A stretch of DNA of 64,000 bases, from positions 496,001-560,000 of the forward strand of contig PUDQ02000001.1 of the NCBI GenBank assembly GCA_002964805.2. The letters are read 5' to 3'. A program made the translations under genes and the position numbers. How positions within the stretch are numbered: the stretch's first letter is position 1; each line of letters opens with the position of its first letter. This DNA comes from Trametes villosa. Lineage: Eukaryota > Basidiomycota > Agaricomycetes > Polyporales > Polyporaceae. Below the pieces are notes generated by a model. That model did no database searches. It had not been told where the DNA came from and saw only the letters and a list, made by a program, of their open reading frames with translations. This document shows positions 1 to 64,000 of the stretch, piece by piece.

Positions 1-1486
1 GGACGGCGAGGGTGCCTACGAGGGTCCGTGGGCGACGTGGGACGCGGACAAGGTAGAGGTGGCCGTACCGGAGGCCATGGACGACGAAGAGGAGTCCGAG
101 GAAGAGTCCGAGGAGGAGGTCCAGCCGAAGAAGGCGAAACCAAAACGCGGTGCTCCCGGCCTCGAGTCGTCCGTCTTCCATGGCAAGTCGATGCACGACT
201 ACCAAGGACGGACGTACATGCACCCACCGCTTTCGGAGGCACCACAGCTCCAGCAAGAGCCAGGGTCGCAAGAGTGTTTCATCCCCAAGGTCTGCATTCA
301 CACCTGGACAGGGCACACAGGTGGCGTCTCGGTTGTCCGCTCGTTCCCCAATACCGGTCATCTGCTTCTGAGCGGGTCGATGGATACGAAGATCAAGGTG
401 CGTGATACTCATGGACGCCATGCCGGATGCTGGTGCTGACATGTATGCAGCTATGGGATGTGTACACCCACGGCAACTGCTTACGTACCTTCCATGGCCA
501 TATGAAGGCTGTCAAGGACGTGACGTTCTCGAACGACGGCCGCAAGTTCCTATCCTGTGGCTATGACCGGCAGATGAAGCTGTGGGATACAGAGACCGGT
601 CAGTGCCTGAAACGGTTCAGCAACGGCAAAATACCATACGTGGTGCGGTTCCATCCCGACGAGGACAAGCAACACATCTTCCTTGCGGGTATGTCCGACA
701 AGAAGATCATCCAGGTCGGTTCCTATCTTGCCGGTGCTTATGGCTATGCACTGACCAGATGTCAGTACGACATGAACTCGGGAGAAATCACGCAAGAATA
801 CGACCAGCATCTCGGGCCTGTGAACACAATCACCTTCGTCGACGAGAATAGGCGGTTTGTCACGACGTCGGACGACAAGACCATCCGAGCATGGGACTTC
901 GACATCCCCGTGGTGATCAAGTATATCGCAGAGCCACACATGCACTCGATGCCGGCTGTCACGTTGCACCCGAGCAGTAAGTTTTGTCAGGCCGCTATTC
1001 TTGGAGGTGCCCGCGTTGACATCCGTCGACGTGGACAGAGAAGTACTTCGCTGCGCAGAGCCTGGATAATCAGATCCTGGTGTACAGCACAGACAACTTC
1101 CGCCAGGCCCGCAACAAGCGCTTCGCAGGCCACTCTGTCGCCGGGTACGCCTGCCAGGTCGGCTTCTCCCCTGACGGCAAGTGGATTAGCAGCGGCGATG
1201 GCGAGGGCAACGTGGTGTTCTGGGAGTGGAAGACGGGACGTATCAAGTCGCGCCTCAGGGCGCACTCGAAGGTGGTCATCGCGCACGAGTGGCTCCCGCA
1301 TGAAACGGTATGTCATTGGCTGATTCCTTGGCGTGTGCGCGTTGTGTGCTAATTTACATGCTGCGATCCAGTCCAAGGTCGTTACAGGCTCCTGGGACGG
1401 GTTGATCAAACTCTGGGTACGTCATTCCCGTGAAATTTGCCGGTCGCCGGACGGTGCTCACCGCCGCCCAACCCTTGCAGGACTGA
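1..1486 (+). CDS. PRP17: Pre-mRNA-processing factor 17 (PRP17/CDC40), 5'-truncated
   Basis: Second-step splicing factor with a WD40 propeller that works in the catalytic spliceosome. The window opens inside the first visible exon, reading from base 2. Exons are 2-397, 451-714, 766-976, 1039-1307, 1372-1416 and 1481-1486, giving 396 visible residues. An acidic [12 protein letters not shown] stretch precedes the propeller. The WD repeats follow, with landmarks [45 protein letters not shown] and [10 protein letters not shown]. The motif order and the C-terminal [15 protein letters not shown] are typical of Cdc40/Prp17 as I know the family. The final exon is only 6 nt and encodes the last Asp plus the TGA stop. 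The N-terminal part lies outside the window. Identity is near certain; the terminal micro-exon is inferred from frame and splice signals. Confidence 0.93.
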
Positions 1487-3574
1487 TGGACGCCGTGGCC
1501 TGTACCCTATCTGACCCCCGTACATCTGTACATTATACGATCTGTACAAGACATGTCGCGATCCCACGCTCAGCGTTATCACCCCCTACGCCGCCGTGCG
1601 CCATCGCTTCTGGTGGAAGCGCGTGCGCACGCGCACTCACAAGAAGTGCGGGGTACGCGTTCCTAGCGGAAGAAGACAGGTCGTGTTTCTCCGCAGCGGG
1701 TGCACACCGCCGCGCACATGTCCTGCGCGCACCGTCGTTTGCAGAAGGTGCGTCCCGCAGATCCCGTGCGCGATCGCCTTCTCGATAACGCTTGCGGCCC
1801 ATATGATCCCTGGATCCTGATCGAGGCGCGCCCTGGACTCAATATTATTGGGCGGCGCAATGAAAATCTGCAATACGCAAGTACGCGACAACGCGTCATG
1901 CCAGCACTCGCGGGCGAAGCGAGTCCGAGGCGCGAAGCATGAGCCCGCGCAGATCTGCGCGTTCTCAGCGCGCGGCAATAGAGCGAGTCGAGTGACGCAC
2001 CGTGCCCGGCGTGCCGCGTCCGGCCCCGGTCCCATGGACGTGCGACTGGCCTCGACGCGCTGGCGACCAGTCCTCTGCGTCTTGTTCGTGATACAGCACG
2101 GACGTCGGCGACCGCCTGAGGTACGCCGCCCCCGTCCTGTATACATTCGGGCCTATACGAGTTCAGATCAGAATGTGTGGTGTCAGATGGGCACGGGTGC
2201 GGGACGCTCGCGACGGCGGCGCAACAAGGCAACTGGCGCGTTTTTCGAATGATACAGTATTGGCCCCGCCCGTGTGCACGCACGCCGCGCGATAACGCTG
2301 GCGCGCCATGACGTCGCGTCATCCGCGCGCAGGATGAGGAGCGCGGGGCTCCGGTGACCCAGCAGGCGTCCGACGCGGCGGAGGCTTCGACCGGGGCTCG
2401 GCGGCGCAGAAGGGGACGGGCTGAGGCAGGCCACTGTGCAGACAGCGTCGGGGGAGCGTGTGGGCTCCGCGACATTGTCTGGCATGCCGCTGGTGTTTCG
2501 ACAGCAGGGACGGCGTTCTAGAGACTCGTCGAGACGTCCGCATGCGCAGATGCAGACACGGCGCCGGAGCCCTGAGCGCAGGCTGACCAATTGCGTGCGT
2601 GCGTGCTGTCAGGGCACAGCGCCTCGCACCCATTCGTCAGAGCAAATACCACTCGGAGCGGGCATGCTGGACGCCCGCCGTGCCGGCCGAGTGCCATTGC
2701 AAACATGCGTTGGGATCGTACTCGGGCGACGGGGGGAGGCGAGCGGGCTGCGCTGGCAGGCGGCTCGCACGGAGGTCGGATGCGCGGGCGTAAACATAGC
2801 TCCTGCGCTGTCCGGCGGCGACAGGAGGGAGGGTACCCGGACGTTGGTGCGCTCGTGCGGCGCGGCGCAGCGCAGCGCTCCTGCTCGATCGGCGGTCGGG
2901 GGCTCGGGCTCACGATGGATTCGTGCGTCGGGGTAGGGTGTTCGTGCGGTATACCCGGACGTCTTCCTCGAAACAGCTTGACCTCCGGACTCAGGCAGGA
3001 GCGATGTGTCCTCGGTGCATATCGCTGTCGCAGGGATAGCTTGTGCAATGTGCACGCCGCGGTCGGTGCGTCTCCTTAATTTCTGCAATCAAATTGACAA
3101 CGCGCGTCAGTAGCCAGGCCCGCGCGCACGTCTCAAGCCCGCCGCAAGCCTCAAGGCGCACCTGTGACACCGAGTCCCGGCGGCGGGACCTGAGCGCTGC
3201 TTCGCACCCCGAGTCCCCATCCCCACTCCACAGGCAGGCCGCGCCTGGGCCCCCGATCCGCCTCGAGTCTCGCGTCTCCAGTCTCCGCCGTACCGCTGCG
3301 GCGGACAAGGAACGCGCGGGCGTCAACGTTCAGGCGCAATTGGGCGAGAGGCTCAGGGCGTATGAACGATGAGCCTCTCGCCCGGCGCCTGCGAGCTTGA
3401 TTGCGCGCCGAGGCTCGCTGATTCGCTGTGATCGCCCGCCTCGCCCCGCCACTCAGGTCCCTGGTCCGCCCCGGGAACGTCAATGATAGGGCGAGCGTGG
3501 GCGGAGTGGATCCTCGGTGCCACCGTGCGCGCGCGCAGTGCGCACCCAATAATCATGTGAGCCTGCGAGGCATC

Positions 3575-4165
3575 CCCGGAACAGAATGTCCTGTCCACGA
3601 GAGAATTCAACGGCGGCCACGTACGGCGCACATGTCCGGCCGGCCACATACCATTTACAGTATGTCACGCTTGGGGGCCTGCACTGGCGCTTCAGCTTGA
3701 TTTGAGCCACAAATTTGCTGTGGCCGGCGACCACGAAGCCACAGACGCGTCGTAGCCGCATTCGCCGGGGAGGTGGCTCGCTTTATACCCGTCATAGGTA
3801 AGATCTCAGACTGGATATCAATCCTCTGACAGGTTCGGTTCATACGAGTCGATATTCCTGGAGTCCTGGAGGCCTGCTAGTCGGAAAAATAGTATGCTAT
3901 TACACTGTAAGCTATAACTCAGTGTAGTACCCTGTTCATAGGTCTAGCCACCCCGACTAAGTATGGCCATGTTTTGTACTTGGGTACTCGTAGGACAATG
4001 GTATAAAGGCGTACAATGGTGGCGAGCTAAGTCTCCTCGCAACTCGGTGGCCGAAGGTGGCTGGGTACGCCTTTTGTGACGCTCTGTGACAATGGCCGGC
4101 GGACATGGCCGCCGGCCATGTCCGCCGTACATTTCTCTCGCCGACAGGACGTTCTCCCCCGGAAG
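3575..4165. repeat. Diverged inverted repeat, possible decayed MITE-like element
   Basis: The block at about 3575-3670 resembles the reverse complement of about 4075-4165. Matching landmarks, in order, are a CCCCGGA/CCGGGGG start, RAAYGTCCTGTC, CGAGAGAA, GTACGGCG, ACATG and GGCCGGC, and a closing GTCACGC/GTCACAG. About 400 bp separate the arms. No transposase frame is seen between them. I read this as an old non-autonomous inverted-repeat element or a local inverted duplication. Divergence is substantial, so exact ends and any target-site duplication are not clear. Confidence 0.5.
4097..4127. repeat. Perfect 14-bp palindrome with 3-nt loop
   Basis: Arms CGGCGGACATGGCC and GGCCATGTCCGCCG are perfect reverse complements separated by GCC. 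The palindrome lies inside the right arm of the larger inverted repeat. It would form a strong DNA or RNA hairpin. No T-run follows, so it is not a simple terminator. Confidence 0.75.
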
Positions 4166-5471
4166 TACTGGCGTCTCGGAGGCGTTTGGCTTTCGGCCAG
4201 CGCGTTCGCGTCAGAGTCAGGCGCAAGGTTCCAGGGCGGACGGCGAGATTGGCTGAGCGAGCTGGGGAGACAATGTAATTGAGCAGCGCGGCGGAGGCAC
4301 CGAGGCAGGCTGACAGGGCGCGCGCCTTGGCCTGCGTGTGCCTAGAAACGGCCGCTCGCCCTGCCCTGGATTTTTCTCTTCCCGGAACGCGGGGTCGCGT
4401 CCGTCGCCCGACGGCGGGCGATCGATTCGCTGGAGCCAGAGCCCGAGCCTGCGCGTTGTCACCGTCACCGTCACCGGTCAGCTGCCCGCGGGGGGCGTCG
4501 CGAGCTGTCGCGCTGCATTCTGCCCAGCAGGCCCAGGGGCGCGCGGGGCATGCAGAGGGAGGGTGGCGCGAGAACGTCGGAGGATGCGCAGGGGGCGAGC
4601 AGGTAAGCTCAAGCTCGACGCAGGCTGAGGCTGCGCGCGAGATGCTGCTGAGATCAGGCTGAGGGATGAGGATCGGTGGTGGCACCGGCCAAGGCTGCTG
4701 ATCTGCTCGAGAAACGCGACCCGGCGTTGCGGTGGGCCGCGGCCGCGTCTGAACGGGCGGGTATGACGACGCCGCCGCGGTACCGTCGGCTCGCGGCAGG
4801 CGGGGCAGAGAGAATAGGACGAGCGTTTTGTGCTGGGCATTCGTGCGGTGCGTGCGGCGGGACAAGAAGCGTCGAATGGGACAAACATCATGAATGGGAT
4901 TATGGCCGGGAATCGAGGGCGATAGCGCCGGGGCGAATGGCAGACGGCGTGCTTGGAATGTCGGCCAGGGCGCTGGGCGTGGCACTGCGGATCGGAGGAC
5001 GTCGAGGCTCGGGCTGGCTGGGAGCGCACCGTGACGGTCGTCGGGGGCAGGCAGGGCGTGACACAGGTCCCGTCGCCCGATGCAGAGCTCAGACGGACGC
5101 GGGCGACTAAGCCAAAGTGAGACTCGGACGAGATAAAGTTCCTCGGCGCCTGGGCCGGGTCGGGCGCGCGGAGAGTCCGAGGAGGTGGGTGGGCATTTGT
5201 CGGGCGGCGCGCAGACAATCAGGGCGGCGCAGGCCCGAGCGTGGTGGGTGCGCGGGGGTTCTTGTCTGTGCGATTCTTATTCTGTTGTGCGCGCGCGCAT
5301 TCTGACGGCCACGGAGGAGGAGGGGGCGATCTGGCTGGATCTTGACGGTGCCGGTCGTGGCCGGACCGCAGGCGTCGTGCCTGGCATGCGGCGGTAATCT
5401 TGATGGGGTGACAATCCACTGATCGCATTCCGGCCGTCCACGTGCTGCGTGCCCCTGCCAAACCAGAATGT

Positions 5472-5478
5472 CATAAAT
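5472..5478 (+). promoter_or_regulatory. TATA-like element of the repeat-precursor gene
   Basis: CATAAAT stands out in GC-rich surroundings 85 nt upstream of the ATG at 5563. That spacing would suit a TATA box giving a short leader, as is common for highly expressed secreted-protein genes. This rests on position and composition only. Confidence 0.35.
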
Positions 5479-5562
5479 GTTCCCGCACGCTCCACCGTCC
5501 TGCACCGTCCCATTTCCCCGCCGCCAACCGCACCCGCTCCCGCATCCGCCATCCGACACACC

Positions 5563-6240
5563 ATGCGCCTCTCTCTCCTCGCCGTCGCTCTCCTCGCAGG
5601 CCTCGCCGCCGCCGCTCCTGTGCGTCCGCCCGCCGTTTTCTAAAGCGTTTTCCGTACTGACCTGCGCGCTCTAGCTCGACTCCGCAGACCTCGTATGTCT
5701 CACATTCGCCTGGATACCCCCCCGCAACCCCCCGCTCACCGACTTTTTTCTCCGCTCTAGTCCGCGCGCAGCCTCCCTAACGGCCGGAAAGGCGCTGATT
5801 GGAAGCGCGGCAGCGGCCCCGGCGGTCAGAGGACACCCGACTTCAGGCGTTCCGAGATTGTGAGTTTGGCCAGCTTACCTTCCGCGTCTGCCATGCTAAA
5901 CCTCTCGCTAGGCCATCCGCGGCATGCCCGGTGGAGGACATAGCCCCGACTACAAGCGTGATGAGATTGTGAGTTTGGAAGGCCTCCCCCCATTCAAGCC
6001 GTCCTAATCACTCCCCCCAGGTTGCCCGCGGCAGCGCACCCGGAGGTGGCCAGAGCGCCGACTACAAGCGTGCTGAGCTTGTGAGTCTAACAAACCATTT
6101 GCCTGGTATCGCTCTAACACATTCAAAAGGACGCGCGCGGCCCTCCCGGCGGTGGCCATGGCCCCGAGTACAAGCGTTCTAAGAACGACGCTCGCAGCTG
6201 TCCCAATGGCTCCGCTGGCTGTGGTGAGGGACCTCTATAG
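5563..6240 (+). CDS. Secreted repeat precursor with Kex2-type dibasic sites (putative KEP/RiPP-like peptide gene)
   Basis: Six exons (5563-5619, 5675-5692, 5761-5859, 5912-5968, 6021-6080, 6130-6240) join in phase 0 to give 133 residues. Residues 1-19 form a signal peptide (MRLSLLAVALLAGLAAAAP). Then come repeats of the form [A/V/D]-x-R-G-x-P-G-G-G-[H/Q]-x-[P/A]-[D/E]-Y-K-R-x-E-[I/L]. Dibasic sites follow an aromatic residue each time: DWKR, DFRR, DYKR, DYKR and EYKR. Kex2-like cleavage would release peptides such as SEIAIRGMPGGGHSPDY, DEIVARGSAPGGGQSADY and AELDARGPPGGGHGPEY. The last segment has two Cys (SCPNGSAGCGEGPL). Exons 4 and 5, and the first part of 6, each carry one repeat, behind near-identical GTGAGT donors. 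The layout resembles fungal Kex2-processed repeat proteins, some of which are dikaritin-type RiPP precursors. No UstYa-like or other tailoring gene is nearby, so peptide fate is unknown. There is no CaaX end, so it is not a basidiomycete lipopeptide pheromone. Confidence 0.8.
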
Positions 6241-6876
6241 TGACGCCAGGTTGATTGTGCCAGAGGTGAGCCCTTGTGTCTCTGCGCGTGTCGCTCGTCC
6301 TAATGGTGCATCAGCCATGCGTCAGTCCTCCGCTGAGTCGAGGATGAGAATTCGGTCCCCTACGCATGGCAACTACCAGGCAAGTGCATGTCCGGCTCTC
6401 GCTCGCCCCGCCGTGCTCATCCACTCCCCACAGTTGCTGGCTCGTTTCACCCCTGTGCACACTAGCTTATACCTTCTCTGGGCCTCCGACTTACACTATG
6501 CGCGCGGGCGACTTGATGTTGTTTGTTGATATCCGTGTCGCGTCCGCTCTTTGTTGCTTGATGATTTATTCCGGTCGAATAACCTACGTTCTGTATTATA
6601 CCTGTACGATTGCCAGCCTCCGAAAACGCATCCGGTTGATATACGGATTGGTTTCTCACTACACTATGAATGTCTGTCGCGAGGAGTGTAACACGAATAC
6701 ATTCACCCTTCGACATCTAACGCGCTGTGCTCGTGCATGGCATTGGCTGAGTGATATCGCGCGCCTGTCACGTGCATGCCTTAGGGCCGGTCTTTTCGCG
6801 GCGAGACGCGTTAATGTGTGGCCGTCGCGTGTCTCGCTCTTGAACCTCCTCCACGACAACAACAACGGCGGCCACG
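6241..6876. other. Intergenic: 3' region of the repeat-precursor gene and MCM3 promoter
   Basis: No coding signal. The first part is probably 3' UTR. The stretch from about 6460 to 6700 is more AT-rich than the surroundings and is likely the tail-to-head spacer and MCM3 promoter. I see no tRNA, repeat or other feature. Confidence 0.5.
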
Positions 6877-9972
<3,096 letters not shown>

Positions 9973-10614
9973 TCCTGCTGCTCGCCCGTCCGCGATTCGC
10001 GAATCGTGTGTTTTGGCTCCCGCTGTGTCATTGATGTCCGTCTGGCTGTGCTGTCCGTTCGCTGTTGTTTTGTGTAGCATTGGGTCATGTATAGTACGGC
10101 GTGTGATTCTGTATGTTTTTCTACTCCTCGAGGTTGCACGTGTGCCTGTGGTGTCGATAGATCAGTCGAAGAAAGGCGGTACGCAGGTAAGGAAACTGTG
10201 AGAAGGGACCACGGACTCGGATACTGGGATTTACTCGAGAGTCGGAGACTTTGAAGTGTTTCTGGATGGTATGGGGAAGTGGATAGAGAAATAATATGGG
10301 GACGGTGGGCGACCAGTTCCGATGGCATAGTAGGAGACTGCTGGGCGAGAATGCCATGCTCGTTAATGCGGGGAAATAGCGAGGGCGAACGGGGCAAGGA
10401 AATCGGGCACCCTAACCAAGTGCGATAAGCGTGGGCCGTGCGCTGCCTGCTACAGCGTGGTAGATTTTGTCTGCCGTCACCGAGGAATCAGAGGATACCC
10501 TCGGGCTCGGCCTGGTAGCCTGACGAGAGTACCCCAAGTTCCTACGCCAAGTTAGCTTGCGTTACCTGGGATGATCGGAAAGCGCGCACCGTGACGCACG
10601 ACGAAGGACGTCTA
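9973..10614. other. Convergent intergenic region
   Basis: Spacer between the 3' ends of MCM3 and the F-box-like gene. Short open frames on both strands show no homology-like content. I see nothing else in it. Confidence 0.6.
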
Positions 10615-12297
10615 CTAGGACGGCCAGGACGACACAAATATGTCTTCGAGCGGCTGGTCATGATAGTAAGTGGTGCCGTCCGCTTCGGACCACATGATAG
10701 GGGCGGTAACTGTTAATGGTCCAGTCAGCGGGGACGGCGGCCGCACGAGGAGCTCGCGGCGAGCCGCGAGGGAGCCGGAGAGCACACTTACCTCCGTCAC
10801 AAACAGTCGGTATGTAGAACACCTGGACGTGGATGTGTGGGAGGCTGTGGAGGAGAGCGCCGCAGCGGAGAGGCAGCGGATCGCGGCCCAGGATGGATGC
10901 ATCGTCATCGTCCAACGACAGGAGGAGGATGACCCGCTTCAGGTTGGTAAATATGGCATAGTCATTGATGGGGCGGAAAAGCATTTCATTGAGGGAGGTC
11001 AACAGACGGTGGGCGTATTGTGGCGCCGAGTCTCTGTGGGTGCCATGTTTCTCGCGGCTAGACATCATTGATTCGCCTGGGATGGCCGGAATTCGTAACA
11101 CAAGGTGTTGAATCGAGTCGATGTGGCGTCGAAGACACCAAAATGTAAGATGTTGACAGAATAGTATCGGATCCTCACGGTCCACTGGTAGAAAGACCTG
11201 GAGCGAGCGCAAACCCGCAATACGGACCTTCAGTTGCTCTCTTGCTATAAAGAGAATCAGTCACAGTGTCTTAAATCAATATTGACAACATACTCGGAGC
11301 TGGCGGGTAGCCAGGAGGGGTGGTGGTATTCAGCGTGATGCCGATGTTCGGAGCGGACATATCCGAATAGCTGATTGAGAGCGCCTCGAGAGTCGGCGCA
11401 GCGCCTCCTAGGAGGGCAACATGTATGAAGGTCAACTCCCATACTAGGTGTCTCCTGAGCTTGAAGTCATGTCCCTAGATTATGTACAGGTATAAGCATG
11501 AGCTGACTCGGACTAAGAAAGGAATGTGGCCTCACTTGGAAGTCAAGATGCAGCTTTCGGAGCGGTGGAAACGGCAGTGTCCGGGGTTGTTGGGCTGCAT
11601 TTCTCAGCCCAAAAACTCCATTATGTCGACGCTTCATGTTGGGCCGGGTCTCCACCGACAATTCTACCAAGAGGGGGAAGGCATACAGGATACGGAAAAG
11701 GTTTGAGTAGCAGGGACCAGTAATGCACCAAGTAAGTGAGAGCCTTGTGAGCGTGCGGAATCTTTGGAGGTAGCAAGGATAGCAAGGCAGTAGACGGAGG
11801 CCGCCTACGAAGGTGAGGACCAAGGCCTGCAAACGGGGAAGCTTATTGGCCAGCCTGATAGGCCATGAGATGGTTATGTCGGCAGGCCATTTATCGGCCA
11901 AGCTGGCGCCAGACCTAGAGGGTGTTCTTCTTGAGCGTGATTTAGAAACACTCTGGACGGCGGGATTGGGGCGAACGAAAGAAGTAGGGTTTTGATCGTC
12001 CACCGGATCCCCGATATGGACTGCGCGCACGAGTTCTCGCAAGGATGGTTCGCAGTCCAAAGTTCGTACGAGGTACTCCAGGGAGATTGTGTCGCCTTTG
12101 AGAAGGGCAATACTGTAGTACAGGCATACACGGCTCATAGGCAGCCAGGCCCGACACGTCAGCGCACAGGCGCAAAGGGTGGATTCGCGCGCCTGAGAGG
12201 AGCCTCGAGGATACAGGATAGGCCGACGCGGTTTGATCTGCTCGATGATATGTTCGTATATCTCTGTTGGAAACGCTGAGGACATAGGTGCATCCAT
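10615..12297 (-). CDS. F-box-like domain protein
   Basis: Four exons read on the minus strand (12297-11536, 11474-11294, 11244-10792, 10709-10615) give 496 residues with every junction in frame. The N-terminus, FPTEIYEHIIEQIKP followed by STLCACALTCRAWLPMSRVCLYYSI, is the usual agaricomycete F-box-like pattern (P-x-E-I/L, then C-x-L-x-CRxW). The rest holds Leu-spaced segments such as LPRLQALVLTFVGGLRLLP and FPPLRKLHLDFQ, suggesting degenerate leucine-rich repeats. Such proteins are usually taken as SCF ubiquitin-ligase substrate receptors, belong to greatly expanded families in mushrooms and seldom have known targets. The substrate here cannot be inferred. Exon 4 adds a 32-codon C-terminus ending DIFVSSWPS. 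Confidence 0.8.
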
Positions 12298-12859
12298 GCC
12301 GATGGACTCGATTTCGAGTGTTTCGCTAGAGATACCAATCAGCTCCTTTTCTCAGAAGTAACACAAGTCGATCGAACGGGAAGAACGGAGTGGCAATGTT
12401 GACTAGCTCTCCAAAGTCGCGTGCTCTATGTGAGGGGGAGTCGTTGAATGTACGACGACTGGCCATGAATGGCGATCGCTCACTGCTGCGAATCGGTACG
12501 CATCAGCTGTGCGGTACTTACCAGGCGATCGACTATGCTGTTCTCCTACGATTGTCGGAGTACGCCCGATAGTTCTCGTAGTCAGAAACAAACAAATATC
12601 GTCCGCCTATGGCTGGAAGGAGTGGTACGACGGATGGCAGACGGAGGAGAGGAGAGCACGGGCGCCTGCTGTGTGTAGGACGAGGTGGAGAGGAAGCGCG
12701 CGATCGAGTGATACGATCGTACCCCGCACGACGCGTCTATCACATGCCAAAACTCCCCAGACGCCCCGCACGCTCTCTCTCCTCTCACCAACTTATTCGC
12801 CCTCTCCCCTTCCCTCCGCCATCCTCAGCTGCGTACAGCGTGTGCTCGTCGTTGCTCAC
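12298..12859. promoter_or_regulatory. Divergent promoter region
   Basis: 562 bp between the divergently transcribed F-box-like gene and the ABCD transporter gene. A pyrimidine-rich tract (about 12765-12835) lies just upstream of the transporter ATG, a common core-promoter feature in basidiomycetes. I see no clear TATA box. Confidence 0.45.
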
Positions 12860-15792
12860 ATGGCTGTTCAGTCAAGGCTTCGGCCGACGAAGGAGCACCT
12901 CGCTCAGCTCGCCAGCATATACGCGCAACACCGACCACTCGTGCAGCGTGGTCTTACCGTCTCTTTCGTGCTCTATGTTGTGGCATCAACCTACCGAGGC
13001 TTCTCGGCCAGGCCGGCTGCATCTTCGAGCTCTTCCTCTAAACGAAAGGGCAAGGGCAAGGAGGCGGAGGGCTCGTCTAAACCACGCGTGGCGGTGAGTG
13101 CTCCAGCGCGTCTTCGGGGAATGTCTCGCAAACCCAAGGGCTTGTTATCAGGTAGACGCACTCTTTTACCAGAGGCTATCTAGGATATTGCGTATCGTCA
13201 TCCCGAGCATTCGCTCCAAAGAGGCGCTGCTGCTCTTCATGCACTCGAGCCTGCTCATCTTCCGGACGGTCATCTCGTTATATGTTGCCGCCTTGGACGG
13301 AAAGTAAGGCTGGCCGCCACCGATCAGCGTCGGAGATGCTGACCCTGCCCCGTTTGCGTACAGGATCGTAGCCTCTCTAGTGCGCGCGCAGCCAATCCCC
13401 TTCCTCCTGAACATCTTGCGATGGCTCCTGGTTGCAATCCCCGCTACATGGACGAACAGCTGGTTGAGCTATGTCCAAAACAAACTGGCACTGGCGTACC
13501 GGACAAGGCTCACGCAAGAAGTCATGAAGCAATACTTAGGAGACGATGCCGATCCTCAGGACCTCAAAGTATTCTACAAGCTGGGTAAGTGCATAGCTGT
13601 ATGCTCTAAACGCGCCGTGCGCTAATGCGACGCAGCGAACCTCGACGACCGTATCAAGAACCCGGACCAGTCAGTCAAACTACTCACTACTACTATTCCG
13701 CCCGACTAACCCCTTGCAGGATGATCACCCACGACATTCAGCGGTTCTCGACGCACCTCGCAGCCATCTACGCAAACGTCGCAAAGCCCGTGTTCGACGT
13801 CATCCTCTACAACTACCAGCTCTCGCAGAACGTCGGCGCCGAGGGCCTCGTCCTCCTCACCGTCCTCGTCCAGGCGTCCGCCGCGCTCCGTGAGTCCCCG
13901 CCCCGTCTCCCCGTCTCCTTGGCTACCCGCGCTGACTGCGGGCAGTGCGCGCGCTCACGCCCGCGTTCGGGCAGTACACCGCGCTCTCCGCGCAGCTCGC
14001 GGGCAACCTGCGGCACACACACTCGCGCCTCGCCGAGTTCGCGGAGGAGGTCGCGTTCTTCGGCGGGGAGGAGACGGAGAAGATGCTCGTCGAGCGCGAG
14101 TACTCGGGGCTCGTGAAGCACGAGAACCGCGTCCTCACCAAGCGCTGGTGGCACGGCTGCGTCGAGGAGGGCATCGTCAAGTGGCTCTGGGGAAGCTTCG
14201 GGGTGAGCTGATGGACTAATTGTTTCAAGGGGGAGGAGGCGCTCACCCATCTGTGTTAGCTGTGCATTTGCGCGATCCCGACGTTCTTCAAGCTGCCCGG
14301 CGTGGCGGCGCTGGACATGGGAGGACGTACCGAGGGTATGTATCGCGGTTCAGAGCAAAAACATGTGCTCATAGCGTCACACTAGGCTTCGTTACTAACA
14401 GGCGCTTGCTGCTGTCTGCATCCGGTGAGTGTTCAGATATTGCACGTAAAGATGCATGCTTACTCGCCCGCAGATGCCTTCGGCAGAGTGATGTACTCAT
14501 ACAAGGACCTCTCCGAACTTGCTGGGTATACCACGCGCGTGGCGACCTTGCTCGAGACGATGTCCGACGTCCGCAAGGGCAAGTTCGACAAGGCGCTCGT
14601 GAGCAGCGCGAGCATCGAGGAGAACGCAAAGAGTGCGTACTCCGTCACTTCGGATGTTAGATTATATGTTGACGATCCTGCCGCTTAGTTCTGAGAGGCC
14701 GTGGGCTGATCATAGAGTCCGAGGAGATCCAGTTCGAGAACGTGCCGATCGTGACGCCGAACGGGGACATTCTCGTCCGGAGCCTGAGCTTCTACGTCAA
14801 GCCCGGGGTGCGTAGCCTGTAACGCGCCCTCACGGATCTGCCTAACCTCGTTTCATACAGCAACACTTGCTCATTGTGGGGCCCAATGGTGCGTATTAAT
14901 CCTCTCCTGGAATTGGCTGCACACGCTGACCCACTCACGCAGGCTGCGGCAAGTCGTCGCTCTTCCGCATCCTCGGCGGCCTCTGGCCCGTGTACGGCGG
15001 CGTGGTGCGAAAGCCCCCGGCCTCGCAGTTCATCCTCATCCCGCAGCGGCCGTACCTCTCGCTCGGCACGCTCCGCGACCAAGTCATCTACCCCCACAGC
15101 AAGGAGGACATGGAAGCACGTACGTCCCTCCCCCTTCTCCTTTGCCTTGTTTGCTGTGGGCAGGAATTGACTGTTGGCTCAATGCAGGCGGGATCACGGA
15201 CGCGGACCTGCGCGCGGTGCTCGAGGTCGTGCAGATGGAGAACATCATCGAGCGCGAGGGCGGCTGGGACGCCGCGCGCGAGTGGCGCGAGGCGCTCAGC
15301 GGCGGCGACCAGCAGAAGATCGCGTGGGCGCGGCTCTTCTACCACCAGCCCCGGTACGCGGTGCTCGACGAGGCGACGTCGCTCGTCCCGCCGGACATGG
15401 AGGGCATGATGATGGAGCACGCGACGCGCCTCGGCATCACGCTCCTCACGGTCTCCCACCGCCCGTCGCTGTGGAAGTACCACTCGATGATCCTGCAGTA
15501 TGACGGCCAGGGCGGATACGTCTTGTGAGTATTTGCTCTGTCGTTGAGCGGGGGTAGGGCGGCGCGCTGATTGGGTTCCCGGGGGTGCAGCACGAAGCTC
15601 GATGCGGAGAAGCGGCTGGCGCTACAGCAGGAGAAGGAGGCGCTGGACCTCAAGCTGCTCGAAGTGTACGTCTGCTCTTATTGTCGAGGTTAGATGTGAG
15701 ACTCACGCTGGGCCGTTTCGTGCTGCAGTCCGAAGATGAAGGCGCGCCTGGCAGAGCTGCAAGAACTTGCGGCGGAACGGACTCGCGTTTAA
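12860..15792 (+). CDS. Peroxisomal ABC half-transporter, ABCD family (PXA1/PXA2-like)
   Basis: ATP-driven half-transporter likely importing long-chain acyl-CoA into peroxisomes as a dimer. Fifteen exons (first 12860-13093, last 15729-15792) give 713 residues. The N-terminus has a hydrophobic segment and a Ser/Lys linker. Then comes the ABCD transmembrane domain with [29 protein letters not shown] (the family's NPDQ/T-D motif) and [13 protein letters not shown]. The single nucleotide-binding domain carries Walker A GPNGCGKSS, split by an intron inside the motif (14888/14943), signature [19 protein letters not shown], Walker B YAVLDEAT and H-loop [14 protein letters not shown]. The signature has DQQK where many family members have EKQR. 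The D-loop reads SLVPPD. A basic C-terminal tail follows. I cannot decide between PXA1 and PXA2 from sequence alone. Confidence 0.9.
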
Positions 15793-16853
15793 TGCGCACG
15801 TCCAAAGCTTGCCGGCAGCCGCGAGCCTATACGACCGGGCCATGGCTCGGCGTTCCATATCATATGTTCAATAGTACTCGTCGGACATTAATGTCGTGGA
15901 ATATATAACTTATAGGCTGTTATCGGGTCCTGCTGGTGCTGTGCGGTTAACGCGATGTCTACATACTCAGACTGTAGCACTTTAGAATGCCGCGCACTTC
16001 GGCTGGGTATGTACTGCTCGGCGTTAGTGCGCATGAGCAAAGCAGAGGGTCATGAGTGGTCGCCGCAATATGCATGGAACCGCAGTAAGATCGCAGGAGA
16101 TACTGGGACGCAAAGGAGATGCATTGCGAAAGATCCGGACGTTGAGCTCTTGAGGCGTATCCTCAGAATCAGTGGTACGTTCGAGGAGCAGTAGAGCAAT
16201 CTAGAGTTGTGGCGCATCGGTCATACCGAGTGCCGTATGGCGATCGAGTGCCCTATGTTCCGCATATGCGGCCGACGTACAAGCGATGCTTGAACGGTGC
16301 AGCGAAGGTGTGCTTGCATCACTAGAACTCACTGGCGGTTCAACACGCCGAACAGCCCTGTGGCAGCTACGGGCTGTACTGGTCGATATGAACGCCCCTG
16401 ATAGTTTCCCCGTAGAATGACCGTCCATCCGTGCGGAGATTGAGCGCAGAATATGCACACTCAGAGCCTGGTTGGTAGATCGTCGGCTGGACGCGATAGG
16501 CAGAGGAGATGGAGTGCGGACGAAGGAGGCCCGACGGACCGACGGGCGACGTCACCGGAGAGGGCGAGATGAGGATCGGGCGGGAAATCGGAGGACCCCG
16601 GGATCGCCCAAGCTCCAAAAATTGCGGCAGTTTATCACGCTCCTGCGCTCCGAGCTCCACCTGATTGGTCCAACCTCCACCGTCCCCGCCTTGGGCTCCC
16701 GCCCGTCGTGTGCGCGAGCGTCTCCCTCTCTCACCTCCCTACTCTCAAGACCATCCACCGTTCTACTCTATACTCGCCTCTAGACCCTCCAGCTCTCACC
16801 CACTCTCCACCCAACGCACACACCTCTTGCTCTGTTAGACGCTCTCCTCCAAA
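15793..16853. other. Intergenic region
   Basis: About 1.06 kb between the ABCD transporter stop and UPS2. The first 250 bp are AT-richer (TATATAAC near 15901) and probably hold the 3' end. The last 150 bp are a CT-rich stretch ahead of UPS2. Short frames look random. No RNA gene is recognised. Confidence 0.5.
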
Positions 16854-17545
16854 ATGCACTACTTTTCGCAGCTATTCCACTACGAGTGAGTGCTTTCTGT
16901 TCGTGTGATTGGTTACCGAGCGGGGTACTCATGACTCCTCCCTCTCCTCCCCCCTTGCTCTACCTCTATACCTGCAGTCATCCATGGTCCCACGTCGTCA
17001 TTGGCATGTGGCACAAGTACCCCAACCCGCACTGCAGCCACGTCCTCAGCATCGATGTCGTCGACCGCTCGGTAGACCCGCAAACCGGCGTCATCCGGAC
17101 AGAGCGGATATTGGGCTGCAAACAGAATGCACCAGGTTGGATAGTCCGGGTGAGCCTCCATTCCTCGCCGCTTCCCAGAATTCAACTGACTAGGGCCCCT
17201 TCCCAGTTCTTCGGCGGCTCTGAAGATGCGTTCGTCCGGGAAGTCTCGTTCATCGACCCCGCGACACAGACAGCGACGATCACATCCGTCAACCTCTCGC
17301 TGTCGCAGTTCGCGACCTGCTACGAGAGCATCCGCTACACGCCCTCGCCCGACGGCCGGACGACGTTCGCGCAGACCGCGGAGATCCAGGCACGCATGGC
17401 CATCTGGCGCAGCATGGCGGACAAGCTCGAGAACTGGCTCGTGCAGCGCTTCGAGCAGAACGCGCAGCTGGGCAAGATCGGCTTCTCCGACGTCCTCTGC
17501 CAGCTCTGGGAGGCGCGGAAGCAGCAGCCGGCAGAGCAGTCGTGA
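16854..17545 (+). CDS. UPS2: PRELI/MSF1 domain protein, Ups2/Slowmo type
   Basis: Mitochondrial intermembrane-space lipid-transfer protein. In yeast Ups2-Mdm35 moves phosphatidylserine to the inner membrane for phosphatidylethanolamine synthesis. Exons 16854-16885, 16978-17149 and 17207-17545 give 180 residues covering one PRELI/MSF1 domain. Landmarks are HPWSHVVIGMWHKYPNPHCSHVLSIDVV, then VIRTERILGCKQNAPGW, FVREVSFIDP and SVNLSLSQFATCYESI, and the C-terminal helix MADKLENWLVQRFEQNAQLGKIGF. The ILGCKQNAPGWI segment and the CN-like NLSLSQF match the Ups2/SLMO branch rather than Ups1. The first exon is 32 nt and breaks the Asp codon of YD, exactly as in the Ups1-type gene 25 kb downstream. Confidence 0.9.
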
Positions 17546-18251
17546 GCCGCGCGCGCTCCTTTCCCTTCGGTTTCTTCCTTGGTTTCGTGCGGGTAGAGAC
17601 CGTGCCCCGGTTGCGCGGCCTTAGATGGGTTCGAGGACGTTTATAGTAGATCCAAAAAGCGTCTTGCCGACGTTCGTTCACGACCGCCATATTACGATAC
17701 ATTCACTGTACTATCCCCCCTGCATGCTGTTACTCATGACCGCCCCACCCCCCACCCACCCCCTCTCACGGGCTCCTTAGATACCTCGCTCGTGTCCGCT
17801 CGCCGCAGCTTTCGCGCCCTCTTTCAATCGCAATGCTGTCGCTGGCTCCTTTACATCCGAAAACATGTGATATATTTTGCGCTCAGTCATGAATGCAGGG
17901 CCTCTGGTAAACAAACGCATAGTCGCGAGACCCGGTACTGGGACGTCGGTGACGAGATTCTGGCGGCCGGCCGATGCCGAAACCGATACGGCACGCCTGT
18001 TACTCTAAACGGAAGGTTCCCGACGCACGCTCCGGCTGAGCTCGAGGGCGTCGCGCTCATCCCTCTTCACCATTTTCTCTTCTCGAAGAGCACCCACCGT
18101 GCACCTCTCTCGCCGACAAGATCCTCAAGGCACAGCCAGAAAACTAAGCGGTCGTCGGTTCGAGCCTTAGCTCGACTCTCTAGTACCGCTACATCCAGAC
18201 GACTCCTATCTCTGCGACACTGAACGCATACATCCACGCCGGGGTGGCTCT
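17546..18251. promoter_or_regulatory. UPS2 3' end and TFC3 promoter
   Basis: 706 bp without a gene. It contains C-rich runs near 17720-17765. A B-box-like sequence at 18157 lies 85 bp upstream of the TFC3 start. I see no TATA box or RNA gene. Confidence 0.5.
18157..18167 (+). promoter_or_regulatory. B-box-like sequence upstream of TFC3
   Basis: GGTTCGAGCCT matches 10 of 11 positions of the RNA polymerase III B-box consensus GGTTCGANYCC. It is not part of a foldable tRNA: its flanks do not form a T-stem and no T-run follows. It may bind TFIIIC, or it may be chance. Confidence 0.4.
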
Positions 18252-21200
18252 ATGGACGAGCTCGTCCGCCACTGCCTCCGCGAGCTCTCTTTCGACGGCG
18301 ACCTCGGTGAGTGGACGCGTCCTGCAGCGCATGTGATCGTCGCGTCCTCGCGAAACACGCCGTTCTTTGTCGGGCCGCGACATGCTCGTACAGGGGTTCG
18401 AACCCAGGCGGGTCGCATTTTTTCTCCCCTTCGCCCCATATTTCCACCCTTTCTACCTCTGTCGTTCCCACTACATGATATACTGAACTGCTGTGTGCGT
18501 TCGACAGGGTGCGATGTCTCCCGCCTGCGCGACTTCATCGCCGACTTCTACGCGCACCCGGGCGCGGGAGGCACCCCGACACAGAACGTCGACGACGCGT
18601 TCTGCGCGTTCGTATGGTCCGTGATCGTCCAGCAGCCGGGCGTGAGCATTGGGACCGTCCCCGAGGGCGCGTCCGCGGAGGTGTACATCGCCCCGCAGGC
18701 GAGCGCCGTGCGCAAAGCGAAGGCGAAGGCGACGGGCTCGGAGGAGCCTGCCGCAGAGGCCGCGAGCGGGCTCGAGCTGGTGCAGGATGCAACTATCCGG
18801 TCGCTCGAGGACCTACGGGGCGAGTATGGGGAGCGGCTGAGGATTGCGGCTGATCCGGAGACGACGTTTGCGGCCATTACGGGCTCGCATATTCGGGTAA
18901 ATCCTTCGATACTAATATATGAGGAGCGCATATATTGACCTCATTTATATTTACAGCCATCGAAGTTGACACCGATGATATACACCGGCCTGCAGATCAT
19001 CACACGAGGGAGAGAACAGGGCGTGAGCGTGCTCGAGCTGGGCAGGAAGTCAGGGTACGACCAGAAGACGTGCTTCTACATCATCAAGCAGCTCGTCGAG
19101 CTCGACCTCGTGTATGCTCCTCCTCAGATTTCCTTTCTTGCGCTCCCACCTGACGTGCACCGATAGACTGAAGCTTCGTCGCCCGGGTGTCAGCACGAAC
19201 CTATGCGTGCACAAGTACTTCTACGAGCGCAGCCCAGTATGGCAGCAAGTCGCGGAAGAGGAGAAGAAGGCCGTCTCAGCGGAGCAGGCGCAGGACCCGG
19301 ACGCGGTGTCGGACGAGGAGGACGACGGGGACGAGACGAAGCCGCTCGCCCCGGTGCACTTCGACCCGATCGACTCGCGGCATTTGTCGAGCATGCCTCT
19401 TCTGAAAGCACGCCTGACGAAGCTGCTGAAGGCCTGCCCGCATTATATGCACACGTCGAGTAATATCATGATCAAGATTGTGCGGTAGATTTGCTCATTT
19501 CGCTGTGTACGCAGAGCTGACGATACGTTGTAGGGCTTCGTGAATCCGACAAGGACGGATCGGAGGTTCTTCCGTAGCCGATTGCGCGAGCTCATGGAAC
19601 AGGGGTTCATCGAGAAGGTGAATGTACCCCACGCGGACAGGAAGAAGTTCCCCGACAGGAAGGTCCCTTGCATACGTCTCATCGCCGAGGGCGAAGGAGA
19701 TCAGGCTGAGGGCGAAGTCGTGCCCATAGCGGACGACGACTTGGAAGGTCAGCCTTCCCTCTCCGTTCAGTTCGAGATCCCCCCAAAACCGTAACCGACC
19801 CGACAGAGCTCGACGGCCCCAGCACAGACGACTCCACAGGCCTAAAAACGAACATCTCCCTGCACCGCCAAATGATCGACCTCCTCGCCGAGTCCGGGCA
19901 GCGCGGGATGACGCTCAACGAGCTCTCCGCCGCGCTCGGCTCCTTCGACCGGCGCACCGTCGACCTGCTCCTGAACCGGCTCGAGAAGGACCCGCCGCCC
20001 GCGCACCTCGCCGACCTCGGCGTCGCGCAGCTCGCGGAGACGCACGGGCGCGAGCGCCGCTACAAGTACTACACCGTCGCGCACTTCCGCGCCGTCGCCG
20101 CGCGCGAGGGCCTCGATGGCGGCGGCGCGTACCGCGACGTCGACTTCGCGGCCGTCGGCGGGTTCCTGCCCGTGGACGGCGAGGCGTTCTATGGGGAAGA
20201 GGAGGCGCTGGTCGAGCATGTGGGAAGGCTGGCGATCTCGAAGCGCGAGGCGCCGAGTGCGAAGGGGAAGCTGAAGAAACGGGTGAACCCGATCTTGCCG
20301 GATGGGAGTGTTAAGAAGGGCCGGCCGAGGAAGTCTGCGCCTGCGGAGGGAACCCCGGCGTCCACCAAGAAGGGGAAGAAGCGCAAAAGGGAGGAAGGTG
20401 AAGGTGGGGAGCAAGACGGTACCGCCTCTGCTGCTGCTGGCGACGGGACAGAGGAGCCACCACCCAAGAGGAAGAGAGGCCGCCCCCCAAAGAAGGCCGT
20501 GGAGGCAACTCCTTCTGGCGCTGGGGATGCCGATCCTACGTCGGCTTCGCCATCCACAGTCAAGAAGAGGCGAGGGCGACCTTCGAAACAGCCTGCGACC
20601 GTTACCGAGCCAGCAGAGGCATCGACCGGCGCGGTAGCTGGACCGTCCTCACAAACGCCCGCTCCCAAACGGCGCGGCCGTCCTCCCAAGAAGTCGTTGG
20701 TGCCTGCAGATGAGGATGTCTTTGGAACAGCTTCGGCGACCACGGGTCCCGAACCAGGGCCAAGTACCCTCGCAGGTTCAGAGGAACAGGGGATCATCCC
20801 TCAAACAGGCGCTGCGCCATCGTCGCCGCTATCCTCCATGCTGACTTCGCCTCTACACGCTTCCTCACCAACACCAGCCGGGCGCCCTGCTGACCTTGAT
20901 CCAGTGGACGCGGCGACCATACCGCTAGGAGGTGCAAGACCGGCACATGCTGAAGCTCCTGAGAGTTCGAGCACTGCTCCTCGTCGCTCGGGTCGAACGC
21001 CGAAGGTGCGAAAGCGGGGGGACTCACTGTCTCCGTCCAGACAAAACCGTGGGCTACGCCGGACAGTGTCGTCTACAGGTGTTGCTGTCGAAAGTAGTCA
21101 ACAGGCAGAAACAGTACGCGAAGTGGCTCATGTCGACGTCCCTGCGGCGGTGCCCTCTGCTACCACCACAACCGCGCCCCCCGCTACAGAGACAACATCT

Positions 21201-24200
21201 GCTATAAGTGCGGCCGTCACGGAGCCCCAAGTTCTTCCGCCGCCCGCAGCGGAGGCTACCCCAGACCACGCCAGTGCGCCTCAGGATATGGCTGTCGACA
21301 CGGTGCCGAGTACCGCCCCACTCTCCCTTCTGGACGCGCACGGCCACTCCTTGATCGCTATGGTGAGTGAATATTTTTTAGGTATTGTAGATGCTTATAT
21401 GCTCTCAGACACCCGAGCCCGAGACTGCCTCCAGCATCAGCCAAGGTCCCTCGAAGAAAAGGGTGCTCCCAGAAACGCCTTCCTCTCAGCCGTTGTCCAA
21501 GCGGTCGAGGTCGGGACAAGGCGACGGGAGCAGGTTCCGCTCGAAAGCCAACATCTCTCAGTCCCGCCGCGAGAACGAGATCCTGCGACTCCTGGCGGAA
21601 GCGGGCGGCATCCTGAACACTAGCTGCAAGGAGTTCTATGAGGCGCATGCTGCGCTCGTGGAAACCATCACCAAAGCAGGAGAAATCGCAAGCACGCGCC
21701 CTGGGACGAAGATCGACAAGCGGACTCTGGAGGCGACATTGGGTGCGCTGGAAACCAAGGAAAAGATCAAGCTCGTCACCACCCTTGCGCCGAACCCCAC
21801 AGGCAGCAATCGCTCCGTACGCGTGGCATACCTCCCGGACACGTCTGCGGAAGCGTTGAAGAACTTCCTTGCGGCTTTAAGCGAGACGGTGCAGCCCATC
21901 TACGTCCCGACCCTCAAGACCTTGGACGAGCCCGTGGCGTACGGCGGCGCGCGGGTGAAACAGCCAACCAACCCGCCTCCATCGGTGACGCTAGCGCATC
22001 ATCAGACCCAAGAGCAGCGCGAGGCGACTGCGTCCGAGATCTTCCAGCGGGAAGACGAGGCGATCCGCAACGCCCTTCTGGACGAGAGGCATACGGTGGC
22101 ACAACTGTATGGGTACATTGTCGGCAAGGCCGCGAGGGCGCGGGCTTTACACATGCTCACGATCGGCATCTTCGAGAACGGCTCGCAGTCCCCTCAGGTC
22201 GTCTCGCCAGCTAGCCGGATCATCTACTTATCGTACTACTACACCGACATCTCCATCTCGGGCTACTGCTCGCTCGTCACTGTCACACAGCCGAACGACG
22301 AGCTTGGGAAGCTCCTCCAGTCTCCCGAAGGACAGGCGACTGCCGTCCGAGACCTACCCGAAGGCATACACAACGCCCTCGCGCCTACCCAATCCAAGTC
22401 TCGCACGCGTATCCTCTCCTTGCTCGACATGCTACGCGTTCTCGGTCTCGTCACCCCGCTGCTCCCATCCGCTTCTCCCAACCCTGCCATCACCTGCACT
22501 CCTACCTCGGATCACCCTGCTACCTTTGACGTCGCCCCTCCCGGGCCTTACACGCCCTCGACCGCGCCCGTGTACTGGCGGTTCAACGAAATCGCGCCCA
22601 TACGAATCTGGGCTCTGCCCAACGCGCTTTCCACGTTCTGGAAGGTGGCCACTATCGCGACCAGCGAGCAGGCCCTCGCCTTCTGGAGCGACCTGGAGAG
22701 GGTCAGCCTCGACACCGCGTTCGCCGAGGGCATCCTGGGCTCCATCCCTTCCCAAGCCGAAGCTGTACCTGAAGAAGTGACTACCACGGCCACGACATTG
22801 CGGCGATCGATCTCTTGGAGCGCGACGTATAACCTCTCATGGTACCAAACCGAGTTCTTGCGCCGCTTCATCGACCCTGCCACCGGCAACACCCCGCTCG
22901 AGGACGCGGACGGCGGAGAGGCGCGGCTCAGCCGGCTCTCGTGGATCACGAGCGCACACAAGGACGTGGTCGCTGGCTACTTCGCGAAGGCCCGCAAAAA
23001 GCACCTGCGCGACCTGAAGAAGGTCGAGGCGCGGGTCGCGAAGAGCAAGGGGAAGCAGAAGGCGGGCGACGACGCGGGCGCGGTGCTCGCGCGGCGCGCA
23101 GCCGAGGCGAAGGAGCAGCGCGAGCATGACTGGAAGGCCATGCTGGAGCGTGTGCACCCTGGAGAGCTTCGTACGGCGGCGGCGCAGCGCATACAGCGGC
23201 TGAAGACGAAGTTTATGCAGGGCGCGGGCAAGCCGAGCGAGAAGTGGGAGGCGAAGATCACCGAGGCGATCCGCGAGGCCGATATGGCTTCGGACAAGCT
23301 GCTGCTTGCTGCTCAGGCATCAGGGCTCCCGCCGCTGCCCGTGGTAAAGCCCGTGCTCCCAGCGCCGGTGGTCACGTCGACTCAGGAGAAAGACGTAGAC
23401 GAACTCATCGCCGCACAAGGGCATCGCGCACAACAGGAGGCTCGTATCAAGAAGACGAAGAAAGGAAAGGAGAAGGACACAGGTACGTGCTCCTCCGCAC
23501 CCAATGTTTCTTCCTCTAACGGCACCTCATAGGCCAATCTTCCGGCCAAACGCCCCGGCGCCACCGCTTCCTTTGGAACCGCGACTACGACGAGCTCGCG
23601 CGCGACGCGCACGCGATCATCAAAGCGCGCTGCCGCGACGGGACACGCCTCGACTGGGGCGCGTTCGAGCAGGTCTTCCCCGCCGTGCCGCGCAACTCCG
23701 TACGCCAGCGCCTCGGCCACCTTCGCGACGTCCCGGGCACGGACACGTACCTCGCCCGCCTCGAGGAGAAGTGGCGCGAGCTGTGGCTGCAGCACCGCGG
23801 GACGGACGCGCTGCCCGACCCGGACCCGACGAGCGCGACGAACTTCGACCTCGCGGCGCACATCAAGTTTCTGCGGAAGCACATTGACAAGAACGCTATG
23901 TGAGGGTCTTGCTGGCGTACGGGTATCGGAGGCTAACTGGGCTTGTTTCTAGCCGCGTTGGCTTCGTCGAAGTGCAGGCAACTCAAAGCACTGTGTTGCC
24001 GGCGACGCTCGAGGAACTTGAGCGTGCGTACGATGTGGTCGAGAAGTTGCCCACTGCCCCCGCTTGGGACTTCATGTGGAGCGTCGTCGCCGAGGAGGGT
24101 CGCGAGAAGCACTTCGCGCAGCAAGCCTTCACGGCCGATGTGAGCGACATGCCTCCCGCAAGCTCGTACGAGTCGGAATGGATCCAGATTGCGGACTCTG

Positions 24201-25914
24201 CGCTGAAGGTGAGCGTGGTTGGCGCCCACCGTGCGCACATGGCTGACGTGAACACCCATTAGATGGTGCTAGGCAACCCGAACGAGACGTACGACCCGGA
24301 TGTGGCATCCCAGCTGCTCAAGGACGTGGGCGAGGAACCAGTGCGGGTCGCGACGACCGAGCTGCTCAACCGCGGCGTGCTCGCGAAGACCGTGCGCGAC
24401 CCCGCGAAGTCGAAGCCCGGCCGCACTTTGAAGATCTCCGACAAGTGAGCTGCGAAACCTTGTTCCTCACTCCTCGCTGCTCGGCGACTGATCCATTTCC
24501 ACCACCTAGCAACCAGAACGCGCTAGGCGGACAACTGCCCCGGGAGGTCTTCCAAGACGCGGCCGCATTGGAAGAGCTGCTCGGGCAGCGGACAGATGCG
24601 TCGCAGTGGCAGGATTGGCCGCTGCTCGCCAGCGACGGCGAGACCGCGCTGCTCATCGAGCTGGCGTCCGAGAACAAGGCAAGTTCCGTCTACGGTCGAG
24701 GCACCGCTCTCGGGGCCGCCGGACATGTCTATCTAACAGACGTCTGTCTCCAGGTCCGATTTGACGTGGACACCACGCATCCGCGCTCCATGCGCGCCAG
24801 CATCGACTGGAACAGCAAGAAAGCGGGTACGCCCTGATCATCTGTCTATTATGGCTCGGTATATGCGCTCTCCGTGGTCTCTAACGTACATTCGTAGACG
24901 ACGACGATATCGAGACGGACATTCGCGTGCGCTACCTCGACATTGCAGGGCCTGCCTCGGCCGAGCCGCCCGAGCTCCCCGCAGAGGACGCGGAGCCTGA
25001 TGTCAGAATGCAGCTCGACGCGCCCTCTACGTCCGAGCATGGGAAGACGGGCGACGGCGCCCCAGCCTATTGCCGGCACACGACGGACGACCTCGTCGAC
25101 TGCCAAGCCTGCCTCGCGGACGCAGAAGCGTCCCTCCTCCGCGACCTGGGCGCAGACGAGCGGCGCGCTGCTGAGAAAGTGCTCGCGCTGCTGCGCGACG
25201 CGGGCTCTGCTGGCGTTACGAAACCGCAGCTTCTCGTGAGTCGCGCATGCCAACCACCCTATCATGCAGGGCGTTCACCCCGTGGCACCACGCATCACGC
25301 ACACAGATCCACTTGGACGCGGAGGCCTTCCCAGCAGCTGGCGCCGCGGTGCAGCGCATCGCCGACGCGCCCGTCCCGCTCGCCCACTGGGCCGGGTACG
25401 CGGCGGTCGTGCTCGTGGCCGCGGCGCACATCCGCCCCTGGACGGTCGCGGTGCCCGCTCCCGAGAATACTGACGAAGGCGCGGACGCGGACGCGGATCC
25501 GCGCACGGGCGCGGTGAAGCGGATGATCTTCCCGCGGCGGTGGCTGGACATCTACGGGCGGAAGCTCCACGAGGTCTGGGAGGCCGCGCTGCGCGCCGTC
25601 GTCGGCCTCGTCCTCCTGCGGCCGGGGATCTCACAGGTACGCGTGTTCTGCGTGGCGTTGCTTCGCTTGCGGCGGAGGTGCTGACGAGGATCCGCCATCT
25701 GCAGGCCGAGATCCGGTGGAGGCTGCGCGCCGCGTACGACCGCCAGGAGGTGGGCGAGGTGTTGCGGGCGCTGCACGAGGAGGGGTGCGTGGTGTCGCGT
25801 CGGGGCGGTGCGCAGGGGTGGACGTTGGGCGTCGGGCCCGCCGACGATGCGGAGGAGCGGACGACGTTCTGGTTCTTGGCGAATGGTGGCGGTAGACGGT
25901 GGTACCAGGTCTAG
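18252..25914 (+). CDS. TFC3: TFIIIC B-block-binding subunit (tau138/GTF3C1-like)
   Basis: Largest TFIIIC subunit, which recognises the B-box of tRNA genes and recruits TFIIIB for RNA polymerase III. Fifteen exons give 2226 residues. The exons are 18252-18306, 18508-18896, 18957-19111, 19167-19479, 19534-19747, 19807-21362, 21409-23482, 23533-23899, 23953-24208, 24263-24444, 24510-24678, 24754-24826, 24898-25235, 25307-25636 and 25705-25914. The B-block winged helix lies at about residues 148-199 (PMIYTGLQIITRG then GYDQKTCFYIIKQLVELDLV). More winged-helix-like segments follow (FRSRLRELMEQGFIEKV; LNELSAALGSFDRRTVDLLLNRLEK). A basic linker carries AT-hook motifs: KKGRPRK near 544, KRGRPPKK near 600, RRGRPSK near 628 and RRGRPPKK near 664. 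The C-terminal half includes YNLSWYQTEFLRRFIDP and TPRRHRFLWNRDYDELARDA, typical of fungal Tfc3. Intron 11 is a GC-AG intron (GCAAGT at 24679). Intron 1 (201 nt) has no stop in frame, so its retention would add 67 residues. Confidence 0.92.
18394..18423 (+). promoter_or_regulatory. Perfect B-box with downstream T6 inside TFC3 intron 1
   Basis: The palindrome GGGTTCGAACCC (18394-18405) contains a perfect GGTTCGANYCC B-box on both strands. A T6 tract begins at 18418, 12 nt downstream, about the spacing from B-box to terminator in a tRNA gene. No A-box, acceptor stem or full T-stem can be built, so it is a lone B-box or a tRNA/SINE remnant. TFIIIC binding is inferred. Confidence 0.55.
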
Positions 25915-27136
25915 GTGATTGTGGTGATCGTGTTAATGTTGTAAGTTCTGGTTGTAGCTTGGTCAATGATGCTTGTTGGCATGCCCCGGCCAGTCGAAGT
26001 CCATCATCAGAGAAGCTAGTCTTCCATGCCGTACGGAACGCGTATAAGCCTCGAGGTCGTGCCTTCTACACCGCCGTCGGGCGGAAAGTGATCTCCTCCG
26101 TCAGGTCTGCCACCGCCGGTAGTGACGGTTGACAATCCGTGTGTGCTATAGCCGAGCCTATTTTTCGTCTGGTCAGCAGCGGGCACAGTAACCCTGAAAA
26201 GCATTCGACATACCCAAGCCACCGCATTCAGAAAACATCCTACCAGTTGCTCATGAATGAAATAGTCGAATCACCATCGCCTGATAATGACCGTGCATCC
26301 CTGCACGCCGCACAGCGCAGTGTGCTATCTCTTGATGCTTGATCCAAGCCTTTACACAGCGCAGCATACTGGCATGAATGGGGCAGTCTGGTGGTGTTCG
26401 ACGGCTTAGTCCCGACGACGACCTGGACCTGGCGCAAGATGGACTCGCAATCGGAGATGTTACCGCGCCTTCCCGAGCCAAGTCCGGGCTCATCACCAAC
26501 GCTACGGGCCCGCTATCTCATGCGTGCGATCGCAACAGCGTACCGAGGCTGCTGTTGAGTGGTTTGTGCTGTACAGAACGCGCCGTACATCGCGGGCATT
26601 GCGACGTTCTGCGCCTCGGACTGGAGTTGCGTGTATGCGCACGTTCCGCAGGGAAGTCATTGAACAGCCTCGGGTCGGCGGTAATATTCTGGCGACGAGG
26701 GTGTGGTGAGGGTGTTGTGCGCGAGATGAGAGATTTTGCGGAGGGCGTTGCTACGGAATATGGGGACTTTGATGGACGGGAGACGCCGGGCGCGGTCATC
26801 GGTTGTGGGGAATTCGAAGCGCGTCCTCCTCGTTAAGCCGCCGCGGTCGCCAGTCCCGCGATAGGACTCCCTTGGTTCCTACCACCACCCTCCCTCCCCT
26901 CCTTCCCCCTTTCCCACAAAACCTTGCAGCCGACGGGCAGGACCGTCGTTGCAACCATTCTCGCTACCTGAAGTTGCACTGGCTGGGCTTCACTTCGCTT
27001 TTCCTGCCCTAGCGGCATCTCGATCTTCTGCCAAGGTTTTCTCCGCCGACCAAGCCTGGTGAAGTCGCTCAGCTCGCTGCTCAGCCTATGACGCCACTCA
27101 ACGCGCTCTACTTGGCCTGAACAGATCCTACCCGTT
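25915..27136. other. Intergenic region
   Basis: About 1.2 kb. No convincing gene; the frames at 26378-26836 and 26518-26799 lack domains. A pyrimidine-rich tract at about 26880-26925 (CCCTCCCTCCCCTCC type) probably belongs to the promoter of the gene starting at 27137. Confidence 0.5.
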
Positions 27137-30100
27137 ATGCAGTGGCCATTTGCCCCCCGCGTTCCGGGTGTCGCTGGAGTGAAGCTTTTCGTGAGTAAAC
27201 CATGTTGCTACGCGCTGGGGTTCGCAAGGGGAGCGCCTATATGCGGGGTCATTTCAAGCGACATCCACCAAGTGATCCATGTTCGCGTTTTACGTGCCAT
27301 TCATGGCCCGCATACATGGCTAGAATACGTACGGACAGCCTGGCGTACTGTGCTCCTGTGACAGTCGTTTTGTGCGGTTCGAGTGGCTGGTGGCACCTAT
27401 TGTCCCGGTATACTGGGACGGGCGCATATAGCGGGCATACCGGGATGCTGGAGCCGCTTCAACCGCCCTGCCTCCGTCGAGCTTTGCCCGTCGTCATCGC
27501 GCGGCGAGTGAAGGGCGACGGGGCAGCCCGTGCCTATAGCTGCAACATGGCTTGTTTCGGGGTGAAAACCCTGAATCCCATGTCCACGCCGCAACACGTA
27601 CTTGCAGCGCCATTGGTATCGAGAGACCACACCAATCTTGCACTTTCCCGAGGTACTCGGGGCGATTCGCCCCCTTCGAGTAGCTTGAACCGTCTCGCCC
27701 TAATGTGCACCACCGTCTCGCAACTTTCGTGTGCGTTTGTTGTGACGGTCAGGTTAGCTTGACGTTCGCGAGCAGTTGGATGCGCCGCTCGTAAACTCGA
27801 TAGGAGCTGCATGAGCTGTGTGCAGTGAAGGTGGTCTATCGGTATGAAAGACGCTGTAAGGGATTACTTGCCCGCTGCTCTGAAGGACTTGGGATCGCGG
27901 ATTGTTGGGTTGCTCGGGGTAGAAGCCACGACGGGCTTGTGGGGTGGCGACAGCTCGTGCTTACTGGCGTAGTATGGCACGGGACACCAGCTTTACGCTC
28001 TGTGTGGCAAATTACTCGCCATAGGCTAGAGACGAGTGGGGCCGAACGGACGGATTTGCATCCGCTCTATCCCTTCGCTATGGGGTAGTATGTCACGCCT
28101 GGCATGAGACGATTCTCCTCTTCCTGGCTCTGTACGGTTTTGGCGCCTTCCACCTACCAGCCCCATGCCGTGTGCGTCTGCGAATGCAGTGCTAACTATC
28201 GTTCCTTACAGTGGGAGCGCGTTACTTTCTCCCGGCTCACGAAGATCTACTTTGTCTTCTCCGTTCTTCATTGCATCGTCCAGGTTATTTTCCAGGTGCA
28301 GGCATTTGTCGCCAACGCCGAGGCTGCGACGTTCCTCTACGGGCTCGTGCAGCAGGGGAATGCAACCGACCCTGGCTTCGCGGTCTACAACAAGGACCTC
28401 CGCATGTGCGACACCGTCCCGAGCACGGTCGACGCGAGCTCATGTACGGTCGTCTGGGATGGGCGCACGAAGGCCAATGTGACGCTCGCCAGTGGCGACA
28501 ACTACGTCGCGGCGTCCTCCATCATCTCGGACGCTGCGTCATCGACTAGCAGCGTCGCCACTTCTTCCTCTGCATCCTCATCCGCCGGGGTGTCGTCCTC
28601 CACCTCGTCCGCTCTTTCTAAGACTTCCTCGACCGTCACTCGCTCTTCGTCTGCCGCTCGTTCCTCCTCCTCTGCTGCGTCCGACTTCTCCATTGCTACC
28701 ATCACCGCCTCGTCTACGACTGCTTCTGCGTCTGCTACTCGCTCTGCTACCAGCCTCTCGGCTACCGGGAGCGCTACCCGCACTCTCACCGTCACCGTCC
28801 GCGTCGCGTCTCCCACCGCCTCTGCCAAGTCGCAGAGCAAGACGGACGACGACGACGATGATTCGGACGACGAGAGCGACGACGATGACGATGACAGCGA
28901 CTCTGACTCTGATTCCGACTCCGACTCTGATGATGAAGACGAGGAAGAGCATGAGAAGAAGGGCGCCTTTGACAGCGCCGTTCCGAAGCTCAAGGTCGTC
29001 CTCTTCGCCGACGAGGTTATCGACGGCCATAACCACACCAAGGCGCTGCAGCGCCGTGGCGCCGATGCCACCCTGAGAGCGATGCAGATCCGCCTCGCGC
29101 TCAATGGAACCGCCAAGGTCAACCTCAACGGGTTGAGCGGCTTCAACGAGGTTGAGCTCCCCAGGAAGTGCCTCTACACGCTCAACTGGCCCGTCGACAA
29201 GTAAGTCGTACGCAAATCGCCGACTCGCAGGGGCTCATCGCGATGCCTTTTACAGCGTTGAGAACACGAAGCGGGAGGACGTTGCATTCATTGCCTTCCA
29301 AATTTGGCTTCTTGGAATGTCGCTCGTTGCCCTGTTGAACGAGTCGATCCCCCACGTGTATGTGATTGTCAGCAGCTCTATCTGTTGCGTACTGATTGAC
29401 ATGAACAGCGTCGCTTCCCTGCTGACCCACATCCTTGCCACCGCGTGGGGTGGCTTCCAGATCGTGAGTATATGCGTTTCAGATTCTATCGCAGCGGTTT
29501 GTCTTATATCGGTGCTACAGTCCAACACGGAAATATTCCACCGCAAGTTCACCGCGCTCACAACCGAGGGCGCATGCGGGATCAACCTGCTTCCGGATTA
29601 CTGGAGGACGCGCTCGAACGCGGAGATTCCGAGCTTGGCGCTCAACTGCTTCGCGCTGCTCGTCTCCGGCTTCCTTAGTTGGCGTCTCATGAAGGTGCGC
29701 ATCGTCTGCGGACGGGTTCAGTACTTTTTGCTGATATATCTTCGTATGTCGTAGTCGTTCGGATGGCAGACGTTCAAGCGCGTCGGCGCGTCGCGCGTGA
29801 TCAACCGCGTGTACAACCTGGTCCTCATGCTGTCCATCTCCATTCAGCTCGCGCTGTTCTTCGTTGGCGCGTCTGCGGCGCTCTGGGTCGACCAGGTGTA
29901 CAACGGGAACATCGGCCGCCTCACCATGCAGCCGACGTTCTTCAAGGCCGTCATGATCACCGTCCTCGTTGTACGTGCCGGCTTTACTTCGATTACAGAA
30001 TGTAGCTGATTCTGACACGCGCATGCAGCTCCTCGTCCCCTGGCTCTCGATGGGCTGGCTGTCCGTCCGTAGGGAGCTGAGGATCCCGATGATGTTCTTC

Positions 30101-30704
30101 CTCGGTGTCGCGGTCCTCGTGCTCACTGGCTGGGCGTCCATGTTCATTGCGGCGACGTTCCGCTGGACGTACGTGACCTGGCTGTTCTTCAGCTTGATGA
30201 CCACCGCTGCCGTTCTCCTCACGGTCGTCACTCTCGTTCTCGGTATCGTGTGCCGTATGAACTTCGGGAAGGGCCTCCCGCGCTACTGTGCGTATCCTGT
30301 ACCTCGGTATGTATTTTGCGACGCTAACGCCCGTTTACCATGCAGTGAACGCGGAAGAGGAACTCCCCGACGACGACTACACGACGCCGGGCGAGAAGGG
30401 CGACGCCGAGAAGGTCGCGTTCCCCTCGAACGACATGCCCATCCCCACGTTCTCCGTCGCGTTCGGCTCCGGACAGGAGGTGCCCCCGCCCTCGCAGATG
30501 CGCTTCGCTCCGCGCCATATGGGCCCGCGCTTCTACTCTGGATCGTCCGACCCCTTCGAGACCCCCACCGGTTCAGATGCGGCTACCGAGCGCTCCGCCT
30601 CGCCCACGCTCTACCGCCAGAGCAGCCGGAGCAGCCAGCACAGCCAGTCGTCCGTCCAGAGCTCAAGCTCGCAGAAGAGCAACAAGCGTTGGGTGATCGA
30701 ATGA
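27137..30704 (+). CDS. Eight-helix membrane protein with acidic Ser/Asp-rich loop, function unknown
   Basis: Eight exons (27137-27190, 28212-29200, 29256-29357, 29409-29463, 29521-29694, 29755-29970, 30029-30287, 30346-30704) give 735 residues. Helix 1 is KIYFVFSVLHCIVQVIFQV. A long Ser/Thr/Ala-rich loop follows from about residue 113, ending in an Asp/Ser run at about 228-266 (DDDDSDDESDDDDDD, SDSDSDSDSDSDDEDEEE). Seven more helices follow, including VAFIAFQIWLLGMSLVALL, YNLVLMLSISIQLALFFVG, MMFFLGVAVLVLTGWASMF and WLFFSLMTTAAVLLTVVTLV. The tail is Ser/Gln-rich and cytosolic-looking (SRSSQHSQSSVQSSSS). I recognise it only as a type of conserved mushroom membrane protein, without a known role. 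The 18-codon first exon is inferred from phase and from MQWPFAPRVPGVAGVKLF joining WERVTFSRLTKIYF. It implies a 1021-nt intron. An alternative start is the in-frame ATG at 28104. Confidence 0.75.
27191..28211 (+). other. Inferred 1-kb first intron
   Basis: The donor CTTTTC|GTGAGT and the acceptor CTTACAG, with a CTAAC branch point 14 nt before it, are good. At 1021 nt it is about 18 times the usual length here. It contains a 186-codon open frame (27202-27762) that is Arg/Ser/Pro-rich with no domain. The last 108 nt are open in frame with exon 2 from ATG 28104, so a downstream promoter giving a shorter transcript is possible. Confidence 0.45.
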
Positions 30705-31261
30705 GCTTGACCTGTTATAACCTGCCCGCAAACGCAATGTAGCCCGTACACCCCCTTTATTCACATTTGCTGGCCCCCAACTCCGAATGGCCGCCTTTTT
30801 TTCACCTTTTCATTCATCGTCGCTGCTTTGCTTTCTTGGTGTCTGTATCCCTTTTGTGTTGATTCTCGGATGATACCTCCGGAGTGTACATGTTTCCCCG
30901 GCGACCGAGATCACCGGGTGGTCCGCGCCCCCATTACTGCTGTTGCTGAGAATCGCAATGCTGCGTGTATTACTGTAGATTCCAATTCAGCTCTTGCTTT
31001 GCGTGCTACTGTACATGCATGCGGGACAGACACGATTAGTGGCGATGGGGGGAGGGGAAGAGGAGACTACAAGGACGCCAGGGAGACCAGAGAGAGAGAA
31101 AGGCACCGGGGGAAGCAAGGGAAGAGAGAGCTATGCGTGTAAACAATATGACAACAGCGAGGAAGACGGTAAGCTACACGGCAACAGTATGAGCGGAGGC
31201 AACGTTCGTATGGTACACAAGCACGGAGGGCGGGGCGTGGCACGGGGGCCATGCGCTATCG
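30705..31261. other. Convergent intergenic region with purine tract
   Basis: Spacer between the 3' ends of the membrane-protein and MAPKKK genes. On the plus strand 31035-31135 is purine-rich (GGGGGGAGGGGAAGAGGAGA type). No gene is seen. Confidence 0.55.
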
Positions 31262-34200
31262 CTATGAGCTGTTCCCGCTGTTCTCGGGAGAGCTCGAGCC
31301 GCGGTCGGACGAGCTGGAGAGCGTGTCAGGCGGGCTCTCGCGCAGGCCCGGGGACGAGTCGGACGAGCCCTCGGGCGTGACGAGCGGGGAGAGCGTCGGG
31401 GACTGCGCCTGCATGAACTCGGTCTCCTGCTCCTGGAGGATCGCGGCCTGGCGCGCGACGGTGGCGGCCTCAAACGTGCCGCCGTCGCTGGAAATGTCCG
31501 GAGGCGGGCTCGTGGACGCGTTCTCGCCTTCCTCGTAGCTGCGGAGCTTCTCGCGGAAGTCGAGCATCCACGGGTGGTTCATGAGCTCGACGGCCGTCGG
31601 GCGGATGACGGGGTCGATCGTGAGGCATTGCCGGATGAAGTCGATGCCCATCTCGCCCAGCTGCCCGGGGTCGGGAAGCGGCGGGTGCTGTGTCGCGACA
31701 CCGATGTGGAACATGATCGCCCTAGAAGCACGCAGTGAGCAGCATTCTCTACGGAGGCTGAAAGGGAGCGTACCATTCGTTGTCGAGGTTGCTCCATGGT
31801 TTTCGACCTGTCGCGCACTCGAGGACGACGCAGCCAAGCGACCAGATATCCATGGCGCCGTGGCGCCCGCGCTTGTTGTTCCGGATGACCTCGGGCGACA
31901 TGTACATGGGCGTGCCAGTCAAGCTGTTGTTCAGGCCGTTGCCGAGCGAGCCGTCGATGGTGCCTGTACCCGCGGTATCTGGTATGCGCCGTGTGCGTTG
32001 CAGCGTGCGGTGGTTTTTTGCCAGGATCTTGGCTGCGCCGAAATCAACATACTTGATGACGCCCATGTGATCAAGCAGAATGTCTAGGCGCACACATGTT
32101 AGCAGAAGGGGGCTATGATGAGCAAGGCAAACTTACTATCAGGCTTGATGTCGCGGTGGACAACACCTTGCGAGTGCAGGTACGCGAGGCCCTCCAGCAT
32201 CTGCAGCGTATACACTTGCAGGATGTTCTCGTCTTCGATCCGCCCGTGCTCGAGCAGCGCCGCGAGGCTCCCGCCCTGGCAGTACTCCTCGAAGATGTAC
32301 ACCTTGTCGCGGTGCACCTCGATGCCGTAGTACTCGACGACGTTCGGGTGGTGCAGCATCTCCATCACCTGCAGCTCGTCGCGGATGTGCGAGTACAGGT
32401 TCGTGAGGCCGGCCGTCTCCTGGAACTTGATCTCCTTGACCGCCATGAGCGTGTTCGAGTCGAGGTTGATCGCGAGGTACACCGAGCCGAACGAGCCCGC
32501 GCCGATGAAGCGCCGCTGCTGCCAGCGGATGGAGATGTTCGAGCTCGAGCCGGCGAGGAAGACGACGGAGCGGTCGACGAGGATCTTCTCGTCGAGCACG
32601 CGCCCGATGATGTGCCGCTCCGCGCCGATCTCCGCGCGCTGCACCTCGATGTCGCGCGCGGCCTGCGACGCCTTGTCCCAGAACGCGCGCAGCGCGGGGT
32701 CCGCGTACGCGAACACCAGGTCCTCGTCCTCCGGGTCCGCCTGGAACGCGGCCTCCTCCGCGTCCTCGTCCGAGCGCCGGTTCGACGTCTGCTGCCGCAG
32801 CAGCTCCTCCTGCCGCTCCTTCTCGCGCTTCGCCTCGAGCGTCGAGCGCGCGCCGAGGATGTCGAAGTGGCTGATGAGCAGCGTCATGCAGCTCGCGACC
32901 TTCTGCCGGAGCATCTCGAACTGGTCGTCGGGCAGGTGCAGGATGTTGTTCCGCCGCGTGCGGTGCAGCGTGAACTCGAGCGCGGTGACCGCCCACCGGA
33001 ACGTCTTCCGGTCGTTTGGGTCGCAGTCGTCGCAGATGAAGGACACCCAGGAGATCGCGAGCTTGATCAGCGACTGGTTGTACTTGAGCAGCGTCGGCCG
33101 GTCCATGTACTTCTGCACGTGCGCCGCGTGGTCCGATGCGAAGACGTACCAGTTCTCGAGCAGCTCCTGGTAGTTGTTGGTGTCCTTGAGCGCGTGCCGG
33201 ACAACGTGGACCGCCTCAACGATGGAGTCGGCGAGCCTGTTCGTCGCCCGCGCGATCTTGCGCAGCTCGCGGTTCACCGGCGGGAGGTGCGCCTGTTGCT
33301 CAATCAGGCAGGTTAGATGAGGTAACGGGGCCTCGATAGGTTCGCCCGTCTCCTCGTCTTCCATCGGCTCGAAGAGCTCGGCGAACTGACGCTTTGCGAG
33401 CGTGAGTCGATGCTGCGAACCGTCGGCCACCAACCGCACGCGATTGTCGTCTAGCTGCAGGTCAATCTTGGGTATCTGAAGCATCAAGACGAGGCCGTTC
33501 CAAAGGAATCGCGTCCGTGGCGAGAGGACAAGGAGATAGGAGGTTATCTCCTCCTCTTCTGGGTCAACGTCGCCGCTCTCCATCAGCCAACTGCTCTCGT
33601 CAATCTCGCTCACGTGGAACGCGTCGACGAGCAGCCGCTGGATAATGTCTGGATGTTCGCGGAGACCTGGTGGCGCGACGATGTAGGTGCCCTCCTCCTC
33701 GAAGCTCTGGGTGTACACCAGGAAGTGGTCGGTTTCCACCAGGGTCGCGATGAATGCGTCGATGTCGACGTCCTCGAGGTCGTACTCCGCTGAGTCGCTG
33801 AACCGATGCGAGAGTACCCTACAAAACAAGGACTGGTGTAAGGCATGGGACTTTGTCTGGGTTATGTGCGGCGCACCGTGCTAGACGCTGCAGCTTCCGG
33901 GACCGTTGTCGTACGCCTTCGAGGATCTTGGAGTACCACCCGACGAGGCGCTCTTTCGGGACGCTGACCCCAGTCGGCTGTGAGCCAGTGGTTAGGGACG
34001 GCTGCGTCATGGGGATCCCGGCGAAGCCGTTGGTCTTCATGGTCTTCTGCGCGCGCGCTGACATATTGGCTGGGAAGACGCCATCGTTCATGCCAGGGAC
34101 ACGGATGGAAGTGTCGAAGTAATTGGTGACCCGCACGATCAGCTTGTTAGTGAGCGCGCTGGAGCGAACGCGGGTTAGCGTCGATCGAGAAAATCAACCT

Positions 34201-35821
34201 ACAGAGCATACCAGAGCTGCTCCGCCACTAGAGACGCGCCACCGGGTATCGTAAGACTGACGTCGCTGAAGGTCGCCCACTGCGCCTCGATGACATCCGT
34301 CTCCTTGAAGTAGATGCCCTTCGTCCCGCTCTTCAGCTTCCAGTGAATAAGCTTGAAGAAGAACGTCAGAGCCTCGAGGATGGTCGAGTCGTAGTCGTCG
34401 CTGATACAGGGGGGCAGCTTCCAGTTCCCTCCAGGGTCAGGCACCAGGAAGGCCTCGTACTGCCGCTTAAGCGTGCACGCGAAGCCGATCTTGACCTTCA
34501 GGTCGTCCGTCATCTGGTCGATTATCAGCACGTCCGGGTTCTTCAGGTTCTGGGCGTACGACAGTCGCACGCGCAGCACAGCCTGCGCGAGGTTCGTGAG
34601 GAAGGAGACGAGCGGGACAAGCTCCTGCTCGAACGACGGGAGGTTCATCTTGCGGAACATGGGCGCGAGGTTGACGTGGGCGTCGCGAGTGGTCCCGACG
34701 AGCGCGTGTATGGTCGTCATTGACCCCTTCTCGAACTGCCTCTGCACGCCCTCCTCCTTGAGTAACCGCTCGACGAAGGTCGTGCCGTTTGCCTTCCCGC
34801 CTTCACCGGGCGCAGCCGAGCCCGGGGTTGGAGGGTTTGAAGGGGGTTGTGTGACGTCCATGTTCTCACTCCCTGTCCACTTCCGTAGTGTCCCGAGGAG
34901 CTGTCGGAGGGAGGTGAGGACGGTAGACCAGGTGTTCAGGGTGTCGCATCTCGACTGGAACTCGACATCAGTCGCTGCGGGGTAATCTAGGTAGAACGCG
35001 CGCAAACTGGGGTATAGGGAGTGGGCGATTTCTAGGCGGCGCAGGACACCGTTGACCTGCTGCAGGGCGTATGTCTCGCGGTTCTCGGACGACCCGGCTG
35101 GGGGAACCTGGACGCGGAAGTTGAGGATCTCCTTGATGACGGAGTCGACGGTGCGTAACCGTCGCTCCTCGAGCTTCTTGCGCTCCTCCTCGACGGACCG
35201 TCCGTGGAAGCGTGCGCGGATGCCGAGCCAGATGCCCGCACGGGGGTTGTTCTCCTCCTCCGAGGACGAGTTCAGCGCGACAGCTATGCGTGTGTTCTCC
35301 GCCTTGAGCACGTCTCCCGCCAGTACCGACGCGAGCATGGTCTGCCACTCCAGACGTTCTCGGTCCTCCAGGGTCTGAGGCTCGATGGGCTCCGCGTCCA
35401 GCATGAGAGCAGACAGTCGGTCGTGGGGCTCGGCCATGCCAGCCGGTATGCGAGTCTCTTCATCGTCGCTATCCCCGCCATCCAGGAGCTGGCCGAATCC
35501 GCGGTGGTAGTAGTGGGACTCTGGGTCGTTCCGCGGGTCGTCGTCGATGGTCTGGCCGTTCCGGTACCGGCGCACGAACTGGTTGTAGATGTTCGCGTAG
35601 TTGGAGCGCAGCGCGGGCGGGGGCGTCGCAGCCGAGGAGGCGAGGGGCGCGTTCGGGTTGGAGGAGTTGGGCGAGAACGCGTTTCTTTGTCGGCTCTTCA
35701 TCCGAAGCTTCAGGGAGCCCGAGCCCGACGAGTACCGCGTCTGCCACGACTCCTCGTTCTCATCGTCGGCATCGCCCTCGGGGTGCGTGAAGAGTGTTGG
35801 CTGATGCCGCTTGTTGGGCAT
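31262..35821 (-). CDS. SSK2: MAP kinase kinase kinase of the HOG/stress pathway (Ssk2/Ssk22/Wis4 type)
   Basis: Ser/Thr kinase that phosphorylates the Pbs2-type MAPKK in osmotic-stress signalling, normally controlled by the Ssk1 response regulator. Five exons (35821-34203, 34158-33877, 33818-32137, 32083-31774, 31721-31262) give 1450 residues. The long N-terminal regulatory region holds ETYALQQVNGVLRRLEIAHSLYPSL and SFEQELVPLVSFLTNLAQAVLR. These match the fungal Ssk2 layout rather than Ste11, which would carry SAM and RA domains. The C-terminal kinase starts near residue 1070: Gly loop GAGSFGSVY, catalytic Lys in MAVKEIKF, HRDIKPDN (split by intron 3), VDFGAAK, and MSPEVI as the APE motif with SPE. 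A Ser/Pro-rich tail follows and ends SSPENSGNSS. The intron 1 donor is the weaker GTAGGT. It shares a 297-bp divergent promoter with RBG1. Confidence 0.93.
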
Positions 35822-36118
35822 GGGGAGGGGCCAGCGGGAGGCGGGCGGGCGGAGAGGAGGAAAATGCGGGCGAGGGACGAGGAGGGCGCAATGGTGGATG
35901 ATGTATCCCGCCCGGCCCTGCGGCGGCGCTATCCAAGGCCCGCCGGGCCCGAGGCACGGCGTCTACTGCGTCCCTGCCTCCGCGCCCGCGCCTGCTCCCT
36001 CGCTCTCGTCCACCACGCCCGCGCCGTCCTGCCTGTGCTCTGCTCGTCCTCCCGTGCCGTCATTGCTGGAGAGACTCTGACATAGAACTGCTGCGCCAAG
36101 TCGCGAAAATACGTCAAG
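35822..36118. promoter_or_regulatory. Divergent promoter between the SSK2-type MAPKKK and RBG1
   Basis: 297 bp hold both 5' regions. It is GC-rich without a TATA box. A CCTGCCTCCGCGCCCGCGCC tract lies at about 35971. Co-regulation of the kinase and GTPase is possible but not shown. Confidence 0.45.
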
Positions 36119-38255
36119 ATGGGCATCGTGGAGAAGGTGAGCAATGCGGCGCGGGCCCGCACACACGTCTGTGGCTGAAGGACTGCCGCCTTTAGATCAA
36201 GGAAATCGAGGGTGAGCACCCTCCACGTTCATGCGAGCATGGAAGACGGTATTAAAGGCGGCCGCGATCGCAAATAGAGGAGATGGCGAGGAGTAAGCAT
36301 GCTTCACGTCCCTCGGCGGCGAAGAGTGCTAACCCTCGAGCGCTCGCATCTAGCGCAGAAGAACAAGGTGGGCATATGCTGCACACCGCTCGCCGATCGA
36401 GCGACTAAGTATAGCACCAAGTAGGCAACGGAATATCACCTTGGTCTCCTGAAGGCGAAGCTCGCGCGATACCGTGCGCAGCTCCTTGAGCCCACTTCCA
36501 AGTCTGGAGGCGCAGGCACTGGCTTCGACGTCCAGAAGTCGGGAGACGCTCGAGTTGCACTGATCGGCTTCCCTTCAGTGGGCAAGGTGCGCCTCTCGCA
36601 TTGCATATGCACATGCTACGCTTATCTCCCATCTTTGCAAATAGTCGACACTGCTCAGCAAGTGCACGCACACGCAGTCCGAATCTGCCGCATACGAGTT
36701 CACAACACTCACGGTGCGTTCGCCCGAAGGCCATCGCAGGCCGCCGCTCATGACGTTAATAGGCAATTCCCGGCGTCCTGGAATATCAAGGCGCGCGCAT
36801 ACAGCTGCTCGATCTCCCGGGTATCGTCGAGGGAGCTAGTGAGGGTCGCGGTCGCGGGCGACAAGTCGTAGCGACCGCTAAAACCGCCGATCTCATCCTC
36901 ATTATGCTCGATGCGACGAAGTCGGAGGAGCAGCGGCGGCTGCTCGAGATCGAGCTTGACGCGGTCGGTATTCGGCTCAACAAGAAGAAACCTGACGTTG
37001 TTTTCAAGCGCAAGACCACCGGAGGCGTAAGTACTGCGAGCATGTCGCGATCCGTATCCTTGGCTGAGATGACCCCGTCATGCACAGATTACGGTAAGAT
37101 TGGCTCGTCTTCCGCGGGCCCTGTGCGGACATTGACAGCCATATCAGATCAACAAGACCGTACCATTGACCAAGACCGACGAGAAGACCATCCGGACTAT
37201 CTTGGCCGGCTGTAAGTGGTGTCCGCACGAGGCACGAGGCCCGCCCTATTCATTCTTCCCGCTACGGCGTAGACAAACTGCACAACTGCGACATAATGAT
37301 CCGGGAAGACGTAGGTTCTGTCCTGCCCGCCGATACCATTCGCAGCTGACAGCGGGAAAGATCACGACCGACGAATTCATCGATGTATTGATAGGTGCAT
37401 CTTGTGCAGCGCGGCCACGAGGCGTTCTGGTGCTGATACCCTGCCGCAGGAACCCGCAAATATCTACCATGCCTGTGTAAGCAGCGCCCTGCATCGTGTC
37501 CTGCCGTCGTGCTCCACTTATGCCCCTGAAAAGATGTTTACAACAAGATTGACGCTATCAGCCTCGAGCAGATGGACAAGCTCGCCCGAGAAGACCACAC
37601 GGTCGTGATCAGTTGCGAGCTGGGGCTCAAGTGGGTGCTTCCCGCAGCGCTGCGCGCACTAGGGCGACTGCACGGTACTCACGCGGCATCGCAATACGCA
37701 GCCTGGACTATCTCATCGAGAAGATCTGGGAGGAGCTTGACCTCGTGAAGGTGTACACCAAGAAACGGGGCGTGCACCCCGATCTCGACGACCCCGTCTG
37801 CCTCAGAAAGGGCGCCACAGTCGAGGTGCGTCGGACGCGTACCGCTCGTCGCAGCGCCCATGCCCGCCGGTACCCGGCTACCGAAACGGGCGTCCTGATG
37901 CCTTCCGCCACAGAGCGTCTGCAACGGCATTCATCGGTCGCTCGCGACAAACTTCCGATACGCTTTGGTTTGGTGAGTGCAGACGCCACAAACAGTTTGT
38001 GGGCCGCCAGCTGACCGTTCCGGCAGGGTGAGCGCGCATCAGCGCGGTGCGGCTGCAGACGGGCTGACATCGGGCCTAGGGCAAGTCATCGAAGTTCAAT
38101 CCGCATGCGCAGAAAGTCAGCCTGCACCATCACGTCCTAGACGAGGACGTAGTGTCAAGTACGTTACCGGCCGTGGGCGGCGTGTGCGCGCTCCTCGCGC
38201 TCCTAGCGCACATTCTCAGACTAATGGGCGGCGTTTGACAGTCTTCACGAAGTGA
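36119..38255 (+). CDS. RBG1: Developmentally regulated GTP-binding protein 1 (DRG1/Rbg1), translation GTPase
   Basis: Obg-like GTPase that binds ribosomes with a Dfrp1/Tma46 partner and relieves stalled translation. Eighteen exons give 366 residues, the normal family length. The first four are 18, 16, 15 and 14 nt (36119-36136, 36196-36211, 36278-36292, 36354-36367). Then come 36425-36586, 36645-36713, 36763-37026, 37088-37093 (6 nt), 37148-37211, 37273-37310, 37361-37394, 37450-37476, 37534-37630, 37702-37825, 37914-37972, 38027 (1 nt), 38080-38158 and 38242-38255. Motifs: N-terminal [22 protein letters not shown]1 GFPSVGKST, switch YEFTTLTAIPGVL, G3 [10 protein letters not shown]4 NKID, and a C-terminal TGS domain starting near [17 protein letters not shown]. 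The 1-nt exon restores the VWGK reading; without it the frame shifts and soon stops. Confidence 0.92.
37088..37093 (+). other. RBG1: Six-nucleotide micro-exon of RBG1
   Basis: ATTACG sits between TGCACAG and GTAAGA, separating introns of 61 and 54 nt. Inclusion gives [12 protein letters not shown]. As I recall Rbg1 proteins, the distance from GGI to TVPLT then fits. Skipping is also in frame and removes two residues, so both forms are possible. Confidence 0.7.
38027..38027 (+). other. RBG1: Single-nucleotide exon of RBG1
   Basis: A lone G lies between GGCAG (acceptor) and GTGAGC (donor). The upstream intron (37973-38026) is 54 nt and the downstream one (38028-38079) is 52 nt. Each has a CTGAC branch point about 11 nt before its AG. 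The upstream exon ends in phase 2 with TG, and the downstream exon must start at GGC to read [12 protein letters not shown]. Only an added G gives TGG GGC (W-G), as in other DRG1 proteins. Confidence 0.78.
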
Positions 38256-38888
38256 CAGGAAGTCCGCGCGCAAGGACGCATGTATTACAGAGCGCTGCAT
38301 CCGTTTGCGGATTACGTGCCGCCGGGCAATTCTGGACGAGTTTCTCGTGGGGTGCGAAGCAGTTCGGCCTCCGCCCGGCGTATGTACGATATGCGATAAG
38401 TAGAATACACAGCTTTCAGTGTATATTTGGAGAGCCGGGCTGCCGTACGTACTACTAGCGTGTCATGCCGTCCGCTACGTAGCGAGATGAATGGGCAGGC
38501 ACGAGAGGAATCTCGCATATAGGATCTAGGGACGGGCCGCTAGAAGAGGGCCACGTGGGGGAGTACAGGGCACGTCCGCTGCCGCTGCGACGAGCAGCGT
38601 CCGGGCGCGGAGGCTCTGTGGCTATTTGCCCTGTATCTCCGACCACCACGACAGACGTCCGCCAACTAGACCAGAAACTGCATAAACCGTCCCTGATGCC
38701 CGCGGAGACGCGCCATACACGTGCGGAGGCTGATTCCGAATCGACTGCTCCGCCGAGTCCGACCAGATCGTCAGCCCCGCGTTTTATAAAGCACCTCCGG
38801 ATGAGTTCGCCACAAGCACCGCTTCCTCGTCCTCCTCCTCGATAACACCCCCTCTACCCCGTCTACCACTCTCGCGCATACCACCACT
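38256..38888. other. Intergenic region, promoter of the MBL-fold gene at its end
   Basis: 633 bp without a gene. The proximal half is AT-richer (about 38370-38460). The distal end holds the TATA box of the next gene. Confidence 0.5.
38785..38790 (+). promoter_or_regulatory. TATA box of the MBL-fold hydrolase gene
   Basis: TATAAA occurs in GTTTTATAAAGC, 99 nt upstream of the ATG at 38889, with a CT-rich stretch (38818-38870) between. This is a standard arrangement for a short leader. Confidence 0.5.
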
Positions 38889-40831
38889 ATGGGCTCCATC
38901 GACGCGCTCTCACCTTCGCTCACCGACGATGTCGAGTTCATCCTCCTCGGCACCGGCACCTCCTCCACCGTCCCGCACGTCGACTGCCTCACCGCGCCGC
39001 CGGGCGCGAAGAAGTGCCGGACGTGCTGGTCGACGCTGCACCCCGAGGGGAAGAAGAACATCCGGGTGCGCACTCTTTTTTCTGCGGCGAGCGCGTCCGC
39101 TCCGTCGCCCCGGCCTGGCGCTGACTCCGCCGGATCTCATCATGATAGCGCAATACCTCCGGGGTCGCGAGGGTCCGCGCGCAGAACGGCGAGCTCGTGT
39201 GAGTGCACATTGTCCGCCCTCTCAGGACCCGCCGCGTCCGCGCGAGATTTTGGCTCTCAATTGCCAGGATCGTTCGTGCGATGAGGCGTTTTGGGTTCGG
39301 CAAACCCCGTCGAGGATCCTCCCTCTCCTCGTTCTCCGCCCTCCCATGTGCTTGCCTCGGAGACGGCCATGCGCTTCCCAGGATCCCCGGTATCCTGTTC
39401 AAGTTTACCCACCCCTGGACACGCCCTGAAGGGCTCGGAATATGCCAGGCATCGCCGCGCATGCTGCGAGTCGGTGGCGGCATGAGTGCCGTCTGAATGT
39501 GGCGTCGGAGTTCTGGTAGAAATAACCAGTGCCACCTCTGGATTCCTACTTTGTGCACGCCTCGTGCCCTCATCTCCGCTACCAAATGCTGACATTGCTC
39601 GCGGGGATGCAGGACGATTGTAATCGATGTCGGGAAGAGCTTCCAACAGGCCGCAGTCGAGTGGTTCCCGCAATACGACCTCCGCAAGATAGATGCCGTG
39701 CTTATTACACACGCCCATGCGGACGGTATGTCCGGCTTCCATGTCTATTATCTTCGCGGGAGCGCTTACGCTCGACTCCGAAGCCATGAATGGACTAGAC
39801 GACCTCAGAGGTGCGCGCCGGTTTTCTTGTGGCGCTGTGGCATGATGATTTAACGTTACCGTAACTTCTAGGGTGGACGCTGCACGGCGCTATCCAGCCT
39901 CATGTGGACCTGTACGTCTCCCTTGAGACTTTCCAGGAGGTCGGCAGGGCATTCCCCTACCTCATCTCGAAGGAGTTCGCCTCCGGCGGCGGCGACGTGA
40001 GTGCCCTTGCGCAGATCCTCTCTCACCCGGGGCAGCTCCGTTGAATTCGCCGCGACAGGTGCCGGAGTTCAATTGGCACATCATTGAAGACCGGAAGCCG
40101 TTCACCATCGGCGACACCGGCATCGTCGTCGACCCGTTCAAAGGTGCGCGTGTGCGAACGCAATCAAACGTGCCTGCGACTAAAACTGACTGGCATGATC
40201 CTCGGACGCCCCAGTCCACCACGGCCGTGTCTTCTCCGCGCCCCCGGTCGACTTCACGCCGAGCCCGAACTCGGTATCGCCCGCGTCCACCCAGCCGTCG
40301 TCGCCGGGCCAGCCGGGCACGCCTGTGCACGAGCGCGCGCTCACCCCGTCGAGCGAGCCCGTCAAGGAGATCTTCCCCTACCTCTGCTTTGGGTTCACGA
40401 TCCAGAACGCCGTGACGTACATCTCGGACGTCTCGCACATTCCCGAGCACGTCTGGGAGCACATCTCCGCGTCCTACGCGGCTGCGTACGCCTCCGGGCG
40501 GCCGCCGGTGCTCGTGCTCGACTGCCTGCGGCTCGAGCCACACACGTCACACCTCAGCCTCGCGCAGGCGGTGGACATTGCGCGGCGGATGGGCGCGCGC
40601 AAGACGTACCTGACCGGGTTCAGCCACGAGGTCTCCCACGAGGAATACCGGACGATATTGGAGAAGGTGGGAGGGCGGACGCCACCGCAGGAGGAGTTCA
40701 CGGAGATGGTGAGGCGTGGCCTGGGGACGCTCGAGGACGGCCCGCCGGTGTGGGTGCGCCCGGCGTTCGATGGGCTGCGCGTGTTTGTCTCGCCCGACGG
40801 GAAGGAGGTGCACGACTCCGAGTATGTTTGA
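38889..40831 (+). CDS. Metallo-beta-lactamase-fold hydrolase
   Basis: Seven exons (38889-39065, 39149-39198, 39613-39725, 39784-39810, 39872-39996, 40059-40143, 40215-40831) give 397 residues. The MBL fold opens with VEFILLGTGTSSTVPHVDC. The metal motif reads ITHAHADAMNGLDDLR, with Ala where HxHxDH has its last His, as in many PhnP/phosphodiesterase-like members. Later metal-ligand candidates are the Asp in TYISDVSHIPE and the His in LEPHTSHL. A CxxCW pair (KKCRTCW) near the N-terminus may bind a structural metal. A short Pro/Ser insert (PSPNSVSPASTQPSSPGQPG) marks a variable loop. The fold is clear, but the substrate is not. Intron 2 is 414 nt, several times the norm, with no missing family block across it. 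Confidence 0.85.
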
Positions 40832-41684
40832 CGTGCGGCGCGGGTGAAAGGAAAGAGTCCCCTGGAAGTCTTGCATAGATTGTTTCTCATATCTTCTAGT
40901 GTACTGGTGCCGTATTTTGGTTGTTGTAATGCCTCCCCTTGTAATCCGGTTACGTAGACTTGTACCAGTAATACCCCGGTATTTTATTGCCTTCCCTCGC
41001 GATCCGCGGAGGGCGGTTGAAACGTTGACGTCCAGACTAGTGTCAAGTTGCGTAGTGCGCGGCAGTGTGCGAGAACTCACACCGCGCGCATGCTGCCAGG
41101 ACATGAGGTTTGCTCGTGTGCCTTGAATCGCAACGCGATGCCCTCGCACTAGTTGAAAAGGTTAGACTCGGCATAGGATGTCACTCACCTAAATGCTCCG
41201 TTTCCCCAGATCATGTCAACATAGAGACAGGAGTACGTACGGCCGGATATGTCAACCCTCGTAGTGAACGGAGCACAACTTTGAACTACAGGATTGGCCC
41301 TCTTGCACATGTTCGCCGCCTTCCGTGATGAAAGCTTCACAAACCAGGAGCTGTTGGCTGTAGACCGACGACGGTAATTGCGGGGAGACTGCGGGCGTAT
41401 GAGAGGAGGACAATCACAAACAAAGCCAACCGGTTAGGCTGGTGGAAAGTTCTGCGGGGACGGGAGGTGGGGTCGAGAAGAGAGACGCGGAGCCTCGGCG
41501 CGGGGCGGTCGGCGCTCTCACGTGTGCCCAGTCTCCACCAGAGGGGCGAGCCGCGGCGAGATGCGAGCTCGTCCTCTGCTCCCTCCATCACCTCTCGTTC
41601 ATATACTACTCGCCCCCTCTAGTTTCCCAGTAATAGCACTCTCGCAGCCAGTACCCACCACTACGCTCGCCGGGATCGCTTGCA
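40832..41684. other. Intergenic region, UPS1 promoter at its end
   Basis: 853 bp without a recognisable gene. The 3' end of the MBL-fold gene probably lies in the AT-richer first 200 bp. The distal 100 bp contain CATATACTACTCGCCCCC, ahead of UPS1. Confidence 0.5.
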
Positions 41685-42565
41685 ATGAAGTTCTACTCCC
41701 AGTCCTTCTTGTATGAGTGAGTTGGCCCAACCGCCGGCCCCGCACTCCCACACAGCACTGAGACGCGTCCCCGCAGCGATCCCTGGTCCATTGTCTCTCT
41801 TGCCTATCTCTTAAGATACCCCAACCCCTTTGCGTCGCACATCCTCTCCTGCGACGTGATTTCGCGCGACGTCACGCCCGCGGGCACGCTGCGAACGACC
41901 CGCCTCATCCTCAAGACCGGCTCGCTTCCACGATGGGCGCCGAAGGGCATGATGTCCAAGGCTGAGTCCTGGATTCTGGAGGAGAGCGAGGTCGACCCGC
42001 TCGGCAAGGTGATGCGCTGCACGACGAAAAACCTCGACCATGTCAAAGTCATGCGGGTGGAGGAGCATATCCACATCCGCCAGGCGGAAGACGGGTGCGT
42101 CATGCAATGCTCCCGCGCTCTCATGCGCAGCTGCTAACCACTTTCTCAGCAGCAAAACGCTACAAACCACCGAGGCTCTGTTCCTCTCTGGCTTCGGCTG
42201 GGGGTTGACGAAGAAGATTGAGAACTATGGGCTGGCGAAGTTCAAAGCGAACCTGCAGCGGGTACGTCGTGTGCTCTTTTGAGTTCACTGTATCACACCC
42301 CCTGACGCGTTCGTAGTCTCGTGAGGGCTTCTCCGTCATTCTCGACCTCATCCGACAGTCGCGCCGGCAGCCCATGACCCTGGGCGCGCCCAGCTCCTTC
42401 CTCGTCTCTCACCGCATTCTCAACGACTCGGATGCAAAAGCTCCCGCGCATCACGAAGTACCGGTGGCAAACGAGGCTGGGAGCAACATTCCCGACAACA
42501 CTCCCCGTACCGCTGCCGGCGGAGGCGCGTGGACCAGGCTGAAGTCCTGGCTGCGCGTCGGGTGA
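41685..42565 (+). CDS. UPS1: PRELI/MSF1 domain protein, Ups1 type
   Basis: Mitochondrial intermembrane-space lipid-transfer protein. Yeast Ups1-Mdm35 carries phosphatidic acid to the inner membrane for cardiolipin synthesis. Exons 41685-41716, 41777-42094, 42150-42261 and 42317-42565 give 236 residues. The PRELI domain shows YLLRYPNPFASHILSCDVISRDV, GTLRTTRLILKTGSLPRW, ESWILEESEVDP and TKNLDHVKVMRVEEHIHI, the last being the Ups1-branch signature as I know it. The helix GLAKFKANLQRSREGFSVIL follows, then a poorly conserved 70-residue tail ending TRLKSWLRVG. Together with the UPS2-type gene it could balance cardiolipin and phosphatidylethanolamine. The intron after MKFYSQSFLYD is in the same codon and phase as in UPS2. 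Confidence 0.9.
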
Positions 42566-43027
42566 GCTCGAGGTGGACCCTTATTTAGCGTATCATGAAC
42601 GGTGGCATTCGTACGGTTTATCTGTGTGTCTCCCTGCTCAGTCGTCGTCAGTCTCGAGGTCCTAGTCAGTCGTGCATGTTATGAGCTGTACCATACGTGT
42701 ATTTGTAGCGTTTTAGTACCATATCCTGCAGTTACCTACCGTCGTCGCATATATTGACCGTCCGGTCCTTTCATCTGCAAACGTAAACACTTTGCTCCCT
42801 GCTCAGATGCGAGAATGACTGCTTGTCCGGGAAACGAAATCATTCCAACAAAAGTCGGTGTTGCGGGATTCAGCGCTGTGTGCGGCTCTCACCGTATCTG
42901 ACTTCATGCCGCTTCTCAGACGTGCGCACCTCTCACACTGGCCTCCTGTACGACTTCTCCGCGACAGTCTCGTCCATCCTAGCGCGCCGGCTTTAGCTCT
43001 GGCTCTGGCTCTGGGTGCGTAGCCGAC
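42566..43027. other. Intergenic region between UPS1 and RIC1
   Basis: 462 bp. No coding or RNA feature is seen. It holds the UPS1 3' end and the RIC1 promoter. Confidence 0.5.
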
Positions 43028-46000
43028 ATGTACTTCCCGACCTCCGCGGCGAGGCAGCTCTCGAGCGCGCCCGCGCTGCCGCTCCCGAGCGAGCGGGTGC
43101 TCGCGCTCGCTCCGAGCCCGCGCAAGACGCTATTCGCGACGGTCACGAAGAGCGGGCTGTCTCTCTGGCGCGTGCGCGTACGTCCCTTTACCACTGCCCC
43201 GATATCGAGGAGAGGTTGAATATGGCTCGCGCGGGGTAGCCGTCCGCCGTTCTGGCACACCTTTCGCGCACGGAGACATCGCTGCAGGAGCATGGCGAGA
43301 ACTTGCACCTGCATTGGTCACCGGACGGGCAGCGGATCGTCGTACAGGTGCGCGAGGGCGTGGCCGCGAGATACAGATGGGAGCGAGTGCTCATGTGGAG
43401 GCGCGTAGACCACGGAATCGTACCTCGTCCTCATCACGGTCGAGTACAATGCGGAGGAGGTGCCGTACCAGACTCCCCCGCTCCCGGCCAACGCTGCGCG
43501 CAACTTCTTGCCTGGGGCGGGCGAGGCACTCCCGCTGCAGTCTCTCAACCTGCACCTAGAAGGCGTCATTCGGATCGAGGGGTCTCTGCTAAGGTGCGTC
43601 CTATGCTTGATGTTTCGTTCATCTTCATTGGGGCTATATATGCGCGTATTCTTGCAGTGTTTCACCACGGAAGGAGTACATCCTATTCTCGACGTGCAAT
43701 CCACCGTCAATACAGCGCGTCCCCTGGCCCGATGCGAACGGCGGAGGTCCCGGGCACGCGAGAGAGGGCTATGATACCTGGGAGGTCAACGAGGAGGAGT
43801 TTCCCTGGCTTGTCGATGCCGACGGTGCGTACCTAATCCGTGTCATCGTTCAGCAGGCCGGTATCCCAACCTCGCGGCAGTGACTGTATGCCAGATTTCG
43901 TACCACCGTCAAACCGGGTTCGAGACATGGATCACTTCGGATGGACGCGCATATCTCGTCCAGCTCTACCAGGAGCAAGACATACGCCCCGACCCGTCAG
44001 AGGCTAGCGCGGCCGATGACGAACACGCTCACGTATGACCACCTCCCCTCCCTCCACACCCTTGCACCTTCACTGACATCCAAACAGCTAGGGCACCTCC
44101 CGCGTAGCCGCCCCTCCTCCGACAGCACCCACTCCGCGCGCACGCTGCAATGGCACGGCACCTGCGTGCACCACGTCGACCCGCCGCGCTGGGTGCAGAA
44201 GCGCAAGCACGTCGACCCGGGCGACGTCGCGCGCTACGCGTACGCCGCGCCCCGCCGCGCGCTCGCCCTCGCGCTAAACCCCAAGTTCTCGCTCCTCGCC
44301 GTCGGCACGCACGGCGGCACGGTCGAGTTCGCGGGGCTGCCGTCCGCGGAGGGCGCGCCGCCGCCGACGCCGCAGGTGCTGCAGGTGCCGGACATGTATG
44401 CGCGCGCGGGCACGGGCGCGGTGTGCGCGATGGAGTGGAGCGCGGACGGGTATGTGCTTGCGGTCGGGTGGGAGAGGGGGTGGGCGATTTGGAGTGTTGG
44501 GGGGAGGTGTCTTGCGTGGGGATTTGGGGTTGAGTATGAGGTGGATGAGGAGAGGTTTGTCGGGATACTGCGTTCAAGGTCCAACATAGCTGATGTTGCT
44601 GCGTTCGCAGATTCCAGGATGCTTTTATGTACGGCGTGCGAGGTTTGGTGCGCATATACTCACATTTCCAAGTTGTTCAACTCTCATATCTGCGCGCCTA
44701 GTTCTGGGCCCCAGGAAACTTCGAGCTCGTGATGCTGGCTCAATCATCGCCCAACAGTGAGTCGCCCCATGGTATACAAAGAGATGGCTCTAAATCACCT
44801 GCAGTGGCGGACGGGCAACTCTTCGTCCTGCCGTTCGCGAAGAGTGCAACTACGGGACAGCATTCACCCGTACGTTTACCCAGGCGGCTTCGCGAATACA
44901 CCATCTCATCCCTCTTCACAGGACAACACCCAATACGCCTTCCTCCAGATGGACGACCGTGTGCTCGTCTACCGCGGCGCCGACCAGCCCGACATGAGCG
45001 TCATCAACCCCGAGGCGGACGTCTGGCAGCACGTCAAGGTGCCGCAGTCGTACATGTCCGCAAACTGGCCCATCCGATACTCGTCTCTGAGTGCGGACGG
45101 CCGGCTCATCGCGATCGCGGGCCGGAGGGGGCTCGTGCACTACAGCTCGACGTCTGGCCGCTGGAAGATGTTCGCGGACGAGCTGCAGGAGCAGGCGTTC
45201 ACCGTCAAGGGCGGGCTGCTCTGGTTCCACCACGTGCTCATCGCAGCTGTGGAGGTCGCTGGGGCGTATCAGGTGAGTGTGCGATGCATGACCTCGCATT
45301 TCGGGTACAAATAGGAGGGTGCGACTGAACTTGAACTATGCGTACAGATACGACTGTACTCGCGCGACCTCGAGTTGAGCAACCAGAATGTGCTGCATCG
45401 CGAGATGGTGCCATCTCCGGTCGTCATCCTCTCGCTCGTGGACAACTCGCTGCTCGTGTACATGGCGGACAACACCCTGTACCACTACCTGATCATACCC
45501 ACCGCGGACTCGATCAAGCTGCACTTCTGCGGCAGCATCACGTTCGACGGGGTCATCGCGGTGCCCAGCGCGGTGAGAGCGTTGAGTTGGATGATACCGA
45601 GTGCGCAGAAACGTGCGTACGATGTCTTTGTGGTGTGGTTCGTAAGCTAATTGAGGAGTTGCAGAGCTGGGAGATCCTGCAGACGACCTTGCTGTCGCCA
45701 CAGTTCTTATGATTGTTGGAGGCAAGCTCGTACTACTACGACCACGTAAAGTAGGTCGCGTCTCGCACTTCCGGTATTCCAATGGCTGATATCGGGCGCA
45801 TATAGTCGGAAGAAGGCGAGGTCAAGTACGATATGCAGATCCTGGCAGACCGGATCGAGTTCTGCTGGATCCACTTGCGCGGCATTGGCACGCTAGAGAA
45901 CTCCCTGTGGGGCTACGACGGCCAGGGCATCCGAGTTTGGCTGAATGCGTTGGCGATCGAGTCCTCTCCCCCTCCAAACGAGGCAGACGATGGCAGCGGA

Positions 46001-46925
46001 ACTCTTGACCGCGTTAAAGAGAGCGTGAACATACCGCTCGATTTCTATCCTTTGTGTGAGTGTACGCTTATCATCATACTACCCGTTTAACTGAACTTGC
46101 ACCAGCGGTACTCATGGACAAGGGCATCATTATCGGTGTCGAAGTCGAGGCAGCGACGCGGACCAACCTCTCCTTTACGATGTTCCGGCATGTCACCAGT
46201 GTACGTACACACACTTCCCGCAGACTTGACATCGCTGATACCCTGTTGGACCGGGACAGTCACACCTATTCCTCCACCACATCCTGCTCTTCCACTTGGA
46301 GAATACGCAATGCAAGGAAGCCGTCACTTTCGCATCTCATTATCAGCATCTGGTCTACTTCGCGCACGCCCTAGAGATCCTGCTCCACAACGTGGTCGAA
46401 GAAGATCTGGACGCGGTAGATGCGACGGACACGAAGGATTCGAAGGAGCGGGGCCTTCTCCCTGCAGCCATCGAATTCCTGGATCACTTTGACGATTCAT
46501 TGGACGTCGTCGTAGGCTGCGCCCGCAAGATCGAGATGACGAGGTGGCCGCGACTATTCGATATCGTCGGCAACCCCAAGATCCTCTTCGAGGTACGTGT
46601 ACGATGCTAGTCGCAGTATATGCGCATGCGGCTGACAGCATATACCCATTAGTCCTGCCTGTCCTCCGGTCGTCTGAAGACTGCCGGCTCATATCTCCTT
46701 GTTTTGCACGGCCTAGAGCAGCTAGACGGGATGAACGACGACGCCATACGACTCCTCCGGAGCGCCACCGCCGCGCAAGACTGGCAGCTCTGCAGGGAGA
46801 TCCTGCGCTTCCTGCACTCGATCGACGATACCGGCGGCGCACTGCAGACGGCCCTCGTGGAGACGCAGATTGTGCCTTCGGCAGACTCCCAGCTCGGTCA
46901 GCAGGGGAATGGGAGTGCGCATTGA
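43028..46925 (+). CDS. RIC1: RIC1, subunit of the Ric1-Rgp1 guanine-nucleotide exchange factor
   Basis: Golgi-localised exchange factor subunit that activates Ypt6/Rab6 for endosome-to-Golgi transport. Sixteen exons (first 43028-43177, last 46653-46925) give 1012 residues with all junctions in frame. The N-terminal two thirds are WD40-type: MYFPTSAARQL start, HLHWSPDGQRIVVQ, LALALNPKFSLLAVGTHGGTVEF and MEWSADGYVLAVGWERGWAIWS. The RIC1 domain follows: LENTQCKEAVTFASHYQHLVYFAHALEILLHNVVEEDLD, then LDVVVGCARKIEMTRWPRLFDIVGNPKILFE and TAGSYLLVLHGLEQL. These are hallmark blocks of the family. Exon 5 begins at the acceptor CGGCAG|TGACT (43881), not at the nearer AG, to keep the frame. The exon 6 donor is the weaker GTTTGT. 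The Rgp1 partner is not in the window. Confidence 0.93.
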
Positions 46926-47333
46926 CGGACGGATGATATTTGAGCCACACGGACTATCATGTCGGATACGGATAACTTATAAGCACTCCTTGTATTCCAC
47001 TAGTTCTTTACCAGCCTCATCGGACGTACTATCCTCTCAGATACGACCTGCGATACTGCGTTGTCCCTCTACGTTCGCTGCTATGCCGGTCACAAAGCAG
47101 TGGGGGTGCACTATGCCCTGCTAGGATCATACAACCCTCCTAAGCATAGTCTGCATAACGTTGGCAGGTGATAGGCCTCGGCCATCAGACGTGTAGGATA
47201 AGCACATGTGGACGGCGCATATGATCCTGGCAGGGCTGCCACCCTAATCTATCCACCTGGTGCAGCACAGCTTCTTTCGCAGTTGAGCCTTCCATCGTCC
47301 CCGACGCCTCCCCCACCAGCACAACCTGGACTG
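46926..47333. other. Intergenic region between RIC1 and the oxygenase gene
   Basis: 408 bp without a supported gene. An in-frame upstream ATG at 47208 could extend the next protein by 42 residues, but that extension looks random (Pro-rich). Confidence 0.5.
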
Positions 47334-48927
47334 ATGCTCTCCATAACACGGAGTATCTTACGCAGAACTATGGCCACAGTCGCAAGTAACTCGAATGTTA
47401 CTCTTACATCCGAGGGTGCTGTCTCGATTTCGTACAACACCCTCGTATCCTCCCCTCTCTCTTTGAGTTCTTCAATCGGTAAGTATAGGATCTGTTGCAG
47501 GGCGATATGAGGCAATGATTGAATGCTGACATCTTGTCACTGCAGAGAAAGCGTTTGGGTCGCACCCGGACAGCCTGGGCATTATCATCGTCCGGGATTT
47601 GCCAAAGACCTACGCGCCTGCTCGAGAAAGGCTTCTCAAGTTGGCGTACCGGTTCGCCAGCCTTGATCCCAAAGTCAGGGAGAAGTATGCAGACCCCAAG
47701 AGCAGGTATAGGTAAGAGTTGCGTCCGCAGACAACAGAGAGCACGATACTGAAGTTATCTGCAGCTTTGGCTGGTCTCATGGCAAGGTTTGCCCCACCCA
47801 GAGCGACTTCGGATGCGCATGATACTGACTCGTTGAGTGCTTAGGAGATCATGAATGGCAAGCCAGGTCGGTACTACATAGGTGTCTAGGCAGTACACGC
47901 GCTGAACACATCCCCATGCTATTCAGATACCATGAAGGGATCTTTCTACGCCAACCCGGTACTCGACGAGCCCAACGTCTCGCCAGAGTTGCGTCGGACC
48001 CACCCCGAATACTATGGCAAAAACATCTGTAGGTCATCGCCCTCAACGTTGCTCATAAGTAGGGTCTGATACGGTACTCAGGGCCTTCCGACACTGCCGA
48101 GGTTGGGGACTTCGAGCATGCATTCAAGGATCTTGGACGGTGAGTCAGGAGATGCCCAATACCGCGTCAGCTTGCAGCAGTGCTGAGGTTTGGCCCTGAT
48201 AGCTTTGTCTTCGGCGTTGGTTGTCAACTGGCGGTGGCCTGCCAACCTTTCGGTGAACTATTGTGACGTCCAAACTGTGCTTCGGCCACTCATGCTTCTC
48301 ATTCCGCCCAGCCTCATCCTATCTCACGGACTCTTCCTTGTCTTTGGCCGACCTCATCGGCTCCTCGCAAACGGTGAAGGCTCGTCTCCTGCACTACTTC
48401 CCGCCATCTCCGGAGAACCCCCTCCCTGCCGAAGATGAGGCCATTGACAGCTGGTGCGGCTTCCACCTGGACCACTCCCTGCTCACAGGTCTCTGTTCGG
48501 TGAGTACGACCACGAAAGTCCTCGCTTCTCGCACACCAACATGTTCTCTGGCCAACAGGCCCTATACCTCCGTCAAGACCCCTCAGGCGAGCCCACCGTC
48601 GTGCAATCGCCCTCGCCTAGCTCCGGGCTCTACATCCGCACGCGCGGCGGCGCGCTCACCAAGGTCTCCATCCCCGCCGACTGCCTGGCCTTCCAGACCG
48701 GCGAGGCGCTCGAGCTCGCGACCGCGGGCAAGCTGCGCGCGACGCCGCACTGCGTGCGCGTTGGGGCGGCGGCTGACGCGGAGCGCGTCTCGCGCGAGAC
48801 GTTCGCGCTGTTCATGCAGCCGAACGTCGACCAGCAGTTGTCCGCGACGGAGGACTTTGGGCAGTTCAGCAAGCGCATCTTCGACGAGCATTACAAGGAC
48901 GAGGCCGCCGCGGGCGCGGCGCAGTGA
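47334..48927 (+). CDS. Non-haem Fe(II)/2-oxoglutarate-dependent oxygenase-like protein
   Basis: Nine exons (47334-47478, 47546-47711, 47765-47786, 47845-47866, 47927-48028, 48082-48139, 48203-48252, 48312-48499, 48559-48927) give 373 residues. Exons 3 and 4 are only 22 nt each. The isopenicillin-N-synthase-like fold is suggested by LGIIIVRDLPKTYAPARERLLKLAYRFA near the N-terminus. The iron facial triad is probably the His and Asp of FHLDHS (about residues 240-242) and the His of TPHCVRVG (about 314). The Arg of SRETFALFMQP is the likely 2-oxoglutarate contact. The substrate is unknown. The start at 47334 adds a basic stretch (MLSITRSILRRTMATVA) that could be a mitochondrial presequence. The Met at 47370 is an equally good start and would give 361 residues. 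Confidence 0.8.
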
Positions 48928-49129
48928 TTACACGTATGGACACGGGGCGCGGTCGGGCAGGGAGGTGTGTGGTACTACAGTATGATTACAGACGAGGGGG
49001 ATCTACGGCGAGAGCGGCGGAACAATGTATCGAAGTATCGACGATGTGGAAGGGTGTGCATGAGGCAAGAGAAGGTCATTAGATAGCGCATAAGGATGCC
49101 GTGGACTCGTCTAGGAGGGTACGGGGGCA
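48928..49129. other. Short convergent spacer
   Basis: 202 bp between the oxygenase gene and ATG26, which end towards each other. Nothing else is seen. Confidence 0.6.
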
Positions 49130-52100
49130 TCAGCGTTCGTGCGAGTCGTGCGAGGGTTCGTCGGAGTCCGATATAACGCTCCAGTCACTGGCTGCGGTGG
49201 CCGATCCACTAGGGCTAGGATGTTCGGGAGGTGAGCCCGAGGGATAGTCACGGATGGTGGCGTGTTCAGCATCGAAAAGTTCCTCGCGAAGGTCACGGTG
49301 GTCGCGGTGAGCAGCACCCTTGATGAGCGAGCGAGCGTACTCGAGGTCGCGGTAGATCGCCTCGATGGCAACAGCGACACCGTTCTCCTGCGCGGATAAG
49401 TGAGCACAAATACAGGAAGGAGGCTGGTATGGTGACGTACCCCGCGGATTTGTTCACCAACGGCTCTGGCACGCTCGATCTGCTTCTGGTTGGTCGTGGC
49501 GTCGCGCAGCGCCTGGGCGAGAACCTCGACAGTCAACTTGCGCACGGCCGCGCCGACACCAAGCGCTTCCACCCGATCAGCCCAGAAGAACTGGTCACCG
49601 AAGAACGGCTTGATGATTGTCGGTATACCAGCTATGCCGCAAGTCAGTTATATGCCTCGCGAAACGAAGCCAAAAAAACACACCGCGCAAGCTCGCGCCA
49701 GTGGTACCAGCACCGCCGTGATGGCAAGCAGCATCAATCTGCTTGAACAGCCAGTCGTGGGGGATCGATGAGATGGGGTATATCTGCTTCGGCAGCGGCT
49801 CCTCGGGCTCGGTTTGCGCGGGGGCGTTCTTCACGAGCCGGTCAGACCAGCCCTTGGACATGATCGCGTACACGCCGCTCTCAGCGATGGCGTCGATGAC
49901 GCAGCGTGTCATGGCTTTCGGGTCGGGGACGACGATGCTGCCGAAGCCGATGTACACGATCTTCTTCTTGGCTTTGCGCGCCTCGGCCATGAAGTCGAGC
50001 AGGTCCTGCGGGGGCTCCCACTTCTTGGAGCCCACGTCGGCGTCGTCTAGGAACCAATAGCCTATCCATGAGGTTAGCCTACTAAGGTACGACACACGAA
50101 AGTTCGTGGCACCCACCTGTTACTCTGATCCATTCTGGCCAGTCTAGCGGCTGAGGTACGACTATAGGGCTGAAGTTGTACAGGAACGGGATCTTGTGAG
50201 GCTCCATCTTGTCAAGGCTTGTAGGGGGCAGGCCGAGCGTGTTCCTACGCCAGCGGTTGATTTGACCGGCCGTTCCCCTCCAGAACACTTGGTCGAAAAG
50301 CACGTAGGTCTGAACCCCCCTGTGAGTCAACGCTTGAGATGTCGAGCTCATCAAGGAGCTCACCATGTAGTTATAGTTGCCACCCATCTACAAGCGCCGT
50401 TAGTCAATTGTCACCCCTGGGCATACGAAACGAACATACCTTGTGCTCAGGGACAGCGAACGCATGAGGGTACGCCCTACCCCAAGCTGAGTGGTAAACA
50501 CATGCAGGAGAACGTATGTGGCCTACCTTGTCCGGGTCCAGGTCATTGTGAATGCTCTGAAGTACGGGATCTTGAGCGCCTCGGCAATATGGTAGCCACC
50601 CATCGCACTCGGGCTCTCAATCAGGACGTCTGTTCCCTGGCACGCTTCCCAAGAAGTCTTGAGCAGATCATCGATCCATCCACGGAACTGTAGTAGCGCG
50701 CTCAGTACGCATTAAGGAGAACTGATAGGATGGCCGACCTTCTGAACGCCCTCTTTGAGGAACGCCACGGTGAATGTACCGTTCTCGACGCATATACGCA
50801 TGAGCTCTGCAGGGTCGCCGCCAACATATCCAAACTCTATACCGTGCTTAAAAACGCCCGGGTTCAGTATCATTTGTGGGCAGCCCGGCGACGGGAAAAA
50901 CCACTCACCGACTCAACCCACTCCTTGAACTCGCCATGCGTCGCGATCCGCACCTTGTGGCCATCCGCCATCAGCCCCTTCGCCAGCGCGATATACGGCT
51001 GCACATCTCCCCTCGAGCCGATCGTCAACATCGTAAAATGCAGCGGCCTATCCGGCTTGAACGACAAGAACGTCGACGACTGCGACGTGAACATGTACGC
51101 CGGCGCGCTCGAGTCCGACAGGCTCCCCTGCGACTCGCTGCGCTCGAGCGCGCCGCGCGGGCCAAATTCCTCGAGGATGAGCGCGTCCTTCCCGCCGCTC
51201 GACGTGCTGCGCGTCTCGCCCGAGATGGTTCGCCGCCGCGCGTCATCGAGCTGGCGCTGCAGGACGTTCACGAAGGCGTCACGCCGCTCGGCGTCTGCGA
51301 ACTCGAAGAAGAGCTCCTCGTGCCCGCGGACGATGACAACGAGGCCGTAGTGCCCGAAGTGGAAGGACTTCTGCTTCTCGGTGGCTAGAATGTCCCTGAG
51401 AGGGAGCATCATCTGTGGACACAGGAAAACATGAGCGGCTGCACCACGGAAGGATCGAGAGAACATACCCTGGTCCGTGCGGTCAACGGCCCGGTAGACT
51501 TGAAGCAGAAGTAGTTGCTCGACACGTAAAGGCGACCATGGACGGGAAGCAGCCGGTACAGATACCCAGGGAAGACTGCCCGCGCAACTCAGCTAATATC
51601 CCACACCTACAGAACGATGCACTTACTCCCAAGAAGGTCCTCCTTGTCGTCAAACGCGAACGCCTGGCGGAACTTGTCCACCGTCTCCACGTCCACACCG
51701 TCATGCGGCGTCTCTAGAATACTGAAGAATCCAAAGTCGCCGCTCGTGCTCGCGCTCGGGGTATGCCCGAACCGGCTCCGTGACGACCCGCGCGAGTGCG
51801 AGCTCACGATCTCCGTGACGCCCGGCACGGCGTGCGCCACGGGCAGCGTCATCGCGTGCTCGAGGTGGGGGCGCACGCTCGTCGACACCACGGGCACGCC
51901 GAACAGCAGGCTGCGCGACGGGACGCGGAGCCAAGACGGCATCGACGGCATGCCGACCGACCACCCGCTGCCCGCGGTCGAGGAGTCCTTCGCCGACGAC
52001 GCAGAGGAGTGGGACTGAGAATGCGCGTGCACGTCTGCGCTCGAGCCGGACACAGAGGGCGGGTAGGTGTGGTCAGCGGGGGTGCGGGTGGGCGTCAGAC

Positions 52101-54662
52101 TCGAGGAGGACGCGTGGAGAGGGTCGGGCCGCCCGGAGCGCTCACCTTCGGCAGGCGTCGTCGCCGTCTCGGCGGACGGGGACGTCGCGATGGGCACGAA
52201 GGAGGAGCCGCTCCGCTTGATGATGTGCGTGAAGTCCTCGTTGTTCGCCTCGCCCGTCGCCGCGGAGGGCGTGCTCGCCGAGCGCCCGATCGGCAGGGTC
52301 TCCCGCAGGATGTGCGTCAGCTTGAAGGCTGAGGGCGACTTGGGCCGCGATTCGACGGCGGGGGTGGTGAGCGCGCGTTCGGTCGGTCGGGGGCCGGGTG
52401 AGCGCGCTGTGGTGGTGTCGACGACTGCGGGCGCGTGCTGGAACGACGGCATGGTGCGGTACGCCCGTACTGCGTCCCGGATCTGCTCCAGTGCGCCAGG
52501 GAGGTTGCTGAAGTACGCGAAGAAGTAGGAGTCGAGCGCGAGGTCCGAGCTCTTGTCCTGCACCTTGATCTCAATCGTCTCACTGAATTCCATAGTGTTG
52601 GACCTGTCGACATCGACAACGGCAGGGTAGGGGATGGCAATCTGTACCGAGAGTCAGCCCATGTTTAGGCGGGCGGGCACACTGTCAATCCACTGACCTT
52701 GATACTATCACCCATGTTGGTGATCTTCAGCATGACCTTGCGGATCGACTTCACCCATTCGTCACGGCTGGTAACCGAATCCGCCGATAGCCTGATGGAC
52801 TTCTCGTTCGTCCGAAGGCGGATATCCTTCTCGTTGACAGGCTCGCAGCTGATGGCGTATCGCAGGTCCACCACGCCATGTGGGAAGTATGGATCCTGAA
52901 GCAAGTGAGCTACCATGCCTGTGCGACAAACGGCTCATGCCATCTTACCGAAGCAGACTGGTACCACGAGAGCACGTCATTCTTGAGAATGAACCAATGT
53001 CGGATCCAGCGTTTGGTGCGCTGCGCCCGCTTCATTAGAGAGCCCGACTTCAACACTTGGTCCTGGGACACTGTCAGTTGCCTAGTCGCTGTCACAGGAG
53101 TGTAAATACTGTACCTCTCTTGATGGTAGGTGGGCGAAAAAGCAGATGTATGCGTCGGTCAAATACATATAACCTTGAAGGACTGCTCGGAAGTTGAGTT
53201 TCTACATGCGTAAAACTGCAATCCCGCATCTGAAGACTTACGGACTGATCGTAATAGCCAACATGGCATTTCTTCAAAGAGCGTCAATTAGCATTTGTTG
53301 GCCAGATAGTGGGCCGTCGTACTAACCTGCTACCACCTCGTGTATGTCATCTAGTTCAAAGACATCGCGGAGCTTCTCGGCGAGTTGCGTCCGCCTATCC
53401 TGGCGCACCGTAGCCATAGTTGCAGAGCGACCTGCAGCCCTCTCCATCGAGTTCAGATCATGTATCTCGGAAACAGAGGCGTCTAAGCCCAGCATCGGCT
53501 CTGGAGAAGCGCGACCGGTATGGCTGGAGCCCACAATATGGCCAGGCGCGGTCGGCTCGAAGTCGCCCTCCTCGTCGGACATGGGGTGATCCCCAGACGG
53601 CGCGCTGTCTTCCGTATCCGACAGCGTGGGTAAGGTGCGACTCTTAGCCGAGGGGTGGGCGGAGCTCGAGGGCTCTCCTCGCCTGAAACGGGCCAGAGGG
53701 CGGTAGATGGCATGAATTGATGAGGTCAAGCGGTTGACTGGAGGAAGCGCGATTAGTGCCACCTGGGGCGTTGTGCTTCCGGCGTTAAGACCTACAGGGT
53801 CTGTCATCCTCGTCGCTCTCTGTCTGCACAGGAACCGCGTCGTGATTCAGGAACTCGTCATCATTGTCCTGGTCTTCGGCCCACGGTACGGCCTGAAGCG
53901 CCTGGATGAACGTCTGCGTCCCCGCATGCATCTACCACGGAAGTGTCAGTTCGGTCGAATAACACATGCCGATCGTTCGACCAGGGGCACCACCCCGCGC
54001 AACAGCTTCTTACTTTCCGGCTACACCACTATCGGAGCCAAAACACGCCCGCGATATCGCTATGTGCGAATGCGGCTGCACGCATGCTATGTGGGACAAT
54101 CGTGGTGCAGCAGGACGTAATAGCTCGACGCGCGGACAGGTGCGCACTGTGTCCTGATTGGGCGTACCGATCGGAACCCGCGCCATATCGCGCTCTCGGG
54201 GTGGGTCGGGTCTAGCGAGGGCGAGCCCGGGGTTATGAAGGGCGAGTCTTCCTCGCCGCTTGGAGCGTGTTTCCGCCGCCTGGAGGACAGACGAGAGGGG
54301 GACTTCGGAGGCGGGGCAAGCACTTGCGACTGTGAAGTCGCCGGGTGATCCCCTAGGATGAAACACCGTCAGATACTCCACAAACAAGACGGATTTTGTG
54401 CTCGCGCACCGTCATGGACCTGCTTCTCCTTGCCCTTCCTCGTGAGGCTGAACATGCGCATGTGGCCTGGATGCGGCAAGGCCGGTTGGCTCTGCGAGAG
54501 TAGAGGTGTGTTCCTAGTCTTGTCCAGCGCGCGCTGAGCCAGTCCTCCAATCGATGCGGTGGGTGTCTCCGCGTTATCAGACTCGGTAGTCGGTGAAGCC
54601 GCTATAGTCGGAGGGGTTCCCGGGGCTGCGGGCGGGGAGCCCGGGGGCGGGTCGTGCGCCAT
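49130..54662 (-). CDS. ATG26: Sterol 3-beta-glucosyltransferase ATG26/UGT51
   Basis: Transfers glucose from UDP-glucose to ergosterol; needed for pexophagy in some fungi. Eighteen exons on the minus strand (first 54662-54410, last 49387-49130) give 1474 residues. Order of parts: disordered N-terminus; first GRAM ([36 protein letters not shown]); PH domain ([34 protein letters not shown]); Ser/Pro linker; second GRAM from about 800 ([11 protein letters not shown] then [18 protein letters not shown]); GT28 domain from about 960 ([20 protein letters not shown]); and the UDP-sugar motif [18 protein letters not shown] at about 1315. The C-terminus is [31 protein letters not shown] stands two bases upstream of the assigned ATG. 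If it is a real TATA box, translation would start later, for example at the Met residues in [11 protein letters not shown]. Intron 2 is 236 nt. Confidence 0.93.
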
Positions 54663-54997
54663 GGTTTATATAGTCGCTTATTGAGGCAGGATGAGTCGTG
54701 AACGGTGAAGACAGCGAGCTCGGACCGAAGCTAGGTGCGGTGCATGCGCCGGGAAGGGCTGCGAGTGGAGGGAGTCCGACGTGCGTACGCGTGAGCTAGC
54801 GCGAGCTGCAGCGCGACAGGCGCCCATATCGCGACCGTGAGAACATCCGTTTTAGGCAGTTTGGTCTACCAGAACAGGTGACTTCAGCGCGGTTCGTGTC
54901 CGTCGCGCCAGGCCTCCTCGAGGCTTTCGCTCAACCTGCTCTGTCTCTCCGCAGGCCGCCTGGATACCCCTCCCCTCCTCTTCTCCCTCACCATACC
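54663..54997. promoter_or_regulatory. Divergent promoter between ATG26 and the SUR7/PalI gene
   Basis: 335 bp drive both genes. TTTATATA (54665-54672, plus strand) reads as TATATAAA for ATG26. A CT-rich block (about 54965-54990) precedes the plus-strand ATG. Confidence 0.45.
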
Positions 54998-56136
54998 ATG
55001 CGCGGCGAACTATGCATCGGCAGCGCCTCCGTCCTTGCGTGCGTCATTTGAGCTTGATTGCAGCGACTACGGGCTGCGCTGACACTGCGCGCATGGCAAA
55101 AGGCTCATCTCCCTGGTCTTGCTCATCTTCATGCATGTGCGTCACACCCCGGCCTTCTCGATAAAGGTTATCTCGCGCTGACAGATTACCGACCGGCTTC
55201 CCCAACAGGTCGGGCAGATCAACACCTCGACCGTCCCGCGAGGCATTTCCATGGTGAATCGAGACCGTACATCCCCAGCGCGGCCAGTGGGTTGACGCAA
55301 TGAGCTGCGCAGGTCAATGTCAACACTTCCGGCTACGGGTGCGCACCTTCACGGGCCATTGGCCAACTCAAACTGTGACTGCCGGGCTAATTCTGGTGCA
55401 GACAAGGCCTCGAGGCCGCGCTTGGTGACCCCATAGCCGGGCTCTATGCGACGAACGCGTCCGCACCCCTCCAAGCAATGCTCGGTATCCGCGAGAACTA
55501 CAAGTTCGGGCTATACTCGTACTGCGGCTACGTCAACGGCTCCGGCATCTGCTCGAACACCTCGGCGGCGACGCGCTGGGAGCCGTTCACGGTCCTGGTC
55601 GCGGACATGCGCGCGAACTACTCGGGCGTGACGACCGCGCTCATCACCGAGGGCACGTTCATCGACTCGGACTACCTCGGCAGCTTCACGAAGGGGGCGT
55701 ACTACCTCGTCATCATCGGCTCCGTCTGTGCGGCAATGGCCCTGCTTACGTTCGTCGGGTATCCGCGTCTGGGTTCATACGGCTGACTCGGATCCTTGCA
55801 GCGGCCTGCTCAAGCATACAGTGCTCTTTTTCCTCTCTACGCTGTTCGCCGTGCTCGGGTCGCTCACACTGCTCATTGGCGCGACTATCTGGACGGTGGT
55901 CATCAAAAAGGCCGAGTCAATAAACGACTTCATCGTCGGACCATCGGCGGCGCCTGTCCCGCTGGGTATCACCGTCTCGACGGGAAACGCCCTGTTCCTG
56001 CTGTGGGCCGCCTGGGCATGCTTGCTGGTCTCTATACTCCCCTACATGATCAGGTATGTCCCTCATTTATTTCCCACCGCGAGGCTGGGTTGCTCATTCC
56101 GACTGCACTTCCAGTTGCTGCACTTACCGAGGATAA
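54998..56136 (+). CDS. SUR7/PalI-family plasma-membrane protein
   Basis: Seven exons (54998-55038, 55103-55136, 55209-55253, 55313-55338, 55402-55758, 55802-56053, 56115-56136) give 258 residues. Four helices are visible: LALISLVLLIFM, YLVIIGSVCAAMALLTFVGG, LFFLSTLFAVLGSLTLLIGA and LFLLWAAWACLLVSILPYMI. The large first outer loop carries N-glycosylation sequons (NTS, NSS-like NAS, NGS, NYS) and the paired-Cys motif YCGYVNGSGIC that marks SUR7/PalI proteins. The protein ends with a short ISCCTYRG tail. Relatives act in eisosomes (Sur7) or in ambient-pH sensing (PalI/Rim9); I cannot tell which applies here. Four of the exons are 45 nt or shorter, so the N-terminal half rests on splice inference. 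The tail Cys pair could be palmitoylated. Confidence 0.82.
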
Positions 56137-57084
56137 TTTCCGCGTCGATGCCGGGCCATCTAATCTCCGTGCAGGCCACCGCTCTGTAACCATTATTCGT
56201 AACGCATGGCCTCGCTGGCAGCGAGGTCGACACGTCGCACTCACGGACTCCACTACGACTCAGTTATGTAATGCACGCTATGTATATGAAGAACGCCCAA
56301 GAAGTGCTAGACGAATTTGAACGCGGTGCTATTTCGCGAGCGCGTGCTTGCCGAGCTGCAGGCCTATAGCGCCCACCACTAGTTTATTTGACACCGAACA
56401 CGAACGACGGACCGGATCCTCTCGGTAATTGACAAGTACGGTCTAGGAATACATTGAGGTATTCCTGTGACTTATGCAGGGGATACGTCGAGGAACGAGC
56501 TGAACCGAGGGCGATCTGTCGCGAGAGGGGCCAAAGAGGGCCCCTTCGTCACACTCTTACTCGACGTTCTTGACCATATCCCGGTGGATCCTCAACATAT
56601 TTAGAGATACAGCTAAGCTTGGAAATACTCAACTGCATCTGAAACTTCAAGATGCGCAGAGGGAGAAAAGGGGCCAGAATGCAAGAATTACACTTCTGTC
56701 GGACTTACACTACAGGTGCACTGATAGTACAGTCAACCACGGAGAATAAACAATCCTCTAGTGCGCAGCATCGCATTACGACTGGTAGGTTACTGTGGTT
56801 CGCCTCCTATGTACGTAGGTCAAGAGACTGAGAGTTATGTGGAGGCGGCGGAGAGGACTGGGCACGGGCGCCTGAGTGCGGACGGAGAGAGTTGGCCGCG
56901 GGAGTGCGCTCGGCCAGATCGGCGACCCACGCCTGCATCTCATAACCCCTGCCCCGCGCGCCCCGCCAAGCCCATTCCCCCTTCCCTCCTTCCCTTCATC
57001 TTCCCTTTCTCCTCGTCCCCGCCGGCCCCGTTCACGACAGTCAACTAATATCCTCGTCGCCTCAACTCTACCACCGAGGTCCTA
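56137..57084. other. Intergenic region
   Basis: 948 bp, AT-richer than its surroundings between about 56270 and 56800, with no coding signal. It contains a small perfect hairpin (AGGAATAC/GTATTCCT around ATTGAG, near 56446-56467). The last 150 bp are CT-rich and serve as the promoter of the GH72 gene. Confidence 0.5.
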
Positions 57085-59312
57085 ATGCACGCAGCCATCT
57101 CCCGGCTCGCCGGCCTCACCGCCGCCGCCCTCTCTCTCGCCGCAGGTGTCGGCGCGCTCCCGAAGGTGACCAGGCAGGGGCGGTACCTCTACTCCGAGGA
57201 CGGAACCCGGTTCCTCATCAAGGGCATTGCCTACCAGGAGCAAGGTGCGTTACCGAGTCGTCTCGCTGCTGCTCCGGGCGCTCACGGGCGCCCTCCCCGC
57301 ATCGCAGGTGTCGTTGTGGACGACCCGAACAGCCCCTTCTCCGAGCCCTCGACCTTCATCGACCCCCTCTCGGACAGCGCCGCTTGCGCGCGCGACCTCC
57401 CCTTCCTCAAGCAGCTCGGCGTGAACGCCATCCGTGTCTACAGCGTAAATTCGTCTCTCAACCACGATGACTGCATGAACGCCTTCAGCCAGGCCGGCAT
57501 CTACACCATGTATGTGTTGCTCGTTTTACGTCCCCCTTTCAGTAGACTTCGCATTCCTGCACAGTGTGGAGAGTAGAGCACAGAGGCGGGTCGCAGTTCA
57601 CAGGGATTTCCGCCTCGCCGCTAGCGGCCTCTCGGTCACCGGTTACAGAGGCCGCGCGGCGGACCCCGCTCTTATGCGCTAGGTCGGAACCTCCGACATA
57701 TTGTCTCAGAGCTCCAGTTGCTCCGGGAAATAGATGCTGACTGCGTTCGCCCAGCCTCGACCTTGCCCTCCCCTCCGGCGGCTCCATCGACCGCAACAGC
57801 CCCTCATGGACGGTCAACCTGCTCGACCAGTACATCAACACCATCGACGCCTTCAAGAAGTACGACAACGTCCTCGCGTACAACGTCGGTAACGAGGTCA
57901 TCACCGCCCCCGAGGGCACTGGCGCGGCCGCGTTCATCAAGGCCGCTGCCCGTGATGTCAGGGCTTACCTGTCCGTAGTCCTCTGACATTCCCATCACGC
58001 CTCATGCTGACCGTAGGCAACGGCGCTCCGCAGCACGTCCATCTCCTCTTCGGCACTTATCGGCTACGCGGCCCAGGACGGCGCCGACTCGTGGGTCGTC
58101 CCGCTGGCGAACTACCTCGGGTGCGACGACTCGAACAGCAACTCCGCCTCGACGGCCATCGATATTTTCGGCCTGAACAACTAGTAGGTCCGCGCGCAGC
58201 CCACGCCGAGAATACTGCTGACGTCTACTCCTCCCGATCCGTCCGTTTCGCCTCACGCCACCCCCACACGCCCCGTCACAGTGAGTTCTGCGGCGATGCG
58301 AGCGCCTCAGCGTACAACGGCAAGAACGGCGACTTCGCCGGGTACGAGCTTCCCGCGTACTTCAGCGAGTTCGGCTGCGTGTCCCAGCCGCCGCGCCTCT
58401 GGTCGGAGGTTCCGATCATCTTCAGCGCGCCGATGTCCGACATCTGGTCTGGCGCGGTCGCGTTCAGCTACTTCCCTGCGCAGGCGTCCGACGGCTCGTT
58501 CGGCATGGTCACTGTCGATGGCAGCACAGTCACGGTCAGCGACGACTTCAACCGGCTCAAGAACCAGTACGGGAACCTCACGTTCCCCACGACGCCGAGC
58601 AAGACGGACGCAGGATCGAGCGCGTTCCCCGCGTGCCCGTCTCAGAACTCGACCTTCCTTGCATCGAACACGCTCCCGCCGACGCCGAACGACGCCGCGT
58701 GCAACTGCCTCGAGAACATCGTGTCCTGCCAGTTTACTCCGAAGACGACAAACGCGACCCAGGTCGGCGCGATCACGGGCAACCTGCTCGACCTCGGCTG
58801 CTCCCTGCTCGGCCAGCAAGGTGGCAACTGCGGCGACATCTCCGCGAACGGTTCCACCGGTACCTACGGCCGCGTTGCGTTCTGCGACCCCGGTACGTCG
58901 CTGGCCTGTGATATCTGGCATTTTCACGTTTTGTCTGACCATGTCTTGCGCGATCGCAGAGACTAAGCTCTCGTTCGTCATGAGCGAGTTCTACGAGATC
59001 ACGAACCGCGCCGCGACCTCGTGCGACTTCGGCGGGAACGCGACCGTGAACGCGAACGCGCCCTCGAACGTCAACGGCGCGAACGCCGCCGCGACGTCCT
59101 GCCTCGCGAACCCCTCCGCGACGTTCACCCCGAGCGCCCCGAGCGGCTCGTCCGGCTCCAGCGGCAACAGCGGCTCGTCCGGCTCCGGCGGCAGCAAAGG
59201 CGGGAGCAGTGGGAACAACAACGGCGCGCTCGGGGCGACCCCCAGCGCGCTCGTCGGCCTCGGCGTCGCGGTCGTGTTCGGCGTACTCGGCTCGGCGCTC
59301 ACCCTTGCGTGA
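57085..59312 (+). CDS. GPI-anchored 1,3-beta-glucanosyltransferase (GH72 + X8/CBM43)
   Basis: Gas/Gel/Phr-type enzyme that elongates cell-wall beta-1,3-glucan by transglycosylation outside the plasma membrane. Six exons (57085-57244, 57308-57509, 57755-57974, 58017-58183, 58282-58892, 58960-59312) give 570 residues. A signal peptide ends near AAGVGALP. The GH72 domain has the acid/base Glu in AYNVGNEV and the nucleophile Glu in YFSEFGC. FLKQLGVNAIRVYSVN and WSGAVAFSYFP are further family blocks. The X8 Cys-rich domain follows (CNCLENIVSCQF, LGCSLLGQQGGNC, FCDPE). Then comes a Ser/Gly linker and a hydrophobic C-terminus (ALVGLGVAVVFGVLGSALTLA) fitting GPI attachment. Presence of X8 places it in the GH72+ group. 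Intron 2 is 244 nt, longer than usual. Confidence 0.94.
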
Positions 59313-60963
59313 GGCCTCTAGGGGCAGGCGCGCGGCGGATGTGATGTCATGCTGAGGCGTGCCGCGCGCGGTGTGGTAGCGGATCGGCGTGGGTGCAATG
59401 TGCGTTTTTCGCCGTCCGCTTGGCATGTAGGTGCTACGGAGGCGAGACGAGAAGAACGAGGAGAGGCGGGGCGGGACGAAATGGACCGGCTGGACACGTT
59501 CGTGCGCCGCCACTTGTAATGCACTGACTCGCTAGCTAGCTCTTTCCCCTTTACCGAAAAGACGGACTGTAGTGCTGCTTCCGTACCCGCTCCCGCTCCC
59601 CGTTCCCCGGACTCGAGTCTCCATGCATCCGTCGGACCGCGTCATGATACTCTGATACTCCATACCCTAGTAGTATTCACCCACCTACTCCTTTGCATTC
59701 CATTTTTGTTTTTCCTCTCTCTCTCGGTCACTCGCTCTCTGTCCATTAGTTATGTTGCATACGGCGTTCTATGACGCAGTAGGTATGTATCGTATCGTAC
59801 AGTACAGTGCAATGCGTGTACGTGCTATTCGATATCGCTGGGCTGCAGTGGTGCGTATGTAGTATGCGCACCGTGGTCCATGCAACGTCACGACGACTGC
59901 ACCCGCACATACTCGCACTCTGTTGTTGCCCTCTCCTCGAGCTCGGGTCGGACGCAATGCTTTCGATCGCGCAGCTCTAGCTCTAGCCTCTGTGAACATT
60001 CTAGCCAGGCTCAACTCTCCGAGCTCGACCATGCCCAGCTGCACAGCGCACCGCGATCCTCGTGTGCTAGTCGAACTGTGGTCATTCAGTGCTGTTCCGT
60101 GCACATGCACACGCTCGCAACAACGTCGGAGGCTCGGGCGGCCTCGCCTCCGCGCGGCCAATACCCCATTCAGCCTCGTCCTTGTCGAGCTCGATGCATA
60201 TGAGCTGTCCCGCTGCCACAGTTGCGGGTCCGACTGCAATCGGAGCGCTGTCAGTACGCCTTATTGCGATCGGCCCTGGACCAAGGGCCCAGGGCGGATG
60301 GGGTGTTGGTTGATGCGCTGGCAATGTCTGGCACGCGTCCCGACTCCCAAGTGCCTTCCAGGGATCGAGACGAGGCGCGCGGGGATAGAGCGAAGTTCGA
60401 ACGTCAGCGAAGGTTGGATACATTAGTGGTTAGCACAGCCCTGCGGGATGGACCTCGCAACAGGAACGCAGAACGCCCACGGAACGTCGGCAAAGTGATC
60501 GACGGAACAGCTCGAATATTACTCGTTGGACGCCTCCGCGTGCACACTGCAAAACGCCACGGCGCAGATACAGCTTGAGCGCGGTCGCCGGCATTCAAAC
60601 TGGGGTGTTCGGATCTGCAGGCGTCAGACGGGTATTGCGGGCACAACAAGAAAGCTTGCACAACGAGCGACAGAGGTGGGGGGCTGCGAACAAAACAACA
60701 GGGGGGTAAACGGGGTTGTCATAGTCCAGTGACAATCAGCGGGAGATAAAGTATGTTGTGTTCGAGCAGTGCAAAGCGAGAACTAGGGCGTAGTAAAGGA
60801 GGACATGGTCGTGAGGTAGAGATGAGTCCGACAGATGGTCTCTGGGGGAGACGACCGCTGCGTAGAGAGGCGCGACGTCATCGTGGTGTGGGTCGCGCGC
60901 GGTGCGAGAGTTTAGTGACCGCGTCATATGGTAAGAACTGCACAGTCCCAGGATCCCGACAAT
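59313..60963. other. Convergent intergenic region
   Basis: 1.65 kb between the 3' ends of the GH72 and chitin deacetylase genes. It holds a CT-rich stretch (about 59715-59740) and several AT-richer patches. Open frames look random. No RNA gene or repeat family is recognised. Confidence 0.55.
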
Positions 60964-62593
60964 TTAGAGGAAGAGCGCGAGCGCACCCGACACGAGGGCG
61001 AGGGCGACGGCGGACATCAGCCCGGGGCTAGCAACGCCCACAGCGCTGTTCTTGCCACCAGAGGCGGCGCCAGACGAGTTGCCGGTCGCCTCCGCGTTGC
61101 TGCCACTGCCAGTGGCTGAGCCCGTGGGGTTGGCAGAACCTGTCGTAATGGATGTTGCATGAGCGCCACTCGCCAATGTGCTCAACGGGTTTGCTGCGGA
61201 CGTACCAATCGGGTTCGACTTGTTGTCGTTCGTCTCGATGTATGCGTCGCTAAGGGGCTTGTTCAAGCACTGGACCATAGGCTTGATATCGAACGGCGGC
61301 TGGTGCGCAAGCGCATCGGGGAGGATGTACCCAGTCGCGATATCCACCGTCTGCTGGAACAGGTCGTGCTCTAGGACGATGAAACCGTGGTCAATGACCG
61401 TGGCGTTGCCGATGATGTTCTGCCAGTTGTTCAAGACCTGCTCAGACGTGATAGTACCGCCGTTGATATCGAAGTCTGTCGGAGTCTGTGTGAGTGTATG
61501 GTAAGATTTTAGGATGAACAATGAGACACACCTCCGGTATCGAAAGTGGCGGTGGGGCTGAGACGAGTCCAGATGGAAGTCTGAAGACCCATAGCCTTCG
61601 CGATCGCACGAACGCGGTTGTCGACGTCGCCGTACGGGGGACGCCAGTACGTGGGGGTGACACCAAGCACGTCCTTGATGATCTTCTTCGACCAACCGAA
61701 CTCGGCGATGATCTGCTCGTTCGTGAGGGTAGTCATCGGGTGGTGACTCCAGGTGTGGACGGCAATCTGGTGCTGCGCCATGTACTCATCCTGAAGCAGG
61801 GCGGGGTACGAGATCGCGCGGGAGCCGACAACGAAGAACGTAGCCTTGAGGTTGACGGAGTCGAGGTAGTGGAGCAGGTCACCAGTGTGCAGGGCCGGGC
61901 CGTCGTCGTAGGTGAGACCCCAGGTCATCTTGTCCGGGCACTCCTCAATATCATCGTCAGCCTTGCAACCACCGCACGTCCACCAGCAGCGGCTTGTGTC
62001 TGCGGCCGCCTGGGCGTTGGACGCGCAGCTGCCGTCCGCGGTGGTCGGTGCAAAGCTGGGGATAGCGACGCCAGAGGCGTTGACCTCCTTGATCCATTGC
62101 TGGACCTCGGGCGAGTCGGTGGGGGGAACAACATCGAGAGCGGGGTAGTTCGAAGGGACAAGCTTGGAGACTGAAAGAATTCAACCTCGGCTTAGCGCTG
62201 ATTGACAGCTGTTCAGAAAAATGAATGCTCACTATCGGGGAGAGCGGGGGCGTTGGGCAGGAAGGACGGGACCGTTCCACCCGCGAAGGTGGTGGTAGCA
62301 GCAACCGTAGCCTGCGAGGGCGCGTTCGCAACGATAGACGCAAGCGGGACCGCGGTCGGGTTGGTGGACGCCAAGGTGAAGGTGAGCGTGGTGGCACCAG
62401 CGGGCCCGGAGGCAGCCGCGGTCGCAACAGCTGTGCTGGTACCCGCCGCGGGAGCGGATGGGGAGGAGGAGGCGGCGGCAACGGTGGCCGACGAGGAGGC
62501 AGCAGGGGCTTGGCGTGCGTGATGCGCGTCGCGGATGCCGTGGGCGGATACAAGTGCCGGGAGGGCGAGGGCCGAGACGGCGGCGAACTTCAT
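60964..62593 (-). CDS. GPI-anchored chitin deacetylase (CE4 polysaccharide deacetylase)
   Basis: Converts cell-wall chitin to chitosan. Three exons (62593-62233, 62170-61532, 61475-60964) give 503 residues. The signal peptide is MKFAAVSALALPALVSAHG, followed by a Ser/Ala/Thr-rich, probably O-glycosylated stretch. CE4 motifs in order: TYDDGP (catalytic Asp pair), HTWSHHPMTTL (two metal His), RPPYGDVDNRVRAIA, DTGGDFDING and the late His in IVLEHD. A Cys cluster (CWWTCGGC) precedes the catalytic domain, as in fungal chitin deacetylases. The C-terminus is Ser/Gly/Thr-rich and ends in a hydrophobic segment (GLMSAVALALVSGALALFL) consistent with a GPI signal. TAAATATA on the minus strand lies about 235 bp upstream of the ATG. 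Confidence 0.93.
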
Positions 62594-63007
62594 TGCGGGC
62601 AGTAAAGAGCGGAGTTCGGGACTGGGGGAGGACGCCGTCGGTGAGTGGGACACACGACGGGAGGGGTTAAGTACTCGGCGGAGGGGACAAGCAGGCGGAC
62701 GCCCCGAAAAGAATCGCCAGGCGGACGTTATAGGCGTCCCCCGACAACACGCGCAAACACACGCGCCACCCAGCTCGCCGCGACGGCAGCACTCCACAGG
62801 AATAGCATCCAATGCACAGCACGGTATATTTAGGCCCCTCGAGCGTATCACTCGAAATCCACGATCCATTCTGCTCTTTTGACCGAGCGCCGAGCGCGCG
62901 CACAGGCCGCCCCTCCCGCACCGCATGCGCTCATCCTCCGCCAGGAATGCATATGCATCTCGGCAATCCCATCCCGCAACCCTCGTCTCCACGAACGCTA
63001 ACGCCGC
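62594..63007. promoter_or_regulatory. Chitin deacetylase promoter region
   Basis: 414 bp between the SET-family stop and the deacetylase start, both on the minus strand. TATATTTA at 62825-62832 (TAAATATA on the minus strand) is a possible TATA element. No gene is seen. Confidence 0.45.
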
Positions 63008-64000
63008 TTACGCCTTCTTCTGCTTTTTGGGGCGCGGCTTCTCCAGGTCAATCTCCTCCTCGTTCTCGTCGTCCTCGCTGTCGTCGTCCTCCTCGTCGCT
63101 GTCCACGTCGTCGCCCCCAGCGTGCCCGAGGAAGTACTCGATCGCCTCCGGGAATACGTCGTTCGCGATCGTCACCCCAATCTGTTCGCCGTCGCGTATC
63201 AGCTCCGGCATCTCAAAAGGCTAATCGAGGCCCATTTTTGTACTCACGTCGAACGGATCCTGCGCGACCTCGAAGAAGTTGAAGAAACTCCCGCCCTCAG
63301 ACGGCAGGTCGTCGTCCTCGTCCGTCACCCGCGGGTGCTGCTTCGTCAGGTTCTTCGACTCGTCCTTCCAGTCAATCTTCGTCGCCTGCACTCTGCCGTC
63401 AGCAAACTCATTCCCCCCAACTGAGCTAGTCGACGTGCGCCCTTTTGCACCGTCTAACACGTACCTGGGGCTCGACGTCGCGTTCCCAGGAGAACTCGAG
63501 CATCGTCTCCGTGATCCCATCGGCGTCCGCCTTGTCGTCGCCCTCGACCGGCGGCGGGATGTACTTGTACTCCTTCTTCAGGACCGTGTTCGAGAAGTAC
63601 GGGTTCTCCTTGAAGTGCTACAATCCCAACATGCCACCATCAGCCACTGCGCATGCAACACCCACGGGGCCCGGCGCCACTCCAGTGCGTCGCCCTGATA
63701 CCCCACACCCTCACAAGCAGAAAGAGAGAACAACACTCACGAACTCGAGCGTGAAGCAGCGCGACTCCTTCGGGTCGCGCACGATCCACAGGTCCTCGAG
63801 GTAGCTCAGCGCGGCCTGGTCCGAGTTGTGCTGCGCGTGCAGCGCGAGCATGCCGTGGTTCATGAGCGCGACCGGCCAGAACTTGCTGATCGCCTTCACC
63901 ACCGCGCGCCGCTTCTCGTACACGGGCACCATCTTCTCCTGCGCGCGGCGCTCTGTCGGCGCGTCCCTGGTCAGCTACGCGAGCGGGGCCAGCGCGGGAA
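63008..64000 (-). CDS. SET/TAF-I-like NAP-family histone chaperone, 5'-truncated
   Basis: Histone chaperone of the NAP superfamily, closer to SET/TAF-I than to Nap1. Minus-strand exons 63938-63741, 63617-63465, 63385-63248 and 63211-63008 give 231 visible residues; the start lies beyond the window edge. Landmarks: EKMVPVYEKRRAVVKAISKFWPVAL, DQAALSYLEDLWIVRDP, then LEFHFKENPYFSNTVLKKEYKY, which is the family's ENPYF core, and GGSFFNFFEVAQDPFD. The C-terminus is acidic (GGDDVDSDEEDDDSEDDENEEEID) and ends with basic PRPKKQKKA, a likely nuclear signal. The segment 63939-64000 is read as intron plus unknown upstream sequence. The acceptor GCGCGCAG before 63938 fixes the visible 5' exon. Confidence 0.85.

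Follow-up and report, generated by a model that had tools for sequence, protein, structure and literature searches.

The window, a 64,000-nucleotide stretch of Trametes villosa DNA, carries an RBG2/DRG2 GTPase gene that is divided into many small exons. The gene model and the features around its sixteenth exon are listed below.

36119..38255, forward strand: RBG2/DRG2 gene, 18 coding exons, 366 aa
Exons 1 to 9 of the gene: 18, 16, 15, 14, 162, 69, 264, 6 and 64 nt
Exons 10 to 18 of the gene: 38, 34, 27, 97, 124, 59, 1, 79 and 14 nt
37914..37972, forward strand: exon 15, ending in Y-A-L-V-TG, phase 2
37973..38026, forward strand: intron 15, 54 nt, GTGAGT...CGGCAG, CTGAC at 38011-38015
38027..38027, forward strand: exon 16, a single G, third base of a Trp codon
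38028..38079, forward strand: intron 16, 52 nt, GTGAGC...GCCTAG, CTGAC at 38064-38068
38080..38158, forward strand: exon 17, G-K-S-S-K-F-N-P..., the rest of most of the TGS domain
38242..38255, forward strand: exon 18, 14 nt, last coding exon, contains the stop

A domain search identified MMR_HSR1, MMR_HSR1_Xtn and TGS domains in the encoded protein, which matched yeast Rbg2 (PDB 7nrc) at 477 bits versus 402 bits for Rbg1 (4a9a). With its GTPase, Xtn and TGS domains and its greater proximity to Rbg2, the protein belongs to RBG2/DRG2, and not to RBG1/DRG1 as the original prediction had it. The RBG1/DRG1 orthologue of this genome (46.7 Mb, 140 contigs) is located on another contig (C110, locus L001); a 100-aa piece of it scored 133 bits with Rbg1 versus 78 bits with Rbg2, and its V-W-G codons are contiguous, without an interrupting intron. 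We did not find a second RBG2/DRG2 copy in the T. villosa genome. The numbered names among the best 120 of 7810 protein matches all say 2, and the highest identities in that set were those of Trametes punicea (95%) and Polyporus arcularius (94%). Two JGI records among the best 120 of 148 matches to a query with the Val-Trp pair lost carry the name GTPase 1.

Tiny exons are numerous in RBG2/DRG2 (1, 6, 14, 14, 15, 16 and 18 nt). The coding exons of 18, 16, 15 and 14 nt lie at the start of the gene (36119-36367); the 6-nt exon at 37088-37093 reads ATTACG, encoding Ile-Thr.

Reading frame and splice sites around G38027

Exon 15 ends in TAC GCT TTG GTT TG at 37972 and is followed directly by GTGAGT. 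The sequence CGGCAG ends at 38026, the G is at 38027 and GTGAGC begins at 38028; intron 16 closes with CCTAG at 38079, before GGC AAG from 38080. In both introns the A of CTGAC is 12 nt from the intron end. A direct join of 37972 to 38080 gives W-A-S-H and runs into a stop after 19 codons; addition of G38027 restores the frame through ...DEDVVSIFTK to the natural stop. We enumerated the reading frames between exon 15 and the natural stop with GT-AG introns of at least 40 nt and obtained 44 in-frame solutions (6 with a single intron and 38 with two), only one of which, the pair 37973-38026 and 38028-38079, yields the sequence of the family. Inclusion of GC donors raised the number to 677 (17 single and 660 double) with the same sole match, and none of the single canonical introns between 37972 and 38080 yields the conserved YALVWGKSS. 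One base separates an AG from a GT, with a complete intron on either side, and this base is needed for the frame of the conserved protein. These results uphold what had been claimed for the locus: that one intron does not keep the frame, that acceptor and donor are one base apart between introns of 54 and 52 nt that each contain CTGAC, and that the added G gives TGG GGC, the Trp-Gly expected at this position. As an observation on the sequence, the arrangement that predicts a one-nucleotide exon is confirmed as real.

The remaining 15 introns of the gene range from 49 to 88 nt (mean 62, SD 11), making a single intron of 107 nt an outlier. We scored splice sites with a matrix built from these 15 introns. 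The two donors proved to be the best two of 11 nearby GT sites (9.03 and 6.06 bits; the next scored 2.98). The acceptors speak less well for the model: the one at 38026 has 1.79 bits, the lowest among the 17 of the gene and eighth of 12 nearby AGs, and the one at 38079 has 2.52 bits, seventh of the 12, so that six other AGs in the stretch outscore both, a point against the arrangement. Since 7 of the 17 modelled introns contain CTRAY, the occurrence of CTGAC in both introns lends modest support. The role of chance was simulated with 60,000 gaps drawn from a first-order Markov model of the introns of this gene. None combined YAG-G-GTRNG with two introns of 45 nt or more and a CTRAY close to each acceptor, a criterion picked after the site was seen; the bare motif occurred in 268 gaps. 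We also considered an origin of the two introns by duplication and rejected it, as their similarity ranks 24th among 136 intron pairs and 46% of 2000 shuffles score as well. We conclude that G38027 is very probably a constitutive one-nucleotide coding exon of RBG2/DRG2.

Annotation errors in homologous proteins

Homologues were collected as the best 120 of 7810, 148 and 7405 matches of three protein searches, giving 167 distinct proteins that are a sample and no census; the query of the 148-match search had the Val-Trp loss and favours that class. The source tags divide them into 122 annotated proteins and 45 others. Removal of P0006 (unaligned here), P0013 and P0026 (on contigs of more than 14 kb) and P0166 (an ENA entry on a 43-kb contig) from the 45 leaves 41 short-contig homologues, which probably represent cDNA, as their frames are unbroken; V-W-G is read by 40 of the 41.

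For every intron position, indels no more than 3 residues away were tallied across the best 120 of the 7810 matches. The site of the one-nucleotide exon carries indels in 40 of 95 annotated homologues, a count from a list that favours intact proteins, and no other place from residue 10 to residue 359 is as badly affected. Among the 25 non-annotated proteins there were two such cases, P0006 (unaligned) and P0073 (which runs into an intron). The last intron, beside the 14-nt exon, has indels in 24 of the 95 and the two introns flanking the 6-nt exon in 23, compared to 1-14 at the 12 introns that lie apart from the one-nucleotide, 6-nt and last exons. Annotation errors thus track tiny exons, and the one-nucleotide exon most of all; the counts at the last intron and the 6-nt exon are a useful positive control, and the latter exon seems to be often mis-modelled likewise.

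A gene finder that is unable to place a one-nucleotide exon has to mend the frame in another way, and the way chosen can be read from the codons. Where an exon ending in TG precedes GTNNGT, a donor placed 4 nt further on extends the exon by a TNN codon. The 13 single-residue inserts are always Y, C, S, L or W, all possible TNN codons; by codon count, the odds that 13 of 13 fall in the set F, L, S, Y, C and W are about 3 in ten million, a figure that assumes independent draws, which related species are not. A further eight annotated proteins have Cys in place of Trp (TG followed by Y), two end at the Trp, as TGG TRA would give, and three have Trp and then a TNN residue in a longer run. A fourth such case, P0156, was set aside because its Ser more likely derives from an acceptor inside the next exon. 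Altogether, 26 of the 122 annotated homologues imply an exon that ends in TG, one base short, ahead of a GGC in phase 0. With a GTRAGT donor the same shift would create a stop, so that the GT of the Val codon becomes the next choice; exactly this loss of Val-Trp is found in 20 of the 122. The 13 longer inserts before GKSS or GRSS end in Arg in four cases (AG+G in that frame), in Gln in six (CAG before GGC) and otherwise in three. The two Termitomyces annotations agree with each other, P0133 shifting the donor (Ser) and P0049 carrying a segment Ser...Asp-Arg before GKSS.

Judged from one representative looked up for each, the proteins that imply TG come from at least seven orders of Agaricomycetes (Polyporales, Boletales, Russulales, Hymenochaetales, Gomphales, Geastrales and Agaricales). 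Clean sequences were found in 55 of the 122 annotated homologues, a class that takes in outsiders (a mosquito, Cryptococcus, Phaffia, Mixia and Calocera), and 12 read Trp-Val; five rows classed as 'other' and three unparsed ones were not used in the class counts. The clean proteins may lack the exon, be correctly annotated or use a full TGG, and the Trp-Val proteins may have an ordinary TGG|GT intron or a model that retains the second intron; some species may thus be without the one-nucleotide exon. The nearest relatives are split, Polyporus arcularius being clean and Trametes and Lenzites showing the Val-Trp loss, and the fungi outside the Agaricomycetes (Calocera, Phaffia, Cryptococcus and Mixia) are clean. 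Searches for the DNA of relatives returned no confirmed relative among viral contigs and 31 loci titled archaea or bacteria among genome contigs. The protein patterns suggest that DRG2 has likely retained the one-nucleotide exon in many Agaricomycete orders, perhaps from near the base of the class. Its reach, age and position in relatives are what we infer from these sequences, the reach and age because the clean and Trp-Val proteins are ambiguous and P. arcularius is among the clean.

Alternative explanations of the locus

The same mRNA would result from one non-canonical intron, either TG-AG (37974-38079) or GT-TA (37973-38078), and no one-nucleotide exon would then exist. Since TGG GGC is produced in each case, cDNA alone would not separate the models, and the cDNA test offered with the original prediction is not decisive. 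The weakness of both acceptors in the two-intron model also favours such an intron. However, its TG donor scores -11.5 bits versus 6.06 and 9.03 for the canonical pair, its length is 4 SD over the mean, and it leaves the inner AG-G-GT with two fitting introns unexplained, and we consider it improbable. A single intron from the weak donor GTTTGG at 37968 would be in frame and would give YAL-GKSS without Val-Trp, which is the product of 20 of the 122 annotated models. This donor scores -6.05 bits, compared to at least 6.06 for each of the 17 others, and V-W-G is present in yeast Rbg2 as well as in 40 of the 41 short-contig homologues, making the reading hardly credible.

An error of assembly could have removed a G from TGG|GTGAGT or TAG|GGGC, in which case the gap would be one ordinary intron of 107-108 nt. 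The junction does have short runs of G, and the genome offers no second copy for comparison. Yet an intron of that length would stand out in this gene, AG-G-GT would have to be put down to coincidence, and 26 of 122 homologues, annotated independently, imply that the same base is missing; given these homologues and the V-W-G of 40 of the 41 short-contig proteins, an assembly error appears highly unlikely.

Splicing, function and known one-nucleotide exons

How a constitutive exon of one base would be spliced, and in which order its introns leave, we infer from the sequence. Both splice sites of such an exon could hardly be occupied at once, and the introns of 52-54 nt would each be recognised alone, by intron definition, and be removed one after the other. 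Removal of intron 15 first would leave TGG|GTGAGC, with a donor that should still be usable (7.62 bits, within the range of the gene); removal of intron 16 first would leave CAG|GGGC. Both orders would lead to the TGG GGC (Trp-Gly) of the TGS domain, and no special machinery would be needed if short introns are recognised whole and removed in sequence. It is probable that the arrangement is old and common to many Agaricomycete orders; it may have been kept because Trp, here part of a conserved motif, has no codon other than TGG.

Skipping of the exon is predicted to shift the frame and cut the TGS domain, in agreement with the earlier expectation of a truncated GTPase. The stop of the skipped product would be 18 nt before the last junction. 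The usual rule for decay is 50 nt, so that decay of this mRNA is not assured. According to the available text of PMC8629797, deletion of the TGS domain of yeast Rbg1 reduces ribosome association, suggesting that inclusion of G38027 should be important for function. It had also been proposed that the exon acts as a switch, its inclusion or skipping setting the amount of full-length RBG2, an idea that adds to the constitutive exon and does not compete with it. The truncation fits this idea, and a microexon switch is described for Trichoderma Xlr2 in the accessible part of PMC11121469. The skipped form occurs in none of the 41 short-contig homologues, 40 of which represent the included form, P0073 reads into an intron, and the frame-shifted annotated models are indistinguishable from prediction errors. 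The proposal of a switch is therefore not supported and we regard it as of low probability.

That a one-nucleotide exon was already in print is correct, but the single Arabidopsis report named in the original prediction is an incomplete account, as the portions available of PMC8831610 and PMC12940212 describe such exons in APC11 and VPS55, conserved in land plants, and in Fusarium CYP621A. The authors of the last present it as the second example and the first in fungi, a tally that, in the text available of PMC12940212, omits VPS55. The CYP621A exon resembles ours in being a G in AG-G-GT of a fungal gene, in a gap roughly double the length of a usual intron, and in restoring a conserved motif that public annotation had mis-modelled. 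It differs in being the second base of a Gly codon in an ascomycete P450, in one genus and with RNA reads (PMC12940212, as far as available), whereas the RBG2 exon is the third base of a Trp codon in a basidiomycete translation GTPase, is apparently shared by many orders and is known from sequence. The exons of APC11 and VPS55 are likewise constitutive or conserved and were missed by annotation (PMC4674806 and PMC8831610, in part), and the authors of the APC11 work also propose sequential splicing by intron definition. Unlike the RBG2 exon, that of APC11 is an A in a plant gene and was proved by mutation (available text of PMC4674806), and in plant VPS55 some forms contain the exon and others lack it (available text of PMC8831610).

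Fungal stwintrons, in the descriptions accessible to us, are also two adjoining short introns removed in turn. The RBG2 site is not a stwintron: in a stwintron an inner intron splits a donor, branch or acceptor element of an outer one and no base between them is retained, whereas the GT and AG ends of introns 15 and 16 are intact and a single base has to be retained. The exon of one base pair in placozoan mitochondrial cox1 is like the RBG2 exon in size (PMC5436844, part of the text). Mitochondrial exons of this kind are not known to be spliceosomal.

Among the literature matches listed, which lie largely outside subscription journals and were available in part, there was no report of a one-nucleotide exon in a basidiomycete or in DRG2. 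The RBG2 exon would be a further nuclear one-nucleotide exon, of a kind already known, and apparently the first in a basidiomycete within the literature searched. If the reading is true, no other one-nucleotide exon known from fungi would be as widely shared, public databases would systematically contain wrong DRG2 models on account of it, and basidiomycetes would join plants and Fusarium in having exons at the absolute lower size limit. The many species could serve as natural replicates of how a short-intron spliceosome keeps one base, and would also allow one to ask how one-nucleotide exons originate and disappear, and in how many genes they lead to wrong models. Hidden tiny exons may be detectable without DNA, from clusters of annotation errors combined with codon logic.

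Downstream of RBG2/DRG2, an open frame at 38890-39080 begins MGSIDALSPSLTDDVEFILLGTGTSSTVPHVDC and presumably resembles a metallo-beta-lactamase-fold protein.
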